A stretch of DNA of 50,138 nt from assembly GCA_020831885.1 (NCBI GenBank), contig JAFIFU010000023.1:1-50138 (forward strand), written 5' to 3'. The notes under the pieces are model-generated. The model did no database searches. It was not told the DNA's origin and worked only from the letters and a program-made list of their open reading frames with translations. The translations under genes and the position numbers were made by a program. Positions 1 to 50,138 of this stretch are shown here, piece by piece. The stretch is from Ectothiorhodospiraceae bacterium (GTDB lineage: Bacteria; Pseudomonadota; Gammaproteobacteria; Nitrococcales; Aquisalimonadaceae). Every line of letters begins with the position of its first letter. The stretch's first letter is position 1.

Positions 1-196
1 GACGGGCCCCGCCACCCGTAGGTCGGTAGCCGCCCGCAGGGCGGATCACCGACGTCAGGGGGGTAATCCCCCATACGGGTTGTCGGAGATCCCCGCTCCG
101 CGGGGCTTCCGACCTACGCGAGCTACGTGAGCCAGGCGAGGGACGGGCCCCGCCACCCGTAGGTCGGTAGCCGCCCGCAGGGCGGATCACCGACGT
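1..196. repeat. REP palindromes in a 55-bp direct repeat
   Basis: Positions 1-55 and 142-196 are identical. Each ends in a REP-like palindrome (about 18-55 and 159-196) with arms GGTCGGTAGCCGCCC and GGGCGGATCACCGAC. Between them, 82-117 is the second REP class in inverted orientation (GTCGGAGATCCCC ... GGGGCTTCCGACCTAC). The same two classes recur at 23728-24080 and 46852-46943. The block lies just downstream of the ilvD stop and could act as its 3' processing or termination structure. It probably continues left of the window. Confidence 0.85.
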
Positions 197-215
197 TCGC
201 GCTTTGCCACGCCGG

Positions 216-2069
216 TCAATCCAGCAGGTCGAGATTCCGCACCGCGCCCATGTCCGCGCTGGTGGTGAGCTTGGCGTAGGCCTTTAGTGCGGTACTGACC
301 TTCCGCTGGCGCGGTGCCGCCGGTTTCCAGGCGTCGGCGCCTTTGGCTTCCATGGCCTCCCGCCGTGCCGCCAGTTCCTCGTCGGAGACGGCGATCTCGA
401 TGGTCCGGTTGGGAATGTGGATGCGAATGGTGTCCCCGGGCTGGATCAGGGCGATGTTGCCGTGCTCGGCCGCCTCCGGCGAAACGTGGCCGATGGACAG
501 CCCCGAGGTGCCGCCGGAGAAGCGGCCGTCGGTGACCAGCGCGCAGTCCTTGCCCAGGCCCTTCGATTTCAGGTAGCTGGTGGGGTAGAGCATCTCCTGC
601 ATGCCGGGCCCGCCCCGGGGACCCTCGTAGCGGATGATCACCACGTCGCCCTTTTTTACCTTCCCCTTGAGGATGCCCTCCACGGCGGCGTCCTGGCTCT
701 CGAAAATCACCGCGGGCCCTTCGAAGGTCAGGATGCTCTCATCCACCCCGGCGGTCTTCACGATGCAGCCCCGCTCCGCCAGATTGCCGTACAGGACGGC
801 CAGGCCGCCGTCGCGGCTGTAGGCATGCTCCAGGTCCCGGATGCAGCCCTTGGCCCGGTCGTTGTCCAGGCTCGGGTACCGGGTGGACTGACTGAATGCC
901 ACCTGGGTGGGGATCCCGGCGGGCCCGGCCCGGTAGAACTCGTGAACCGCCGGGTTGTCCGTGCGCATGATGTCCCAGGACTCCAGTGCATCGGCCAGGG
1001 TGGGCGAGTGCACGGTGGGTACGCTGGTATCCAGCAGCCCCGCCCGGTCCAGTTCCCCCAGGATGGCCATGATGCCACCGGCCCGGTGCACGTCTTCCAT
1101 GTGATAGAAGGGCGTGGCGGGGGCCACCTTGCACAGGTTGGGCACCTTGCGGGAAAGCCGGTCGATGTCGCTCAAGGTGAAGCCCACCTCGCCTTCCTGG
1201 GCAGCGGCCAGCAGGTGCAACACCGTGTTGGTGGAGCCACCCATGGCAATGTCCAGGCTCATGGCGTTCTCGAATGCCCGGCTTGAGGCGATGTTCCGCG
1301 GCAGCACATTCTCGTCGCCGTCACGGTAGTAGCGGTAGGCGATATCCACGATGCGCTGCCCCGCCTCCCGGAACAGCCGCTCGCGATCGGCATGGGTGGC
1401 CAGGGTGGAGCCGTTGCCGGGCAGGGACAGCCCCAGGGCTTCGGTCAGGCAGTTCATGGAGTTCGCGGTGAACATGCCGGAGCAGCTACCGCAGGTGGGG
1501 CAGGCGGAGCGCTCGATGGTCTCCACCTCCGCATCGGAGACGCTGTCATCCGCCGCTGCCACCATGGCGTCCACCAGGTCCAGGTGGCGCTCCTCGCCGC
1601 TGGCCAGCCTGGTCTTGCCGGCCTCCATGGGGCCGCCGGAGACGAAGATCACCGGGATGTTCAGCCGCATGGCAGCCATCAGCATGCCCGGGGTGATCTT
1701 GTCGCAGTTGGAGATGCACACCAGCGCATCCGCGCAATGGGCGTTGACCATGTACTCCACGCTGTCGGCGATGATGTCGCGGGAGGGCAGCGAGTAGAGC
1801 ATGCCGTCATGGCCCATGGCGATGCCGTCGTCCACGGCGATGGTGTTGAACTCCTTGCCCACGCCCCCGGCCTTCTCGATTTCCGAGATGACCAACTGCC
1901 CCAGGTCCTTCAGATGTACGTGTCCGGGCACGAACTGGGTGAAGGAATTGGCCACGGCGACAATCGGCTTGTTGAAGTCGTCATCCTTCATGCCGGTGGC
2001 GCGCCACAGCGCCCGGGCGCCGGCCATGTTGCGGCCGAAGGTGGACGTCTTGGAGCGGAACTGGGGCAT
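216..2069 (-). CDS. ilvD: Dihydroxy-acid dehydratase
   Basis: Cytosolic Fe-S dehydratase of branched-chain amino acid synthesis. It converts 2,3-dihydroxy-isovalerate and 2,3-dihydroxy-3-methylvalerate to the 2-oxo acids that precede valine and isoleucine. The 617-residue length is typical of the long IlvD form. Visible family motifs are [12 protein letters not shown] near residue 120 and [16 protein letters not shown] near residue 195, which hold the cluster cysteines, and a C-terminal [19 protein letters not shown]. The ATG at 2069 has an AGGT-type ribosome site in the 89-bp gap after trhO. No attenuator-like leader peptide is visible. Downstream lie only REP palindromes. Confidence 0.5.
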
Positions 2070-2158
2070 CGGGGTCTACCTCGGTTGAACGGTGCACGTA
2101 TGAACCCCCCATTTGACCGTGGAACGGCGCGGAAGGGCAAGTGCCGGGCTTGTCCCGG

Positions 2159-3043
2159 TCAGTCCGGCAGCCCGCCGGGTTCCTGTCGGCGCTTCTGCGC
2201 CAGGCGGGCCCGGCGTTCCGGGGTCAGGCGGTGATGGCAGCGCGGGCAGCACAGGCCGGGCTCGAAGTGCCGGTGCGCTTCGTCGCCAGGCCGCAGCGGC
2301 TCGCCGCAGCCCAGGCAGAGCCGGTGGGTGCCGTCGCGGTTGCCGTGGGCCAGTGTGACCCGGTGATCGAACACGAAACACTCCCCGTCCCAGCGACTGC
2401 GCTCCGGCGGGACCTCATCCAGGTACCGCAGAATGCCCCCCTCCAACTGGAACACCTCCGGGAAACCCGCATCCAGCAGCAGGGCACTGGCCTTCTCGCA
2501 GCGGATACCGCCTGTGCAGTACATGGCGACGCGCCGATGCCGTGCCGGATCGAGCTGTGCCCGGACCCAGTCCGGGAACTGGCGGAAACGACCGGTGTCC
2601 GGGTTCACGGCCCCGCGGAAGCGCCCCACCGAGACCTCGTAACCGTTGCGAGTGTCGATGACCAGGGTTTCGGGGTCATCCAGCAGCGCATCCCATTCCT
2701 CCGGCGGCACCCGTTGTCCGGTCCGGGTCGCCGGGTTCAGATCCGGCCGGCCCAGGGTCACGATCTCACGCTTCAGGCGCACCCGGAGCTTGCGGAAGGG
2801 CGCGCGCCGGGTGATGGACCAGCGTGGCTCCAAGCCGGTAAAACGCGGATCCTGCCGCAGCCAGTCCAGAAACGCGGCCAGCCCCTGGCGGGACCCGGCC
2901 AGGGTGCTGTTGATGCCTTCCTCCGCCAGCAGCACGGTGCCCTTCAACGCCAGGGATTCGCAGTGACGGCGGATGGATCGCCGCAATGCGGCGGCATCGT
3001 TCAGGCGTACGAAACGGTAGAATGTGGCAACGGTGATGGTCAT
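2159..3043 (-). CDS. trhO: tRNA uridine(34) hydroxylase, rhodanese-like (TrhO/YceA)
   Basis: UPF0176 family protein of 294 residues. Family members use O2 to hydroxylate U34 of several tRNAs to 5-hydroxyuridine. An N-terminal ferredoxin-like region (MTITVATFYRFV) precedes a rhodanese domain with the active-site loop YCTGGIRCEKAS. The Cys-rich tail, CLGCGEPLRP followed by GLCCPRCHHRL, looks like a zinc-binding module seen in many family members. It lies 89 bp upstream of ilvD on the same strand, but a functional link is not obvious. The start codon has no strong Shine-Dalgarno sequence; no better in-frame start is visible. Confidence 0.5.
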   Translation of the reverse strand: MTITVATFYRFVRLNDAAALRRSIRRHCESLALKGTVLLAEEGINSTLAGSRQGLAAFLDWLRQDPRFTGLEPRWSITRRAPFRKLRVRLKREIVTLGRPDLNPATRTGQRVPPEEWDALLDDPETLVIDTRNGYEVSVGRFRGAVNPDTGRFRQFPDWVRAQLDPARHRRVAMYCTGGIRCEKASALLLDAGFPEVFQLEGGILRYLDEVPPERSRWDGECFVFDHRVTLAHGNRDGTHRLCLGCGEPLRPGDEAHRHFEPGLCCPRCHHRLTPERRARLAQKRRQEPGGLPD

Positions 3044-3096
3044 GCTGGGAATGAATCAGTATTTCCCTGGCTGTCGTTGTCTGGAGAGAGGGCATT

Positions 3097-3282
3097 ATGG
3101 GTGATGTGGTGCCGTTCCGGAAACCGGATCGGAAACGTCAATCCGAGGGTCGGACCCTGTGCCGGCACGGCTTGCACAAATGGAAGGCCGTCGGCGAGAC
3201 ACGCTTTGACGTGAAACAGGGGAAACTGGTGACACTGTATCGTTGCGCCCGCTGCGGCAAGGAGAGCACGGCGCTGACATGA
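3097..3282 (+). CDS. Small zinc-ribbon-like protein (61 aa)
   Basis: A 61-residue basic protein. Cys22, His24 or His27, and a C-terminal CARCG (Cys50, Cys53) form a likely zinc knuckle; the pattern C-x-H-x2-H-K-W ... C-x2-C-G resembles DUF1660-type small proteins. A good ribosome site (GGAGAG) precedes the ATG. Its TGA overlaps the ATG of the ABC ATPase (ATGA at 3279-3282), so the two are probably translationally coupled and this is the first gene of the 3097-7626 operon. Function is unknown. Confidence 0.5.
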   Translation: MGDVVPFRKPDRKRQSEGRTLCRHGLHKWKAVGETRFDVKQGKLVTLYRCARCGKESTALT

Positions 3283-3947
3283 TACGGCTCCGGGGCCTGG
3301 ACAAGTGTTATCGCGAGGGCGATCGCGACCGGGTGGTGCTGCGGGACTTCAGCCTGGACGTGGCGGAGGGGCAGCGGCTTGCCCTGGTGGGCCGCAGCGG
3401 TTCCGGCAAATCCACCCTGCTGAACCTGATCAGCGGCATGGACGCTCCGGATGCGGGCGGAATCAGCGTGGGCGGGATCCGCGTGGACCAACTGGGGGAG
3501 CGGGACCGCACGTTGTTCCGCCGCCGCCATATCGGCTTCGTGTTCCAGTTCTTCAATCTGATTCCCACGCTCACCGTGCGTGAGAACCTGATGCTTCCGC
3601 TGCAGTTGCTGGGTCGGACAGGGGCGCTGGCCGGGGCGCCGGCCATGGAGCTGCTGGCCCAGGTGGGGCTGGCGGATCGCGGTGACAGTTTTCCGGAGCA
3701 GCTCTCCGGGGGTGAACAGCAGCGGGTGGCCATTGCCCGGGCGTTGATCCACCGGCCCCGGGTGCTGCTGGCGGACGAGCCCACGGGCACCCTGGACGAG
3801 GAGACCGGCGCGCTGGTGCTGACCCTGCTGGACGAGCTCACAGCGGCCCACGGCATGACCGTGGTCATGGTGACCCACAGCCCGGAGGTGGCAGCGCGCA
3901 TGGACCGGGTGATCCGGCTGGTGGACGGCCGGCCGGTGGAGGTCTGA
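3279..3947 (+). CDS. ABC transporter ATP-binding protein, LolD/MacB-type (AttE-like)
   Basis: Nucleotide-binding subunit of a type VII (FtsX-permease) ABC exporter, 222 residues. It has Walker A GRSGSGKST, the LSGGEQQRVAIARAL signature, Walker B VLLADEPTG and an H-loop VTHS. I chose the ATG at 3279 because it overlaps the upstream stop as ATGA and begins with the standard IRLRGLDKCY strand; a longer frame from 3243 lies inside the upstream gene. The stop overlaps the permease start (TGATG at 3945-3949). The ATPase, FtsX-like permease and lipocalin-like protein order matches the AttEFGH-type arrangement. Confidence 0.5.
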   Translation: MIRLRGLDKCYREGDRDRVVLRDFSLDVAEGQRLALVGRSGSGKSTLLNLISGMDAPDAGGISVGGIRVDQLGERDRTLFRRRHIGFVFQFFNLIPTLTVRENLMLPLQLLGRTGALAGAPAMELLAQVGLADRGDSFPEQLSGGEQQRVAIARALIHRPRVLLADEPTGTLDEETGALVLTLLDELTAAHGMTVVMVTHSPEVAARMDRVIRLVDGRPVEV

Positions 3948-6457
3948 TGTACCGGGCCGGATTGCGCTACCTGTTGCGCCATCCCTGGCAGTTGGCCTTG
4001 TCCCTGGTGGGGGTGGCCCTGGGTGTGGCGGTGGTGGTTGCGGTGGACCTGGCCAACCAGAGCGCCGGCCGCGCCTTCGAAATCTCCTCCCAGAGCCTCA
4101 CCGGTCGCACCACCCACCAGGTGTTCGGCGGCCCCCGGGGCATTCCTGAAGCCTGGTACGTGGCGCTGCGGCGGGAGCACGGGGTGCGGCAGGCGGCACC
4201 GGTGATCGAAGGCGAGGCGGAGCTCCCGGATCGGCCGGGTCGGAGCCTGCGGGTGCTGGGCGTGGATCCTCTGGCGGAGGGGGCTTTCCGGCAAGGATTC
4301 GGGTCGCTGGCCGGGGAACAGCCCCTCAGCCGGCTGATGAGCCGGAACGACCAGCTTGCCATGCTGGACAGGGATCTCCGGGAGCTGGGGCTGGCGCCGG
4401 GGGATCAGCTCCGGCTGCGGCTCGCCGGCAGGGAGTACCCGCTCACCGTGGCCGCGGCCCTTCGGCCGGTGCGCGAGCTGGACGCCCGCGGCCTGCGGGA
4501 TGTGGTGGTGATGGACGTGGGCGCCGCGCAGGAATTGCTGGGCCGCTCCGGCTGGCTGGACCGGGTCGACCTGATTCTGGAGGACAGCGCCGCGGTGGAG
4601 CGGATCCGGGCCCTGTTGCCGGCAGACGCCCAGTTGCTGGAGGCGGAGGCCCGTAATGCCGCTCTGCAGCAGATGACCGAGGCGTTCCAGCTCAACCTCA
4701 CGGCATTCAGCTTGCTGGCCCTGATGGTGGGTGCATTTCTGATTTTCAACACCATGACCTTTTCCGTGGTCCAGCGGCGCCAGTTGCTGGGCCTGCTGCG
4801 TGCGGTGGGTGTGACCCGGGGGCAGGTTTTCCGGCTGATCCTGATGGAGGCGCTTCTGATCGGGGCCGTGGGAACCCTGGCCGGCCTGGGCCTGGGGGTG
4901 GCCATTGCCCATGTTCTGCTGGATCTGGTGGGGCGCACCATCAATGATCTGTATTTCATGTTGAGCATCAGTGAGTTGAGCCTCTCCCCCTGGTCTCTGG
5001 GCAAAGGGCTGGTGCTGGGCCTGGGAATGACCGTGATCGCCGCGCTGCGTCCGGCGGCGGAGGCCACCGCCACCCCGCCGCGGGCGGCATTGAGCCGCGC
5101 GGTGCTGGAGCAGGGTGTCGGCCGCCGGGTGCCGGTGGCGGCGCTGGCCGGGATCCTGATGGCCTGCGGTGGCGGGCTGCTGGTGGTAGTGCTGGATGGG
5201 CTGATGCCCGCGTTCGCCGGGTTGTTCCTGGTTATCCTGGGCTGGGCGCTGGTGGTGCCTTTGGCCATGCGATGGCTGCTCCGTGGCCTGGTGCGGCCGT
5301 TGGGCCGATTGGCGGGGCTGTCCGGGCGCATGGCGGCACGGGGGGTGGACGCGGGGCTGTCCCGCACCGGGGTCGCCGCCGCCGCGTTGACCGTGGCGGT
5401 GGCCGCGGTGGTGGGGGTGGGTACCATGGTGGACAGCTTCCGCCATACCTTCGCCGCCTGGCTGGACGCCACCCTGAGGGCGGATGTCTACGTGTCCGTG
5501 CCGGGCAACGCCCCCCTGCGACCGGAGGCCGTGGACGCCCTGATCGCCACCGAGGGGGTGGCGTACTGGAGTTCGGCCCGTTACGGCCGCGTGGCTTCCG
5601 GTGAGCAGCGTCACCGGCTACGGGTGTTCCGGCTCCCGCCGGAAGCGGAGACCGCCTTCCGCTTCCGGGCCGGTGTGCCGGGAGAGGCCTGGAACGCCTT
5701 CCGGGAGGAGGAGGTGGTCTTTCTCACCGAGCCCTTCGCCTATCATCAGGCGCTTACCGTCGGCGATGCCCTGCCGCTGGCCACGCCCCGGGGGGAGCGG
5801 ACGTTCCGCGTGGCTGCCGTGGTCTACGACTACAGCACCAGCGAGGGGGCGATCATGATGAGCCGGGAGACCTATGACCGGTTCTGGGACGATCCGGTGG
5901 TGAATTCGCTGGGGCTGTACGCGCCACCGGGCACGGACGGCGACGCGCTGATCCAGCGCCTGCGGTCCAACGCGGGGGAATTGCAGCCGCTGCGCTACCG
6001 GTCCAACGCCGAGCTGCGCCGGCTTTCGCTGCAGGTGTTCGATCAGACCTTCACCATCACCCAGGTGTTGCGCCTGCTGGCCATGCTGGTGGCCGTGGTG
6101 GGTGTGCTCAGCGCACTGATGGCGCTGGCGTTGGAGCGGGCCCGGGAGTACGCCATGATGCGTGCCACCGGTTTCACGCCGGGGCAGATCCAGGGGCTGA
6201 TCCTTGGGCAGAACGCCCTGGTGGGCGGCATCGCCGGTCTGCTGGCTTTGCCGCTGGGCCTGGTGCTGTCCGCGGCGCTGATCCTGGTCATCAATCAGCG
6301 TTCCTTCGGCTGGACCATGCAGGTGCAGGTCTCCGGAGACGTGCTGGTGCAGGCCGTGGCGTTGTCACTCATGGCGGCCGTGGTCTCGGGGCTGTATCCC
6401 GCATGGCGCATGGGGCGCACGCCCCCCGGTCTGGCGCTTCGGGAGGAGTCGGCATGA
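3947..6457 (+). CDS. FtsX-family ABC transporter permease, long form
   Basis: An 836-residue inner-membrane permease. One N-terminal transmembrane segment (about residues 10-35) is followed by a periplasmic domain, a three-helix FtsX block (about 245-365), a second membrane block (about 395-505), a second periplasmic region and a C-terminal FtsX block (about 700-830). This duplicated layout is seen in LolCE/AttFG-like proteins where two permease halves are joined. It probably works with the ATPase at 3279 to drive mechanotransmission or lipid/lipoprotein handling at the periplasmic face. The stop overlaps the start of the AttH-like gene by ATGA, which suggests one functional unit. Confidence 0.5.
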   Translation: MYRAGLRYLLRHPWQLALSLVGVALGVAVVVAVDLANQSAGRAFEISSQSLTGRTTHQVFGGPRGIPEAWYVALRREHGVRQAAPVIEGEAELPDRPGRSLRVLGVDPLAEGAFRQGFGSLAGEQPLSRLMSRNDQLAMLDRDLRELGLAPGDQLRLRLAGREYPLTVAAALRPVRELDARGLRDVVVMDVGAAQELLGRSGWLDRVDLILEDSAAVERIRALLPADAQLLEAEARNAALQQMTEAFQLNLTAFSLLALMVGAFLIFNTMTFSVVQRRQLLGLLRAVGVTRGQVFRLILMEALLIGAVGTLAGLGLGVAIAHVLLDLVGRTINDLYFMLSISELSLSPWSLGKGLVLGLGMTVIAALRPAAEATATPPRAALSRAVLEQGVGRRVPVAALAGILMACGGGLLVVVLDGLMPAFAGLFLVILGWALVVPLAMRWLLRGLVRPLGRLAGLSGRMAARGVDAGLSRTGVAAAALTVAVAAVVGVGTMVDSFRHTFAAWLDATLRADVYVSVPGNAPLRPEAVDALIATEGVAYWSSARYGRVASGEQRHRLRVFRLPPEAETAFRFRAGVPGEAWNAFREEEVVFLTEPFAYHQALTVGDALPLATPRGERTFRVAAVVYDYSTSEGAIMMSRETYDRFWDDPVVNSLGLYAPPGTDGDALIQRLRSNAGELQPLRYRSNAELRRLSLQVFDQTFTITQVLRLLAMLVAVVGVLSALMALALERAREYAMMRATGFTPGQIQGLILGQNALVGGIAGLLALPLGLVLSAALILVINQRSFGWTMQVQVSGDVLVQAVALSLMAAVVSGLYPAWRMGRTPPGLALREESA

Positions 6458-7626
6458 GTTGGCGTATCGGTTCCGCCGCGGCTGTGGTGCTGCTGGCGGG
6501 CATCGCCGTGTGGTGGTTCTGGCCATCGGGACCGGAGCGGCCGACACCGGCCGGAGCAGAGCAATCGGTCACCCGGTTCCTTTCCGGCGAGGAGGCGGCC
6601 GAGGACTACCCACGGATCACCGGTCCCGAACCGCTGCGGTTTCCCCGGGATCACGGTGCCCATCCGGAGTACCGGCACGAGTGGTGGTACCTGACCGGTC
6701 AGTTGGAAACGGTCCAGGGCAGGCACTTCGGCTACCAGATCACGTTTTTCCGTTTCAATCTGGATCCCCGGGCACCGGAGCGCGATTCCGCCTGGGGCAC
6801 CAACCAGGCATGGATGGCCCACCTGGGCGTGACCGATACCGAGGCGGAACGCTTCCGGCACCGGGAGCGGTTCGCCCGTGGCGGCGCCATCGGCTTGGCC
6901 GGCGCGGAGGTGGATCCGTTCCGCGTCTGGCTGGAGGACTGGGTGCTGGAGGGGGCGTCCGGCGAGGACATCATGCCCTTGCATCTGCGGGTCGAGGATG
7001 ACGAGCTGATGCTGGATTTGCGTCTGGAAGCGCTGAAGCCGCTGGTATTGCAGGGCGATGCCGGCTACAGCCGCAAGGGACCGGAGCCCGGCAATGCATC
7101 CCGCTACTACTCGTATACCCGTCTGGCCACGGAGGGGGAGCTGGTGATCGATGGTCAGCGGCACGCGGTGCAGGGCCTGAGCTGGATGGACCGGGAATGG
7201 GGCAGCAGCGTCCTCAGCGAGGGGCAGGTGGGCTGGGACTGGTTTTCCCTGCAACTCGATGACCAGACCGAAATCATGTATTACACCCTTCGGCGGGATG
7301 ACGGCAGCGTCGATCCCCGATCCAAGGGGCTGTTCGTCGCCGCGGATGGCAGCACCCGGCTGCTGGAGCACGAAGCGGTGGAGCTGGAGGCCCTGCGGCA
7401 CTGGGAAAGCCCCCTGGGGGATGCCCGCTATCCGGTGGCCTGGCGTATGCGGATCCCATCCCTGGGGCTGGAGCTGGACATGGAGGCGGTGCTGGATGAC
7501 CAGGAGCTGCGCACCGGATTCCGCTACTGGGAGGGCGCCGTGACCGTGCGCGGTGAACGGGAGGGGCGCGGGACGCGTGGCCGGGGCTATGCCGAACTGA
7601 CCGGCTATGAGGCGGGGCCTCAGTAG
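6454..7626 (+). CDS. AttH/CrtC-like lipocalin-fold protein, membrane-anchored
   Basis: A 390-residue protein with an N-terminal hydrophobic anchor (IGSAAAVVLLAGIAVWWFW). The rest belongs to the lipocalin-like AttH / hydroxyneurosporene synthase (CrtC) superfamily; EYRHEWWYLTGQL and SWMDREWGSS are hallmark stretches. The start is the ATG at 6454, overlapping the permease stop. CrtC members hydrate carotenoids, but no carotenoid genes are present here, and members coupled to FtsX-type ABC transporters are thought to bind a hydrophobic ligand outside the inner membrane. I infer a periplasmic partner of the transporter rather than a carotenoid enzyme. Confidence 0.5.
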   Translation: MSWRIGSAAAVVLLAGIAVWWFWPSGPERPTPAGAEQSVTRFLSGEEAAEDYPRITGPEPLRFPRDHGAHPEYRHEWWYLTGQLETVQGRHFGYQITFFRFNLDPRAPERDSAWGTNQAWMAHLGVTDTEAERFRHRERFARGGAIGLAGAEVDPFRVWLEDWVLEGASGEDIMPLHLRVEDDELMLDLRLEALKPLVLQGDAGYSRKGPEPGNASRYYSYTRLATEGELVIDGQRHAVQGLSWMDREWGSSVLSEGQVGWDWFSLQLDDQTEIMYYTLRRDDGSVDPRSKGLFVAADGSTRLLEHEAVELEALRHWESPLGDARYPVAWRMRIPSLGLELDMEAVLDDQELRTGFRYWEGAVTVRGEREGRGTRGRGYAELTGYEAGPQ

Positions 7627-7629
7627 GTT

Positions 7630-7650
7630 GTCCCCGGAGAGCCCGGGGAC
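7630..7650. terminator. Hairpin between convergent genes
   Basis: Perfect 8-bp stem GTCCCCGG / CCGGGGAC with a 5-base loop, placed between the stop of the AttH-like gene and the 3' end of the oxidoreductase gene. There is no T-run, so it may be a bidirectional 3' stabilising hairpin rather than a classical intrinsic terminator. Confidence 0.45.
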
Positions 7651-7689
7651 GCTGGTCGGTCATTCGATGTTCTGGTCACCACCATGGGC

Positions 7690-10600
7690 TCACGACGCCC
7701 GGCGCACCACCACCGGTTGGGCCGGGGATTCGCCCCGCAGGCGGGCCAGCAGGGTCTGCTCCCGTTGTCTGGCCTGTTCCAGGTTGGCTGCCTTGATATG
7801 GCCGAAGCCGCGGATCTGCTCCGGAATGGCAGCGAGTTCCACGGCCAGGGCGTGATTGTCCGGTGTGAGTCGCTCCAGAAGTTCCTCCACCAATGCCTCG
7901 TAGTCGCGGATCAAGCGCCGTTCGGTGCGTCGCTCCTCAGTACGGCCGAACAGGTCCAGCGGGGTGCCACGCAGAAAGCGCAGGCGGCTTAAGACCTTGA
8001 ACGCGGTGAACACCCATGGGCCGTAAGCGGCCTTGCGCGGATGCCCGGTCACGGGATCCTTTTTCGCCAGCAATGGCGGCGCCAGGTGAACCTTGAGCCT
8101 GAAGTCACCGGCGAACTGGGTGTTGAGCCGCTCGCGGAAAGCCGGACGGCTGTAGAGCCGCGCCACTTCGTATTCGTCCTTGTAGGCCATGAGTCGTGCG
8201 TAGCCCCGGGCCACCGCCAGGGCCAGGGCGTCCTGACCGGGCACTTTCCCGGCTTCGGTCTGCTGCACCCGGCGCACCAGGTCCGTGTAGCGCCTGGCGT
8301 AGGCGGCGTTCTGGTACTCGGTCAGGTGCGCTTCGCGCTGGGCGATGACGCCCTCCAGGGTTTCCGGTTCCTTGCGCTCCGCTGCCTCCTCCACCGGCAT
8401 CTGCGGGCCGATTGCGGCTTTCACATCCTCTGGTGCGTGGGCGGCGCGGCGGCCCCAGTCGAAGGCCTGGCGGTTGGCCTCCACGGCGGCGCCGTTCAGT
8501 TCGATGGCCCGCTCGATGGCCTCCCGGGAGAGCGGAATGCGGCCCTTTTGCCAGGCGTAGCCCACCAGGAACAGGTTGCTGTAGATGGCATCCCCCATCA
8601 GCGTTGTGGCGATCCTGGTGGCGGGCAGGAAATCCACCCGCTGCTCGCCCACGGCGCGGGTGATGTCATCCACCAGCGGGCGGTCTTCCATGGGCAGGTC
8701 GGGGTTCAGCGCGAAGGCGGCGATGGGCACCACGGCGTTGTTCACCACGGCATGGGTGCGCTGAGGGGAGTAGGTGGCCAGTGCTGCCGTGCCGGCAGCC
8801 ACCACCATGTCGCAGCCCAGCACCAGGTCGCTTTCGCCCCGGCCGATGCGGGTGCAGAACAGGGATTCCGGTTTCGGCGCCAGGCGGATATGGCTGGTGA
8901 CCGCACCGTTTTTTTGCGCCAGGCCGGTCTGATCCAGCACCGAAACGCCCTTGCCCTCCAGATGCGCGGCCATGCCCAGCAGTGCCCCGATGGTCACCAC
9001 CCCGGTGCCGCCGATGCCGGTCACGAGGACGTTGTATGTGCCGTTGATGCCGGGCAGTTCCGGCTCCGGCAGATCGTGGGCGTCGGGGCCCGCCTCGGGG
9101 CGTGCCGCCTGCGACGCCGCCTTGCGCACCTCGCCGCCCTCCACCGTAAGGAAGCTGGGGCAGAAACCCTCCTGGCAGGAATAATCCTTGTTGCAGCTTG
9201 ATTGGTCGATCTGCCGCTTGCGGCCCCATTCGGTTTCCAGCGGCTTCACCGCCACGCAGTTGGACACCTTGCCGCAGTCGCCGCAGCCCTCGCAGACCGC
9301 GTCGTTGATGAATACACGCCTGGCGGGATCCGGGTAGGTGCCGCGTTTGCGCCGGCGGCGCTTCTCGGCGGCGCAGGTCTGGTCGTAGAGCAGTAGGGTC
9401 ACACCTTCCACGTCACGGAGTTCCCGCTGCACCCGGTCCAGTTCCCGCCGGTGGTGGATGCGCACGCCCTCGGCCCAGGGGGTGCCGGACGGGTACTTGT
9501 CCGGCTCATCGGTCACCACATCAATGCGACGCACGCCCTCACCCTTCAACTGCTGGGTGATGTCCCAGGGGGTGAGGGTGCCGTCCACCGGCTGGCCACC
9601 GGTCATGGCCACGGCGTCGTTGTAGAGGAGTTTGTAGGTGATGTTGACGTTGGCGGCCACGGCGGCCCGGATAGCGAGTAACCCGGAGTGGAAATAGGTG
9701 CCGTCACCCAGGTTCTGGAACACGTGTTTGTCCGCCGCGAACGGGGCCTGCCCCACCCATTGCGCGCCTTCCCCGCCCATATGGGTGAACATGGCGGTGT
9801 TGCGGTCCATCATCTGCGCCATGTAGTGACAGCCGATGCCGGCATAGGCGCGGCTACCCTCCGGCACGCGGGTGGAGGTGTTGTGGGGACAGCCGGAGCA
9901 GAACCAGGGGGTGCGCTGCATGCCGGTGGACTGTGGCGCATGCTGCACGGCGTCAATGGCGTGCTGCAGGCGTTCGGCAATCGGGCCGGGCGGACGGAAG
10001 GTGAGCAGCCGGCGGGCCAGGATTTCCGCGATGCTGTCGGCGGACAACTCCCCCGTGGCGGGTACCAGCGGGCGCCCCTCTTCATCCTGCTTGCCCAGCA
10101 GTGCCGGCTTCTCGGCATTACGGTAAAGCAGCTTGGCGAGTTGATCCTCGATGATGCCGCGCTTTTCCTCAAACACCAGGATCTGCTGCTGGCCTTTGAC
10201 GAACTCCCGAATCCCCTGCGGCTCCAGCGGCCAGGTGACAGCCACCTTGTAGACGCTGATGCCCAGTTCCTCCCGCAGTCCCCGCTCATCCAGCCCCAGG
10301 CGTTCGAAGGCGTGCATGAGATCGGCCCAGGATTTGCCGCTGGCCACCAGGCCCAGGCGACGCTTGCCCACGGGCAGATCGTGGGAGATGTAATCCAGCC
10401 GGTTGGCGCGCACGAAGGCCTGCACGGCGGGGAGTTTCACATTCACCAGCCGGTCTTCCTGCTCCAGGAAGGGGTCGGGGAAGCGGATATGGACCCCGGT
10501 GTCCGGAATGACGAAATCCCCGGGTGTGACGTAGCGCCAGCGCTCGGGGCTGACACTGACCGAGGCGGAGCCGTCGATGGTGTCGGTGACGCACTTCATG

Positions 10601-11196
10601 CCGATCCAGCAGCCGGAGTAGCGGGACAGGGCGAAGCCGGCCAGACCCAGATCCAGGTAGTCCTGCAGGTTAGCCGGGTTCATCACCGGAATGCTGGCAG
10701 CGATCAGTGCCGGTTCACTCTGGTGGGCGGTGGTGGAGGATTTGGCCATGTGGTCGTCGCCGGCCAGCGCCAGCACGCCGCCGTGGGGCGAGGTGCCGGC
10801 CAGGTTGGCGTGCTTGAAGGCGTCCCCCGAGCGGTCCACTCCCGGGCCCTTGCCGTACCAGATGCCGAACACGCCGTCATAACGCGAAGGCACGGTGGCC
10901 AGCCCCAGTTGCTGGGCACCCCAGATAGCGGTGGCGGCCAGGTCTTCGTTGACGCCGGGCTGAAAGGTGATGTGGTTTTCATCCAGATAACGGCGGGCCT
11001 TCCACAGCGCCTGGTCATAGCCGCCCAGCGGCGAGCCGCGGTAGCCGGAGATGAAGCCGCCGGTGTTCAGCCCCGCCGCCAGGTCGCGCTGGCGCTGCAA
11101 CAGCGGCAGCCGGGTCAGCGCCTGGGAGCCGGTGACGTAGATCCTGCCGTCCTCCAGGGCGTATTTGTCCTCCAGGGACACCATGGCCAGTGACAT
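7690..11196 (-). CDS. Indolepyruvate:ferredoxin oxidoreductase, fused IorA-IorB type
   Basis: A 1168-residue TPP- and Fe-S-dependent 2-oxoacid oxidoreductase that decarboxylates aryl-pyruvates (indole- or phenylpyruvate) to aryl-acetyl-CoA with reduction of ferredoxin. The N-terminal half has pyruvate:ferredoxin-oxidoreductase-like domains with a TPP region near residue 495 (NLGDGTYFHSG). A ferredoxin-like cluster follows near residue 640 (CEGCGDCGKVSNC, then CNKDYSCQEGFC). The C-terminal half is the gamma/IorB-like domain (TGIGGTGVVTIGALLG). The start at 11196 is set by a strong GGAGGAG seven bases upstream. The longer frame to 11274 reads through a repeat element and is rejected. The role may be aromatic amino acid catabolism. 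Confidence 0.5.
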   Translation of the reverse strand: MSLAMVSLEDKYALEDGRIYVTGSQALTRLPLLQRQRDLAAGLNTGGFISGYRGSPLGGYDQALWKARRYLDENHITFQPGVNEDLAATAIWGAQQLGLATVPSRYDGVFGIWYGKGPGVDRSGDAFKHANLAGTSPHGGVLALAGDDHMAKSSTTAHQSEPALIAASIPVMNPANLQDYLDLGLAGFALSRYSGCWIGMKCVTDTIDGSASVSVSPERWRYVTPGDFVIPDTGVHIRFPDPFLEQEDRLVNVKLPAVQAFVRANRLDYISHDLPVGKRRLGLVASGKSWADLMHAFERLGLDERGLREELGISVYKVAVTWPLEPQGIREFVKGQQQILVFEEKRGIIEDQLAKLLYRNAEKPALLGKQDEEGRPLVPATGELSADSIAEILARRLLTFRPPGPIAERLQHAIDAVQHAPQSTGMQRTPWFCSGCPHNTSTRVPEGSRAYAGIGCHYMAQMMDRNTAMFTHMGGEGAQWVGQAPFAADKHVFQNLGDGTYFHSGLLAIRAAVAANVNITYKLLYNDAVAMTGGQPVDGTLTPWDITQQLKGEGVRRIDVVTDEPDKYPSGTPWAEGVRIHHRRELDRVQRELRDVEGVTLLLYDQTCAAEKRRRRKRGTYPDPARRVFINDAVCEGCGDCGKVSNCVAVKPLETEWGRKRQIDQSSCNKDYSCQEGFCPSFLTVEGGEVRKAASQAARPEAGPDAHDLPEPELPGINGTYNVLVTGIGGTGVVTIGALLGMAAHLEGKGVSVLDQTGLAQKNGAVTSHIRLAPKPESLFCTRIGRGESDLVLGCDMVVAAGTAALATYSPQRTHAVVNNAVVPIAAFALNPDLPMEDRPLVDDITRAVGEQRVDFLPATRIATTLMGDAIYSNLFLVGYAWQKGRIPLSREAIERAIELNGAAVEANRQAFDWGRRAAHAPEDVKAAIGPQMPVEEAAERKEPETLEGVIAQREAHLTEYQNAAYARRYTDLVRRVQQTEAGKVPGQDALALAVARGYARLMAYKDEYEVARLYSRPAFRERLNTQFAGDFRLKVHLAPPLLAKKDPVTGHPRKAAYGPWVFTAFKVLSRLRFLRGTPLDLFGRTEERRTERRLIRDYEALVEELLERLTPDNHALAVELAAIPEQIRGFGHIKAANLEQARQREQTLLARLRGESPAQPVVVRRAS

Positions 11197-11206
11197 CGGG
11201 CTTCTC

Positions 11207-11353
11207 CTCCAAGCCGGCGGCTGCTTGCAGCGGGTCCGGGTGCGGTGTTGCGGCTCTTGCCAAGGGCTTGCCACTGCCTGCGAGCCGCGCCTTGCCCCCG
11301 AACACGTGCAAAGTTCAGAGCACCTTGGGAATAGATCAGTGCTTCCTTAAAGG
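11207..11353 (-). repeat. MITE-like element, long copy (5' leader of the oxidoreductase)
   Basis: Reading on the minus strand, CCTTTAAGGAAGCACTGATC starts the element near 11353. A GGTGCTC...TGCACG spacer follows, then a core of about 90 bp reaching almost to the ribosome site of the oxidoreductase. The core aligns with 35195-35300 at roughly 85% identity by eye, and part of it appears inverted at 45110-45170. The terminal motif recurs at 24936, 38894, 40120, 45058 and 47861. It encodes no protein of its own, so it looks like a non-autonomous element. Confidence 0.75.
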
Positions 11354-11533
11354 TTAGTACGCCATCCAAGGGGAATAATCGGAGTCTGTCAACCAGAAGG
11401 CGCCTGTATCACACCGGATGTCAATACCCATAAGGAAGTGCCACTTTCCGGTTTTCGGTGGCTTTCCCGGGCCGGGGGCGGCTGCTACTCTGGCGGAGCG
11501 CGTTCCATAATAACGATACTGAGCGAGGAGACC

Positions 11534-12118
11534 ATGGAAATCCTTCTGCTTTTCTCCCGCTGGGTTGATCGCATCAACGGCCTTATCGGGCGCGCCATGG
11601 AATGGCTGGTTTTGGCGATGGTGGCCCTGGGGGTCATCAATGTCGTGGCCCGATACCTGGGCGCACGCCTGGGCATGCAACTGAGCAGCAACGCCATGCT
11701 GGAGGCGCAGACCTATGCGTACTCCCTGGTCTTCCTGCTGGCGGCCGCCTACGTGTTGCGGCGGGACCGGCACATCCGGGTGGACGTGATTTACGCCGGC
11801 CGTTCACCAAAGACCCGTGCCTGGATCGACCTGATCGGCACCTGCGTGTTTCTCATCCCGTTCTGCATCCTCGCCCTTTATCTGAGTTGGGGGTACGTGG
11901 AGCGCTCCTGGAGCCTGCTGGAGGGCAGCCCCAACCCCGGCGGCCTGCCCCGCTACCCGATCAAGACGGTTATCCTGATCTGTTTCACGCTGTTGATATT
12001 CCAGGGCATCAGTGAGGCCATCAAGCGCATTGCATGGCTGCGTGGCGTGCCAGGCGTTCCCGGCCCCGGTGACGAGCCCCCTGCCCAGCGGAAAATCGAA
12101 GAAGTGGGGGGCGCCTGA
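11534..12118 (+). CDS. dctQ: TRAP transporter small permease (DctQ-like)
   Basis: A 194-residue membrane protein with four predicted helices (about residues 20-40, 55-80, 95-120, 140-160), typical of the DctQ subunit of tripartite ATP-independent periplasmic transporters. The ATG at 11534 has GAGGAG directly upstream; the longer frame from 11438 lacks this. The stop overlaps the large permease start (TGATG at 12116-12120). The length and the internal extension RDRHIRVDV resemble the 4TM subtype paired with Tat-exported binding proteins that take up mannitol/chloroaromatic-type or 2-oxo acids, but the substrate cannot be read from the sequence. Confidence 0.5.
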   Translation: MEILLLFSRWVDRINGLIGRAMEWLVLAMVALGVINVVARYLGARLGMQLSSNAMLEAQTYAYSLVFLLAAAYVLRRDRHIRVDVIYAGRSPKTRAWIDLIGTCVFLIPFCILALYLSWGYVERSWSLLEGSPNPGGLPRYPIKTVILICFTLLIFQGISEAIKRIAWLRGVPGVPGPGDEPPAQRKIEEVGGA

Positions 12119-13488
12119 TGGAGTTCCTCGCCTTCTGGATGTTCGCGGTCCTGATGATCTTCCTGCTCAGCGGCTACCCGGTGGCCTTCGCGCTGGGCGG
12201 CACGGCCGTGCTGTTCACGGTGCTGTTCAGTGATCTGCTGCCGACGTTGGGCCTGCTGGAATTCCCCTGGGACCCGCAATTCCGTATCCGGCGGCTGCAG
12301 ATTTTCCCACAGCGCGTCTTCGGCTCCATCATGGACAACTACACCCTGGTGGCTGTGCCCTTTTTCGTGTTCATGGGGGTGATGCTGGAGCGCTCCGGCC
12401 TGGCCGAGGATCTGCTGCAGACCATGGGGCGCTTGTTCGGCCGCATGCGCGGCGGGCTCGCCATTTCCGTGGTGGCGGTGGGCGCCCTGCTGGCCGCCTC
12501 CACTGGGGTGGTGGGCGCATCCGTGGTGACCATGGCCGTGCTGGCTCTGCCGGTGATGCTCAAGTACGGCTACGACAAGGGGTTGGCCAGCGGCGCCATC
12601 GCTTCCAGCGGGACCCTGGGGCAGATCATCCCGCCCAGCATCGTGCTGATCATCCTGGGTGATCAGATGGCCGCGGTGAACGTGGGTGATCTGTTCATGG
12701 GCGCGCTTATTCCCGGCATCATGCTCGCTGGTGCCTATATACTCTGGATCGCCATCTACGCCTTCTTCCGCGCGGAGAAGGCGCCGGCCATGCCGGCCCA
12801 TGCCGAGGAGTTCGCCGTCAAGAACCTGGCGCTGGCGGTGGCGAAGAGCCTGCTGCCGCCGCTGATTCTGGTGGCGGTGGTGCTGGGGACCATCTTCTAC
12901 GGCATCGCCTCGCCTACCGAGGCGGGGGCGATGGGTGCGTTCGGCGCCACCATTCTCGCGTTCTTGAATGGCCGGCTGACACTGAAGAACCTGCGGGCGG
13001 TGAACGAGCAGACGGTCACCCTCACCAGCATGGTGTTCATCATCCTGGTGGGGGCGACGGCGTTTGCGATGGTGTTCAATGCCCTGGGCGGTCACTGGCT
13101 GGTGGAGGATTTTCTCAAAGGGCTGCCCGGCGGCGAGTGGGGCTTCCTTTTCCTGGTAATGCTCGCCATCTTCATCCTGGGCTTTTTCCTGGACTTCATC
13201 GAGATCACCTTCATCGTCATTCCACTGGTCGCGCCGGTGGCGGTGGCACTGGGTTTCGACCCGGTGTGGTTCGCCGTGCTGATCGCGATGAACCTGCAGG
13301 CCTCGTTCCTGACCCCGCCCTTCGGCTTTGCCCTGTTCTACCTGCGGGGTGCGGCGCCGCCTGAGGTGGGCACGCGGGACATCTACCGGGGCATCGTTCC
13401 GTTCATCATCATCCAGTTGCTGATGCTGGTGGTGCTGGTGCTGTTCCCGGAAGTCGTGCTGTGGCTGCCGGAGGTGTCCCGGGCCTGA
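12118..13488 (+). CDS. dctM: TRAP transporter large permease (DctM-like)
   Basis: A 456-residue integral membrane protein with about 12 hydrophobic segments. It is the ion-coupled transport subunit of a TRAP system. The family stretch SGTLGQIIPPSIVLIILGD, near residue 165, corresponds to the conserved P-P-S region of DctM. It is translationally coupled to dctQ. A loop at about residues 40-60 (EFPWDPQFRIRRLQIFPQR) is longer than in the C4-dicarboxylate DctM and is seen in the larger TRAP subfamily. It converges on the dctP gene at 13550-14638. Confidence 0.5.
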   Translation: MEFLAFWMFAVLMIFLLSGYPVAFALGGTAVLFTVLFSDLLPTLGLLEFPWDPQFRIRRLQIFPQRVFGSIMDNYTLVAVPFFVFMGVMLERSGLAEDLLQTMGRLFGRMRGGLAISVVAVGALLAASTGVVGASVVTMAVLALPVMLKYGYDKGLASGAIASSGTLGQIIPPSIVLIILGDQMAAVNVGDLFMGALIPGIMLAGAYILWIAIYAFFRAEKAPAMPAHAEEFAVKNLALAVAKSLLPPLILVAVVLGTIFYGIASPTEAGAMGAFGATILAFLNGRLTLKNLRAVNEQTVTLTSMVFIILVGATAFAMVFNALGGHWLVEDFLKGLPGGEWGFLFLVMLAIFILGFFLDFIEITFIVIPLVAPVAVALGFDPVWFAVLIAMNLQASFLTPPFGFALFYLRGAAPPEVGTRDIYRGIVPFIIIQLLMLVVLVLFPEVVLWLPEVSRA

Positions 13489-13506
13489 TGCGGGAGGGTA
13501 TGGCAA

Positions 13507-13534
13507 GCCGGCCGGTCATCCCTGACCGGTCGGA
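13507..13534. terminator. Hairpin between convergent dctM and dctP
   Basis: CCGGTCA (13512-13518) pairs with TGACCGG (13523-13529) around a four-base loop, in the 61-bp gap between the two stop codons. No T-tract follows on either strand. A bidirectional stop or stabilising hairpin is the simplest reading. Confidence 0.4.
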
Positions 13535-13549
13535 AGTTGGGGCTGACAA

Positions 13550-14638
13550 TCAGAGTCTGCTGTACGCGTAGCTCTGGTACTGGTGGGTCGTGAGCTTGTT
13601 ATAGGCCTGTACCTGGCGGCGGAAAGCATCCCAGTTCTCGAAGATGCGCCGGTACTTTTCATCACGCATGTCTTCCTCGTGCACCTCCTGTGCAGCCTCG
13701 TAAAAGACATCCAGAACGGATTCGGGGAAGTTCACCACCTCGATGCCGTGTTCGCTCTGGAGTTTTTCCAGCGCCGGTGGGTTGTTGGCCATGTACTCCG
13801 AGGCCATCCAGTTACCGGCCTTGTGGCAGCAGGCCTGGATCTGCATGCGGATGTCCGCCGGGAACTCGTCCCACTGGTCCTTGTTGAAGTACAGGGCGCC
13901 CATGACGCTGGCCTCGGCCCAACTGGGCATGTAGTAGTAGCGCGCCACCCGGTACATGCCCAGGATAGTGTCGTCGTAGGGGCCGATCCACTCGGCGGCA
14001 TCCAGGGCGCCGCGTTCCATGGCCGTGAACACCTCACCGGCCGGCAGTAGCTGGATGTTGACCCCTGTCTTGGCCATGACACGGCCGCCATGGCCGGGGA
14101 AACGCATGCGCAGGCCGCGCAGGTCCGCCGGGGATTCGATGCGTTTGTTGAACCAGCCCCCGGTCTGGGCCATGGTGTTGCCCATCGGGAAGGCCACCAG
14201 GTTATCCGGCGCGTTCAGTTCGTCCCAGAGTTCCTGCCCGCCGCCGGAGATCATCCAGGACATGTGCTCGTCCGGCGTCAGCCCGAAGGGCATGGCGGAA
14301 TAGAAGCCGTGCGCCGGGGATTCGCCGATGTAGTAGTACGGCGCGGTGTGGCAGCAGGGAAAGGCGCCCCGGGCGACGGCGCCACGCACTTCCAGCGCCC
14401 CCACCTGATCCCCACCCGGGTAGGTGCGGATCTGTACATCGCCGTCGGTGGCCTCCTCGACGAGTTCGGCAAAGTACTGGGCGCCGCCGTAGAGCTTGTC
14501 TAGCGCGGCCGGCCAGGAGGTGACCATCTCAAGCCGCCAGCGCTGGTTACGCGCAATGACATTGGGTGAATACACGGTACTGGCGGCCACTGCCGCCGCA
14601 CCCGCGCCCGCACCGGTCAGGAATTGACGTCGTTTCAT
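13550..14638 (-). CDS. dctP: TRAP transporter substrate-binding protein (DctP-like), Tat signal
   Basis: A 362-residue periplasmic binding protein. The N-terminus MKRRQFLTGAGAGAAAVAAS is a Tat-type signal with an RRQFL twin-arginine motif. The mature part carries the TRAP family pattern (RGLRMRFPGHGGRVMAKTGV), containing the conserved arginine that binds the carboxylate of the ligand. GGGGGAG precedes the ATG. It is most likely the partner of dctQM, but it lies on the opposite strand and so has its own promoter. The Tat signal is common for the large TRAP subfamily that binds 2-oxo acids or lactate. Substrate is unknown. Confidence 0.5.
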   Translation of the reverse strand: MKRRQFLTGAGAGAAAVAASTVYSPNVIARNQRWRLEMVTSWPAALDKLYGGAQYFAELVEEATDGDVQIRTYPGGDQVGALEVRGAVARGAFPCCHTAPYYYIGESPAHGFYSAMPFGLTPDEHMSWMISGGGQELWDELNAPDNLVAFPMGNTMAQTGGWFNKRIESPADLRGLRMRFPGHGGRVMAKTGVNIQLLPAGEVFTAMERGALDAAEWIGPYDDTILGMYRVARYYYMPSWAEASVMGALYFNKDQWDEFPADIRMQIQACCHKAGNWMASEYMANNPPALEKLQSEHGIEVVNFPESVLDVFYEAAQEVHEEDMRDEKYRRIFENWDAFRRQVQAYNKLTTHQYQSYAYSRL

Positions 14639-14677
14639 CGTTCTATCTCCCCCATGACTCCGTTTCTCGGATGTGCT

Positions 14678-14728
14678 GGTTGAACAACACGTTAGGAAGC
14701 GCTTTTTTTACGTGTTGTCTAATCAACC
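14678..14728. promoter_or_regulatory. Inverted repeat upstream of dctP
   Basis: GGTTGAACAACACGT (14678-14692) and its near inverse ACGTGTTGTCTAATCAACC (14710-14728) flank a 17-base spacer containing a T7 run. The right arm has four extra bases. It lies 40-90 bp upstream of the dctP start, where an operator or leader hairpin would sit. The rest of the 14639-14886 gap shows no gene. Function is inferred from position only. Confidence 0.35.
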
Positions 14729-14886
14729 CTAGCACCGGATGTCCCGGGGCAGAAGGAACATCATCCTGGCAGGGGAGGCATTGGGGTGGGTTGCGCCAGG
14801 GCGGGTACCGCATCGGTTGGGTGAGCGGTGCGCAGGCGGCGGGGTCAGCGCTCCATGGAGCCGGTCCGATGGATGCGGTCGGTGTC

Positions 14887-16041
14887 TCAGTAGTTCGCGC
14901 CCAGGGGGCAGTCCCCGGCGAGGTTTGCCGGTGACGGCGGATTCTGGACAACCACGCGGTTGCGTCCGTCAGCCTTGCCGCGGTAGAGCATGGCATCGGC
15001 ACGGGCCAGGAGTTTCTCGATGGTTTCTTCGCCTTCCAGTTGGGCGACACCGAAGGTGGCGGTGACGGGTATACCGGCCACCGGTTGGGCACCCACCGCC
15101 CGGCGACAGGCCTCCGCCAACCGCCCGGCGCTTTCCAGCGGGGTCTGCGGCGCCACGATCAGGTATTCCTCGCCCCCCCAGCGGGCCACCAGCTCGCCGG
15201 GGCGGAGCTCCTGCTGCAGCACCTCCCCCACGCCGGCGATCACCGCGTCGCCGGCAGCATGGCCGTGGGTGTCGTTGATCCGCTTGAAACGATCGATGTC
15301 GGTGATGATCACCGACAAGGGATGCTTTCCGCGCCGCGCCTCCGCCGCCTCCCGCGTCAGCATGGCGTTGGCCACCCGGCGGTTGGGCAGACCGGAGAGC
15401 ATGTCCGTGTTCGCCAGTTGATCCAGGACTTCCGCCCGGATCAGCGCCCGGGTCAGTTGGTACCGCAGGGTGGCCACGGTGGCGGTCAAGGCCAGGAGCA
15501 TCACCAGGAAAATGTGAACCCGGACCAGAAACAGCGCCGGCTGGGCCATGTCCGCACCAGCCATGGCCGCCGGTATGACGGCGCCGGTCGCCAGCAGCGC
15601 CGAGATCAGGATAACCAGGCCCGCGGCCATCAGCCCCCGTTTGCGATCCAGAATGACGAACACCCCCACCACCAGAACGGCCACAGACCAGTAATGGCCA
15701 CCCACCAGGGTCAGCAACTGCTGATCCAGCGGACTGGCAATGAGGAAATGCCAGCCCAGCCGGCTCAGAACCACGGTGGCGGCCAGTCCCGCGGCCAGCA
15801 GCTCGAACTGCCGGAGAGGGATTATCCGCCACCACAGCATGGGCAGGAGCCCAGCCATGAGCACCGCGAACAGCGGATAGGCGTACTGCAGGAAGGGGTC
15901 GTCCGGGGCGCGGAACAGCCAGCTCAGCAGCAATACCAGAACACCGCCGGTGAGGCCGATCAGATAGGCCCAGCGCTTGCGCTCATCCAGCCGCCGTGTC
16001 TCGTTGGTTGCCGTACTCCAGTCATTCACGGGTTTCGCCAT
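14887..16041 (-). CDS. Membrane-bound diguanylate cyclase (GGDEF)
   Basis: About 384 residues: a cytosolic N-terminus, six predicted transmembrane helices (roughly residues 25-190), then a GGDEF domain (about 215-370). The active-site motif is GGEEY, preceded by ITDIDRFKRINDTHGH, so it should make c-di-GMP from two GTP. The I-site position reads RPGE instead of RxxD, so product inhibition may be weak. I prefer the ATG at 16041 (MAKPVNDWS). The upstream ATG at 16089 is possible but its extra codons overlap a repeat-like sequence (16071-16092). It is divergent from the DUF6351 lipoprotein gene. Confidence 0.5.
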   Translation of the reverse strand: MAKPVNDWSTATNETRRLDERKRWAYLIGLTGGVLVLLLSWLFRAPDDPFLQYAYPLFAVLMAGLLPMLWWRIIPLRQFELLAAGLAATVVLSRLGWHFLIASPLDQQLLTLVGGHYWSVAVLVVGVFVILDRKRGLMAAGLVILISALLATGAVIPAAMAGADMAQPALFLVRVHIFLVMLLALTATVATLRYQLTRALIRAEVLDQLANTDMLSGLPNRRVANAMLTREAAEARRGKHPLSVIITDIDRFKRINDTHGHAAGDAVIAGVGEVLQQELRPGELVARWGGEEYLIVAPQTPLESAGRLAEACRRAVGAQPVAGIPVTATFGVAQLEGEETIEKLLARADAMLYRGKADGRNRVVVQNPPSPANLAGDCPLGANY

Positions 16042-16070
16042 CCTCGTGCAGTAGATGCATGGTACTAACC

Positions 16071-16092
16071 TTTCAGGAAGTAACGCCATGTC
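16071..16092 (+). repeat. Solo end related to the 46788-46976 element
   Basis: TTTCAGGAAGTAACGCCATG matches the 28-bp terminal inverted repeat at 46788 and 46976 (TTTCAGGAGGTAAAGCCATG) with two differences. It lies in the divergent region between the cyclase and the DUF6351 gene. No partner end is visible nearby. Confidence 0.45.
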
Positions 16093-16279
16093 TGGGCGTC
16101 ATCGCGCGGCCTGTTTGTGCCCTACCCGGGGCGGTCTGATCGCTTGTCTTTGCGGGAATGCGTCTATGCTCTTTACCAAGGCTTCCGGATAACGAGGGCG
16201 GGTCCCTTGCCATTGTTCCGGATTGCTGGAAACAAGAATCCCGGCAAGACCGGGCACAGCGCTGATGGAGGGAGTAGCC

Positions 16280-18757
16280 ATGACGATACGAGCATGGACC
16301 GTGCTGCTGGTGGCGGCGGGCGGTTTGGCCCTGGGGGGTTGCCTGGATTCGGATTCCGGCGGGAGCGGCGGCAATGATTCCACCGCCCTGTCCGGGGGGC
16401 CACCCGGTGGCGGAGCCGCTCCCGGCAGGAGCGGCGGCGCCGGTGGACCGGACCGTGGCGGGCCGCCCATGGTTCCCCCCGGAATCGACCGGCAGATGAA
16501 CATCCACGTGCTGTCCAGCGCGCCGGATCAGGTTTCCGGCGGCGACGTGCGGATTGCGGTTGGTGGACCGCCGGGGCAGTGGAAGCGGATCAGCCTCTGG
16601 CTCAACGATCATCCCATCGGCGCCGGCATGCTGCAACGGGAGGGGGACCGCCTGGAAGGCGTGGTGGACGGGCTGCAGGAGGGCGAGAACACCCTGGTGC
16701 TGCACCATGAACATTTCGGGGAACTGGACCGGGTGACCCTGGTGAATTATCCCATCACCGGTCCGATGTTCTCCGGGCCGCAGCAGTACCCGTTCGTGTG
16801 CAGCACGGTGCGGGAGTGGGGCCTGCAGCCCCTGGTGGATCACGACGAGGAATGGGGCTTCCCGGTTCATGATGCCGACGGCGCCTTGCTGGGTTACAGC
16901 AAGGACTGCTCGGTGGAACCCTTCGTGGAGTTTCACTACATGAGCACCGACGGCGGCTACAAGCCGATGCCGGCGGACGGTTCACGGCCGGAGGATCTGG
17001 CGCAGACAACGCTGCTGGATGGCCGGACGGTGGATTTCATCGTGCGCTGGGAGCGGGGCACGATCAACCGCTTCCTCTACAGCATCGCCACCCTGGCGGA
17101 ACCGGGGGATGATCCGTGGCGCCCGGGCAGGGACAACTGGAACGGGCGGTTGCTGTACCACTTCCAGGGGGGTGTGGGCATCGGCCATTTCCAGGGGCGG
17201 ATGGACGGTACCCGGGCACGGTTGCCGGAGGTGCTGGGCCAGGGGTACGCGGTGATCTATTCCACCGGCAACCGTACCGGCGAGCATTACAATCTGCAGG
17301 TGGGCGGCGAGACCGCGCTGATGGTGAAGGAGCAGTTCATCAAGCGTTTCGGCGAGCCGCTGTACACGGTGGCCATCGGTGGTTCCGGCGGCGGTATCCA
17401 GCAGTACGTCTATGCCCAGAACCACCCGGGCCTGATCGACGCGGGGGTGCCCCAGTATTCCTATCCGGACATGGTGACCCAGGTGATTCATGTGGGTGAC
17501 TGCGAGTTGCTGGAATACTACATGGACGCCAACGCGCTCAATCCCGCCAAATGGCAGATCACGGACAACCGGAGCTGGCTGGTGGGCTTCAACGCCACCG
17601 ACCTGCGCCCGGATCCGCTGGCCGAGGCCCGTTTCGCCCTGGGCTACGACGGGGCCCTGGGGAGCACGGAATGCGTCCCGGCCTGGCGCGGCCTGACGCC
17701 GCTGACGCTGAACCCCCATTTCGGCCAGGTGCGGGAGCAGGAGAAGATGCACCCTCCCGGCATCATGGATGACGTGGACTGGACCCACTATGACGACCTG
17801 CGCAACATCTACGGCGTGGACGAGAACGGCAATCCACGCACGCTGTGGGACAACGAAGGCGTCCAGTACGGTCTGCAGGCGTTGCGGGACGGGCATATCA
17901 CCCCGGAGGAGTTCCTGCATCTCAACTGGCATGTGGGGGGCTGGAAGCAACCCAGCGAGATGGTGCAGGAGGGCTTCCCGTTCCTGGGTGAGCCGGAGGA
18001 TGTGTTCGCCGGCCTGATCCGGTTCGATCCGTGGAGCAGCGCCAACATGAATCTGGCCCCGGATGCGGAAACGCCGGCACCGCGGACGGCGGGCGATCTG
18101 CAGGCGATCCAGGCGGCCTACACCTCGGGCCTGGTGTTCGACGGCCAACTGGATATTCCGTTCATCGACTGGCGGCACTATCTGGAAGAGGTGCTGGACA
18201 TGCACAACAGCCACCAGTCCTTCTCCGCCCGGCAGCGCATCATCAATCGCATGGGGCATGCCGATAACCAGGTGATCTGGTTCACCGATGCCCGGCCCAC
18301 CCTGGTGGACGAGGACGGCCGGGGGCGTCCGCAGGACGATTTCAATCAGACCTGGATGGCACTGGAGGTGATCGACGAGTGGATGGCCAATATCCGCAGG
18401 CATCCCCATCGGAGCGTGGCGGAGAACCGCCCCGCCCGTGCGGTGGATAGCTGCTTCAACACCGACGGCAGTCTGATGGCCGCCGGGGATGATGTCTGGA
18501 ACGGTATCCTGGACGATTACGCTTCCGGTGCCTGCACCCAGGCGTTCCCGTTGTACGAGACCTCCCGCATTGTGGCGGGCGGTCCCATCGAGGGCAGCGT
18601 GTTCAAGTGCTCGCTGCAGTCGGTGGAGGAGGCCATCGCCCGGGGTGTGTACGGTTCCTGGACGCCGACGCCGGAGCAGGTGGAGACCCTGAAGCAGATC
18701 TTCCCCACCGGGGTGTGTGATTACAGCCAGCCGGACCAGGGACGTCCCGCGGGTTGA
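16280..18757 (+). CDS. DUF6351 lipoprotein, alpha/beta-hydrolase-like
   Basis: An 825-residue exported protein. The start at 16280 has GGAGGGAG upstream and yields a lipoprotein signal with lipobox LGGC (Cys near residue 21), then a Gly/Ser/Pro-rich linker. The body matches my recollection of DUF6351, including YPITGPMFSGPQQYPFVC and a nucleophile-elbow-like GGSGGGIQQY with Ser369. That fold family includes secreted esterase/tannase-like enzymes, so a periplasmic or surface hydrolase is plausible, but no substrate is established. A weak promoter-like TTGTCT...TATGCT (16144-16170, spacing 15) lies upstream. Confidence 0.5.
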   Translation: MTIRAWTVLLVAAGGLALGGCLDSDSGGSGGNDSTALSGGPPGGGAAPGRSGGAGGPDRGGPPMVPPGIDRQMNIHVLSSAPDQVSGGDVRIAVGGPPGQWKRISLWLNDHPIGAGMLQREGDRLEGVVDGLQEGENTLVLHHEHFGELDRVTLVNYPITGPMFSGPQQYPFVCSTVREWGLQPLVDHDEEWGFPVHDADGALLGYSKDCSVEPFVEFHYMSTDGGYKPMPADGSRPEDLAQTTLLDGRTVDFIVRWERGTINRFLYSIATLAEPGDDPWRPGRDNWNGRLLYHFQGGVGIGHFQGRMDGTRARLPEVLGQGYAVIYSTGNRTGEHYNLQVGGETALMVKEQFIKRFGEPLYTVAIGGSGGGIQQYVYAQNHPGLIDAGVPQYSYPDMVTQVIHVGDCELLEYYMDANALNPAKWQITDNRSWLVGFNATDLRPDPLAEARFALGYDGALGSTECVPAWRGLTPLTLNPHFGQVREQEKMHPPGIMDDVDWTHYDDLRNIYGVDENGNPRTLWDNEGVQYGLQALRDGHITPEEFLHLNWHVGGWKQPSEMVQEGFPFLGEPEDVFAGLIRFDPWSSANMNLAPDAETPAPRTAGDLQAIQAAYTSGLVFDGQLDIPFIDWRHYLEEVLDMHNSHQSFSARQRIINRMGHADNQVIWFTDARPTLVDEDGRGRPQDDFNQTWMALEVIDEWMANIRRHPHRSVAENRPARAVDSCFNTDGSLMAAGDDVWNGILDDYASGACTQAFPLYETSRIVAGGPIEGSVFKCSLQSVEEAIARGVYGSWTPTPEQVETLKQIFPTGVCDYSQPDQGRPAG

Positions 18758-18864
18758 TCCCGGGTCGGGGTCCGGGAGTGTCACGCCAGGTGATGCCCCC
18801 GGGCCCCGGCCATCAGGTTTCAGGAAACGCTGCAGGACTCACACGGCCTCATAGGCCGGGTCAC

Positions 18865-19473
18865 TCACCGCGGATGGTGAATGAAAACCGGCAGCGACAG
18901 GTTCCAGCGGATGGCGGCCAGCCGGAGGGCCAGCGCGGAGAGCAGGCCTGCCCAGGTGGCCAGGGCGGTGCCGGGCAGTAGCAGGCTGAGGACCACCATC
19001 ACACCCGCTCCCAGCAGGGCCGCCGTGGCGTAGAGCTCCCGGCGGAGCACCAGCGGCACCTCACCGCAGAGCACGTCCCGGAGCATGCCCCCCACCACGC
19101 CGGTCATCACGCCCATCAGCACGGCAATGGCCGGTGCCATGCCGAAGGCCAGGGCCCGCTCGGCGCCGATCACGCAGAAGGTGGCCAGGCCCAGCGCATC
19201 CGCCACCGGCAGAAAGCGGCGCTGCAGGAAATCGTGGCGGGCCAGATAAAGCGTGACGAACCCGGCGGTGGCGGCCACCCAGAGATAGACGGGGTCGGTG
19301 ATCCAGAACACCGGGGTGGCCCCCAGGGTGAGGTCCCGGACCGTTCCCCCGCCGATGGCGGTGACCACCGCCAGCACCAGTACGCCGAACAGGTCCAGGT
19401 TCTTGCGGCCGGCCGCCAGCGCGCCGGAGACGGCGAATACCATGGTGCCGAACAGATCCAGCCAGTAAATCAT
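18865..19473 (-). CDS. TRIC-family cation channel (UPF0126)
   Basis: A 202-residue inner-membrane protein with seven hydrophobic segments and the duplicated UPF0126 repeats (GTMVFAVSGALAAGRK; AIGGGTVRDLTLG; VVGGMLRDVLCGEVPLVL). Bacterial TRIC homologues are homotrimeric channels for monovalent cations; the E. coli relatives are YadS and YicG. It starts 12 bp after the stop of proQ on the same strand, so the two are likely co-transcribed. No clear ribosome site is visible, which fits translational coupling. Confidence 0.5.
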   Translation of the reverse strand: MIYWLDLFGTMVFAVSGALAAGRKNLDLFGVLVLAVVTAIGGGTVRDLTLGATPVFWITDPVYLWVAATAGFVTLYLARHDFLQRRFLPVADALGLATFCVIGAERALAFGMAPAIAVLMGVMTGVVGGMLRDVLCGEVPLVLRRELYATAALLGAGVMVVLSLLLPGTALATWAGLLSALALRLAAIRWNLSLPVFIHHPR

Positions 19474-19485
19474 CGGGGCATGACA

Positions 19486-20097
19486 CTAATTCCGGCTGTT
19501 GAACTTCCGTGCCAGTGCTTCCAGCTTGCGCTGCTTCAGCTCGTCCGCGCTGGGCCGGCGGGGTTTCTGGCGCTGCTGTGCCTGCCGGGATTTGCGGCGT
19601 GCCGCGGCACGCTTCTTCTGTTCCTCCCGGCGTTCACGGGCGAAGGTGCGTGCCTGGTCCGTCACGGCATCCGCCTGGCTTCCATCCAGATGAATGCGGT
19701 GGCTGGCCTTCAGCGTGGCTTCCAGGTAGGCCGGGGACCGGGTGTACAAGGCCAGTGCCTGCCGCACCAGCCAGCCGGGTGTGTCCTTCAGTTCCGGGTC
19801 CTCCGCCAGGGCTGAACGCAGGGGTTTCTGAATGCCGATGGCCAGCGGCAGAATGCGGGCGGGATCCTTGCTGAAGCAGTCCGGATAGCGTTGGATCAGC
19901 GTGTCCAGGAATTCCCGGGTGCGTCGCGCGCGTTCGCGCTTCTGATCGCCATTTGCCGTTTCGTCGTTTGCCGTTTTGCCGCTGTCCACGAGACACCTGT
20001 CGGGGCCAATGCCGGAAGTCCGGTATGCTACCCAATACCCCGGGCGCTTGGCGAGCCCCGGTTCCCCAAGAAAGTGCTGAACCCGGAGCCCTGTCAC
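19486..20097 (-). CDS. proQ: ProQ/FinO-domain RNA chaperone
   Basis: The FinO/ProQ core covers FLDTLIQRYPDCFSKDP through LKASHRIHLDG, followed by a basic Lys/Arg-rich tail (KKRAAARRKSRQAQQRQ). Family members bind structured sRNAs and mRNA 3' ends and shape post-transcriptional regulation. The start is uncertain: the ATG at 20097 gives 203 residues, while a GTG at 19989 with an AGG about six bases upstream gives 167 residues and begins just before the conserved part. I think the GTG is more likely because the first 36 codons look non-conserved and lie in the divergent promoter region. Confidence 0.5.
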   Translation of the reverse strand: MTGLRVQHFLGEPGLAKRPGYWVAYRTSGIGPDRCLVDSGKTANDETANGDQKRERARRTREFLDTLIQRYPDCFSKDPARILPLAIGIQKPLRSALAEDPELKDTPGWLVRQALALYTRSPAYLEATLKASHRIHLDGSQADAVTDQARTFARERREEQKKRAAARRKSRQAQQRQKPRRPSADELKQRKLEALARKFNSRN

Positions 20098-20111
20098 GGG
20101 TCTGTCTGGTG

Positions 20112-20798
20112 ATGATCGCTGCGATACTGATCATTCTGTTGCTGGTGGTGCTGGCGGTGGCGCCCGGTCTCTGGGTGCGGCGGGTCATGGCCCGTTACCA
20201 TCGGCCGGAGAACCGCTATCCGGGTACCGGCGGAGAACTGGCGGAGCACCTGCTGCGGCGCCTGGAGCTGGACCATGTGCGCGTGGAGGAATCCACCGCC
20301 GGGGATCATTACGATCCGCTTGAACGGGCGGTCCGGCTCTCCCCGCGCAACTTTCGCGGCCGCTCACTGACCGCGGTGACCGTGGCCGCCCACGAGGTGG
20401 GGCACGCGGTCCAGGATGCCTTCGGCTATGCACCGCTGCACTGGCGCCTGCGACTGGTGAAGCTCAGCCGCTATGCCCAGATCCTGGGTGCGGGCCTGCT
20501 GATCGCCATGCCCGTGATCGTCGCCGTGACCCGTGCGCCGGCAGCCGGCGGCATCCTGATGGTGGCTGTGCTGCTGAGCATGGGTTCTGCGGTGCTGGTG
20601 CACCTGATCACGCTGCCCACCGAGTTGGATGCCAGTTTCCGGCGCGCGCTGCCATTGCTGGAGGCGGGCTATCTGAAACCGGGGGATGAGCCCCACGCGC
20701 GGCGCATCCTGCTGGCGGCGGCGCTGACCTATGTGGCGGCAGCGCTCATGGGGCTGTTCAGCGTCTGGGCCTGGCTGCGCCTTCTCCGCCCCGGGTGA
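20112..20798 (+). CDS. Membrane-anchored neutral zinc metallopeptidase (YugP-like)
   Basis: About 228 residues. An N-terminal transmembrane anchor (IAAILIILLLVVLAVAPGLWV) precedes a Zn_peptidase_2 domain with the zinc motif HEVGHAVQD (two His and the catalytic Glu) near residue 95. Two or three further hydrophobic segments follow. The family contains YugP of Bacillus, whose substrates are unknown. The ATG at 20112 or the adjoining GTG at 20109 fits; the longer frame from 19953 overlaps the divergent proQ start. It is divergent from proQ. Confidence 0.5.
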   Translation: MIAAILIILLLVVLAVAPGLWVRRVMARYHRPENRYPGTGGELAEHLLRRLELDHVRVEESTAGDHYDPLERAVRLSPRNFRGRSLTAVTVAAHEVGHAVQDAFGYAPLHWRLRLVKLSRYAQILGAGLLIAMPVIVAVTRAPAAGGILMVAVLLSMGSAVLVHLITLPTELDASFRRALPLLEAGYLKPGDEPHARRILLAAALTYVAAALMGLFSVWAWLRLLRPG

Positions 20799-20880
20799 CC
20801 GGTTTCCCCGCCGGGCGCTGGCAAACCGTGGGGGGGGATGGCGTATACTGCCGCCCCGGCAAGGTATTGAGGAAGACAGG

Positions 20881-21255
20881 ATGCAGACGGAATCTTCGGG
20901 TGAGCAGGGGCTGGGAACCGCGCTGAAACGGCTGGTGCTGGGGTTTTTCCGCGATCTCGGGGCCCTGCGCACCCCACTGCTGTTACTGGCTGTTGTGGCC
21001 ATCGTGTTGGCCCCGGGAGGCGACACGCGGGTGCAGTACGAAGGGTGGGCCTTTGCCCATACCGTGCTGTTGCCCACCGTGGCGCCCCTGCTGCTGGCCG
21101 GCCTGCTGCTGGACAGTCTCATGTCCCGTGTGCTGATGGACGGCGCCGGTGATGACCGCCGACGGCAGTTGCGGGTGGTCATCCGCACCGAGCTGGTTAT
21201 GGCTGTCGTGCTGGTGGTGAGTTATCTGCCGTTCCTGCTGTCGATCTTCACCTGA
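20881..21255 (+). CDS. Small integral membrane protein, unknown
   Basis: A 124-residue protein with three hydrophobic segments (about residues 30-45, 60-80 and 103-122), a polar loop rich in Arg (DDRRRQLR), and a short acidic N-terminus. GAGG lies just upstream of the ATG at 20881. I do not recognise the family. It follows the metallopeptidase by 82 bp on the same strand and may share its transcript. Confidence 0.5.
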   Translation: MQTESSGEQGLGTALKRLVLGFFRDLGALRTPLLLLAVVAIVLAPGGDTRVQYEGWAFAHTVLLPTVAPLLLAGLLLDSLMSRVLMDGAGDDRRRQLRVVIRTELVMAVVLVVSYLPFLLSIFT

Positions 21256-21315
21256 GCCCATCCTGCTCCTCGCCGGAACGGGCTTCCGCAGGAGGTCCGG
21301 CCCGCCGTGGCGGGC

Positions 21316-22626
21316 TCAACCCAGGGTTGTTTCCGCAAGCCAGACCACCGGCCCGAAGGCCAGTAGCATCACAACCGCATACAGGGCGTTGCCGCGGAGC
21401 ATGTTCAGCCCGTCAATGCCGTAGCGGGCCTGGAGCGACAGGTTCAGGCCCGATAACGGATTGACCCCCATGCCCAGGGCCCAGCCGCAGAGAATGGCCA
21501 TGGCCAGCAGATTGTGGTCCACATCCAGCGGACCCAGCAGGCTGGTGAATGCGGCGGAGGTGATCACCGGGTGTATCCCCATGACCGCGATGCCGGTGAT
21601 GGCGGCGGCGACCGCCCAGGCTTCCAGCGCGGTAAAGCGGGTGAACGGCGTCCAGTCCCCCATGGCCGCGATCACGCTGGCGATGCCGGCGGCCAGCACG
21701 CCGGCGGACAGGAACAGCCACAGTTCGTTGCTGACGGTGGGCAGGTTGTAACGGACATGGTTACCCAGCACCCGGGCCGCCGAGCGGCCCTGGGGCAGCA
21801 GGACCACTGCCGTGATCAGGGGGGATAGCAGGGCCACCACCACCAGCACGGAGATCTCCGGCGCCACCAGGTGAATGGCGATCACGGCGACGGCCATGAC
21901 GCCGGGTATGCGCAGGTTGCGGTAACGCATGGGATAGCCCCGGAACTCCTCGCCGGCCCGCGGCGCCACTGTGACCCAGGTGATGGCGGTGCCGATGATC
22001 GCCAATGGAATACCCGCGGCGATCAGCACCAGGATCTGCGCTTCCGGCAGGAAGCTCAGCGCCGCGGCCATGGAGGCGAAAAAGGGCGACCAGAAGCCGG
22101 CCACGGAAAAGCTGCGGGTGATCAGCAGGCCGTGAAGGGTGGTCAGCGGGCCGTACCTGCGCAGGCGGTCCGCCACGATGAACACCGTGGACATGTTGAT
22201 CACCGAGCCGAACAGCTGCAGGCCCAGCGAGGTGGAGCGGAAGGCCCGCGGTCCCCGGGGGATCCGTGCGCCCTCCTGATCGGGCATGGCGATCAGTTGG
22301 AGAAAGCTCACGCCGATGATCAGGACGATGATACCCAGATTGCCGCTGATGGCACGGACGGGATCCGGCATGATTCCCTGCCACAGGCCGTAGGCCATTC
22401 CCGCGCAGCCCAGGGCGATCAGACCGAGGGTCTGTCCCTTGCTGCGGCCGGAGGTGGTCCGCCAGAGTAGCAGGGCGGCCGTCCATGCAAGCATGCCGGC
22501 CAGCAGCCGGGCGGGGCTGTCCAGCAGGATGGCCACCACGGCCGTTGCACCGGCCACGGCCAGCAGGACGCCGGCGGTCTGCCGGTATCGGGATCGCTGC
22601 GGAAAAGGACTGTTTCCGGTGGTCAT
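21316..22626 (-). CDS. Polytopic membrane protein, possible ion transporter
   Basis: A 436-residue protein with about 11 hydrophobic segments. The two halves show internal similarity of the kind seen in ArsB/NhaD/DASS transporters, including re-entrant-like motifs HPVITSAAFTSLLGP and GMGVNPLSGLNLSL in the C-terminal half and NMSTVFIVADRLRR in the N-terminal half. The start is the ATG at 22626; the longer frame encodes a Pro-rich tract that overlaps the divergent gene. I infer a secondary transporter of the ion transporter superfamily without naming its ion. Confidence 0.5.
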   Translation of the reverse strand: MTTGNSPFPQRSRYRQTAGVLLAVAGATAVVAILLDSPARLLAGMLAWTAALLLWRTTSGRSKGQTLGLIALGCAGMAYGLWQGIMPDPVRAISGNLGIIVLIIGVSFLQLIAMPDQEGARIPRGPRAFRSTSLGLQLFGSVINMSTVFIVADRLRRYGPLTTLHGLLITRSFSVAGFWSPFFASMAAALSFLPEAQILVLIAAGIPLAIIGTAITWVTVAPRAGEEFRGYPMRYRNLRIPGVMAVAVIAIHLVAPEISVLVVVALLSPLITAVVLLPQGRSAARVLGNHVRYNLPTVSNELWLFLSAGVLAAGIASVIAAMGDWTPFTRFTALEAWAVAAAITGIAVMGIHPVITSAAFTSLLGPLDVDHNLLAMAILCGWALGMGVNPLSGLNLSLQARYGIDGLNMLRGNALYAVVMLLAFGPVVWLAETTLG

Positions 22627-22691
22627 GCGGCGGGCATTATACAGATACCGGGGGGCGGCAAAGTGCTTGCCCCGGGGAGAACGGAGCGGGT

Positions 22692-23714
22692 ATGGATACG
22701 CTTTCCCATGCGCTGCTGGGCGGCGCCATCGGCCAACTCGGTCTGGGCCGGAAACTGGGCAACCGGGCGGTGGTCTGGGGGGCCGCGGTGGCGTTGTTGC
22801 CGGATATCGATGTGCCCCTGGGGGCACTGATGGGGGATGCCGGGGCCCTGACCTTTCACCGGGGTATCACCCATTCGCTGCTGTTCGTGACCCTTGCGGC
22901 AGCGGTACTGGGCTGGCTGGCGGATCGCGTGCACCGATCCGCCGGGGTGGGCTGGCGGCGCTGGGCCCTGGTGCTGTGGCTGGTGCTGCTCAGTCACCTG
23001 GTGCTGGACGTGCTGACCTCCTACGGCATACAGCTATTACTGCCGTTCTCCGACCAGGCCTTCGCAGTGGCCAGCATCTCCGTGATCGATCCGCTGTACA
23101 CGCTGCCGCTACTGCTCACCGTCCCCGTGCTCATCTGGCTGCACCATCGCCGTGGCCTGCGCAGCTCACTGGCCTGGGCCGGTATCGGCCTGAGCAGCGC
23201 GTATCTGGCCCTGACCCTGGTGAACAAATGGCAGGTTCAACAGGTGTTCGAGCAGGCATTCGCCGCGCAGAGCGATCAGGTGCAACGGGTTTTCGTCAAA
23301 CCCACCTTTTTCAACAACCTGCTTTGGCGGGGCATCGCCGAATTGCCGGACGGCTACCTGGTGGGGTTCCACTCACGGCTGGATTCCGGTCCGCCGGAAG
23401 ATTTTGTCCATTTCCGCCGGAATGCCCATTATCTGATTCCGCTGATGGGGGAACCGGTCATCCGTGACCTGCTGCAGGTGTCCGACGGCTATTACCAGGT
23501 GGTGGAACGGGAGGGGACCCTGTATTTCCATGACCTGCGCTACGGCCAGGCCTTCGAATGGTTGCGGGACGACCGGCCCCACGTGTTCACGTATCGCATC
23601 ATCCCGCCGTCCGGCGGGCAGCCGGCGGATATCGAGACCCTCAGCCTGTCCGTGGACCGGGACCGGGATCGCGCCACCTTCCGCGCCCTCCTGGACCGCG
23701 CCCGGGGCCGGTAG
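22692..23714 (+). CDS. YdjM/DUF457-type membrane-bound metal-dependent hydrolase
   Basis: A 340-residue protein. The N-terminal 190 residues are the DUF457/YdjM membrane domain with conserved DTLSHALLGGAIG, LLPDIDVPLG, HRGITHSLLF and LSHLVLDVLT; the His and Asp residues resemble a metal site buried in the membrane. The C-terminal half is a soluble domain without a family I can name. YdjM of E. coli is a LexA-regulated inner-membrane protein, but I see no LexA box upstream. The 65-bp divergent gap to the putative transporter must hold both promoters. Confidence 0.5.
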   Translation: MDTLSHALLGGAIGQLGLGRKLGNRAVVWGAAVALLPDIDVPLGALMGDAGALTFHRGITHSLLFVTLAAAVLGWLADRVHRSAGVGWRRWALVLWLVLLSHLVLDVLTSYGIQLLLPFSDQAFAVASISVIDPLYTLPLLLTVPVLIWLHHRRGLRSSLAWAGIGLSSAYLALTLVNKWQVQQVFEQAFAAQSDQVQRVFVKPTFFNNLLWRGIAELPDGYLVGFHSRLDSGPPEDFVHFRRNAHYLIPLMGEPVIRDLLQVSDGYYQVVEREGTLYFHDLRYGQAFEWLRDDRPHVFTYRIIPPSGGQPADIETLSLSVDRDRDRATFRALLDRARGR

Positions 23715-23727
23715 ATCGGCAGCCTTT

Positions 23728-24080
23728 GACGTCGGTGATCCGCCCTGCGGACGGCTACCGGCCGACGGTTCCGGGCGCCTGGGTCGGGTGCCCGCGTAGG
23801 TCGGAAGCCCTGCGCAGCAGGGATCTCCGACGTTGACCCGATCCGGTCTTGGCGTTTGATGTCGGTGATCCGCGCTGGCGCGCGGCTACCGACCTACGCC
23901 GGGGGGCGGGGCTGTGTTCTGTAGGTCGGAAGCCCTGCGCAGCAGGGATCTCCGACGATGCGGCGGTGGGTTTGGTTGACGTCGGTGATCCGCCCTTCGG
24001 GCGGCTACCGACCTACGCTGGGTCTGCGGCTTGACCAGCCCAAGAGAGGTCGGAAGCCCCGCGCAGCGGGGATCTCCGAC
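23728..24080. repeat. Cluster of six alternating REP palindromes
   Basis: Six REP-like units of 35-37 bp lie at 23728-23760 (degenerate), 23796-23831, 23861-23897, 23921-23956, 23981-24016 and 24046-24080. Two classes alternate: class T reads GTCGGTGATCCGC ... GCGGCTACCGACCTAC, and class A reads GTAGGTCGGAAGCCC ... GGGATCTCCGAC. Each can fold into a hairpin. They fill the 381-bp gap between the 3' ends of two convergent genes, the usual REP/BIME location. There is no CRISPR-like unique spacer pattern or cas gene. Confidence 0.9.
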
Positions 24081-24095
24081 ATGGCCAGCGTATCC

Positions 24096-24905
24096 CTACA
24101 GAAAGATGATCAGCAGAATCACCCCGAGAATGACCCGGTACGCCACAAACGGCTGCATGCCGATGCGTTTGATGAATGCCAGGAAGTAATGAATGCACAG
24201 GTAGGCGCTGATGCCGGACAGGATCGCGCCCAGAATCAACGGCCCCCAGTCCACTGTATTGCCCGGGTTAAGCAAGGCGATCAGTTCCAGGCCACTGGCC
24301 AGGATGATCACCGGAATGGAGAGCAGGAACGAGAAGCGCGCCGCGGCCTCGCGGCTCAGGCCCATGAACAGCGCCGCCGTCATGGTGATCCCGGAACGCG
24401 AGGTTCCCGGAATCAGCGCCACAGCCTGGGCGAAACCGATCACCGCCACATCGGTCCAGCGCATGTCGCGTTCACGTCGTTCGCCGCGGAACTTCCAGTC
24501 CGCCAGCCCAAGCAGCAGGCCGAAACCGATCAGCGAGCAGGCAATCACGATGGCGCCCACCTCCGGGGTGCGCAGGGTGGTCTCCACCAGATCCTTGAAC
24601 ATCAACCCGAAGACACCTACCGGAATCGTGCCCCAGAGCACCGCCCAGGCCAGCCGTGAGTTCTCTGTCTGCTGCCGCGTGATCACCGAGCGCGTCCAGT
24701 CCCGGGTCATGAGCAGGATGTCCTTGCGGAAGTAGAGCATGACCGCGGCCAGGCTACCCGCATGCACCGCCAGATCGAAGGCCAGCCCCTGATCCTCCCA
24801 GGCGGTGAGCAGTGGAACCAGGATCAGGTGGCCGGCGCTGGAGATGGGCAGGAACTCAGTCAGCCCCTGGACGATGGAGAGAACGAAGACCTCAATGAAA
24901 GACAT
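24096..24905 (-). CDS. uppP: Undecaprenyl-diphosphatase UppP (BacA)
   Basis: A 269-residue polytopic inner-membrane enzyme that dephosphorylates undecaprenyl pyrophosphate, recycling the lipid carrier for peptidoglycan and other envelope polymers, and conferring bacitracin tolerance. Both catalytic motifs are present: EFLPISSAGHLIL near residue 17 and PGTSRSGITMTAALF near residue 165, which hold the Glu, Ser and Arg needed for activity. AAGGAC lies upstream of the ATG. The leader at 24936-24959 carries a solo end of the MITE-like family. Confidence 0.5.
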   Translation of the reverse strand: MSFIEVFVLSIVQGLTEFLPISSAGHLILVPLLTAWEDQGLAFDLAVHAGSLAAVMLYFRKDILLMTRDWTRSVITRQQTENSRLAWAVLWGTIPVGVFGLMFKDLVETTLRTPEVGAIVIACSLIGFGLLLGLADWKFRGERRERDMRWTDVAVIGFAQAVALIPGTSRSGITMTAALFMGLSREAAARFSFLLSIPVIILASGLELIALLNPGNTVDWGPLILGAILSGISAYLCIHYFLAFIKRIGMQPFVAYRVILGVILLIIFL

Positions 24906-24935
24906 GCGTCGTCCTTGTCGGGAAGCGCTTGCTTA

Positions 24936-24959
24936 GGGAATCGATCAGCGCTTCCTTGG
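24936..24959 (-). repeat. Solo end of MITE-like family upstream of uppP
   Basis: On the minus strand it reads GGAAGCGCTGATCGATTCCC with a preceding AA, 31-54 bp upstream of the uppP start. It matches the family terminal motif with two substitutions. No core sequence is recognisable. Confidence 0.6.
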
Positions 24960-25072
24960 TGGTGGCTGAGGGCGTCAATACGTCAGTGCTGCCATAGGCT
25001 ATCCGCCGGGTCGGGTCCTCGCAAGGCGGCCTTCAGCATTCACTTGCCGGATGAGGAGGGCGCCCGGTAGGA

Positions 25073-25101
25073 TTGTTTCGTTTAATGTCATGCCATATAC
25101 A
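25073..25101 (+). promoter_or_regulatory. Sigma70-type promoter of the minor pilin operon
   Basis: A -35 TTGTTT (25073-25078) and a -10 TATACA (25096-25101) are separated by 17 bp in a locally AT-rich tract. A start near 25108 would give a short leader containing the GAGGAGA ribosome site for fimT. No AlgR-type operator was verified. Confidence 0.5.
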
Positions 25102-25128
25102 TCCTCAAGGACCGAGGAGATTCTGGCC

Positions 25129-25650
25129 ATGGACCGGCGATTCAAAGGCCTCAGCCTGATCGAGCTGATCGTTACCCTGTTGGTTGTCGCCGTACTCGCC
25201 GCCACGGTGATGCCGGCCCTGGGCCGCACGGTGGCGGAATACCGTGTGGTTGCCGGCGCCAATGCCTTCCTGGCGGCAATCCACCTGACCCGCTCGGAGG
25301 CCATTCTGCGCAGCGAGCGCGTGACCCTGTGCGCCAGCGCGGATGGGGTGTCCTGCACCCCCGGCGCGGGCTATCACGCAGGATATCTCGTGTTCGTCGG
25401 CCCGCCGGGGCCGCATCTGGTCGTTCCCCCCGACGCCGTGCTGCGCAGCAAGCCGGGCTCGGCACGCCTCACCATGACGGGAAACGGTTCCATGGAGGAT
25501 TACATCTCCTTCGTGGGCAGCGGCGTCACCCGGCAACTGAACGGGGCGCTGCAGATGGGGGCCTTCCGGTTCTGCGACGGCGAGCATGGGCGGCGCATCG
25601 TGGTCAGCCGCACCGGGCGTCCCCGGGTGGAGGAGGGCGGCTGCCACTGA
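25129..25650 (+). CDS. fimT: Type IV minor pilin, GspH/FimT family (first copy)
   Basis: A 173-residue prepilin-like protein. A class III signal MDRRFKG precedes LSLIELIVTLLVVAVLAATV, where the conserved Glu lies at position 5 after the predicted cleavage site (G/LSLIE). The C-terminal region is a GspH-like globular domain with a Cys pair. The ATG at 25129 is preceded by GAGGAGA; the longer frame is not supported. The gene order from here to 32609 equals the Pseudomonas fimT-fimU-pilV-pilW-pilX-pilY1-pilY2-pilE operon. FimT-like proteins have been linked to DNA uptake in some species; that role is not visible here. Confidence 0.5.
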   Translation: MDRRFKGLSLIELIVTLLVVAVLAATVMPALGRTVAEYRVVAGANAFLAAIHLTRSEAILRSERVTLCASADGVSCTPGAGYHAGYLVFVGPPGPHLVVPPDAVLRSKPGSARLTMTGNGSMEDYISFVGSGVTRQLNGALQMGAFRFCDGEHGRRIVVSRTGRPRVEEGGCH

Positions 25651-25726
25651 CCGGTCGTCGCGGAAAATGCCGCCGCTCGTCGCGCGCCGGCTGTCTTGCC
25701 ACAGCGCTTTTTATAGAGTCATCGTC

Positions 25727-26209
25727 ATGAAAATCGAACGCGGTGTGACTCTGATCGAACTGATGGTGGCGCTGATCGTGCTGGGGATCATCGCCGGCGT
25801 GGCCTTTCCCAATTTCCAGAATCTGGTGCGGGACAACCGGACCACTACGCATACCAACGAGTTGGTGACCGCCATCAACCTGGCCCGCAGCGAGGCGGTG
25901 CGGCGCGGAGGGACGGTGACCGTGGCGCCGGTGGGTGGCAGCTTCGCAGGCGGCATCTGCGTGTTCACGGGTGCGAACTGCGCCGGGAACGCCATCGTTC
26001 GACAGTTTCCGGAGATGCGGAATATAGAGATCAACAATGGCGCTGTCACGTTGGTATTCGACGGCCGCGGCGCGAAGACCGCGCCGGCGGGACCGCAGAC
26101 CCTCCTGATCTATCCCCAGGACTGCCCCAGCGGCAGCGAGCGGGGGCGGCAGTTGCGGGTGTCCAACGCGGGTCACGTATCCGTAGAACGAGTCGGGTGT
26201 CCGGGATGA
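25727..26209 (+). CDS. fimU: Type IV minor pilin, GspH/FimU family (second copy)
   Basis: A 160-residue prepilin with MKIERG/VTLIELMVALIVLGIIAGVAF: cleavage after Gly and Glu at position 5 of the mature chain. The globular domain has two Cys (FTGANC and DCPSGS) and the FDGRGAKTA turn of GspH-like pilins. With PilV, W, X and E it should form the priming tip complex of the type IV pilus. The stop overlaps the pilV start (ATGA at 26206-26209). The longer upstream frame overlaps fimT and lacks a signal, so the ATG at 25727 is chosen. Confidence 0.5.
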   Translation: MKIERGVTLIELMVALIVLGIIAGVAFPNFQNLVRDNRTTTHTNELVTAINLARSEAVRRGGTVTVAPVGGSFAGGICVFTGANCAGNAIVRQFPEMRNIEINNGAVTLVFDGRGAKTAPAGPQTLLIYPQDCPSGSERGRQLRVSNAGHVSVERVGCPG

Positions 26210-26673
26210 AGGCAAGGCGAAATCACAAGGCGGGCGTTGGGCGCCGCCAGGCGGGGTTTACCCTACTGGAGGTGCTGGTGGCCGTGCTCATCCTGGCCAT
26301 CGGTCTGCTGGGGCTGGCGGGGCTGCAGGCGGCCTCGCTGCGCTACAACCAGGATGCCCATCTGCGCTCCCAGGCCACACTGCTGGCCTACGACATGAGT
26401 GACCGGATGCGGACCAATCGCGTCGCAGCCCTGAACGGGGACTATGATCAGGCGTTCCCGGATCCCCCGGAGGCCTGCGATCCGGAACTTGTGCCCTCAG
26501 GAGGTACCGCTGCGGAGGATGACCTGGAGGACTGGCTGAACATGGTGGCCTGTCTGCTGCCCCGGGGTAACGGCTCGATTCAGCGTAACGGGGACATCGT
26601 CCTGATCCGGGTCCGCTGGGACGAGGAACGTGACGGGGAACTGCAAACCCTGGATTTCCGGACGAGGCTGTGA
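26206..26673 (+). CDS. pilV: Type IV pilus minor pilin PilV
   Basis: A 155-residue prepilin. After a basic leader, the cleavage region QAG/FTLLEVLVAVLILAIGLLGLAGLQ is diagnostic for PilV, with Glu5. The body carries the family pattern ASLRYNQDAHLRSQATLLAYDMSDRMR. It belongs to the tip complex that connects PilY1 to the pilus. It overlaps fimU by four bases and ends one base before the pilW ATG region. Confidence 0.5.
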   Translation: MKARRNHKAGVGRRQAGFTLLEVLVAVLILAIGLLGLAGLQAASLRYNQDAHLRSQATLLAYDMSDRMRTNRVAALNGDYDQAFPDPPEACDPELVPSGGTAAEDDLEDWLNMVACLLPRGNGSIQRNGDIVLIRVRWDEERDGELQTLDFRTRL

Positions 26674-26674
26674 C

Positions 26675-27748
26675 ATGAGTGCGCGTTTCCAGACAGGCAG
26701 GCGGCATCAGCAGGGGCTCTCCCTGGTGGAATTGATGGTGGCATTGGTTATTGCCCTCATTCTCACCGTTGCGGTCATCAACATCTTTTTGGGCACCAGC
26801 CGGACCTACCGCCTGAACGAGCAGTATTCCCGGGTGCAGGAAAACGCCCGGTTCGCCGTTGATGCCATCAGCCGCTCCGTGCGGGAGGCGGGCAGCACCG
26901 GTTGCGGGGGCGATTTCCGGGTGGAGGATCCGCCGCGTAACGACGCGATCAGCGACGGATTCCTGCGGGTCACGCTGAATGATCCCACCGACTGGGACTG
27001 GGATATGAGCCGGCCGATCCAGGGGTTCCGCGGTACCGGGAGCGGGTTCTCCCCGTCCCTGCCCGCCGGATTTCCCGCCGCCTCCGATGACAGCGATGTG
27101 CTGATCGTCCGCGGCACCGAGGGCGGCGGCATGCCGGTGGAAACGCATCCGGGCGGCACTCCGCCGGGCTCGGCGAACATCCAGATCGCTCCGGGCAACG
27201 GCTTGCGGCGCAACGACATCGTCATCGTGGGGGATTGCAACGCCGCCGCCGTGTTTCAGATCACCAGCAACAATCCCAATACCTCCGGCACCCTTGCCCA
27301 TAACACCGGTACCGTTACCGCCGGTCCCGGCAACTGGACCACGGCGCTGGGGCGGGACTTCGAGTCGGAAGGGGAGATCATGCGCTTCAGTTCCCGGGCC
27401 TACTACATCGCGCCCGGTGCCTCGGGGAGGCCCGCCCTGTGGGAGCGCTACAACGGAGAGGCCTGGGAGCTTGTGGAAGGGGTGGAGCGCATGCGCTTGC
27501 TGTTCGGTGTGGACGACACCGGTAACCGGCGGGTTGACCGTTACCTGAATGCCCAGCAGGTGGAGGCCGCCGACGCCTGGGGCGAGGTGGTCAGTGCCCG
27601 TGTCAGCCTGCTCCTGGTGAGCGCGGATGACAATGTGCTGGACGAGCAACAGTCCATCGTTTTCGACGGGGCGGATGTTGATCCGGATGACCGGCGCCTG
27701 CGACAGGTTGCCACCACCACCATTGGCTTGAGGAACCGCCTGCCATGA
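26675..27748 (+). CDS. pilW: Type IV pilus minor pilin PilW
   Basis: A 357-residue prepilin, in line with large PilW proteins. The signal is QQG/LSLVELMVALVIALILTVAV with Glu5. The conserved YSRVQENARFAVDAISRSVREAGSTGC follows the hydrophobic helix. The rest is a large beta-rich domain. The start at 26675 follows the pilV stop immediately. Its TGA overlaps the pilX ATG. Confidence 0.5.
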   Translation: MSARFQTGRRHQQGLSLVELMVALVIALILTVAVINIFLGTSRTYRLNEQYSRVQENARFAVDAISRSVREAGSTGCGGDFRVEDPPRNDAISDGFLRVTLNDPTDWDWDMSRPIQGFRGTGSGFSPSLPAGFPAASDDSDVLIVRGTEGGGMPVETHPGGTPPGSANIQIAPGNGLRRNDIVIVGDCNAAAVFQITSNNPNTSGTLAHNTGTVTAGPGNWTTALGRDFESEGEIMRFSSRAYYIAPGASGRPALWERYNGEAWELVEGVERMRLLFGVDDTGNRRVDRYLNAQQVEAADAWGEVVSARVSLLLVSADDNVLDEQQSIVFDGADVDPDDRRLRQVATTTIGLRNRLP

Positions 27749-28233
27749 TGACTGCGCGCGGATACCGCTGCGGGGGGCGCCGGGAACGCGGCGCCGCCCT
27801 GATCATTTCCCTGCTGCTCTTGCTGGTGATGACCCTGATCGGCGTGACCGCCATGCAGACCAGCACCCTGCAGGAGCGCATGGCGGGTAATACCCGGGAT
27901 CGCAATCTGGCGTTCCAGTCGGCGGAAGCGGCGTTGCGGGAAGGCGAGGACTGGGTGATGGGGAATTTCGTCGTGCTGGATGACGCGGAACCGTTGAAAC
28001 TTCCCGCTGCCTGGGACGGTGCCGACCCGGCGCCGGATGGTTCAGTGGACGTGGATGCAGAGCAACTGGCCGGCCCGGGCGTGTTTCTTGGTGGGCCGCC
28101 GCGGCGTCAGCGCCAGGGCATACAGATGGGTGCCGGGGGGCCGTCGTTCCGGTATTTCTATTCGGTAACGGCCCGGGGTGAGGGCGGCACCGATACGGCA
28201 GTGGTAGTTCTCCGCTCCACGGTGGAACCATGA
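27745..28233 (+). CDS. pilX: Type IV pilus assembly protein PilX
   Basis: A 162-residue prepilin-like protein. The N-terminal RERG/AALIISLLLLLVMTLIGVTA lacks Glu5, as is usual for PilX-type members, and is followed by the conserved QTSTLQERMAGNTRDRNLAFQSAEAALR. It links the minor pilin complex to PilY1 in Pseudomonas. It overlaps pilW by four bases (ATGA). Confidence 0.5.
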   Translation: MMTARGYRCGGRRERGAALIISLLLLLVMTLIGVTAMQTSTLQERMAGNTRDRNLAFQSAEAALREGEDWVMGNFVVLDDAEPLKLPAAWDGADPAPDGSVDVDAEQLAGPGVFLGGPPRRQRQGIQMGAGGPSFRYFYSVTARGEGGTDTAVVVLRSTVEP

Positions 28234-28313
28234 TGCCGGCGTACCCCGGGCCCGGCCGGCAGGGATGCACCGTTGCCGTGCAGGGGATCGGAACAAGGAA
28301 AGGAGTAGCGACC

Positions 28314-31300
28314 ATGACTGGCAGGTTCATGAGAGTGCGGCGCGCAGCGCGGGGAACCTTCCTGGGGGCGGTGTTCGGCCTCTCGGCCGCGATGCCGGCC
28401 ACGGCCCAGGCCGGGGTGGATATCGCCAACGCGCCCCTGTTCCTCACCACCAGCATCGAACCCAATATCGTGTTCATCCTGGATGATTCCGGTTCCATGC
28501 ACTGGGAGATCATGCCGGACGCGCACATCAATTCCCGGGCGTACTATCTCTACGGCCGGGTGGACAACCTCTACAGCAGCGGGAATTACACCGATCGAGC
28601 GCCCACCACCCGGGAGGATCCGTACAACGCGTTTTCCAGATCGCCCCAGTTCAACAGCATCTACTACAACCCCGCGGTGACTTACCTGCCCTGGCCGAAG
28701 GCGGATAACAACGAGGAACGGATGCCGGATGCCGACCCGGAAGCGGCCTATCACAATCCCATGCGGACGGATCGGGGGACCCGGGATCTGACCAGCGTGA
28801 ACAGCCGGAATGGGAGCTGGCGGAGCTGTGACACCATTACCAGGGATGCCGACACCGGAGATTTCAGTTTCAGTTCCTGCTCCAGCAACACCCGGACGGA
28901 AAATTTCTGGCCGGCCCTGTATTACTGGCACGACGGCAGCGACGGCTACGCCTACGACAACTACCAGCGGGTGGATATCGAACCGGCCACCACCACCTAC
29001 TCCGGTCACGGTCGTGAAAACCGCTCGGATTGCACCGGCGGTGTCTGCACCTACGACGAAGAGATTCAGAACTTCGCCAACTGGTACACCTACTACCGGT
29101 CCCGCGTCCTCGCCGCCCGGGGCGGGATCGGCAGCGCGTTTGCCCAGCAGGCGGAAGGCATGCGGGTGGGCTACGGCACCATCAATGCCGGTACCACCGA
29201 CGTCGATGGCGTCAGCACCAACCGTCTGGTCCGCGGTGTGCGCCGGTTCACCGGTGAGGACCGGGAGGAGTTTTTCGATCTGTTGTATGACCGGGATATT
29301 CCTGCTTCCGGTACCCCGTTGCGCACCGCCCTGCAGGCGGCGGGTGAATACTACAGCCGAACAGACAGCAGCGGCCCCTGGAGCACCACCCCCGGGTTTG
29401 CCGGAGGTGAGGACTACGCCTGCCGGCAGAGTTTCACCATCCTGATGTCCGATGGTTTCTGGAACGGTGCGGACCCTGGGGTGGGCAACGTGGACGGCAA
29501 CCGGGGGCCGGTCCATTCCTCGCCGGACGGTTTGACGACGTACCGGTATGAGCCGGGCCCGCCTTTCGAGGACAGCTACAGCAACACCCTGGCCGATGTG
29601 GCCATGCACTACTGGAAGAACGACCTGCGGTCCGATCTGGATAACCTGGTCCCCACCAGTCAGCGCAACCCGGCCTTCTGGCAGCACATGGTGACGTATA
29701 CCGTGGGGCTGGGAGTACAGGGACGAATTGATCCGGATGAGGCTTTCGACGCCATCGCCAGCGGCGCCACCATCGACTGGCCGGACCCCACCGACGGCGA
29801 TCCGGAGAAGATCGACGACATGCTGCACGCCGCGGTCAACAGCCGGGGCGGATTCTTCAGCGCCAGTGATCCCGAGTTGTTCTCCGAGGAACTGGGGGGT
29901 GTGCTGGATGACATCATCGCCCGGGTGGAGGAATCCGCCACCTCGTCCGCGGCCAGCGCGGCCATCCTGCAGACGGATACCCTGCTCTATGTGGCCGGGT
30001 TCCGCAGCGGTGACTGGTCCGGTGAGCTCAAGGCCTACGAGCTGGACACCGATGGTTCAGTGGGGCGTCAGCACTGGAATGCCGAAACCCGGTTGCTTGA
30101 TATCTCGCCGTCGGCGCGCCGCATCTACACCACGAACAGCGACACTGGTTCCGGTGTTCCCCTGCGGCCCGGAGACATCGCGCTGGTGCAGCGGAATGCG
30201 TTGAGCACGGACCTGGATGGGGATGACGACGGCGGGGCGGCGGACCGGATCGACTGGCTCCGCGGTGTCAGTGTGGAAGGGTTCCGCAGCCGCACAGAGG
30301 CCGGCTACCGCCGCCTGCTGGGGGATATCGTCAACTCCTCGCCCCAGTATGTGGGCAAGAGGGACTTCGGCTACAACCTGATCGGCGGGACGGAGGGCAG
30401 TCGCTACCTGGAATTCCGCAGGCAGAGCAGCTACCGCAACCGGCCGGACGTGATCTACGTGGGCTCCAACAACGGCCTGTTCCACGCGTTCGATGCGGAG
30501 AACGGCAACGAGCTGTTCGCCTACATGCCGTCCGAGCTGCTGTTGCCGGAAAGCGCTGGTGGTCCGGCCCGCATCAACCGGCTCATGGATGTGGAGTACA
30601 CCCACCGCTATTTCGTGGACGGTACCGCCGTGGTGGGGGACGCCTACCTGGGGGGTAACTGGAAGACCGTGGCCGTGGGGTCCATGGGGGCCGGCGGGCG
30701 AACCGTGTTCGCCCTGGATGTGACCAACCCGGGTAGTTTCGGTAGCGGCAACGTGCTCTGGGAGTTCACACATCCCGATCTGGGCTATGCCGTGGGTCAG
30801 CCGTCCATTGTCCGTATGCGGGACGGAAGCTGGGCCGCCGTGTTCGGCAACGGCTACAACAGCAATAGCCACCGCGCCGGGTTGTTCATCGTGCCGCTGG
30901 ATGATCCGGACGATTACGTGTTCATCGATACCGGAGTGGGCGACGCCTCCTCACCCAACGGTCTGGCCTCGCCGCAGATCACAGACTGGCCTGGCGGAGA
31001 TCTCAGCGCACGGCGTATCTATGCCGGGGACTTGCAGGGAAATCTTTGGGCGTTCAATGTCTCCTCAACCAATTCCAACCATTGGGATAATGCCGGCAAT
31101 CGCCGGGTCCTGTTCCAGGCCCAGGACGACAACGATCAGCCGCAGCCGATCACCTCGCGGCCAGCCCTTGCCGTTCACCCGGACGAGGCGGAAAGCCTGA
31201 TAGTCCTGTTCGGTACCGGTAGCTACTTCCGCAACCAGGACCGGGAACTGGACAACCCGCAGATTCAGAGCCTCTACGGCATCGTGGACCGGGGCAGCGC

Positions 31301-31844
31301 CGTCGGCGGGCGTGACGAATTGCTGGAGCAGACCATCGAGTGGCAGGGTCAGCACACCTTTGATACTGAGGATGGCTCCGTCACGTATACGCTGCGTCAG
31401 GTGAGCGACAACGAGCTGGATACTGAGGACGGCTGGTTCCTGGATCTGGTGGTGGGTGGCAATGCGGAGGGGGAACGGGTGATCAACGCCCCGGTGTTCC
31501 CCACCGGCGCCATGCCAACCCGAGTGCGCTTCAGCACCCTGATCCCGGATGAGGATCCCTGTGGGACCGGACGCAGGGGGTTCATCATGGACCTGGACCT
31601 GGCAACCGGCGGCCGGACCAGTGAAGCGGTGTTCGATCTGAATCTGGACGGGACGGCAGGCCCCGGCGATAACGTGGGCGGCGTTCCCATCAGCGGCGTT
31701 GAATCGGGCCAAGGTGAGGAGCTCACCATCATCCGCTCCCATGAGGGCTCGCTCGACCACTTGTATGATGGGCGTGGCCGGGATATCCGCAGCCTGAACG
31801 AGGCCGGTCCGGCCGGACGTCAATCCTGGATGCAGCTTCGGTGA
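28314..31844 (+). CDS. pilY1: Type IV pilus tip adhesin PilY1
   Basis: A 1176-residue secreted protein. A signal peptide (about residues 1-35, ending PATAQAG) precedes a von Willebrand A-like region with NIVFILDDSGSMHW near residue 52 (a MIDAS-like DxSGS). The C-terminal half is a PilY1 beta-propeller. A likely calcium-binding loop, DLDGDDDGGAAD, lies near residue 632, as in the Ca-dependent Pseudomonas protein that controls extension and retraction. The ATG at 28314 has AAGGAAAGGAG upstream; a frame from 28230 is less likely. PilY1 also feeds surface sensing into c-di-GMP output in Pseudomonas, relevant to the cyclase and EAL genes here. Confidence 0.5.
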   Translation: MTGRFMRVRRAARGTFLGAVFGLSAAMPATAQAGVDIANAPLFLTTSIEPNIVFILDDSGSMHWEIMPDAHINSRAYYLYGRVDNLYSSGNYTDRAPTTREDPYNAFSRSPQFNSIYYNPAVTYLPWPKADNNEERMPDADPEAAYHNPMRTDRGTRDLTSVNSRNGSWRSCDTITRDADTGDFSFSSCSSNTRTENFWPALYYWHDGSDGYAYDNYQRVDIEPATTTYSGHGRENRSDCTGGVCTYDEEIQNFANWYTYYRSRVLAARGGIGSAFAQQAEGMRVGYGTINAGTTDVDGVSTNRLVRGVRRFTGEDREEFFDLLYDRDIPASGTPLRTALQAAGEYYSRTDSSGPWSTTPGFAGGEDYACRQSFTILMSDGFWNGADPGVGNVDGNRGPVHSSPDGLTTYRYEPGPPFEDSYSNTLADVAMHYWKNDLRSDLDNLVPTSQRNPAFWQHMVTYTVGLGVQGRIDPDEAFDAIASGATIDWPDPTDGDPEKIDDMLHAAVNSRGGFFSASDPELFSEELGGVLDDIIARVEESATSSAASAAILQTDTLLYVAGFRSGDWSGELKAYELDTDGSVGRQHWNAETRLLDISPSARRIYTTNSDTGSGVPLRPGDIALVQRNALSTDLDGDDDGGAADRIDWLRGVSVEGFRSRTEAGYRRLLGDIVNSSPQYVGKRDFGYNLIGGTEGSRYLEFRRQSSYRNRPDVIYVGSNNGLFHAFDAENGNELFAYMPSELLLPESAGGPARINRLMDVEYTHRYFVDGTAVVGDAYLGGNWKTVAVGSMGAGGRTVFALDVTNPGSFGSGNVLWEFTHPDLGYAVGQPSIVRMRDGSWAAVFGNGYNSNSHRAGLFIVPLDDPDDYVFIDTGVGDASSPNGLASPQITDWPGGDLSARRIYAGDLQGNLWAFNVSSTNSNHWDNAGNRRVLFQAQDDNDQPQPITSRPALAVHPDEAESLIVLFGTGSYFRNQDRELDNPQIQSLYGIVDRGSAVGGRDELLEQTIEWQGQHTFDTEDGSVTYTLRQVSDNELDTEDGWFLDLVVGGNAEGERVINAPVFPTGAMPTRVRFSTLIPDEDPCGTGRRGFIMDLDLATGGRTSEAVFDLNLDGTAGPGDNVGGVPISGVESGQGEELTIIRSHEGSLDHLYDGRGRDIRSLNEAGPAGRQSWMQLR

Positions 31845-31854
31845 GGGCAGTGCG

Positions 31855-32178
31855 ATGCGGAATCTGACAGCAGTATGGGTTGCACTGACAATCGTGGGTT
31901 TACTGGCGTTCTCCCCGGTGCTGGCGGAGCCGGCGCCGGACCGGGAAGTGTTTGCCAGTCTCAATGCCGTGGATGCAAGCCAGGGGTATGTGGTGGCGGA
32001 TAACGTGCGCTATCCCCTGGCCTCCACGTTCCGCGTGTTTGATGTGGACGGTAACCAGGTCCATGCCAGCGAGCTGAAGTGGGGGGCGCCGGTGAGTCTG
32101 TCCATTCACGACGGCAGGGTGTTCCGCATTGACGCGGAACCGGAGGATCCGGATGTCGAGGAGGCGCTGGGACAATGA
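31855..32178 (+). CDS. pilY2: Small secreted protein at the pilY2 position
   Basis: A 107-residue protein with a cleavable signal peptide (LTAVWVALTIVGLLAFSPVLAEPAP). The mature part is a small beta domain, with YVVADNVRYPLASTFRVFDVDG resembling the PilY2 core. Position and length match PilY2 of Pseudomonas, which lies between pilY1 and pilE and is needed for twitching in some reports. The call rests on synteny plus weak similarity. Its TGA overlaps the pilE ATG (ATGA at 32175-32178). Confidence 0.5.
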   Translation: MRNLTAVWVALTIVGLLAFSPVLAEPAPDREVFASLNAVDASQGYVVADNVRYPLASTFRVFDVDGNQVHASELKWGAPVSLSIHDGRVFRIDAEPEDPDVEEALGQ

Positions 32179-32609
32179 CGCATCAACCGAATGCCTGCCG
32201 GGGACGGGAGCAGGGTTTCAGCCTCATCGAGCTGATGATCGTGGTCCTGATCATGGGGATTATCGCCGCCATCGCCTATCCGCGCTATCAACAGCATGTG
32301 CAGAATACCCGCATGGCCACGGCGCAGGCGGATTTGATGGAGCTGGCCCAACGGCTGGAGCGGCACTATTCCATCAACAACACGTATCAGGTGGGTGGCA
32401 ACGATCCGGACCTGAGTGACGCCCCCTGGTTCGACGTCTCCCCCCGGGACGGCAATGTGGTGGCCTACAACCTGGGCATCAATAATGTCACCGCCTCCTC
32501 CTACACCCTGACGGCAACCCCCACCGGGCCCCAGGCCGGACACCGGTGCGGTGTGCTGAGCCTGACGCATAACGGTCAGCGCAGTGCTGCGGAGGCTGAT
32601 TGCTGGTAG
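32175..32609 (+). CDS. pilE: Type IV minor pilin PilE
   Basis: A 144-residue prepilin with REQG/FSLIELMIVVLIMGIIAAIAYPRYQQHV: Glu5 and the Tyr/Pro kink typical of pilins. It has the GspG/PilE pattern (ATAQADLMELAQRLERHYSINNTY) and two C-terminal Cys (HRCGVLSL and ADCW) likely to form the disulfide loop. It is the last gene of the operon; its 3' end overlaps the tRNA-Thr promoter. Confidence 0.5.
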   Translation: MTHQPNACRGREQGFSLIELMIVVLIMGIIAAIAYPRYQQHVQNTRMATAQADLMELAQRLERHYSINNTYQVGGNDPDLSDAPWFDVSPRDGNVVAYNLGINNVTASSYTLTATPTGPQAGHRCGVLSLTHNGQRSAAEADCW

Positions 32610-32628
32610 AAGCCATTGCCGTTATACT
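32600..32628 (+). promoter_or_regulatory. Promoter of tRNA-Thr
   Basis: A -35 TTGCTG (32600-32605), 17-bp spacer and -10 TATACT (32623-32628) lie 22 bp upstream of the tRNA. The GC-rich stretch GCGCCC after the -10 resembles the discriminator of growth-rate and ppGpp-controlled tRNA promoters. The -35 lies inside the last codons of pilE. Confidence 0.6.
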
Positions 32629-32649
32629 CTGCGCCCGTCATACCACCGT

Positions 32650-32725
<76 letters not shown>

Positions 32726-32737
32726 CTAATCAATGCC

Positions 32738-33034
32738 TTACCTGCCGCCTTTCGAACTCGCGGTCAGCAGAAGCCGGAGTCCGGCATTTGCCGTCTCGAG
32801 AATCGCCAACGGTCGCAAGCCATGAAGTCGGTGGCTGCGATGGATTACCGCACCGAACAACAGGCCGGCGGTGATAAGCGTAGCCGGGGAAACCACCTGT
32901 CCCCAAACGTCTTCAGCAAGGCTACCCAAGGCAGCATCAATCCTGCCCCGGCGACTTCGAATCCTGTGCTCGACCCTCCGGATGTCCGCCCTCAATGCCG
33001 CTGGCCGGATTGCGGAACTTCTGTGTATTGTCAT
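32738..33034 (-). CDS. YqjK-like small membrane protein
   Basis: A 98-residue protein. A basic, coiled-coil-prone N-terminus (LRADIRRVEHRIRSRRGRIDAAL) precedes a hydrophobic segment (SPATLITAGLLFGAVIHRSHRL). Length and layout match YqjK of E. coli, the third gene of yqjDEK, although similarity is weak. The ATG at 33034 overlaps the stop of the YqjE-like gene (ATGA). It is the last gene of the three-gene operon. Confidence 0.5.
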   Translation of the reverse strand: MTIHRSSAIRPAALRADIRRVEHRIRSRRGRIDAALGSLAEDVWGQVVSPATLITAGLLFGAVIHRSHRLHGLRPLAILETANAGLRLLLTASSKGGR

Positions 33035-33462
33035 GTGGCACCATGCTTTGTTTGAGCCATAGCGGCGGGCTTGATCGCGCGCTGAGTGGCCGGCCATCCA
33101 AGCCAATGACTCATGTGTCTTATCCACAGCCAGCCCGTGAGTGCGAGCACTAGATTGGCCGCAGCAAGCAACAGCACGGCGAGTGCGGGCGCAAGGCCGA
33201 TACTGATGAGCCCGAGGGCTGCCGAGCCGACCAGGGCCAGCCAGGCACTCACCAGCACCAGGGCCGTGACAATGGCAATGATCGCCATCCGGAGGAGGGT
33301 GTTGATGGAGAGTCGTGTTTCCAGCGTGGCCAGTTCAAGGTGGTCATGGGCCAGCTCACGTAGCTCATCCAGCAGATGGTTTACGTTCTGGCTCAACTGA
33401 CCGGGTGATGGCGATGCCGTCTCGCTCGCCGCCACCCGTGGGTCCTCGTTCCCAGAGCTCAT
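33031..33462 (-). CDS. Phage-holin-family membrane protein (YqjE-like)
   Basis: A 143-residue protein of the actinobacterial-phage-holin/YqjE superfamily. A cytosolic coiled-coil-like stretch (HLLDELRELAHDHLELATLETRLSI) precedes two transmembrane helices (about residues 55-80 and 88-115). It lies between the YqjD-like and YqjK-like genes. Despite the name it is a host protein, not a lysis holin. Function of the family is unknown. Confidence 0.5.
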   Translation of the reverse strand: MSSGNEDPRVAASETASPSPGQLSQNVNHLLDELRELAHDHLELATLETRLSINTLLRMAIIAIVTALVLVSAWLALVGSAALGLISIGLAPALAVLLLAAANLVLALTGWLWIRHMSHWLGWPATQRAIKPAAMAQTKHGAT

Positions 33463-33479
33463 GGTTTCGCCGGACTATG

Positions 33480-33824
33480 TTAGCGAGAGGCCAGCAGGCG
33501 GCTCAGCGCATAACCTGCGGTCACCGCAAGGCCGAGTGTGAGTAGCGGATGCTCACGCATGTAGCTTGTGCTCGCCGTGATCAGCTCTTCACCCTTGACG
33601 CCGGCCCTGTCGAGCGCCTCCGCGGCGGGGTTTAGCATCTCGTCTGCGCTGTCTACCGCTTTGTGAGCGCCTGCCGCTGCACTGTCGATCGTCGGATGCG
33701 CTGCCTTGGATGCATTGTCAATGCCCTTGTGAACACTCTTGGCGATGCGGTCCATCGTTTCAACACTCACACCGGTCGCAGCCGGACTCAGATTGTTCGT
33801 GGCGGTCTGTGCTTTGTCGTTCAT
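33480..33824 (-). CDS. ElaB/YqjD-like (DUF883-like) membrane-anchored protein
   Basis: A 114-residue protein with an Ala/Asp/Lys-rich amphipathic region made of loose repeats (AKSVHKGIDNASKAAHPTI, AAGAHKAVDSADEM) and a C-terminal anchor (YMREHPLLTLGLAVTAGYALSRLL). The MREHPLLTLG motif and the terminal hydrophobic tail are typical of YqjD/ElaB proteins, which are tail-anchored, induced in stationary phase under RpoS and associate with ribosomes in E. coli. AGGA lies upstream of the ATG. It is first in the three-gene operon. Confidence 0.5.
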   Translation of the reverse strand: MNDKAQTATNNLSPAATGVSVETMDRIAKSVHKGIDNASKAAHPTIDSAAAGAHKAVDSADEMLNPAAEALDRAGVKGEELITASTSYMREHPLLTLGLAVTAGYALSRLLASR

Positions 33825-33970
33825 GGTGAGATTCCTGGCTGTTTTTCAGCCTGCAAGTCAGTGACAGGATCCGCGACGGGATTTTAGGCATCCGGCGATC
33901 AGCGGAAAGAAACCAGATAATGGCAGGGGGCTGCAGGCGCGTCGGTGCGGTGGACCGCATAGTGGAGGCC

Positions 33971-35167
33971 TTAGTCAGACTGAAGAAAAGCACTGCGATG
34001 AAAGGCAGCGGCAGACTCTACCTCGGCCAGGCCGCGCGTGCCGGGCTCCGGTGATTCACCACCCGCAAGAACATGGAGCACCGTCCTGACGCCACGGGAG
34101 AGGGACAGCAGGTGATAACCGCCTTCCAGCACGAATACCAGGCGTCCACCGCAATGTCGGCGCGCCAGCATCTGCAGAATCTCGGTCATGGCTGCAAAAC
34201 CGTCGTACGAGACATTCATTGCCAGGTCGAACGGGTGCGGATCGAAGCCCGCCGCAACCAGAATCAGGTCCGGCTGGAACCAGTCCGCCGCGGGCACCAG
34301 GATGTCCCTGAAGGTTCTGAGGTAGGCTTCGTCCCCCGAGTCCGGGGGGAGCGGGACATTGACGGTGGTGCCTTCACCAAGGCCGACGCCCACCTCCTCA
34401 AGACCGCCTGAACCGGGATAGAAGGGTGAGGCGCGGTGGATATCGAATACCATCACGTCAGGATCCGCCCAAAAGATATCCTGGGTGCCGTTGCCGTGGT
34501 GGACATCCCAGTCGACGATCAGCACGCGCTCGCAGCCAAGTGCTGCTCGCGCATGGGCAGCAGCCACGGCAACATTGTTAAACAGGCAGAAACCCCGCGC
34601 GCGTACGGGCTCGGCGTGATGCCCGGGAGGCCGGACCAGCGCGAAGGCGCTCTCGGTGCGCCCCTGAACCACCGCCTCGACGGCGGCAATGGACGTACCT
34701 GCTGCCACCTCGGCGGCTTCGATGCTGCCGGGTGAGACCGCCGTGGTGTCGTTGTCCAGCCAGGCATTTTTGCCACGCAGTTCGAAAATGTGGGCCAGGA
34801 AAGAACTGGTGTGGACGCGCCCTAACTGTTCCCGCGTGGCCGCCATGCCGCTCTCGAACTGCAGGCCAGGCACCGGTTCGACTTCCAGCAGGTGGCGGAT
34901 GGTGGTCAGCCGTCCGGGGTGCTCCGGATACGTCCAAGGTACATTCAGACTCGAGAGCAGTTTGCGAATCCGCCGGTCCAGGCGACCGGGCAGAAACGGA
35001 ACATCGGAACTCGGCTGATGGGTAAGAACGCGTTCGTCGTAGAACGTGATCACGCTGTTCGGGTCGGCCACAAGTCGAACCCCCTGGGATGGTTGGTGGA
35101 AAGAAACGGGCAATCGGCCTCTCGTTACATGATAGACATGCCAGTTGTTTCTCGTGTCCCGTAACAC
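33971..35167 (-). CDS. Histone-deacetylase-family amidohydrolase
   Basis: Up to 398 residues. The zinc-dependent deacetylase core shows RPPGHHAEPVRARGFCLFNN, the metal motif DWDVHHGNGTQ, the second ligand stretch AAGFDPH and the EGGYHLLS loop that carries the catalytic Tyr. Bacterial homologues deacetylate acetylpolyamines or other acetyl-amides; the natural substrate is open. The start is uncertain: ATG at 35167, or a GTG at 35071 that yields 366 residues beginning VADPNSVITFYDER, close to where the family usually begins. It is read away from the phasin gene. Confidence 0.5.
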   Translation of the reverse strand: MLRDTRNNWHVYHVTRGRLPVSFHQPSQGVRLVADPNSVITFYDERVLTHQPSSDVPFLPGRLDRRIRKLLSSLNVPWTYPEHPGRLTTIRHLLEVEPVPGLQFESGMAATREQLGRVHTSSFLAHIFELRGKNAWLDNDTTAVSPGSIEAAEVAAGTSIAAVEAVVQGRTESAFALVRPPGHHAEPVRARGFCLFNNVAVAAAHARAALGCERVLIVDWDVHHGNGTQDIFWADPDVMVFDIHRASPFYPGSGGLEEVGVGLGEGTTVNVPLPPDSGDEAYLRTFRDILVPAADWFQPDLILVAAGFDPHPFDLAMNVSYDGFAAMTEILQMLARRHCGGRLVFVLEGGYHLLSLSRGVRTVLHVLAGGESPEPGTRGLAEVESAAAFHRSAFLQSD

Positions 35168-35194
35168 ACGTTCGTTGTCTTATGAGCGAGGGAG

Positions 35195-35300
35195 CCGCCG
35201 CGGGGCAAGGCGCGGTTCGCAGACAATGGCGAGCCCCTGGCAAGAGCCGCAACGGCCTTCCCGGACACGCTGCAAAGTCCCGCCGGGCGCCATGGTGTCG
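35195..35300 (+). repeat. MITE-like family core without clear ends
   Basis: The sequence GGGGCAAGGCGCGGTTCGC and the following 75 bp, including GCAAGAGCCGCAAC and CCGGACACGCTGCAAAG, align with the core at 11207-11300 (minus strand). The right edge ends in GCGCCATGGTG, which is like the inner end of the terminal repeat. It lies upstream of the phasin promoter. Confidence 0.7.
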
Positions 35301-35330
35301 TCTGGCGGCCGGCGGGCATCAAGAATGAAA

Positions 35331-35345
35331 TGTTGCAATGCAGCA
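35331..35345 (+). promoter_or_regulatory. TGC/GCA palindrome upstream of the phasin gene
   Basis: TGTTGCAATGCAGCA is an imperfect inverted repeat (TGTTGCA / TGCAGCA) 72 bp upstream of the phasin ATG. It resembles the TGC/GCA-rich operators described for PhaR repressors of phasin genes. A TATACA element follows at 35361-35366, so the site could overlap the promoter. phaR is not in this window. Confidence 0.4.
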
Positions 35346-35416
35346 TTATCTCTGTTACCTTATACAGCATCAAGGGCAAAAGGCCTTTGCAGAACGCACC
35401 CACCGAGGTCATTGAA

Positions 35417-35782
35417 ATGAGCAACGAAACCGTTACCCAAGTACAGCAGCAGTTCGACAGTGTGTTCGCCGGCCCGGCGCGCACCTATGCCAACCTGGTT
35501 CTGGGGCACTTCGAACAGCTTGCCAACGTGCAGCTCGAAGCCGCCCGGGCCTACATCGACACCAGTGTGGCGCAAGCCCGCATCGCGCTGGAAATGAAGG
35601 ATCCGTCCGACGTGCGCGCCTACCTGGAGAATCAGCAGAAGGTCGCAAAGGAACTGGGCGAGCGCACAAAGGGCGCCGCCGAGAAGGTGGTCTCTCTGAA
35701 CCAGAATTTTGTCCAGGAGGTTCAGAAGGTCGCCGGGGAAAGCGCTAACAGCGTTTCCAAGGTCGCCGCCAAGAGCAAGTAA
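35417..35782 (+). CDS. Phasin family protein
   Basis: A 121-residue amphipathic helical protein: the conserved YANLVLGHFEQLANVQLEAARAYID begins the PHA-granule phasin fold, and the tail QEVQKVAGESANSVSKVAAKSK is rich in Ala, Lys and Ser. Phasins coat polyhydroxyalkanoate granules and control their size. The ATG at 35417 has GAGG upstream; the frame from 35330 lies in the promoter. A strong hairpin terminator follows. No PHA synthase gene is visible here, so the granule role is inferred from family. Confidence 0.5.
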   Translation: MSNETVTQVQQQFDSVFAGPARTYANLVLGHFEQLANVQLEAARAYIDTSVAQARIALEMKDPSDVRAYLENQQKVAKELGERTKGAAEKVVSLNQNFVQEVQKVAGESANSVSKVAAKSK

Positions 35783-35806
35783 CAGCGCCGGCTTGGCCCG
35801 TCGTGG

Positions 35807-35838
35807 AACCGCCATCCCCCTGGGGTGGCGGTTTTTTT
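35807..35838 (+). terminator. Rho-independent terminator of the phasin gene
   Basis: ACCGCCATCCCC ... GGGGTGGCGGT forms a GC-rich stem (with a one-base bulge) followed by a T7 run, 25 bp after the phasin stop. It is the clearest intrinsic terminator in the window. Confidence 0.9.
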
Positions 35839-35912
35839 GTGCGCCGGCACGGTGCGCCCTGGGCCTGGCTGACCAGGTTACGGCCACGGTACGGACAATT
35901 GCGCCCCCGGGG

Positions 35913-36632
35913 TCAGTGGAAGTGGCGAAGGAACTCGATACCACCATACGCACCGCTGTCACCATCCTGGATACGCTTGCCTCCAGCCTTGAGGACGATA
36001 TCCAGCGGCCCCGCAACCTGGTTCAACTGCAAGGCGATACCGATCTGCTGCGCATTGTATTCCCGGTCGCCGTGGGCGACGATCTCGGGACCCAGAAAGG
36101 ACCGCGGGCCGGTTCGCCGCAGGGCTCTCCCGCGCCCCCAGTAGGCGCGATACCGTGGTGTATAGCTGATACTCGTGGCATACAACCAGCGATCGGCATG
36201 GATCAGGCCTGCATCCAGGTCAACCTGGGCGACGACGTGCGTACCCTGCTGAGGGTTGTCAGGTTGCCTGGGCTCGAAATCCGTATCGCGGTAGGCGGCA
36301 CCCACAGCAAACCCGAGCCATCCATCCGGGACCGGGATCTGATAACCAAGAGCGACCGATCCCGCCCAGCTCTTCGCCTGGACGGTTTCCTCTTCCAGCG
36401 GGTACTCGTACTCGATATAGCTGAGGCTGTATCGGTGGACGAAACCGCTTCCCAACTGCCCGGAGAACGGAATGAGGGCTGTCATCTGGGCGAATCGACC
36501 ATCGAAAACGGCCTCCCCGCCGCCCAACAACATCCAGTCCGCCTTGCCCGGGTGTGTCGCCATAACGGCGGCCACACATGCCGCTCCCTGGATCAGCATC
36601 CGGGCTATGCGTACTCGGAGGAAAGCAGCCAT
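35913..36632 (-). CDS. bcsS: Cellulose biosynthesis protein BcsS-like
   Basis: A 239-residue exported protein. The signal peptide (about residues 1-31, ending HPGKA) precedes an outer-membrane beta-barrel-like chain with alternating aromatic strands (FVHRYSLSYIEYEYP, GWLGFAVGAAYRD, WLYATSISYTPRYRAYWGRG) that fits the BcsS family. BcsS proteins occur with cellulose-synthase-like genes and are of unknown role. The ATG at 36632 overlaps the glycosyltransferase stop by 28 bp, which supports co-translation and joint function. The minus-strand gap to the phasin terminator holds nothing else. Confidence 0.5.
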   Translation of the reverse strand: MAAFLRVRIARMLIQGAACVAAVMATHPGKADWMLLGGGEAVFDGRFAQMTALIPFSGQLGSGFVHRYSLSYIEYEYPLEEETVQAKSWAGSVALGYQIPVPDGWLGFAVGAAYRDTDFEPRQPDNPQQGTHVVAQVDLDAGLIHADRWLYATSISYTPRYRAYWGRGRALRRTGPRSFLGPEIVAHGDREYNAQQIGIALQLNQVAGPLDIVLKAGGKRIQDGDSGAYGGIEFLRHFH

Positions 36633-38833
36633 GTCGTCGTACTCCGAGGGTTGTGCAGCGTGTAGAGATAGACCCGACCATCAGCGGTTTCGACGCAGGC
36701 CTCTTCTGTTGCGGTACCGACCAGTTCCTGCCGATCTCCGGCAACGTCAACACGGACGATGACCGTGACGTCCTCCGGGATGCCCTGCATCAGGACCATT
36801 TTCCGATCCCCGGCAGCACCGATGCCTTCGGAGGAGACGACTCCCAGGAATTCGCGCAATTCGTGCTGAACGGGATAAACGTAGGTACAGCATTGCCAGT
36901 GTCCGCCACCGGCGAACTGCGCGCCTCCGTCAGCCTGTCGAGACACGGGCCCGTCGGGGCGCAGCAACTTGTGCGTGTGATCGGAGATGTCGAGAAAGTA
37001 CCACTGCAGGTCGTTGCCATGGAGAAAGGCCTCCAGTTGTGCCACGACGCCCTCTGGCAGGTCCTCGAATTCACAACCGCAGGTCAGTGGTTTCTCCGCG
37101 GATCCGGCTCCCGGGCGGCGGATAGCGCGAACCCACCCACGAAAAGGCATCGGACCACTCGGGAGGTACAGATATCCGGTCATTTTCTTCCCCGCTTCGA
37201 CCGGGCCGCTCAACCCACCATGAAAGCCGAATCCCCGGGCAGACAAATCCTCGACGGTGACCAGTTGTTCCGATTGCCCCTGGACCGTAATGGCGGCACA
37301 CATCGGTATCGTGAAGCGATACTCCTGCCGGCGGTATCGGCTGTTTGTTGTCGTGAAACGCAACAGGCTGATAGCAATGGTCATGACCAGGCTGCACCAG
37401 AGAATGTTGGCGATCAGCGCGTCCAGAGCCAGATGTCCGCTCCGATAGTGCACCAGAATACCCACCGGAATGGCCACCGCGCTTAACGCCAGAATGAAAA
37501 TCTGCGGATACAGCGGGGCGAGAATCAAAGGTCGCGGATTGCGTTTTTTCCCGGACACCACAAACGTGAGGCGGCGCCGGAAGAAGGCCAGGGTGGATTG
37601 GCAGAACACTGCGAATCGCGCAAAGTTGTACTCTTCGCTAAAAAACAGGTGACCGTGCCCTCGGCTGACCACCCCGAATGTCCAGAACGTGATCGCCAGG
37701 TAGGGTGCGAAGATCAGCAGGAACTCGATGACGGTGATGCTGATGGGAAGTTTCCCCGACAGCAGTGCGAATGAGGGGACCGTGTAGAATATTGCGCGTT
37801 GCCACCCGTCGAAGTACGTGATGATGCTGGAGAAGTAATTCAACCGCTGGGGGATGGTGAGGTGCCGGTTGGTCAGCACCCGCTCCCGGCGCCAGACCTG
37901 CATGGCGCCCTGCCCCCAACGCAACCGCTGGCGCATGTACTCGCGAGCGTCCATGACAGCAATGCCGTAGGCCAGCGCGTGTGGGTGATAGACGGATGCG
38001 TAGCCTTTCTCGTGGAGCCGGAGGGAGGTGTGCAGGTCTTCCGTAACGGATCCGGTGGCAAACCCGCCAATGTTGTCCAGTGCACGGCGCCGCAGCAGGG
38101 CGCAACTTCCACAGAAAAAGGCGGCGTTCCAGTAATCCTTGCCGCGCTGAACCACGTTGAAAAACAGGGACTGTTCTGTCCAGAGGTTCTTACGTCTCGC
38201 ACTGACCCGGTGCTGGTAGGAGTCGAGGTTGTAGAACTCCTGGGGAGTCTGGACGAAGGCGACATTCCTGTCCCGGAAATACCCCAGCGTTTCCACCAGG
38301 AACTGTGTATGGGGGGCATGGTCGGCATCGAACAGCGCCACAATGGCGCCATTGCTGTTGGCCAGACCATTATTCAGGTTACCGGCCTTGGCGTCGATAT
38401 TTTCCGAACGGGCCAGGTAGCGGCATCCCAGCCTTTGCGCCAGTGACTGCATTTCCGGCCGATTTCCGTCGTCAAGCAGCCATGTCTGGTGGGGGTATTC
38501 CATGTAAATGGCTGCCAGCAGCGTCCGCCTGACCACGTCGACGGGTTCGTTATACGTGGTCACGAACACGTCCACGGTCAGATTGCGCCCGGGTGGTGGG
38601 GCCTTACGGTGGGGCAGCCGCCAGCACATGTGCAGCAGCAAGAACATGGTGATAATGCCGAACAACTCGGCACCGAAGACCAGTGCGGAGAACACCGGAG
38701 CGTCGGGGTTGAACGTTCCCGAGCGCCAGACGACGTAGGCCAGCGCCACGGTGACATAGATGACGACGACCCCACGATTCGGTTTGCTGGCCTCCGGGGT
38801 GCCCCGGTCGATTTCGGCTGAGTCCACCTGCAT
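36605..38833 (-). CDS. Cellulose-synthase-like GT2 glycosyltransferase with PilZ domain
   Basis: A 742-residue inner-membrane processive glycosyltransferase. The GT2 motifs are complete: DDGNR, DADHAP, TEDLHTS and QRLRWGQGAMQ (the QxxRW signature). Two N-terminal and several C-terminal transmembrane helices surround it. A PilZ domain near residue 525 carries RRQEYR (RxxxR) and DLSARGFGFHG, so c-di-GMP should activate synthesis. The C-terminal extension beyond PilZ (about 150 residues) is unusual. The ATG at 38833 gives MQVDSAEIDRG; the frame to 38914 reads through a repeat end. BcsA, a BcsA-like beta-glucan synthase, or another polymer synthase fits. BcsB, BcsC and BcsZ are absent nearby. Confidence 0.5.
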   Translation of the reverse strand: MQVDSAEIDRGTPEASKPNRGVVVIYVTVALAYVVWRSGTFNPDAPVFSALVFGAELFGIITMFLLLHMCWRLPHRKAPPPGRNLTVDVFVTTYNEPVDVVRRTLLAAIYMEYPHQTWLLDDGNRPEMQSLAQRLGCRYLARSENIDAKAGNLNNGLANSNGAIVALFDADHAPHTQFLVETLGYFRDRNVAFVQTPQEFYNLDSYQHRVSARRKNLWTEQSLFFNVVQRGKDYWNAAFFCGSCALLRRRALDNIGGFATGSVTEDLHTSLRLHEKGYASVYHPHALAYGIAVMDAREYMRQRLRWGQGAMQVWRRERVLTNRHLTIPQRLNYFSSIITYFDGWQRAIFYTVPSFALLSGKLPISITVIEFLLIFAPYLAITFWTFGVVSRGHGHLFFSEEYNFARFAVFCQSTLAFFRRRLTFVVSGKKRNPRPLILAPLYPQIFILALSAVAIPVGILVHYRSGHLALDALIANILWCSLVMTIAISLLRFTTTNSRYRRQEYRFTIPMCAAITVQGQSEQLVTVEDLSARGFGFHGGLSGPVEAGKKMTGYLYLPSGPMPFRGWVRAIRRPGAGSAEKPLTCGCEFEDLPEGVVAQLEAFLHGNDLQWYFLDISDHTHKLLRPDGPVSRQADGGAQFAGGGHWQCCTYVYPVQHELREFLGVVSSEGIGAAGDRKMVLMQGIPEDVTVIVRVDVAGDRQELVGTATEEACVETADGRVYLYTLHNPRSTTTWLLSSEYA

Positions 38834-38893
38834 CTGGGAGCCCTTGATCCGGTTCCTTCGGCTACGTGCCGGATAGCGTGAAGTATGGCAGGC

Positions 38894-38909
38894 CAGTGCT
38901 TCCTTAAGG
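38894..38909 (-). repeat. Solo end of MITE-like family upstream of the glycosyltransferase
   Basis: On the minus strand it reads CCTTAAGGAAGCACTG, matching the outer part of the terminal motif. It lies 61-76 bp upstream of the 38833 start. Confidence 0.55.
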
Positions 38910-39016
38910 GGCACTGGCTTCCGGAGCGCCGGCGTGTGGACCTACACGCCCGGCATGGACTCTGACGTCTCCCGCGACCGTTTCCGGATATGATTCCCCC
39001 CGGAGGTGGTTAGGGA

Positions 39017-39481
39017 TCAGTCCTTCTCGTATGCCGGTGCATGACGCAAGGTATCCTCATCCATATGCACGTAGAACACCGACGCATTGTCTTCCCTGGT
39101 GTGCTCAAGCTGGTTCCAGCTGAGGGCGACCCTCTGTCCTCCCAGGCCCATGAATCCACCTGCCGCCAGGACGACGCCCACAATCTGCCCATCTTCACCG
39201 ATGATCAGGTTCTGCACCTTTCCGATATCCTCGTCGGAACCCCGGTGCTTGACGTTGCTGCCGATGAACTCGTCGGCGTGAAATGTGCCCGCGGGCTTGC
39301 GGCTGATATACCGCTGTTGCGCAAGCTGTCCGCCCGCCCTGTCGACCCGTTGATCCTGCGCATGCTGTCCGTTCGCCTGCCTGTGGCCACCGTATGTGCC
39401 GTCCGCGAAAGCCACCGAACCGAGTGAAAGTGCTGGCAGGAGCAGGGCTGAAAGGGCCATCGCATTCAATTTCTTCATCAT
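39017..39481 (-). CDS. Secreted PRC-barrel domain protein
   Basis: A 154-residue protein. The signal peptide MMKKLNAMALSALLLPALSLG ends near SVAFA, then a Gln/His-rich linker and a PRC-barrel domain (FIGSNVKHRGSDEDIGKVQNLIIGEDGQIVGVVLAAGGFMGLGGQRVALSW). The double ATG at 39481 is preceded by GGAGAGA; the longer frame is not supported. PRC-barrel proteins in the periplasm are common in proteobacteria and of unknown role. It lies divergently from the PGPGW-like gene. Confidence 0.5.
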   Translation of the reverse strand: MMKKLNAMALSALLLPALSLGSVAFADGTYGGHRQANGQHAQDQRVDRAGGQLAQQRYISRKPAGTFHADEFIGSNVKHRGSDEDIGKVQNLIIGEDGQIVGVVLAAGGFMGLGGQRVALSWNQLEHTREDNASVFYVHMDEDTLRHAPAYEKD

Positions 39482-39703
39482 TGTCTCTCCGTTGGTTCCG
39501 GCAGTCTGCCGGAACCTCCTGGGTTCGAACTCCCGTTGCCGTTTGAAGCAACGAACGCTCAGAATTGCACGCAGCCAGGCCTTGCGTCCGTACGCCTCCG
39601 CACATGTAGGCACCGCCGCGACCTCCTCCATCGCCCTTCCGGTTTCCCTGGGGACAGTTGATTCCCAACCCGTGCGGCGCCACATTCACATCAGGCGGGC
39701 TAT

Positions 39704-40126
39704 GTGCGGGGTGTGGGCTTGGTCTATTGGCTGGCGGACAATCAGGGCATTCTCTTCTGGCTCACGGGCCTGTCGGTACTCATGTTTCTCGGCACCCTGG
39801 TACTGGTGCCACTGCTTGTCATCCGTATCCCCGCCACCTATTTCGCCCACCGTCATCGGGAGGAGCGGGTGATCGCCCACCGGCGCCCGGTGCTGTGGCT
39901 GGTGCTTGAGCTGGTGAAGTCCGCCGTGGGGGTGGTGCTGATTCTGGCAGGGATGCTGATGCTGGTGCTGCCAGGGCAGGGCGTGCTGACGATCCTGATG
40001 GGACTGACGCTGCTCAATTTCCCCGGCAAGTTCCGTCTGGAGCGCTGGGTGGTCTCACGCCCCGCCGTTTACCAGTCCATCAACTGGTTGCGCCGCCGCG
40101 CCGGGCGACATCCGCTCATCCTTTAA
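39704..40126 (+). CDS. PGPGW-like membrane protein
   Basis: A 140-residue protein with a GTG start at 39704. Two hydrophobic helices (about residues 15-40 and 68-100) flank a basic loop. The LPGQGVLTILMGLTLLNFPGK motif marks the PGPGW family of putative transmembrane proteins of unknown function. The TAA stop is supplied by the terminal motif of a repeat (40120-40183). Confidence 0.5.
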   Translation: MRGVGLVYWLADNQGILFWLTGLSVLMFLGTLVLVPLLVIRIPATYFAHRHREERVIAHRRPVLWLVLELVKSAVGVVLILAGMLMLVLPGQGVLTILMGLTLLNFPGKFRLERWVVSRPAVYQSINWLRRRAGRHPLIL

Positions 40127-40183
40127 GGAAGCACTGATCTATTCCCACGCTGCAAAGCCAGTGCACCATGGGGATGAATTAAC
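40120..40183 (+). repeat. Internally deleted MITE-like element with both ends
   Basis: The left end CCTTTAAGGAAGCACTGATC is followed by ATTCCCA, then a core remnant CACGCTGCAAAG, then GTGCACCATGGGGATGAAT, which reads as a degenerate inverted right end. This is the most compact derivative of the family and suggests internal deletion between ends. It overlaps the stop codon of the PGPGW-like gene and lies 50 bp upstream of the kinase gene. Confidence 0.6.
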
Positions 40184-40233
40184 CGCCGGGCACGTTCCCT
40201 TGGCCCAGGGTAGGAAACCGGTCACAGTCTGCG

Positions 40234-41154
40234 ATGCGCCCGCCGCGTAAGCTGGTCAAGCTGAAGACATGTGTTTGCAACCAGTGCGGAGTGTACGTGT
40301 CGGAACCGTTTCCCGATTCGCTGGCCCCTTACCGGGAGCGCCTGCTGGAAGCCGAGCGCCTGGCGTCCATCGGTCAGCTTGCCGCGGGGGTGGCCCATGA
40401 GATCAACAATCCGGTGGGCTATCTGCAGTCCAACCTGCGGACCCTGGACGAGTACTTTGCTGCGCTGCGGGAGCTGATTCAGCGATACGAGGAACTCCTC
40501 AACGAGCATCTGTCGCCGGAACGCCGCGGGGTGATCGGTGAGCTGCGCAGCCAGTTGGATGCCGACTTCCTGCTGGACGATCTCGGATCCCTGCTGCAGG
40601 AGAGCCGTCAGGGTGTCGGCATTATCCGTGATATCGCTCTGGCATTGCGGGATTTCGCCCGCACGCCGGATGGGCGTATGGAGCCGGTTGCGCTGGATGA
40701 GCTGGTCCGCGGCGCTCTGCGCATCGCCCACAACGAAGTGAAGTATGTGGCGACGCTGGATACTGAACTCCAGAGTGACGCCCAGGTGGTCTGCGACGCA
40801 TCCATGATCTCCCAGGTGGTGCTGAACCTGGTGGTCAACGCCAGCCACGCACTGGACGGCGGCGGACGAATCGTCGTCCGCACCAGCCGCGACGGTGAAG
40901 ACCGGGTCTGGCTGGAGGTGGAGGATGACGGCTGCGGCATTCCGGAATCGGACCAGGCGCGGATCTTCGAGGCATTCTATACCACCAAGCCCGCCGGGAA
41001 GGGCACCGGCCTCGGGCTGGCCATGATCCGCGAGACTGTCCAGCGGCACGGTGGAAGTATTTCGGTGGACAGTGAACCCGGCCGCGGCAGCCGCTTCCGC
41101 GTGACCCTGCCGGTGAGGCCGGCCGCCGATCCCGAAACAAGCCCAACCTCATGA
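40234..41154 (+). CDS. Cytosolic sensor histidine kinase
   Basis: A 306-residue kinase without a membrane segment. After a short Cys-containing N-terminus (CVCNQCGVYVSEPFPDSLAPY) comes an H-box region ASIGQLAAGVAHEINNPVGYL with the phospho-acceptor His, then an ATP-binding domain with MISQVVLNLVVNASHAL, DDGCGIP and GTGLGLAM. It lacks PAS or other obvious sensors. Its stop overlaps the response regulator ATG (ATGA). The start is weakly marked (no good ribosome site). It probably phosphorylates the regulator at 41151. Confidence 0.5.
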   Translation: MRPPRKLVKLKTCVCNQCGVYVSEPFPDSLAPYRERLLEAERLASIGQLAAGVAHEINNPVGYLQSNLRTLDEYFAALRELIQRYEELLNEHLSPERRGVIGELRSQLDADFLLDDLGSLLQESRQGVGIIRDIALALRDFARTPDGRMEPVALDELVRGALRIAHNEVKYVATLDTELQSDAQVVCDASMISQVVLNLVVNASHALDGGGRIVVRTSRDGEDRVWLEVEDDGCGIPESDQARIFEAFYTTKPAGKGTGLGLAMIRETVQRHGGSISVDSEPGRGSRFRVTLPVRPAADPETSPTS

Positions 41155-41588
41155 GGCTCAGCATGCGAGAACTGTTACTGGTTGACGATGAACCCCTGGT
41201 GCTGCGCAGCCTGCAGCGCAGCTTCCGGCGCAAGGAGGATTGCGCCGTGGAAACCTACACTGATCCGGAGCAGGCCCTGGCGCGCCTCCAGACCAAGAAT
41301 TTCGATGTCATCATCTCCGACTACCGCATGCCGGGCATGAACGGCACTGAGTTCCTGCGGGCGGCCCGGGAACTGCAGCCCCGGGCGGTGCGCATGATCC
41401 TGAGCGGCCAGGCGGACCAGCAGGCGCTGGTGCACGCCATCAACGAGGCCCATATCTTCCGCTTCCTGGACAAGCCCTGGGACGAGACCACCCTGGAGGA
41501 GGCGCTGCAGGCCGCCTACGCGGAGCGCGACCGGCTGCTGGAGGAGAGCACACTGGCCGGCATGTACCGGCGGGAGCAGGGTCTCTAA
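41151..41588 (+). CDS. Stand-alone response regulator receiver
   Basis: A 145-residue receiver (REC) domain. VDDEP at the N-terminus supplies the acidic pair, IISDYRMPGM the phospho-acceptor Asp, LSGQAD the Thr/Ser, and DKPWDE the conserved Lys. The Ser/Lys pattern and the R-M-P-G-M-N-G-T-E stretch are of the RpfG/HD-GYP-linked type. It carries only a short tail after REC, so it may act as a phosphate shuttle between kinases. It is coupled to the kinases on both sides. Confidence 0.5.
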   Translation: MRLSMRELLLVDDEPLVLRSLQRSFRRKEDCAVETYTDPEQALARLQTKNFDVIISDYRMPGMNGTEFLRAARELQPRAVRMILSGQADQQALVHAINEAHIFRFLDKPWDETTLEEALQAAYAERDRLLEESTLAGMYRREQGL

Positions 41589-41590
41589 CG

Positions 41591-42805
41591 ATGCGGCAGG
41601 AACTCCACGAGCTGATCTCGCTGGTGGATATTTCCGGGCTGCTGGAGGCCCTGACGGGGCTGGCCGGTGGTCGGGCGGGGTTGCTGGCCATGGATGGCAG
41701 TCCGCTGGTGGGGGAGCCGGGCGTCCACCGTTACCGGGTGGAGCTTGACCGGGAGACCATCGCCTTTCTGGGCTGCGATCAGGCGGACGCCGTGCGCGGC
41801 GAGGCCATGGTCCGGGTCATCGAGCAGCAACTGGATGCCGCGCGTCGCGTTCAGCTTGTGGCGGACCTGCAACAGCGTGCCACCGAGAATGATTACCGGG
41901 AGCTGCAGGTCCGCACGGCGGAGCTGCTGGCCTCCGAAGAGCGTTACCGTCGCCTGAACGAGGATCTGGAGCGCCGCGTGGAGCAGCAGGTGCAGGAGCT
42001 GAGGGATACCGAGCGGCGCCTGTCGGAGGCGCGCCGGCTGGCCGGCATGGGGCATCTGGCGGCCGGTATCGCCCACGAGATCAATACCCCGCTGGGCTTC
42101 GTGGGGGCGAATCTCCGCACTGGCCGGGATTATGCGGAAGGTCTGGCGGCTTTTGCCACGGTGCTGGCCGATGCCGACGAGCTTTCCGTAATCCGCGAGG
42201 CCTGGGAAGAGCGGGATCTCGGTTTCGCGGCGGATGATCTGCCGGCTTTGCTGGAGGAAAGCGAGGAGGGTGTGGCGCGCATCGCCGCTATTGTCAGCGC
42301 CCTCAAGGGCCTGACCAGCGCCTCGGATACCGAACGTCAATGGACACCCCTGGCCCGCCTGGTCTCCCGGGCGGTGGATGCCGCCCGGGAAGGCAGCAAT
42401 CCGGTGGCCCGAATCCACGACCGGTTGGCACCGGAACTGGAGCTCAAGGTCAGCCCGCAACTGCTGGAGCAGGCACTGGGCGAGATACTGCGCAACGCCA
42501 TGCAGGCGGCGGGCGTGGGTGGGGAGCTCGCCATTGACGGGCGGGAACGGCAGCAGGATTGCGGATCGATTCTGGAGCTGGAGGTGACGGATGATGGGCC
42601 CGGCATGGATGAAGCCACGCTGGAACATGCCTTCGACCCTTTCTTCACCACCCGTCCGGTGGGTTCCGGCGTGGGTCTGGGGCTGACCGTTGCCCGGGAA
42701 ATCGTACTCGCCCATGGTGGCGAGATCAGCATTTACAGCCGGCCGGATCAGGGGTGTCGTGTCACAATCCGGCTTCCGGTGGATACCCGCCGCTGCGCGG
42801 CCTGA
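41591..42805 (+). CDS. Sensor histidine kinase with possible PocR-like N-terminus
   Basis: A 404-residue cytosolic kinase. The N-terminal about 100 residues (LISLVDISGLLEALTGLAGG) resemble a PocR-type ligand-binding fold, but this is tentative. A coiled coil (LNEDLERRVEQQVQELRDTERRLSEARRLAG) leads to an H-box AAGIAHEINTPLGFVGANL and an ATPase domain (LGEILRNAMQAAGVGG, DDGPGMDEA, GVGLGLTVARE). The H-box differs from that of the first kinase yet is closely related, which suggests duplication. It starts three bases after the regulator stop. Confidence 0.5.
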   Translation: MRQELHELISLVDISGLLEALTGLAGGRAGLLAMDGSPLVGEPGVHRYRVELDRETIAFLGCDQADAVRGEAMVRVIEQQLDAARRVQLVADLQQRATENDYRELQVRTAELLASEERYRRLNEDLERRVEQQVQELRDTERRLSEARRLAGMGHLAAGIAHEINTPLGFVGANLRTGRDYAEGLAAFATVLADADELSVIREAWEERDLGFAADDLPALLEESEEGVARIAAIVSALKGLTSASDTERQWTPLARLVSRAVDAAREGSNPVARIHDRLAPELELKVSPQLLEQALGEILRNAMQAAGVGGELAIDGRERQQDCGSILELEVTDDGPGMDEATLEHAFDPFFTTRPVGSGVGLGLTVAREIVLAHGGEISIYSRPDQGCRVTIRLPVDTRRCAA

Positions 42806-42838
42806 GTTCCCTGGCGCTTCCCTAACCTTGTCTGAGGT

Positions 42839-44896
42839 TCACCCGGCCTGGCGACGAACCCGGAACGCCTCGGCAATGTATCCCCTGAGTTGTTCATCGT
42901 CCCATGGCTTGCTGATGAATTTGTAAATGGAGCCGCTGTTCACAGCCTCCGTGACGCTGGTCACATCGGTGTAGCCGCTGATCACCATGCGTACCGTTTC
43001 CGGGTACATATGCCGGAGTGCGCTCAGCAGTTCCGTGCCGCTGGTGCCCGGCATGCGTTGATCGGAAAGCACCACGTCCACCTGGTTCAGCGCCATCAGC
43101 TCCAGGGCCTCTTCGGCGTTGGCTGCCAGCAGCAGGCGGTAGCCGTCCCGCCGGAACAGCCGGCGTAGCGCGTTTCTGACCCCTTCCTCATCATCGACGA
43201 TGAGCAGGGTGCCCTGGTCCCCCAATTCCTCCGGAGCCGGAGCCGGGCGGACCTGGGGGTTGATCAGTTTGCGTTCCAGTTCCCGTGGATCCAGTGGACG
43301 GTCGAAGTAGTAGCCCTGGACCACATCGCAGCCGTGCTGGCGCAGGAACCCGATCTGGGCAGCGGTCTCGGCGCCCTCCGCCACCACCTTGAGGTCCAGG
43401 GCCTCGGCCATGCTGATGATGGCCCGGGTGATGGCCGCCTCCCCGGGGCTGGAGGTGACCTGCTGTATGAAGGACTGATCGATCTTGATCGTGTCCACCG
43501 GAAAGTGCCGCAGATAGCTCAGGCTGGAGTAGCCCGTGCCGAAGTCATCCAGAGCCAGGCCCACGCCCAGATCCCGGAGCTGGCGCATGGTTTCCAGGTG
43601 CTGTTCGATCCGGGACAGGAAGACGTTCTCGGTGATCTCGAACTGTAGGGCCGAGGGCGGCATGCCGCTCTCCTGCAGGCAACGCCGGAGAAAGGGCAGC
43701 AATTCCGGGTCGCGCACCTGGGAGGGGGCCAGGTTCACGCTGAGCCTGATCGGTGCATAGCCGGCCTGGTGCCAGGCTTTCCACTGCGCGCAGACCGTTT
43801 CGATCACCCAGCGCCCCACCGGCAGCATCAGACCCGATTCGTCCAGTAACGGAATGAATTCGTTGGTGGGCACGGGGTGCCCGTTCAATTGCCAGCGCAG
43901 CAGCACCTCGGCCCCCACCATGCGTCCGGTGCTGAGCTGGACCTGCGGCTGATAGGCGAGCTGAAAGCCGCGTCGGGCGACGGCGGTGTGCAGCGCGGCC
44001 ATCAACGGTCCCCGCCCCCGGGCATCATTCCCGCTCGGTCGCTGGTGGATGCCGATGATCTCGCTATCGCGTTTGACCTGGTTCAGCGCGGTCTGCGCAT
44101 CGGCGACGAGTTCCTGCGGCAGGTAGTCGGTCAACGCCGCCGAGGCAGCACCCACCCGTGCGGACAACTGGACCGGATCGCCGGAGGAGGTGTGCACCGG
44201 CTCCTCCACACAGCGGAGCAGCCGGTTGGCGCATTCCAGCAGCTTGTCGTGATCCCCCGTCACCGGTGTGGCCACGGCGAACACATCACCGGACAGGCGG
44301 GCGACCACCGCGTCGTTCCCGGCGCAGTACTGCAGCCGCTCCGCCAGGCCACAGAGCACGTTGTCGCCCTCGGCGAAGCCGTAGGCCTCGTTCACATCCC
44401 GGAACGTGCGCAGATCCAGCAGGAACAACGCCAGTGTCCCGGGTGCTTCCGCGGATCCCGCCAGCCTGTCGGAAAGGGCCTGCTCCAAGCCCGTGCGGTT
44501 CGGCAGCCCGGTCAGCGGATCGTGGGTGCGCAGGTAGCGGAGTTGTTCGGTCTTGCGCGCATCCTCGGTGATGTCCAGGGCTGCCGCGAGGACCCGTTCA
44601 CCGTCGGGGATCGCCTGCCAGCGCAGGGTGCGGTAGTCGCCATCGGCCGCCCGAAGACGGTTCGAGAAACCACTGATATTCTGCCCCAGCCCCAGACAGC
44701 GTACCGCCTCGGCGGTGGATTCCCGGTCGTCCGGGTGGACGAAATGGGTGAACAGGCGGCCGGCGAGATCATGGGCGGCCATACCCAGAAAGTCGGCCAG
44801 GGCCGGATTCACCTGAATGAAGGTGCCATCCGGTCGGGCCGCACACATGGGTGCCGGCGAGATGTTGAACAGCTTTTCGAAATCCGCGGCCTGCAT
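42839..44896 (-). CDS. PAS-GGDEF-EAL-REC c-di-GMP signalling protein
   Basis: A 685-residue cytosolic protein with, in order, PAS (about 1-120), GGDEF (about 125-290), EAL (about 295-545) and a C-terminal receiver (about 565-680). The GGDEF motif is degenerate (SGDVF), so cyclase activity is doubtful. The EAL core keeps GAEVLLRW, NLAPSQ, EITENVF, DDFGTGYSS, KIDQSFI and VAEGAET, so a phosphodiesterase is likely. The receiver shows VDDEE, VLSDQRMPGTSG and SKPWD. A receiver at the C-terminus is less common than at the N-terminus. It converges on the kinase operon, and phosphorylation by those kinases is a reasonable inference. Confidence 0.5.
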   Translation of the reverse strand: MQAADFEKLFNISPAPMCAARPDGTFIQVNPALADFLGMAAHDLAGRLFTHFVHPDDRESTAEAVRCLGLGQNISGFSNRLRAADGDYRTLRWQAIPDGERVLAAALDITEDARKTEQLRYLRTHDPLTGLPNRTGLEQALSDRLAGSAEAPGTLALFLLDLRTFRDVNEAYGFAEGDNVLCGLAERLQYCAGNDAVVARLSGDVFAVATPVTGDHDKLLECANRLLRCVEEPVHTSSGDPVQLSARVGAASAALTDYLPQELVADAQTALNQVKRDSEIIGIHQRPSGNDARGRGPLMAALHTAVARRGFQLAYQPQVQLSTGRMVGAEVLLRWQLNGHPVPTNEFIPLLDESGLMLPVGRWVIETVCAQWKAWHQAGYAPIRLSVNLAPSQVRDPELLPFLRRCLQESGMPPSALQFEITENVFLSRIEQHLETMRQLRDLGVGLALDDFGTGYSSLSYLRHFPVDTIKIDQSFIQQVTSSPGEAAITRAIISMAEALDLKVVAEGAETAAQIGFLRQHGCDVVQGYYFDRPLDPRELERKLINPQVRPAPAPEELGDQGTLLIVDDEEGVRNALRRLFRRDGYRLLLAANAEEALELMALNQVDVVLSDQRMPGTSGTELLSALRHMYPETVRMVISGYTDVTSVTEAVNSGSIYKFISKPWDDEQLRGYIAEAFRVRRQAG

Positions 44897-45057
44897 TCAA
44901 CCGTATCCGTCTGCTTCTGCCCCCAGGGGTGCTTACCGTCCCATCGGCCCGGTCAGCGCGTCATCCTGGCGATCTGAAACGTGCTATCAGGCAGGCAGCA
45001 TACCCAAGGGTGTGCCCGGGGACCATGACGGGGTTCCCGATTCCGTCATGCCGGTCA

Positions 45058-45170
45058 GGGAAGCACTGAACTATTCCCATGGTGCTCAGCGTGCACGAAG
45101 GGCCCGCCCTTCGGGGCTCTGCAGCGTGTCCGGGTGCGGTGTTGAGCGGTTGTCGGCAAGGTGCGCGACC
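45058..45170 (+). repeat. MITE-like element with inverted core
   Basis: GGGAAGCACTGAACTATTCC begins the copy at 45058; CCATGGTGCTCAGCGTGCAC follows. The core (45112-45165) is in the opposite orientation: CGTGTCCGGGTGCGGTGTTG is the reverse of the core at 11240. This copy fills much of the 305-bp gap between the EAL gene and the Cys-Cys membrane gene, where no protein gene is seen. Confidence 0.65.
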
Positions 45171-45201
45171 GCCGCTGGAAGCCGCTGAGAGCAGACCATG
45201 C

Positions 45202-45783
45202 TTATGGGAAGGCACGTCCGAAGGCGGGTGCGCCCAGCCGGCGCTGCCACAGCCTGCTGAGCAGCAGGAGGAGTACGGACGCGGGCAACAGCCAAGGGAA
45301 CAGCGCGGCGTAGGCGGCCAGGCCGGGAATGCCGATGAGCACAAGCGTGGGCGCGCAACAGGCGCCACCCGCCAGCAGGGCGGGCAACAGTCCGCCCAGC
45401 GCGGTGGCCCGGCTACCGGCGGGAACCGGGCACTGGTTGCGGGCCGCGTGCAGGCTAAGCATGCCATGCACGTTGGTGGCGACCAGTGCCGCGAGTAATG
45501 TGCTGATGGCCAGATTGAGGGGGCTGATCAACCAGACGATGCGTCCCGCGCTGAGCAGCGCGACGCCTTCGAAAAGGAAGGGTGCGCGCATGCGCAGCAT
45601 GTGTTCGGGTTCAACGCTGCCGATCCGCAGCCGCCATTCGCGGAGATCCGCCAGGCTCAGGTCGTCGATGGCGTACAGGTAGAGCAGGGCGTAAAACCCG
45701 CCTGCGGCGCAGGCGATCAGCGTTGCCCTTTGATGCCGTTCACGGAACACCGGAGAGCACCACGGTATCAGGGTAGAACGCAT
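45202..45783 (-). CDS. Cys-Cys membrane protein, unknown
   Basis: About 193 residues with four or five hydrophobic segments; LLAGGACCAPTLVLIGIPGLAAYAAL places a vicinal Cys pair at the start of a helix, as in some metal- or redox-linked transporters such as MerT-type proteins, though family assignment is not secure. Its frame overlaps the last 44 bp of the DUF3179 gene if the ATG at 45783 is used, or 11 bp if a GTG at 45750 is used. The gene is coupled to DUF3179. Confidence 0.5.
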   Translation of the reverse strand: MRSTLIPWCSPVFRERHQRATLIACAAGGFYALLYLYAIDDLSLADLREWRLRIGSVEPEHMLRMRAPFLFEGVALLSAGRIVWLISPLNLAISTLLAALVATNVHGMLSLHAARNQCPVPAGSRATALGGLLPALLAGGACCAPTLVLIGIPGLAAYAALFPWLLPASVLLLLLSRLWQRRLGAPAFGRAFP

Positions 45784-46765
45784 ACCAGGCAAACCACATC
45801 GCCTCGAATCCGTTGACCGGTTCGAGACCCTCCAGTTCCGGGTGTTCCGGGCCCTGAGGACCGAACCGGAGTTCATCGTGGGACGGGGTCTGCTCCGGCA
45901 CCGGGCTGAAGACCCAGGCGGTGTCCAGGCCGGGATCATGGATGATCAGGTAGTCCTGTTCCGGCCCCTGATGGATCAGCAATCCCTGGTCCCGGAGATG
46001 GTCCCGATCCACGGCAACAGCCTCCCGGGCGGTACGGAAACCGAAGATTTCCTGTTTCGGCGGGTAGCGCCCGTTCTCGTGCATCACCGGGAAAAAACGC
46101 CCGGAATCGGGAACATAGTATCCTTCCAGTGGATTGTAGGATCCGTAGGGATCCCGGCGGTAGTTGCGGATGAAGCCGGTCTCGTCGGAGAGGACCCGTG
46201 TCCGGGGGTGGCGTTCCCGCCAGCGTTCCCAGGTGGTCCAGACCACCCGGATCTCCTCCAGAGCCTGACCGGTGTGCGGTCCGCGCACGGCGGCCGCCAG
46301 GACCTGCGGCCAGTAGCTGTCGGTGTCCCGGTCGTACATGATCAGATTGCTGTTCACCAGCCGACCGGAGACCCCCAACGTGTTGTCCCCGCGAAGAAAA
46401 CCCAGCGCAGTGCCGGTGAGCGGGCAATAGGTGATACTGACCCCGTTCCCGCCGATGGTGTCGTTGACGATTTCGTGCCAGACGAGAATCCGCTGGGGAT
46501 AGGCCCGCGCCTCCCCGTTCCGGAATACACCGATGACGCGGTCATGGGGGGACAGGAAGGTGTCCGCGCGCTCGGCCGTCCACCAGTCCGGCGCGTCGAT
46601 GGAAGGGATGCCGTCCTTGGGTGGCCCGCCGGACAGACTCTCCTCCCAATATCTTTCCGGGGCGTGGGTCAGCAAGGGCTTATCGTGCAGCGGCATGGTT
46701 TCCGCATACGTCGTGGCGCTGCCGGCCAGCGCGACGGCCAGTGCGAATCGGCTGATCAGGTGCAT
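45740..46765 (-). CDS. DUF3179 domain protein, exported
   Basis: A 341-residue protein. A signal peptide (LISRFALAVALAGSATTYA) precedes a DUF3179 domain with the hallmark VSITYCPLTGTALGF (conserved Cys-Pro-Leu) and DRVIGVFRNGEARAYP at the start, plus DRDTDSYWPQ. Family members are periplasmic, carry a conserved Cys and are of unknown function. The start has AGGGA upstream. It lies next to the MITE-like element at 46788. Confidence 0.5.
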   Translation of the reverse strand: MHLISRFALAVALAGSATTYAETMPLHDKPLLTHAPERYWEESLSGGPPKDGIPSIDAPDWWTAERADTFLSPHDRVIGVFRNGEARAYPQRILVWHEIVNDTIGGNGVSITYCPLTGTALGFLRGDNTLGVSGRLVNSNLIMYDRDTDSYWPQVLAAAVRGPHTGQALEEIRVVWTTWERWRERHPRTRVLSDETGFIRNYRRDPYGSYNPLEGYYVPDSGRFFPVMHENGRYPPKQEIFGFRTAREAVAVDRDHLRDQGLLIHQGPEQDYLIIHDPGLDTAWVFSPVPEQTPSHDELRFGPQGPEHPELEGLEPVNGFEAMWFAWYAFYPDTVVLSGVP

Positions 46766-46787
46766 GATTCCCTCGCAGTTATTAAGT

Positions 46788-46976
46788 TTTCAGGAGGTAA
46801 AGCCTTGATTCAGCGCCTTCGACAACACCGCTCGGTATCCCCGGACTTCCTGTCGGTGATCCGCGCTGCGCGCGGCTACCGACCTACGCGGGGCCGGCGG
46901 CGGGAGTGTAGGTCGGAAGCCCTGCGCGGCAGGGATCTCCGACAGTACCGCTGAATCATGGCTTTACCTCCTGAAA
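46788..46976. mobile_element. 189-bp element with 28-bp TIRs enclosing a REP pair
   Basis: Left 46788-46815 and right 46949-46976 are inverted repeats of 28 bp with a single mismatch (TTTCAGGAGGTAAAGCC ... ). Between them lie one REP of each class (46852-46887 and 46908-46943). It encodes no protein. A solo, diverged end is at 16071-16092. Short flanking duplications were not found by eye. It fills the 290-bp gap between the DUF3179 gene and the permuted hydrolase gene. Confidence 0.75.
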
Positions 46977-47055
46977 GGCTATTACCGTGGCTGTTGCCGC
47001 CAGTGTTGCACGGCCTGCAGCCCGGTCTATCCGGAATAACACCTAGCTGATCTAT

Positions 47056-47883
47056 TCAGGCCGTGGGGCTGGGCCGGTTTTCCACCGGGGTCGTGTCGCG
47101 GCTGCCGTTGCCCGGCTCATGCCAAATCAGTCGGTGCGGATCGAAGCCGACCGAGACAACGGGCTTGATCACGTCGAAATAGGGTGAGACATCGAAGTCC
47201 CTTGGGGTGAACAGGGAATGATGCCGGATATGAAGCACCTCGTCGTAGCAACTCTTGTAGCGCGGGTCGTCCGACGGCAGCAGGCTGACCTCCGGGAGAA
47301 TGGGATACCGTACGCTCTGGAAAGCCTGCGCAATCAATGAGGAACAGATGGCACGCGTGGGATCCCCGCTTCCCAGGGCGATCATCCGCCGGCGGAACCG
47401 CGTGGGGACCGGAGGTGTCGGGAGCAGGTACCGGGCCAGATCAATGATGTTCCGCACATCATAATGATGACCGACCCGGGCCCGCGCGTAGTCAATGACC
47501 TGGCGGATTTCCCCATCCTCCAGGCCCACCGGTCGGCAGATACGGGTATGGGACAGGGTGTAGGTGGACAGGGGGATTACCTGCACTCCCGCGTTCACAT
47601 CCGCCTCCACCAGCATCATGGTGGAGGCGCTGCGGCTGATGCCCCGGGAGGCATCATGGCCGATGCACAGGGCAGCGTGCGACCAGGTGGATTGGGTGAG
47701 GTACTTGATTGCGGTGCTGAACCGGCTGGTACCTTCAACCAGGAGCACGTCTCCGGGCCGGATCTGGCTCACAGTCAGCTCCGGCGGGACGTTCGGCACA
47801 TCTCCCTGGTTCGGGCGAGGTCGGGCCAGGAATCGGGCGAGTCGACTACCGATCCCTCTTGGGAAGCGCTGATCTATTCCCAT
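47056..47883 (-). CDS. Permuted papain-like hydrolase (YiiX/YebB-like)
   Basis: A 275-residue protein. The motif order is His first (TQSTWSHAALCIG, His in WSH) and Cys later (RAICSSLIAQAFQ), the circularly permuted NlpC/P60 arrangement of the YiiX/YaeF family. These act as amidases or lipid-linked hydrolases at the envelope; the target here is unknown. No signal peptide is visible. The ATG at 47883 and the next seven codons (MGIDQRFP) come from a repeat end; a downstream start is possible, so the true N-terminus is uncertain. Confidence 0.5.
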   Translation of the reverse strand: MGIDQRFPRGIGSRLARFLARPRPNQGDVPNVPPELTVSQIRPGDVLLVEGTSRFSTAIKYLTQSTWSHAALCIGHDASRGISRSASTMMLVEADVNAGVQVIPLSTYTLSHTRICRPVGLEDGEIRQVIDYARARVGHHYDVRNIIDLARYLLPTPPVPTRFRRRMIALGSGDPTRAICSSLIAQAFQSVRYPILPEVSLLPSDDPRYKSCYDEVLHIRHHSLFTPRDFDVSPYFDVIKPVVSVGFDPHRLIWHEPGNGSRDTTPVENRPSPTA

Positions 47884-47885
47884 GG
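47861..47885 (+). repeat. Solo MITE-like end overlapping a start codon
   Basis: GGGAAGCGCTGATCTATTCC plus CATGG is the family terminal motif. Read on the minus strand, its CCATGG supplies the ATG of the permuted hydrolase gene. No core or second end is seen within 100 bp. Confidence 0.65.
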
Positions 47886-47943
47886 TCAGTTGTCCCGTGG
47901 CCCGCCGTTATTCCGCGGGCACCGCACTGTCTTTCCGTGCAGG

Positions 47944-48606
47944 TTAGTCCACCAGGGAAAGCAGCTCCGTCAGTGTTTCTACGGTGTGTGCGGGCTTTGC
48001 GTCCAGCTCGTCCATCTGGCCGCCGGCGCGCTTGATCCAGGCAACCCGGAAACCGAACTGGGTGGCGCCCACCACATCGAACGGATTGGAGGAGACGAAC
48101 AGTACCCGCTGGGCGTCCACGCCCAGGTGTTCCGTGACCAAGGCGTAGGCCTGGGGGTTGGGTTTGTAGATCCGGATGGTATCCACCGTGAGGATGGCAT
48201 CCAGCACATCGTTCAACCCCGCTGCCTTCACGGCCGGCTCGATCAGTGGCAGATCGCCGTTGGTCAGGATCGCACGTTGTCGACCCGCCAACTGCTCCAG
48301 CGCTTGTCTTGCCTCGGGAAACGCGGTCAACCTGAGGTAGGCGCTCATCAGGTCATCGATCTGAGACTCCTCCGGCGCCAGTCCGCGGCTCTTGATGGCA
48401 TACACGAGGGCGTCCCGCGTCACCCCGCTAAAGGGCTTGTACCGGTTCATGAGGCTGCGAAGCCAGGTGTATTCAAGCTGCTTTCGTCGCCACGTTCCGG
48501 TGATGGCATCCCCGTGCCCGGGAAAGCGCTGCTCGGTTTCCTGCTGCACGGACCGGACGTCGAACAGTGTGCCATAGGCATCGAAAACCACGGCGTCTGT
48601 CTGCAT
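47944..48606 (-). CDS. Haloacid dehalogenase type II (HAD superfamily)
   Basis: A 220-residue cytosolic HAD hydrolase. The nucleophile motif FDAYGTLFDV (Asp9) is that of L-2-haloacid dehalogenases; AILTNGD gives the Ser/Thr-type motif II, YKPNPQAY the Lys of motif III, and SSNPFDVVGA the motif IV region. It removes halide from short 2-haloacids such as L-2-chloropropionate in characterised members, although many homologues are not proven dehalogenases. A strong AGGAGGAG precedes the ATG. Confidence 0.5.
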   Translation of the reverse strand: MQTDAVVFDAYGTLFDVRSVQQETEQRFPGHGDAITGTWRRKQLEYTWLRSLMNRYKPFSGVTRDALVYAIKSRGLAPEESQIDDLMSAYLRLTAFPEARQALEQLAGRQRAILTNGDLPLIEPAVKAAGLNDVLDAILTVDTIRIYKPNPQAYALVTEHLGVDAQRVLFVSSNPFDVVGATQFGFRVAWIKRAGGQMDELDAKPAHTVETLTELLSLVD

Positions 48607-48685
48607 GGCGTTCTCCTCCTTCCGGGAACGGACAGATAGGCGGTACCGCTCCCGGCTTCAGCGCGCCGGGAGCGGTGTCGGCGGC

Positions 48686-49255
48686 TCAGGCTTCCCAGGC
48701 GTGGCCCGCGAAAGCGCTGTCGAGTTCAGGCTGATTCAGATGGTTGGCGTAGTTGCTCAAGGTCTTCACCGCCAGCGCCAGGATGATCTGCAGGATGTCC
48801 TTCTCCTCGAATCCCGCCGCCAGAAAGGCGTCCACCTCCTCCCGGCCCGGCATTCCCCGGGTACGGAGCATGACGGAGGTGAAGCGGGACAGCGCCGCCA
48901 GCCGGTCATCCGGAATGGGCGTGCCGCTCCGGAGCGCCTCAAGCACATCCGGCGGAACCTTGGATGCCTTCTCCCCGATCATGCTGTGGGCGGACATGCA
49001 GTAGTCGCAGCCGTTCTCGCGGCTGATGGTCAGAAACACCACCTCCTGTTCCGCCGGGGTGAATCCGGAGTCCTGACGGAACAGCGCATAGCCGTGCAGG
49101 TAGGTATCCAGTACGCCCGGAACCTTGGCCATGTGCGCATACATGTTGGGCACGAAGCCGAGATTGGCCTTGGCACCCTCCAGCAGCGGCTTGGCCTTGG
49201 CATCCGCGGTATCCAGCGTCACGGGGGGGGTTGAGAGTTTGTAATCCGCTGACAT
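48686..49255 (-). CDS. AhpD-like carboxymuconolactone decarboxylase family protein
   Basis: A 189-residue protein. The AhpD/CMD fold is marked by ISRENGCDYCMSAHSMIG, with the redox CxxC and the following His, so a thiol peroxidase or alkylhydroperoxidase-like activity is likely. The ATG at 49255 has GAGG upstream; the frame to 49306 runs into the operator. A 24-bp palindrome sits at 49286-49309, matching that of the tetR gene, so it is probably repressed by the TetR protein and released by an electrophile or oxidant. The inducer is unknown. Confidence 0.5.
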   Translation of the reverse strand: MSADYKLSTPPVTLDTADAKAKPLLEGAKANLGFVPNMYAHMAKVPGVLDTYLHGYALFRQDSGFTPAEQEVVFLTISRENGCDYCMSAHSMIGEKASKVPPDVLEALRSGTPIPDDRLAALSRFTSVMLRTRGMPGREEVDAFLAAGFEEKDILQIILALAVKTLSNYANHLNQPELDSAFAGHAWEA

Positions 49256-49285
49256 GGTGGTCGTCCTCCTGTGGTGTCGTACGGA

Positions 49286-49309
49286 AATATGAACCGATCG
49301 GTTCATATT
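49286..49309. promoter_or_regulatory. TetR operator upstream of the AhpD-like gene
   Basis: A perfect 24-bp palindrome, AATATGAACCGA / TCGGTTCATATT, 31-54 bp upstream of the AhpD-like start. The inner ACCGATCGGT equals that at 49996-50019. Confidence 0.85.
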
Positions 49310-49372
49310 GGATGAAATTCTGCGCCGCCCGGGAGCGTTTGCCCGGCGGCAAACCCGTTCGGGAAACGACGG

Positions 49373-49966
49373 CTACGCCTTCCGGCAGGCTTGAAGTATG
49401 CAGTGTGCCGCTGCCCGGGCACGTTCCGGATCGGCACCGGCCTTGATCAGTGTGCGCAGGCCTGCCATCCCCAGTGTGAGAAAGTCCGCCAGCGCCGCCG
49501 TGTCCTGCCGCGGGTCCAGTTCACCCGACGCCTGTGCCCTTCGCAGGGCGCGACCGAACAGTGCCGTGATGCGTGCGACACTGAGTCGGGTCCGCTCCCC
49601 GGGCAGGTCCTGGCGATAGCCCAGCTCGGTGGCCGAGTTGAAGATCAGACAGCCAAGCCTGGCACGATCCGATGCCGCCGATTCCGCTGTATCCAGAAAC
49701 AGTTCCCGCAAGAACACCATGGCGGAAGGGGCCTCATCCAGGCGCCGTTCCAGCCGGCGGAGCAGGTTCTCCCGATACTGATCCAGGCAGCGAACGAACA
49801 GTGTTTCCTTGTTACCGAAGTGCTGGTACAGGCTGCTGCGGGACAGGTGCATGGCTTCCTGCAGCACACGGGTCGAAGCCGCATCGTAACCACGAGCCCA
49901 GAATACCTGCATGGCGGCGTTCAGGGCTTCTGACTGGTTGAATGCAATCGGCCTTCCGCGTGGCAT
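49373..49966 (-). CDS. TetR/AcrR-family repressor
   Basis: A 197-residue regulator. The N-terminal helix-turn-helix covers about residues 8-55 (ALNAAMQVFWARGYDAAST ... SRSSLYQHFGNKETLF), with the standard YQHFGNKE recognition-helix end. The C-terminal ligand-binding domain has no recognisable effector pocket. The ATG at 49966 starts MPRGRPIAF, the usual position for this family; the longer frame would overlap the operator. It probably autoregulates through 49996-50019 and controls the AhpD-like gene through 49286-49309. Confidence 0.5.
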   Translation of the reverse strand: MPRGRPIAFNQSEALNAAMQVFWARGYDAASTRVLQEAMHLSRSSLYQHFGNKETLFVRCLDQYRENLLRRLERRLDEAPSAMVFLRELFLDTAESAASDRARLGCLIFNSATELGYRQDLPGERTRLSVARITALFGRALRRAQASGELDPRQDTAALADFLTLGMAGLRTLIKAGADPERARAAAHCILQACRKA

Positions 49967-49995
49967 GTGACGAATCCTCAGAGTATGTTCCGTCA

Positions 49996-50019
49996 ATTTA
50001 GGACCGATCGGTCCTAAAT
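49996..50019. promoter_or_regulatory. TetR operator upstream of its own gene
   Basis: A perfect 24-bp palindrome, ATTTAGGACCGA / TCGGTCCTAAAT, 30-53 bp upstream of the tetR ATG. It shares the ACCGATCGGT centre with the AhpD-like operator. Confidence 0.85.
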
Positions 50020-50095
50020 GCAAGCCGGTGTTCCGGTTGCCGGAAAAGCTGCGGCGCCACCCGAGGAATGGACGGCGCCGCGGTTGAACTGGCGT

Positions 50096-50138
50096 GGGGG
50101 GGGGGGGGGGGGCGCGGGGGGGGGCGGGGGGGGGGGGG
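50096..50138. other. Poly-G tail, probable sequencing artefact
   Basis: Almost only G with two isolated C positions at the very end of the window. It has no biological parallel in the rest of the sequence and matches dark-cycle G calls at the end of reads. Confidence 0.85.

Follow-up and report, generated by a model that had tools for sequence, protein, structure and literature searches.

Non-autonomous transposable elements of the MITE type are commonly viewed as IS copies that have lost internal sequence and whose interiors are neutral. Among the described families, MITEPsy1 of Pseudomonas syringae measures 100 nt with 18-nt ends and is thought to derive from ISPsy2, entered as 'IS5?' in the table of that report (PMC3189936). 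Like the family analyzed here, it is a MITE with a GGAAG... end and a 4-nt duplication at CTAG or YTAA, while a two-hairpin interior is absent from its description in the text available, description being the level at which the two were compared (PMC3189936). QMITE1 and QMITE2 of Coxiella burnetii are likewise gammaproteobacterial MITEs, with ends of 21–29 bp and very stable palindromic folds; they are set apart by description, with lengths of about 400 and 190 bp, and in the accessible parts of the reports the authors find no orthologues of QMITE1 (PMC5896051, PMC10969869). Of the intergenic repeats R0, R2, R6, and R200 of Pseudomonas fluorescens, some are MITE-like and form hairpins, and R0 and R2 share inverted repeats with resident IS (PMC2718517). 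R200 (320 bp) and R6 (177 bp, with 34-bp repeats), known here from their description in the available part of that paper, could belong with the present family (PMC2718517), and the R families and QMITEs are regarded as possible relatives.

REP, REPIN, and BIME sequences are also palindromic, intergenic, and often paired in opposite orientation. They are 20–40 bp long and carry a GTAG or CGTC tag in the account available (PMC3733652), whereas the present repeat is built of ~107-nt units in transposon-type ends; the REP/REPIN combination of a 20–40-bp palindrome and a tag tetranucleotide was not found in it. No description of the unit or the family was found in the open-access literature, including the available text of PMC2267715, PMC3832224, and PMC4853749, and searches there with the end and head sequences as text returned nothing related, as judged by title.

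The repeat was analyzed from a window of 50,138 nucleotides, the whole stretch of contig JAFIFU010000023.1 studied, belonging to an Ectothiorhodospiraceae bacterium (the host). A preliminary description of this window was right in calling the repeats MITE-like and overlooked a conserved interior that is common to other end types. By test the family is a MITE; the new part is an interior that, as far as sequence comparison goes, appears to behave like a structured-RNA module.

Repeat copies in the window

Six places in the window hold parts of the repeat (Table 1), one fewer than the seven copies first counted. Five of the six end-motif positions given in the preliminary description were recovered at ≤3 mismatches, a level reached 0 times in 100 dinucleotide shuffles of the window. 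At the sixth, 38894, the first 10 bases agree with little beyond, and this candidate was rejected as lying above the three-mismatch threshold. The common core that had been proposed proved to be one core on opposite strands, with 11214–11298 being 82% complementary to 35202–35286 over 85 nt, and the hairpin model recovered these sites at 77.9 and 43.1 bits, respectively. Near 45112–45165, where another part of the core had been placed, the match shrinks to a 25-nt piece (45120–45144, 96% identical to 11226–11250). No intact copy occurs in the window, no inverted end pair being found within 6 kb at ≤4 mismatches, and all six places are decayed fragments. The copy at 11207–11346 folds no better than its shuffles (z 0.71).

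Table 1. Places in the window that hold parts of the repeat family
Feature	Position	Strand	End motif	Details
One-ended copy	11216..11346	-	11327-11346	one hairpin unit, 11216-11321; other end missing
Lone end motif, 2 mismatches	24936..24955	-	24936-24955	upstream of BacA-family gene 24099-24905
Hairpin unit without end motif, truncated	35202..35286	+		model match 35202-35261, 43.1 bits
End motif	40127..40146	+	40127-40146	degenerate opposite-end piece within ~45 bases after, by eye
End motif, then outer-stem arms of two units, by eye	45059..45144	+	45059-45078	heads gone
Lone end motif	47862..47881	+	47862-47881	inner edge holds ATG of minus-strand ORF 47056-47883

The minus-strand ORF that begins at the inner edge of the last of these motifs matches Peptidase_C92 from residue 40. 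With its ATG in this position, the ORF may owe its start codon, or an extension of its N-terminus, to the MITE end.

A second repeat family is present in the window as clusters of GTAGGTCGG...CCGAC palindromes, which are REP-like and carry a GTAG tag (1–196, 23727–24082, and 46843–46944). Two identical 55-nt copies of this type lie at 1–55 and 142–196. A 28-nt inverted repeat (96%; 46788–46815 and 46949–46976) encloses the REP-like cluster between its arms, as if the whole were a small element. When the window was searched against Rfam 15 with gathering thresholds, the tRNA gene at 32650–32722 was the sole match.

The family in the host genome

Throughout the host assembly (4.13 Mb in 129 contigs), the end motif was found at 166 places at ≤2 mismatches, 86 forward and 80 reverse. 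The reversed motif, searched as a control over the whole assembly, occurred at 0 places in either direction. Motif and core do co-occur elsewhere in the genome, as a repeat family of the kind first proposed should show. Among the host loci sampled, 20 distinct both-ended copies of 41–266 bp were identified. These comprise back-to-back ends (41 bp), copies with a partial or single unit (112–205 bp), and copies with two units (263–266 bp), which bears out the earlier view of a modular family whose copies retain different modules. One minimal 41-bp copy (L007, 1501–1541) consists of two end motifs separated by one base. The copies are too short to encode a transposase, and movers, if any, must therefore come from elsewhere.

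Both flanks could be read in 19 of the 20 intact copies. Identical 4-bp flanks were present in 10 of the 19, nine of them YTAR and one TAAA, and the flanks differed in the other 9. YTAR stood on the left of 13 and on the right of 15 of these 19 copies, with a background frequency in the window of 0.00076 per position. Inverted ends, target-site duplication, short length, many copies, and the lack of a transposase were all observed, and no related autonomous IS was found in the host assembly, which is fragmented. Among the listed places, at least 13 contig starts fall no more than 60 bases from an end motif; copies thus interrupt the assembly, from which a longer relative may be missing. A search for an empty site with the joined flanks of one copy returned no relative spanning the site. 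The family is almost certainly a non-autonomous transposable element (MITE) of IS5-family type with inverted ends of ~20 bp.

All six window places adjoin at least one called gene start. The adjoining genes are 7693–11199 (POR, DUF6537, and TPP-binding domains) and genes for BacA, GspH, histone-deacetylase-like, phasin, HATPase, EAL/GGDEF, and Peptidase_C92 proteins. A preference for 5' leaders, suggested in the preliminary description, finds no support in the host copies. With a gene caller trained on 12 window genes and hence approximate, 14 of the 18 classifiable intact host copies were placed beside a gene start (5 divergent and 9 co-directional) and 4 between convergent genes; none was called inside a gene, and 1 lay at a contig edge. 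The 27 intergenic gaps of at least 60 bp in the window divide into 20 beside a gene start and 7 convergent (7, 13, and 7 in the same order of classes).

Candidate mover

DDE_Tnp_1 was not detected in the host assembly at E ≤ 0.001, while it is present in 31 of the 59 genomes of the relatives set, and a mover is thus visible in relatives only. IS5-family transposases (NF033581, IS5_4) were identified in a genome of the same genus (G001, locus L096; E 5e-102) and in one of the same family (G003, locus L097; E 1.5e-101). The ends of these IS differ from the motif at 3–4 of 20 bases, and the L097 copy has TTAG on both sides. The two IS differ from the MITE in encoding a 327-aa transposase and in having no hairpin unit. 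The hairpin unit was absent from inside the IS in all 30 IS loci scanned, and only a separate MITE in L096 holds it; there the IS adjoins a MITE carrying the same interior.

The IS5 group uses a YTAR-type target, in line with MITEPsy1, and the repeat shows both IS5-like ends and a YTAR-type 4-bp target, as a derivative of this family should. The earlier expectation that a transposase elsewhere moves the copies is consistent with the IS5-family elements in relatives. Equality with a known IS end, which the preliminary description would have counted against the family, applies in part, the two L097 IS ends differing from the motif at 3 and 4 of 20 bases; such near-IS ends fit a MITE and do not refute one. 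Several other candidates were rejected by eye. In L081, L084, and L092, considered as autonomous elements, the stretch between the distant ends holds ORFs that look like unrelated genes, or none. L022 had the look of an IS adjoining an end, but what follows there is only a piece similar to the C-terminus of an integrase.

Structure of the hairpin unit

When 48 units were folded, most gave a hairpin of ~107 nt composed of a ~20-bp outer stem, a 7-bp inner stem, and a small top stem. Its conserved head reads GCAAGGCG ... CAACGCCG around the variable inner stem. Boxes of integron attC sites, for reference, read RYYYAAC/GTTRRRY. Over 208 distinct units, the 5' side of the head is C98 A86 A97 G100 G100 C99 G87 and the 3' side C85 A99 A99 C97 G80 C85 C61 G99 (per cent), values inflated by anchoring the profile on the head itself. 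The 208 units comprise 166 of 178 model matches and 42 units from 21 loci of the order, which include three host loci and were picked for holding two units. The 12 matches left out were two duplicates in L259 and cut, second-strand, or otherwise odd units in L158, L163, L165 (two), L173, L194, L220 (two), L237, and L257. In L133 (1397–1503), a short tandem duplication of the head within a unit shifts the register of the model.

In a MAFFT alignment of 28 units (A1), 81.6% of cells were paired compared to 67.3% after shuffling, and covariation reached 0.360 compared to 0.143, the structure having been drawn by hand from these same sequences and the units chosen from 48. The 20 units left out of A1 either looked truncated or chimeric on inspection or nearly repeated units that were kept. 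On all five measures, 0 of 500 shuffles scored as high as the drawn structure, and slid controls were lower. RNAalifold alone recovers part of the structure (23 pairs, 15 with two-sided changes). In alignment A4, which was fitted to the model, two of the five covariation measures were not clear of the shuffles (39 of 500 and 156 of 500).

Outer 20-bp stems differ greatly in sequence from one element to another, with their pairing retained: in the 208 units, from 119 loci, they were Watson-Crick paired at 81.4% of positions, compared to 31.5% when arms were dealt among loci. Inner stems reached 81.2% compared to 46.5% in the control, for the 203 of 208 units in which both anchors were found (146 distinct stems). 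The sequences are related, so these counts are not independent events. Compensatory base changes of the kind asked of a structured RNA are present in the stems of the unit, with the reservations that come from A4. For one intact host copy, the predicted fold has a free energy of -177.6 kcal/mol (z -11.3). A pseudoknot of CAAGG with CCTTG was considered and dropped, as the nested hairpin accounts for the changes. Searched against Rfam 15 to an E-value of 2, the loci L009, L065, L067, and L039 gave two matches far below gathering scores, at E 0.49 (overlapping the L065 element) and E 1.7.

Distribution, layout, and ends

The covariance model of the unit found matches in 23 of 54 genomes of the order (E ≤ 1e-3), among them all 14 of the host's family. 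At E ≤ 1e-4, 93 of 369 genomes sampled from the class and 48 of 398 sampled from the phylum carried it. These sets include the host and overlap by a few genomes, and the counts refer to units, not whole elements. E-values in distant genomes reach about 3e-27.

Two adjacent, oppositely oriented units were the recurrent layout, with 88 pairs in 64 genomes. In the 86 two-unit elements measured, the unit pair spans 208–233 bp, mostly 212–218 bp, and the ends pair on average at 26.9 of 30 positions compared to 12.6 in the control, both taken as the best of seven shifts; 78 of the 86 pair at 24 or more, and three elements have poorly pairing ends (L239, L133, and L139). An earlier test in a fixed register (47.8% Watson-Crick compared to 28.3%) was replaced because of one-base register shifts. 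The minimum free energy structure has a long end stem and two large arms with a small arm between them in 13 of 14 elements, L175 folding otherwise, and the same arrangement was found in a further 9 folded elements. Some relatives hold more than two units per element. In L141 and L144, from another genus of the family, three detected units lie in one larger palindrome at about 1365–1856.

The ends of the 88 elements fall into 16 groups by average linkage at 0.42, in which the placing of L133 is a register artefact, while single linkage at 13/18 joins 75 of the 88, and the number of end types thus depends on the method. The clearest split is between GGAARCRCTGA (IS5-like) and AGTGTCC ends. An IS4-family element with AGTGTCCGGTTAA ends (L095, NF033592) is present in genome G010 and is tentatively proposed as the partner of the AGTGTCC ends, given one IS and about nine shared end bases. 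Ends of the GTACTCTTTCAAGGTAATAA type occur at 63, 15, 49, and 13 places in four genomes; an autonomous partner for them was sought and rejected, since by eye their inverted pairs lie at most 387 bp apart, which is not IS spacing.

Searches of phages returned no match, and searches of plasmids returned none for the window copy. Other elements matched plasmids of Azotobacter chroococcum, Pseudomonas aeruginosa PA83, Halomonas sp. PA16-9, and Comamonas odontotermitis. The model finds the unit in all four of these plasmid regions, with an adjacent, oppositely oriented pair in Halomonas only. The PA83 element (L271, 1201–1470), with one unit by the model, lies between same-strand acyl-CoA dehydrogenase and CaiB-family genes, about 5 and 30 bases from them, and is therefore probably transcribed through.

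Strand signature of the pairing

The 208 units were divided by pairing of the outer stem into 172 with at least 14 of 20 Watson-Crick pairs, 15 with 10–13, and 21 with fewer. On the head-bearing strand of the 172 well-paired units, G-U pairs outnumber A-C mismatches by 204 to 43, a ratio of 4.74 (3.4–7.2 by bootstrap over loci). The excess was seen in both unit orientations (97:16 and 107:27) and, among 48 units located by nothing but their head sequence, in the 35 that are well paired (51:16). Including poorly paired units, all 208 gave 249 G-U and 102 A-C, with 12.8 and 10.1%, respectively, in their dealt-arm control. The units with 10–13 pairs count against the excess, with 11 G-U and 16 A-C. 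In the end arms G-U and A-C stand at 70 and 63, a weak control because elements are read there in arbitrary orientation.

An excess of G-U on the head-bearing strand favors selection on a folded single strand, and the unit has probably been selected as such. G-T pairs are favored over A-C in folded ssDNA too, so RNA is not proven by this ratio. RNA is still the somewhat likelier form of the folded strand, because copies often sit where transcripts should run through, as with the 9 of 18 host copies flanked by co-directional genes and the PA83 plasmid element.

Discussion

The preferred reading, at a rough probability of 0.6, is that the repeats are decayed MITEs with a conserved hairpin module that works as a folded strand. 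An IS5-family transposase acting in trans would have moved the element, its gene having since been lost from the host genome or lying in a part of it that is not assembled. Full-size elements hold two units in opposite orientation, so that either strand shows one unit in the conserved sense, and this two-way layout would let the unit work in either insertion orientation. The active form of the unit would be a folded single strand, and most likely the RNA of transcripts crossing the element. It is conceivable, as a tentative extension, that the unit changes how the read-through transcript is processed, degraded, or terminated, for instance, and so makes insertions tolerated. The same interior stands behind several end types, so its retention does not seem to depend on any single transposase. 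A bolder version, to be held just as loosely, would make the unit a ~107-nt structured-RNA module, doubled for display either way, that has spread through the Pseudomonadota behind several transposon ends as a "landing gear" for tolerance by host transcripts, and that may be a common class absent from Rfam.

The hairpins could instead be palindromes of DNA only, kept perfect by template-switch correction, with the head retained by descent or as a DNA-binding site. Template-switch correction is known for quasi-palindromes, and in most elements all arms, the ends included, are near-perfect palindromes; the end arms also lack a G-U excess, although their arbitrary orientation makes that ratio weak as a control. 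A strand-blind process predicts about as many G-U as A-C pairs, however, which is at odds with the 204 to 43 counted when well-paired units are read on the strand that bears the head, and with the same G-U sense in both oppositely oriented units, and this alternative is considered unlikely. A role in transposition, with the unit as an ssDNA hairpin or binding site that aids the transposase or a host factor, would suit the symmetry of the two units as a DNA-end function, the nearly fixed span of the unit pair, and the well-paired ends of 78 of 86 two-unit elements. The unit stands behind IS5-like and, tentatively, IS4-like ends, though, so both transposases would need one internal site, and it was absent inside the IS of the 30 loci scanned; such a role is judged quite unlikely.

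Least probable by far is an ordinary MITE, an internally deleted IS5 with neutral palindromes such as MITEs typically contain, the widespread matches reflecting convergence of GC-rich hairpins. Stably folding MITEs have been described, among them, as far as their available accounts go, QMITE1/2 (PMC5896051) and MITEPsy1 (PMC3189936). Convergence explains neither the conserved head, even with its profile anchored on the head, nor E-values to about 3e-27 in distant genomes, nor the constant two-unit layout.

In the reading of decayed MITEs with a working hairpin module, the interior is more widely shared than the ends and bears a strand-specific pairing signature of selection. Repeat families that are named by their ends can thereby hide one common interior. 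If the reading is true, the unit would be a common structured element, unmatched in Rfam 15 in the searches run and present in roughly one in four of the genomes drawn from the class, and might account for the tolerance of such repeats by compact genomes.
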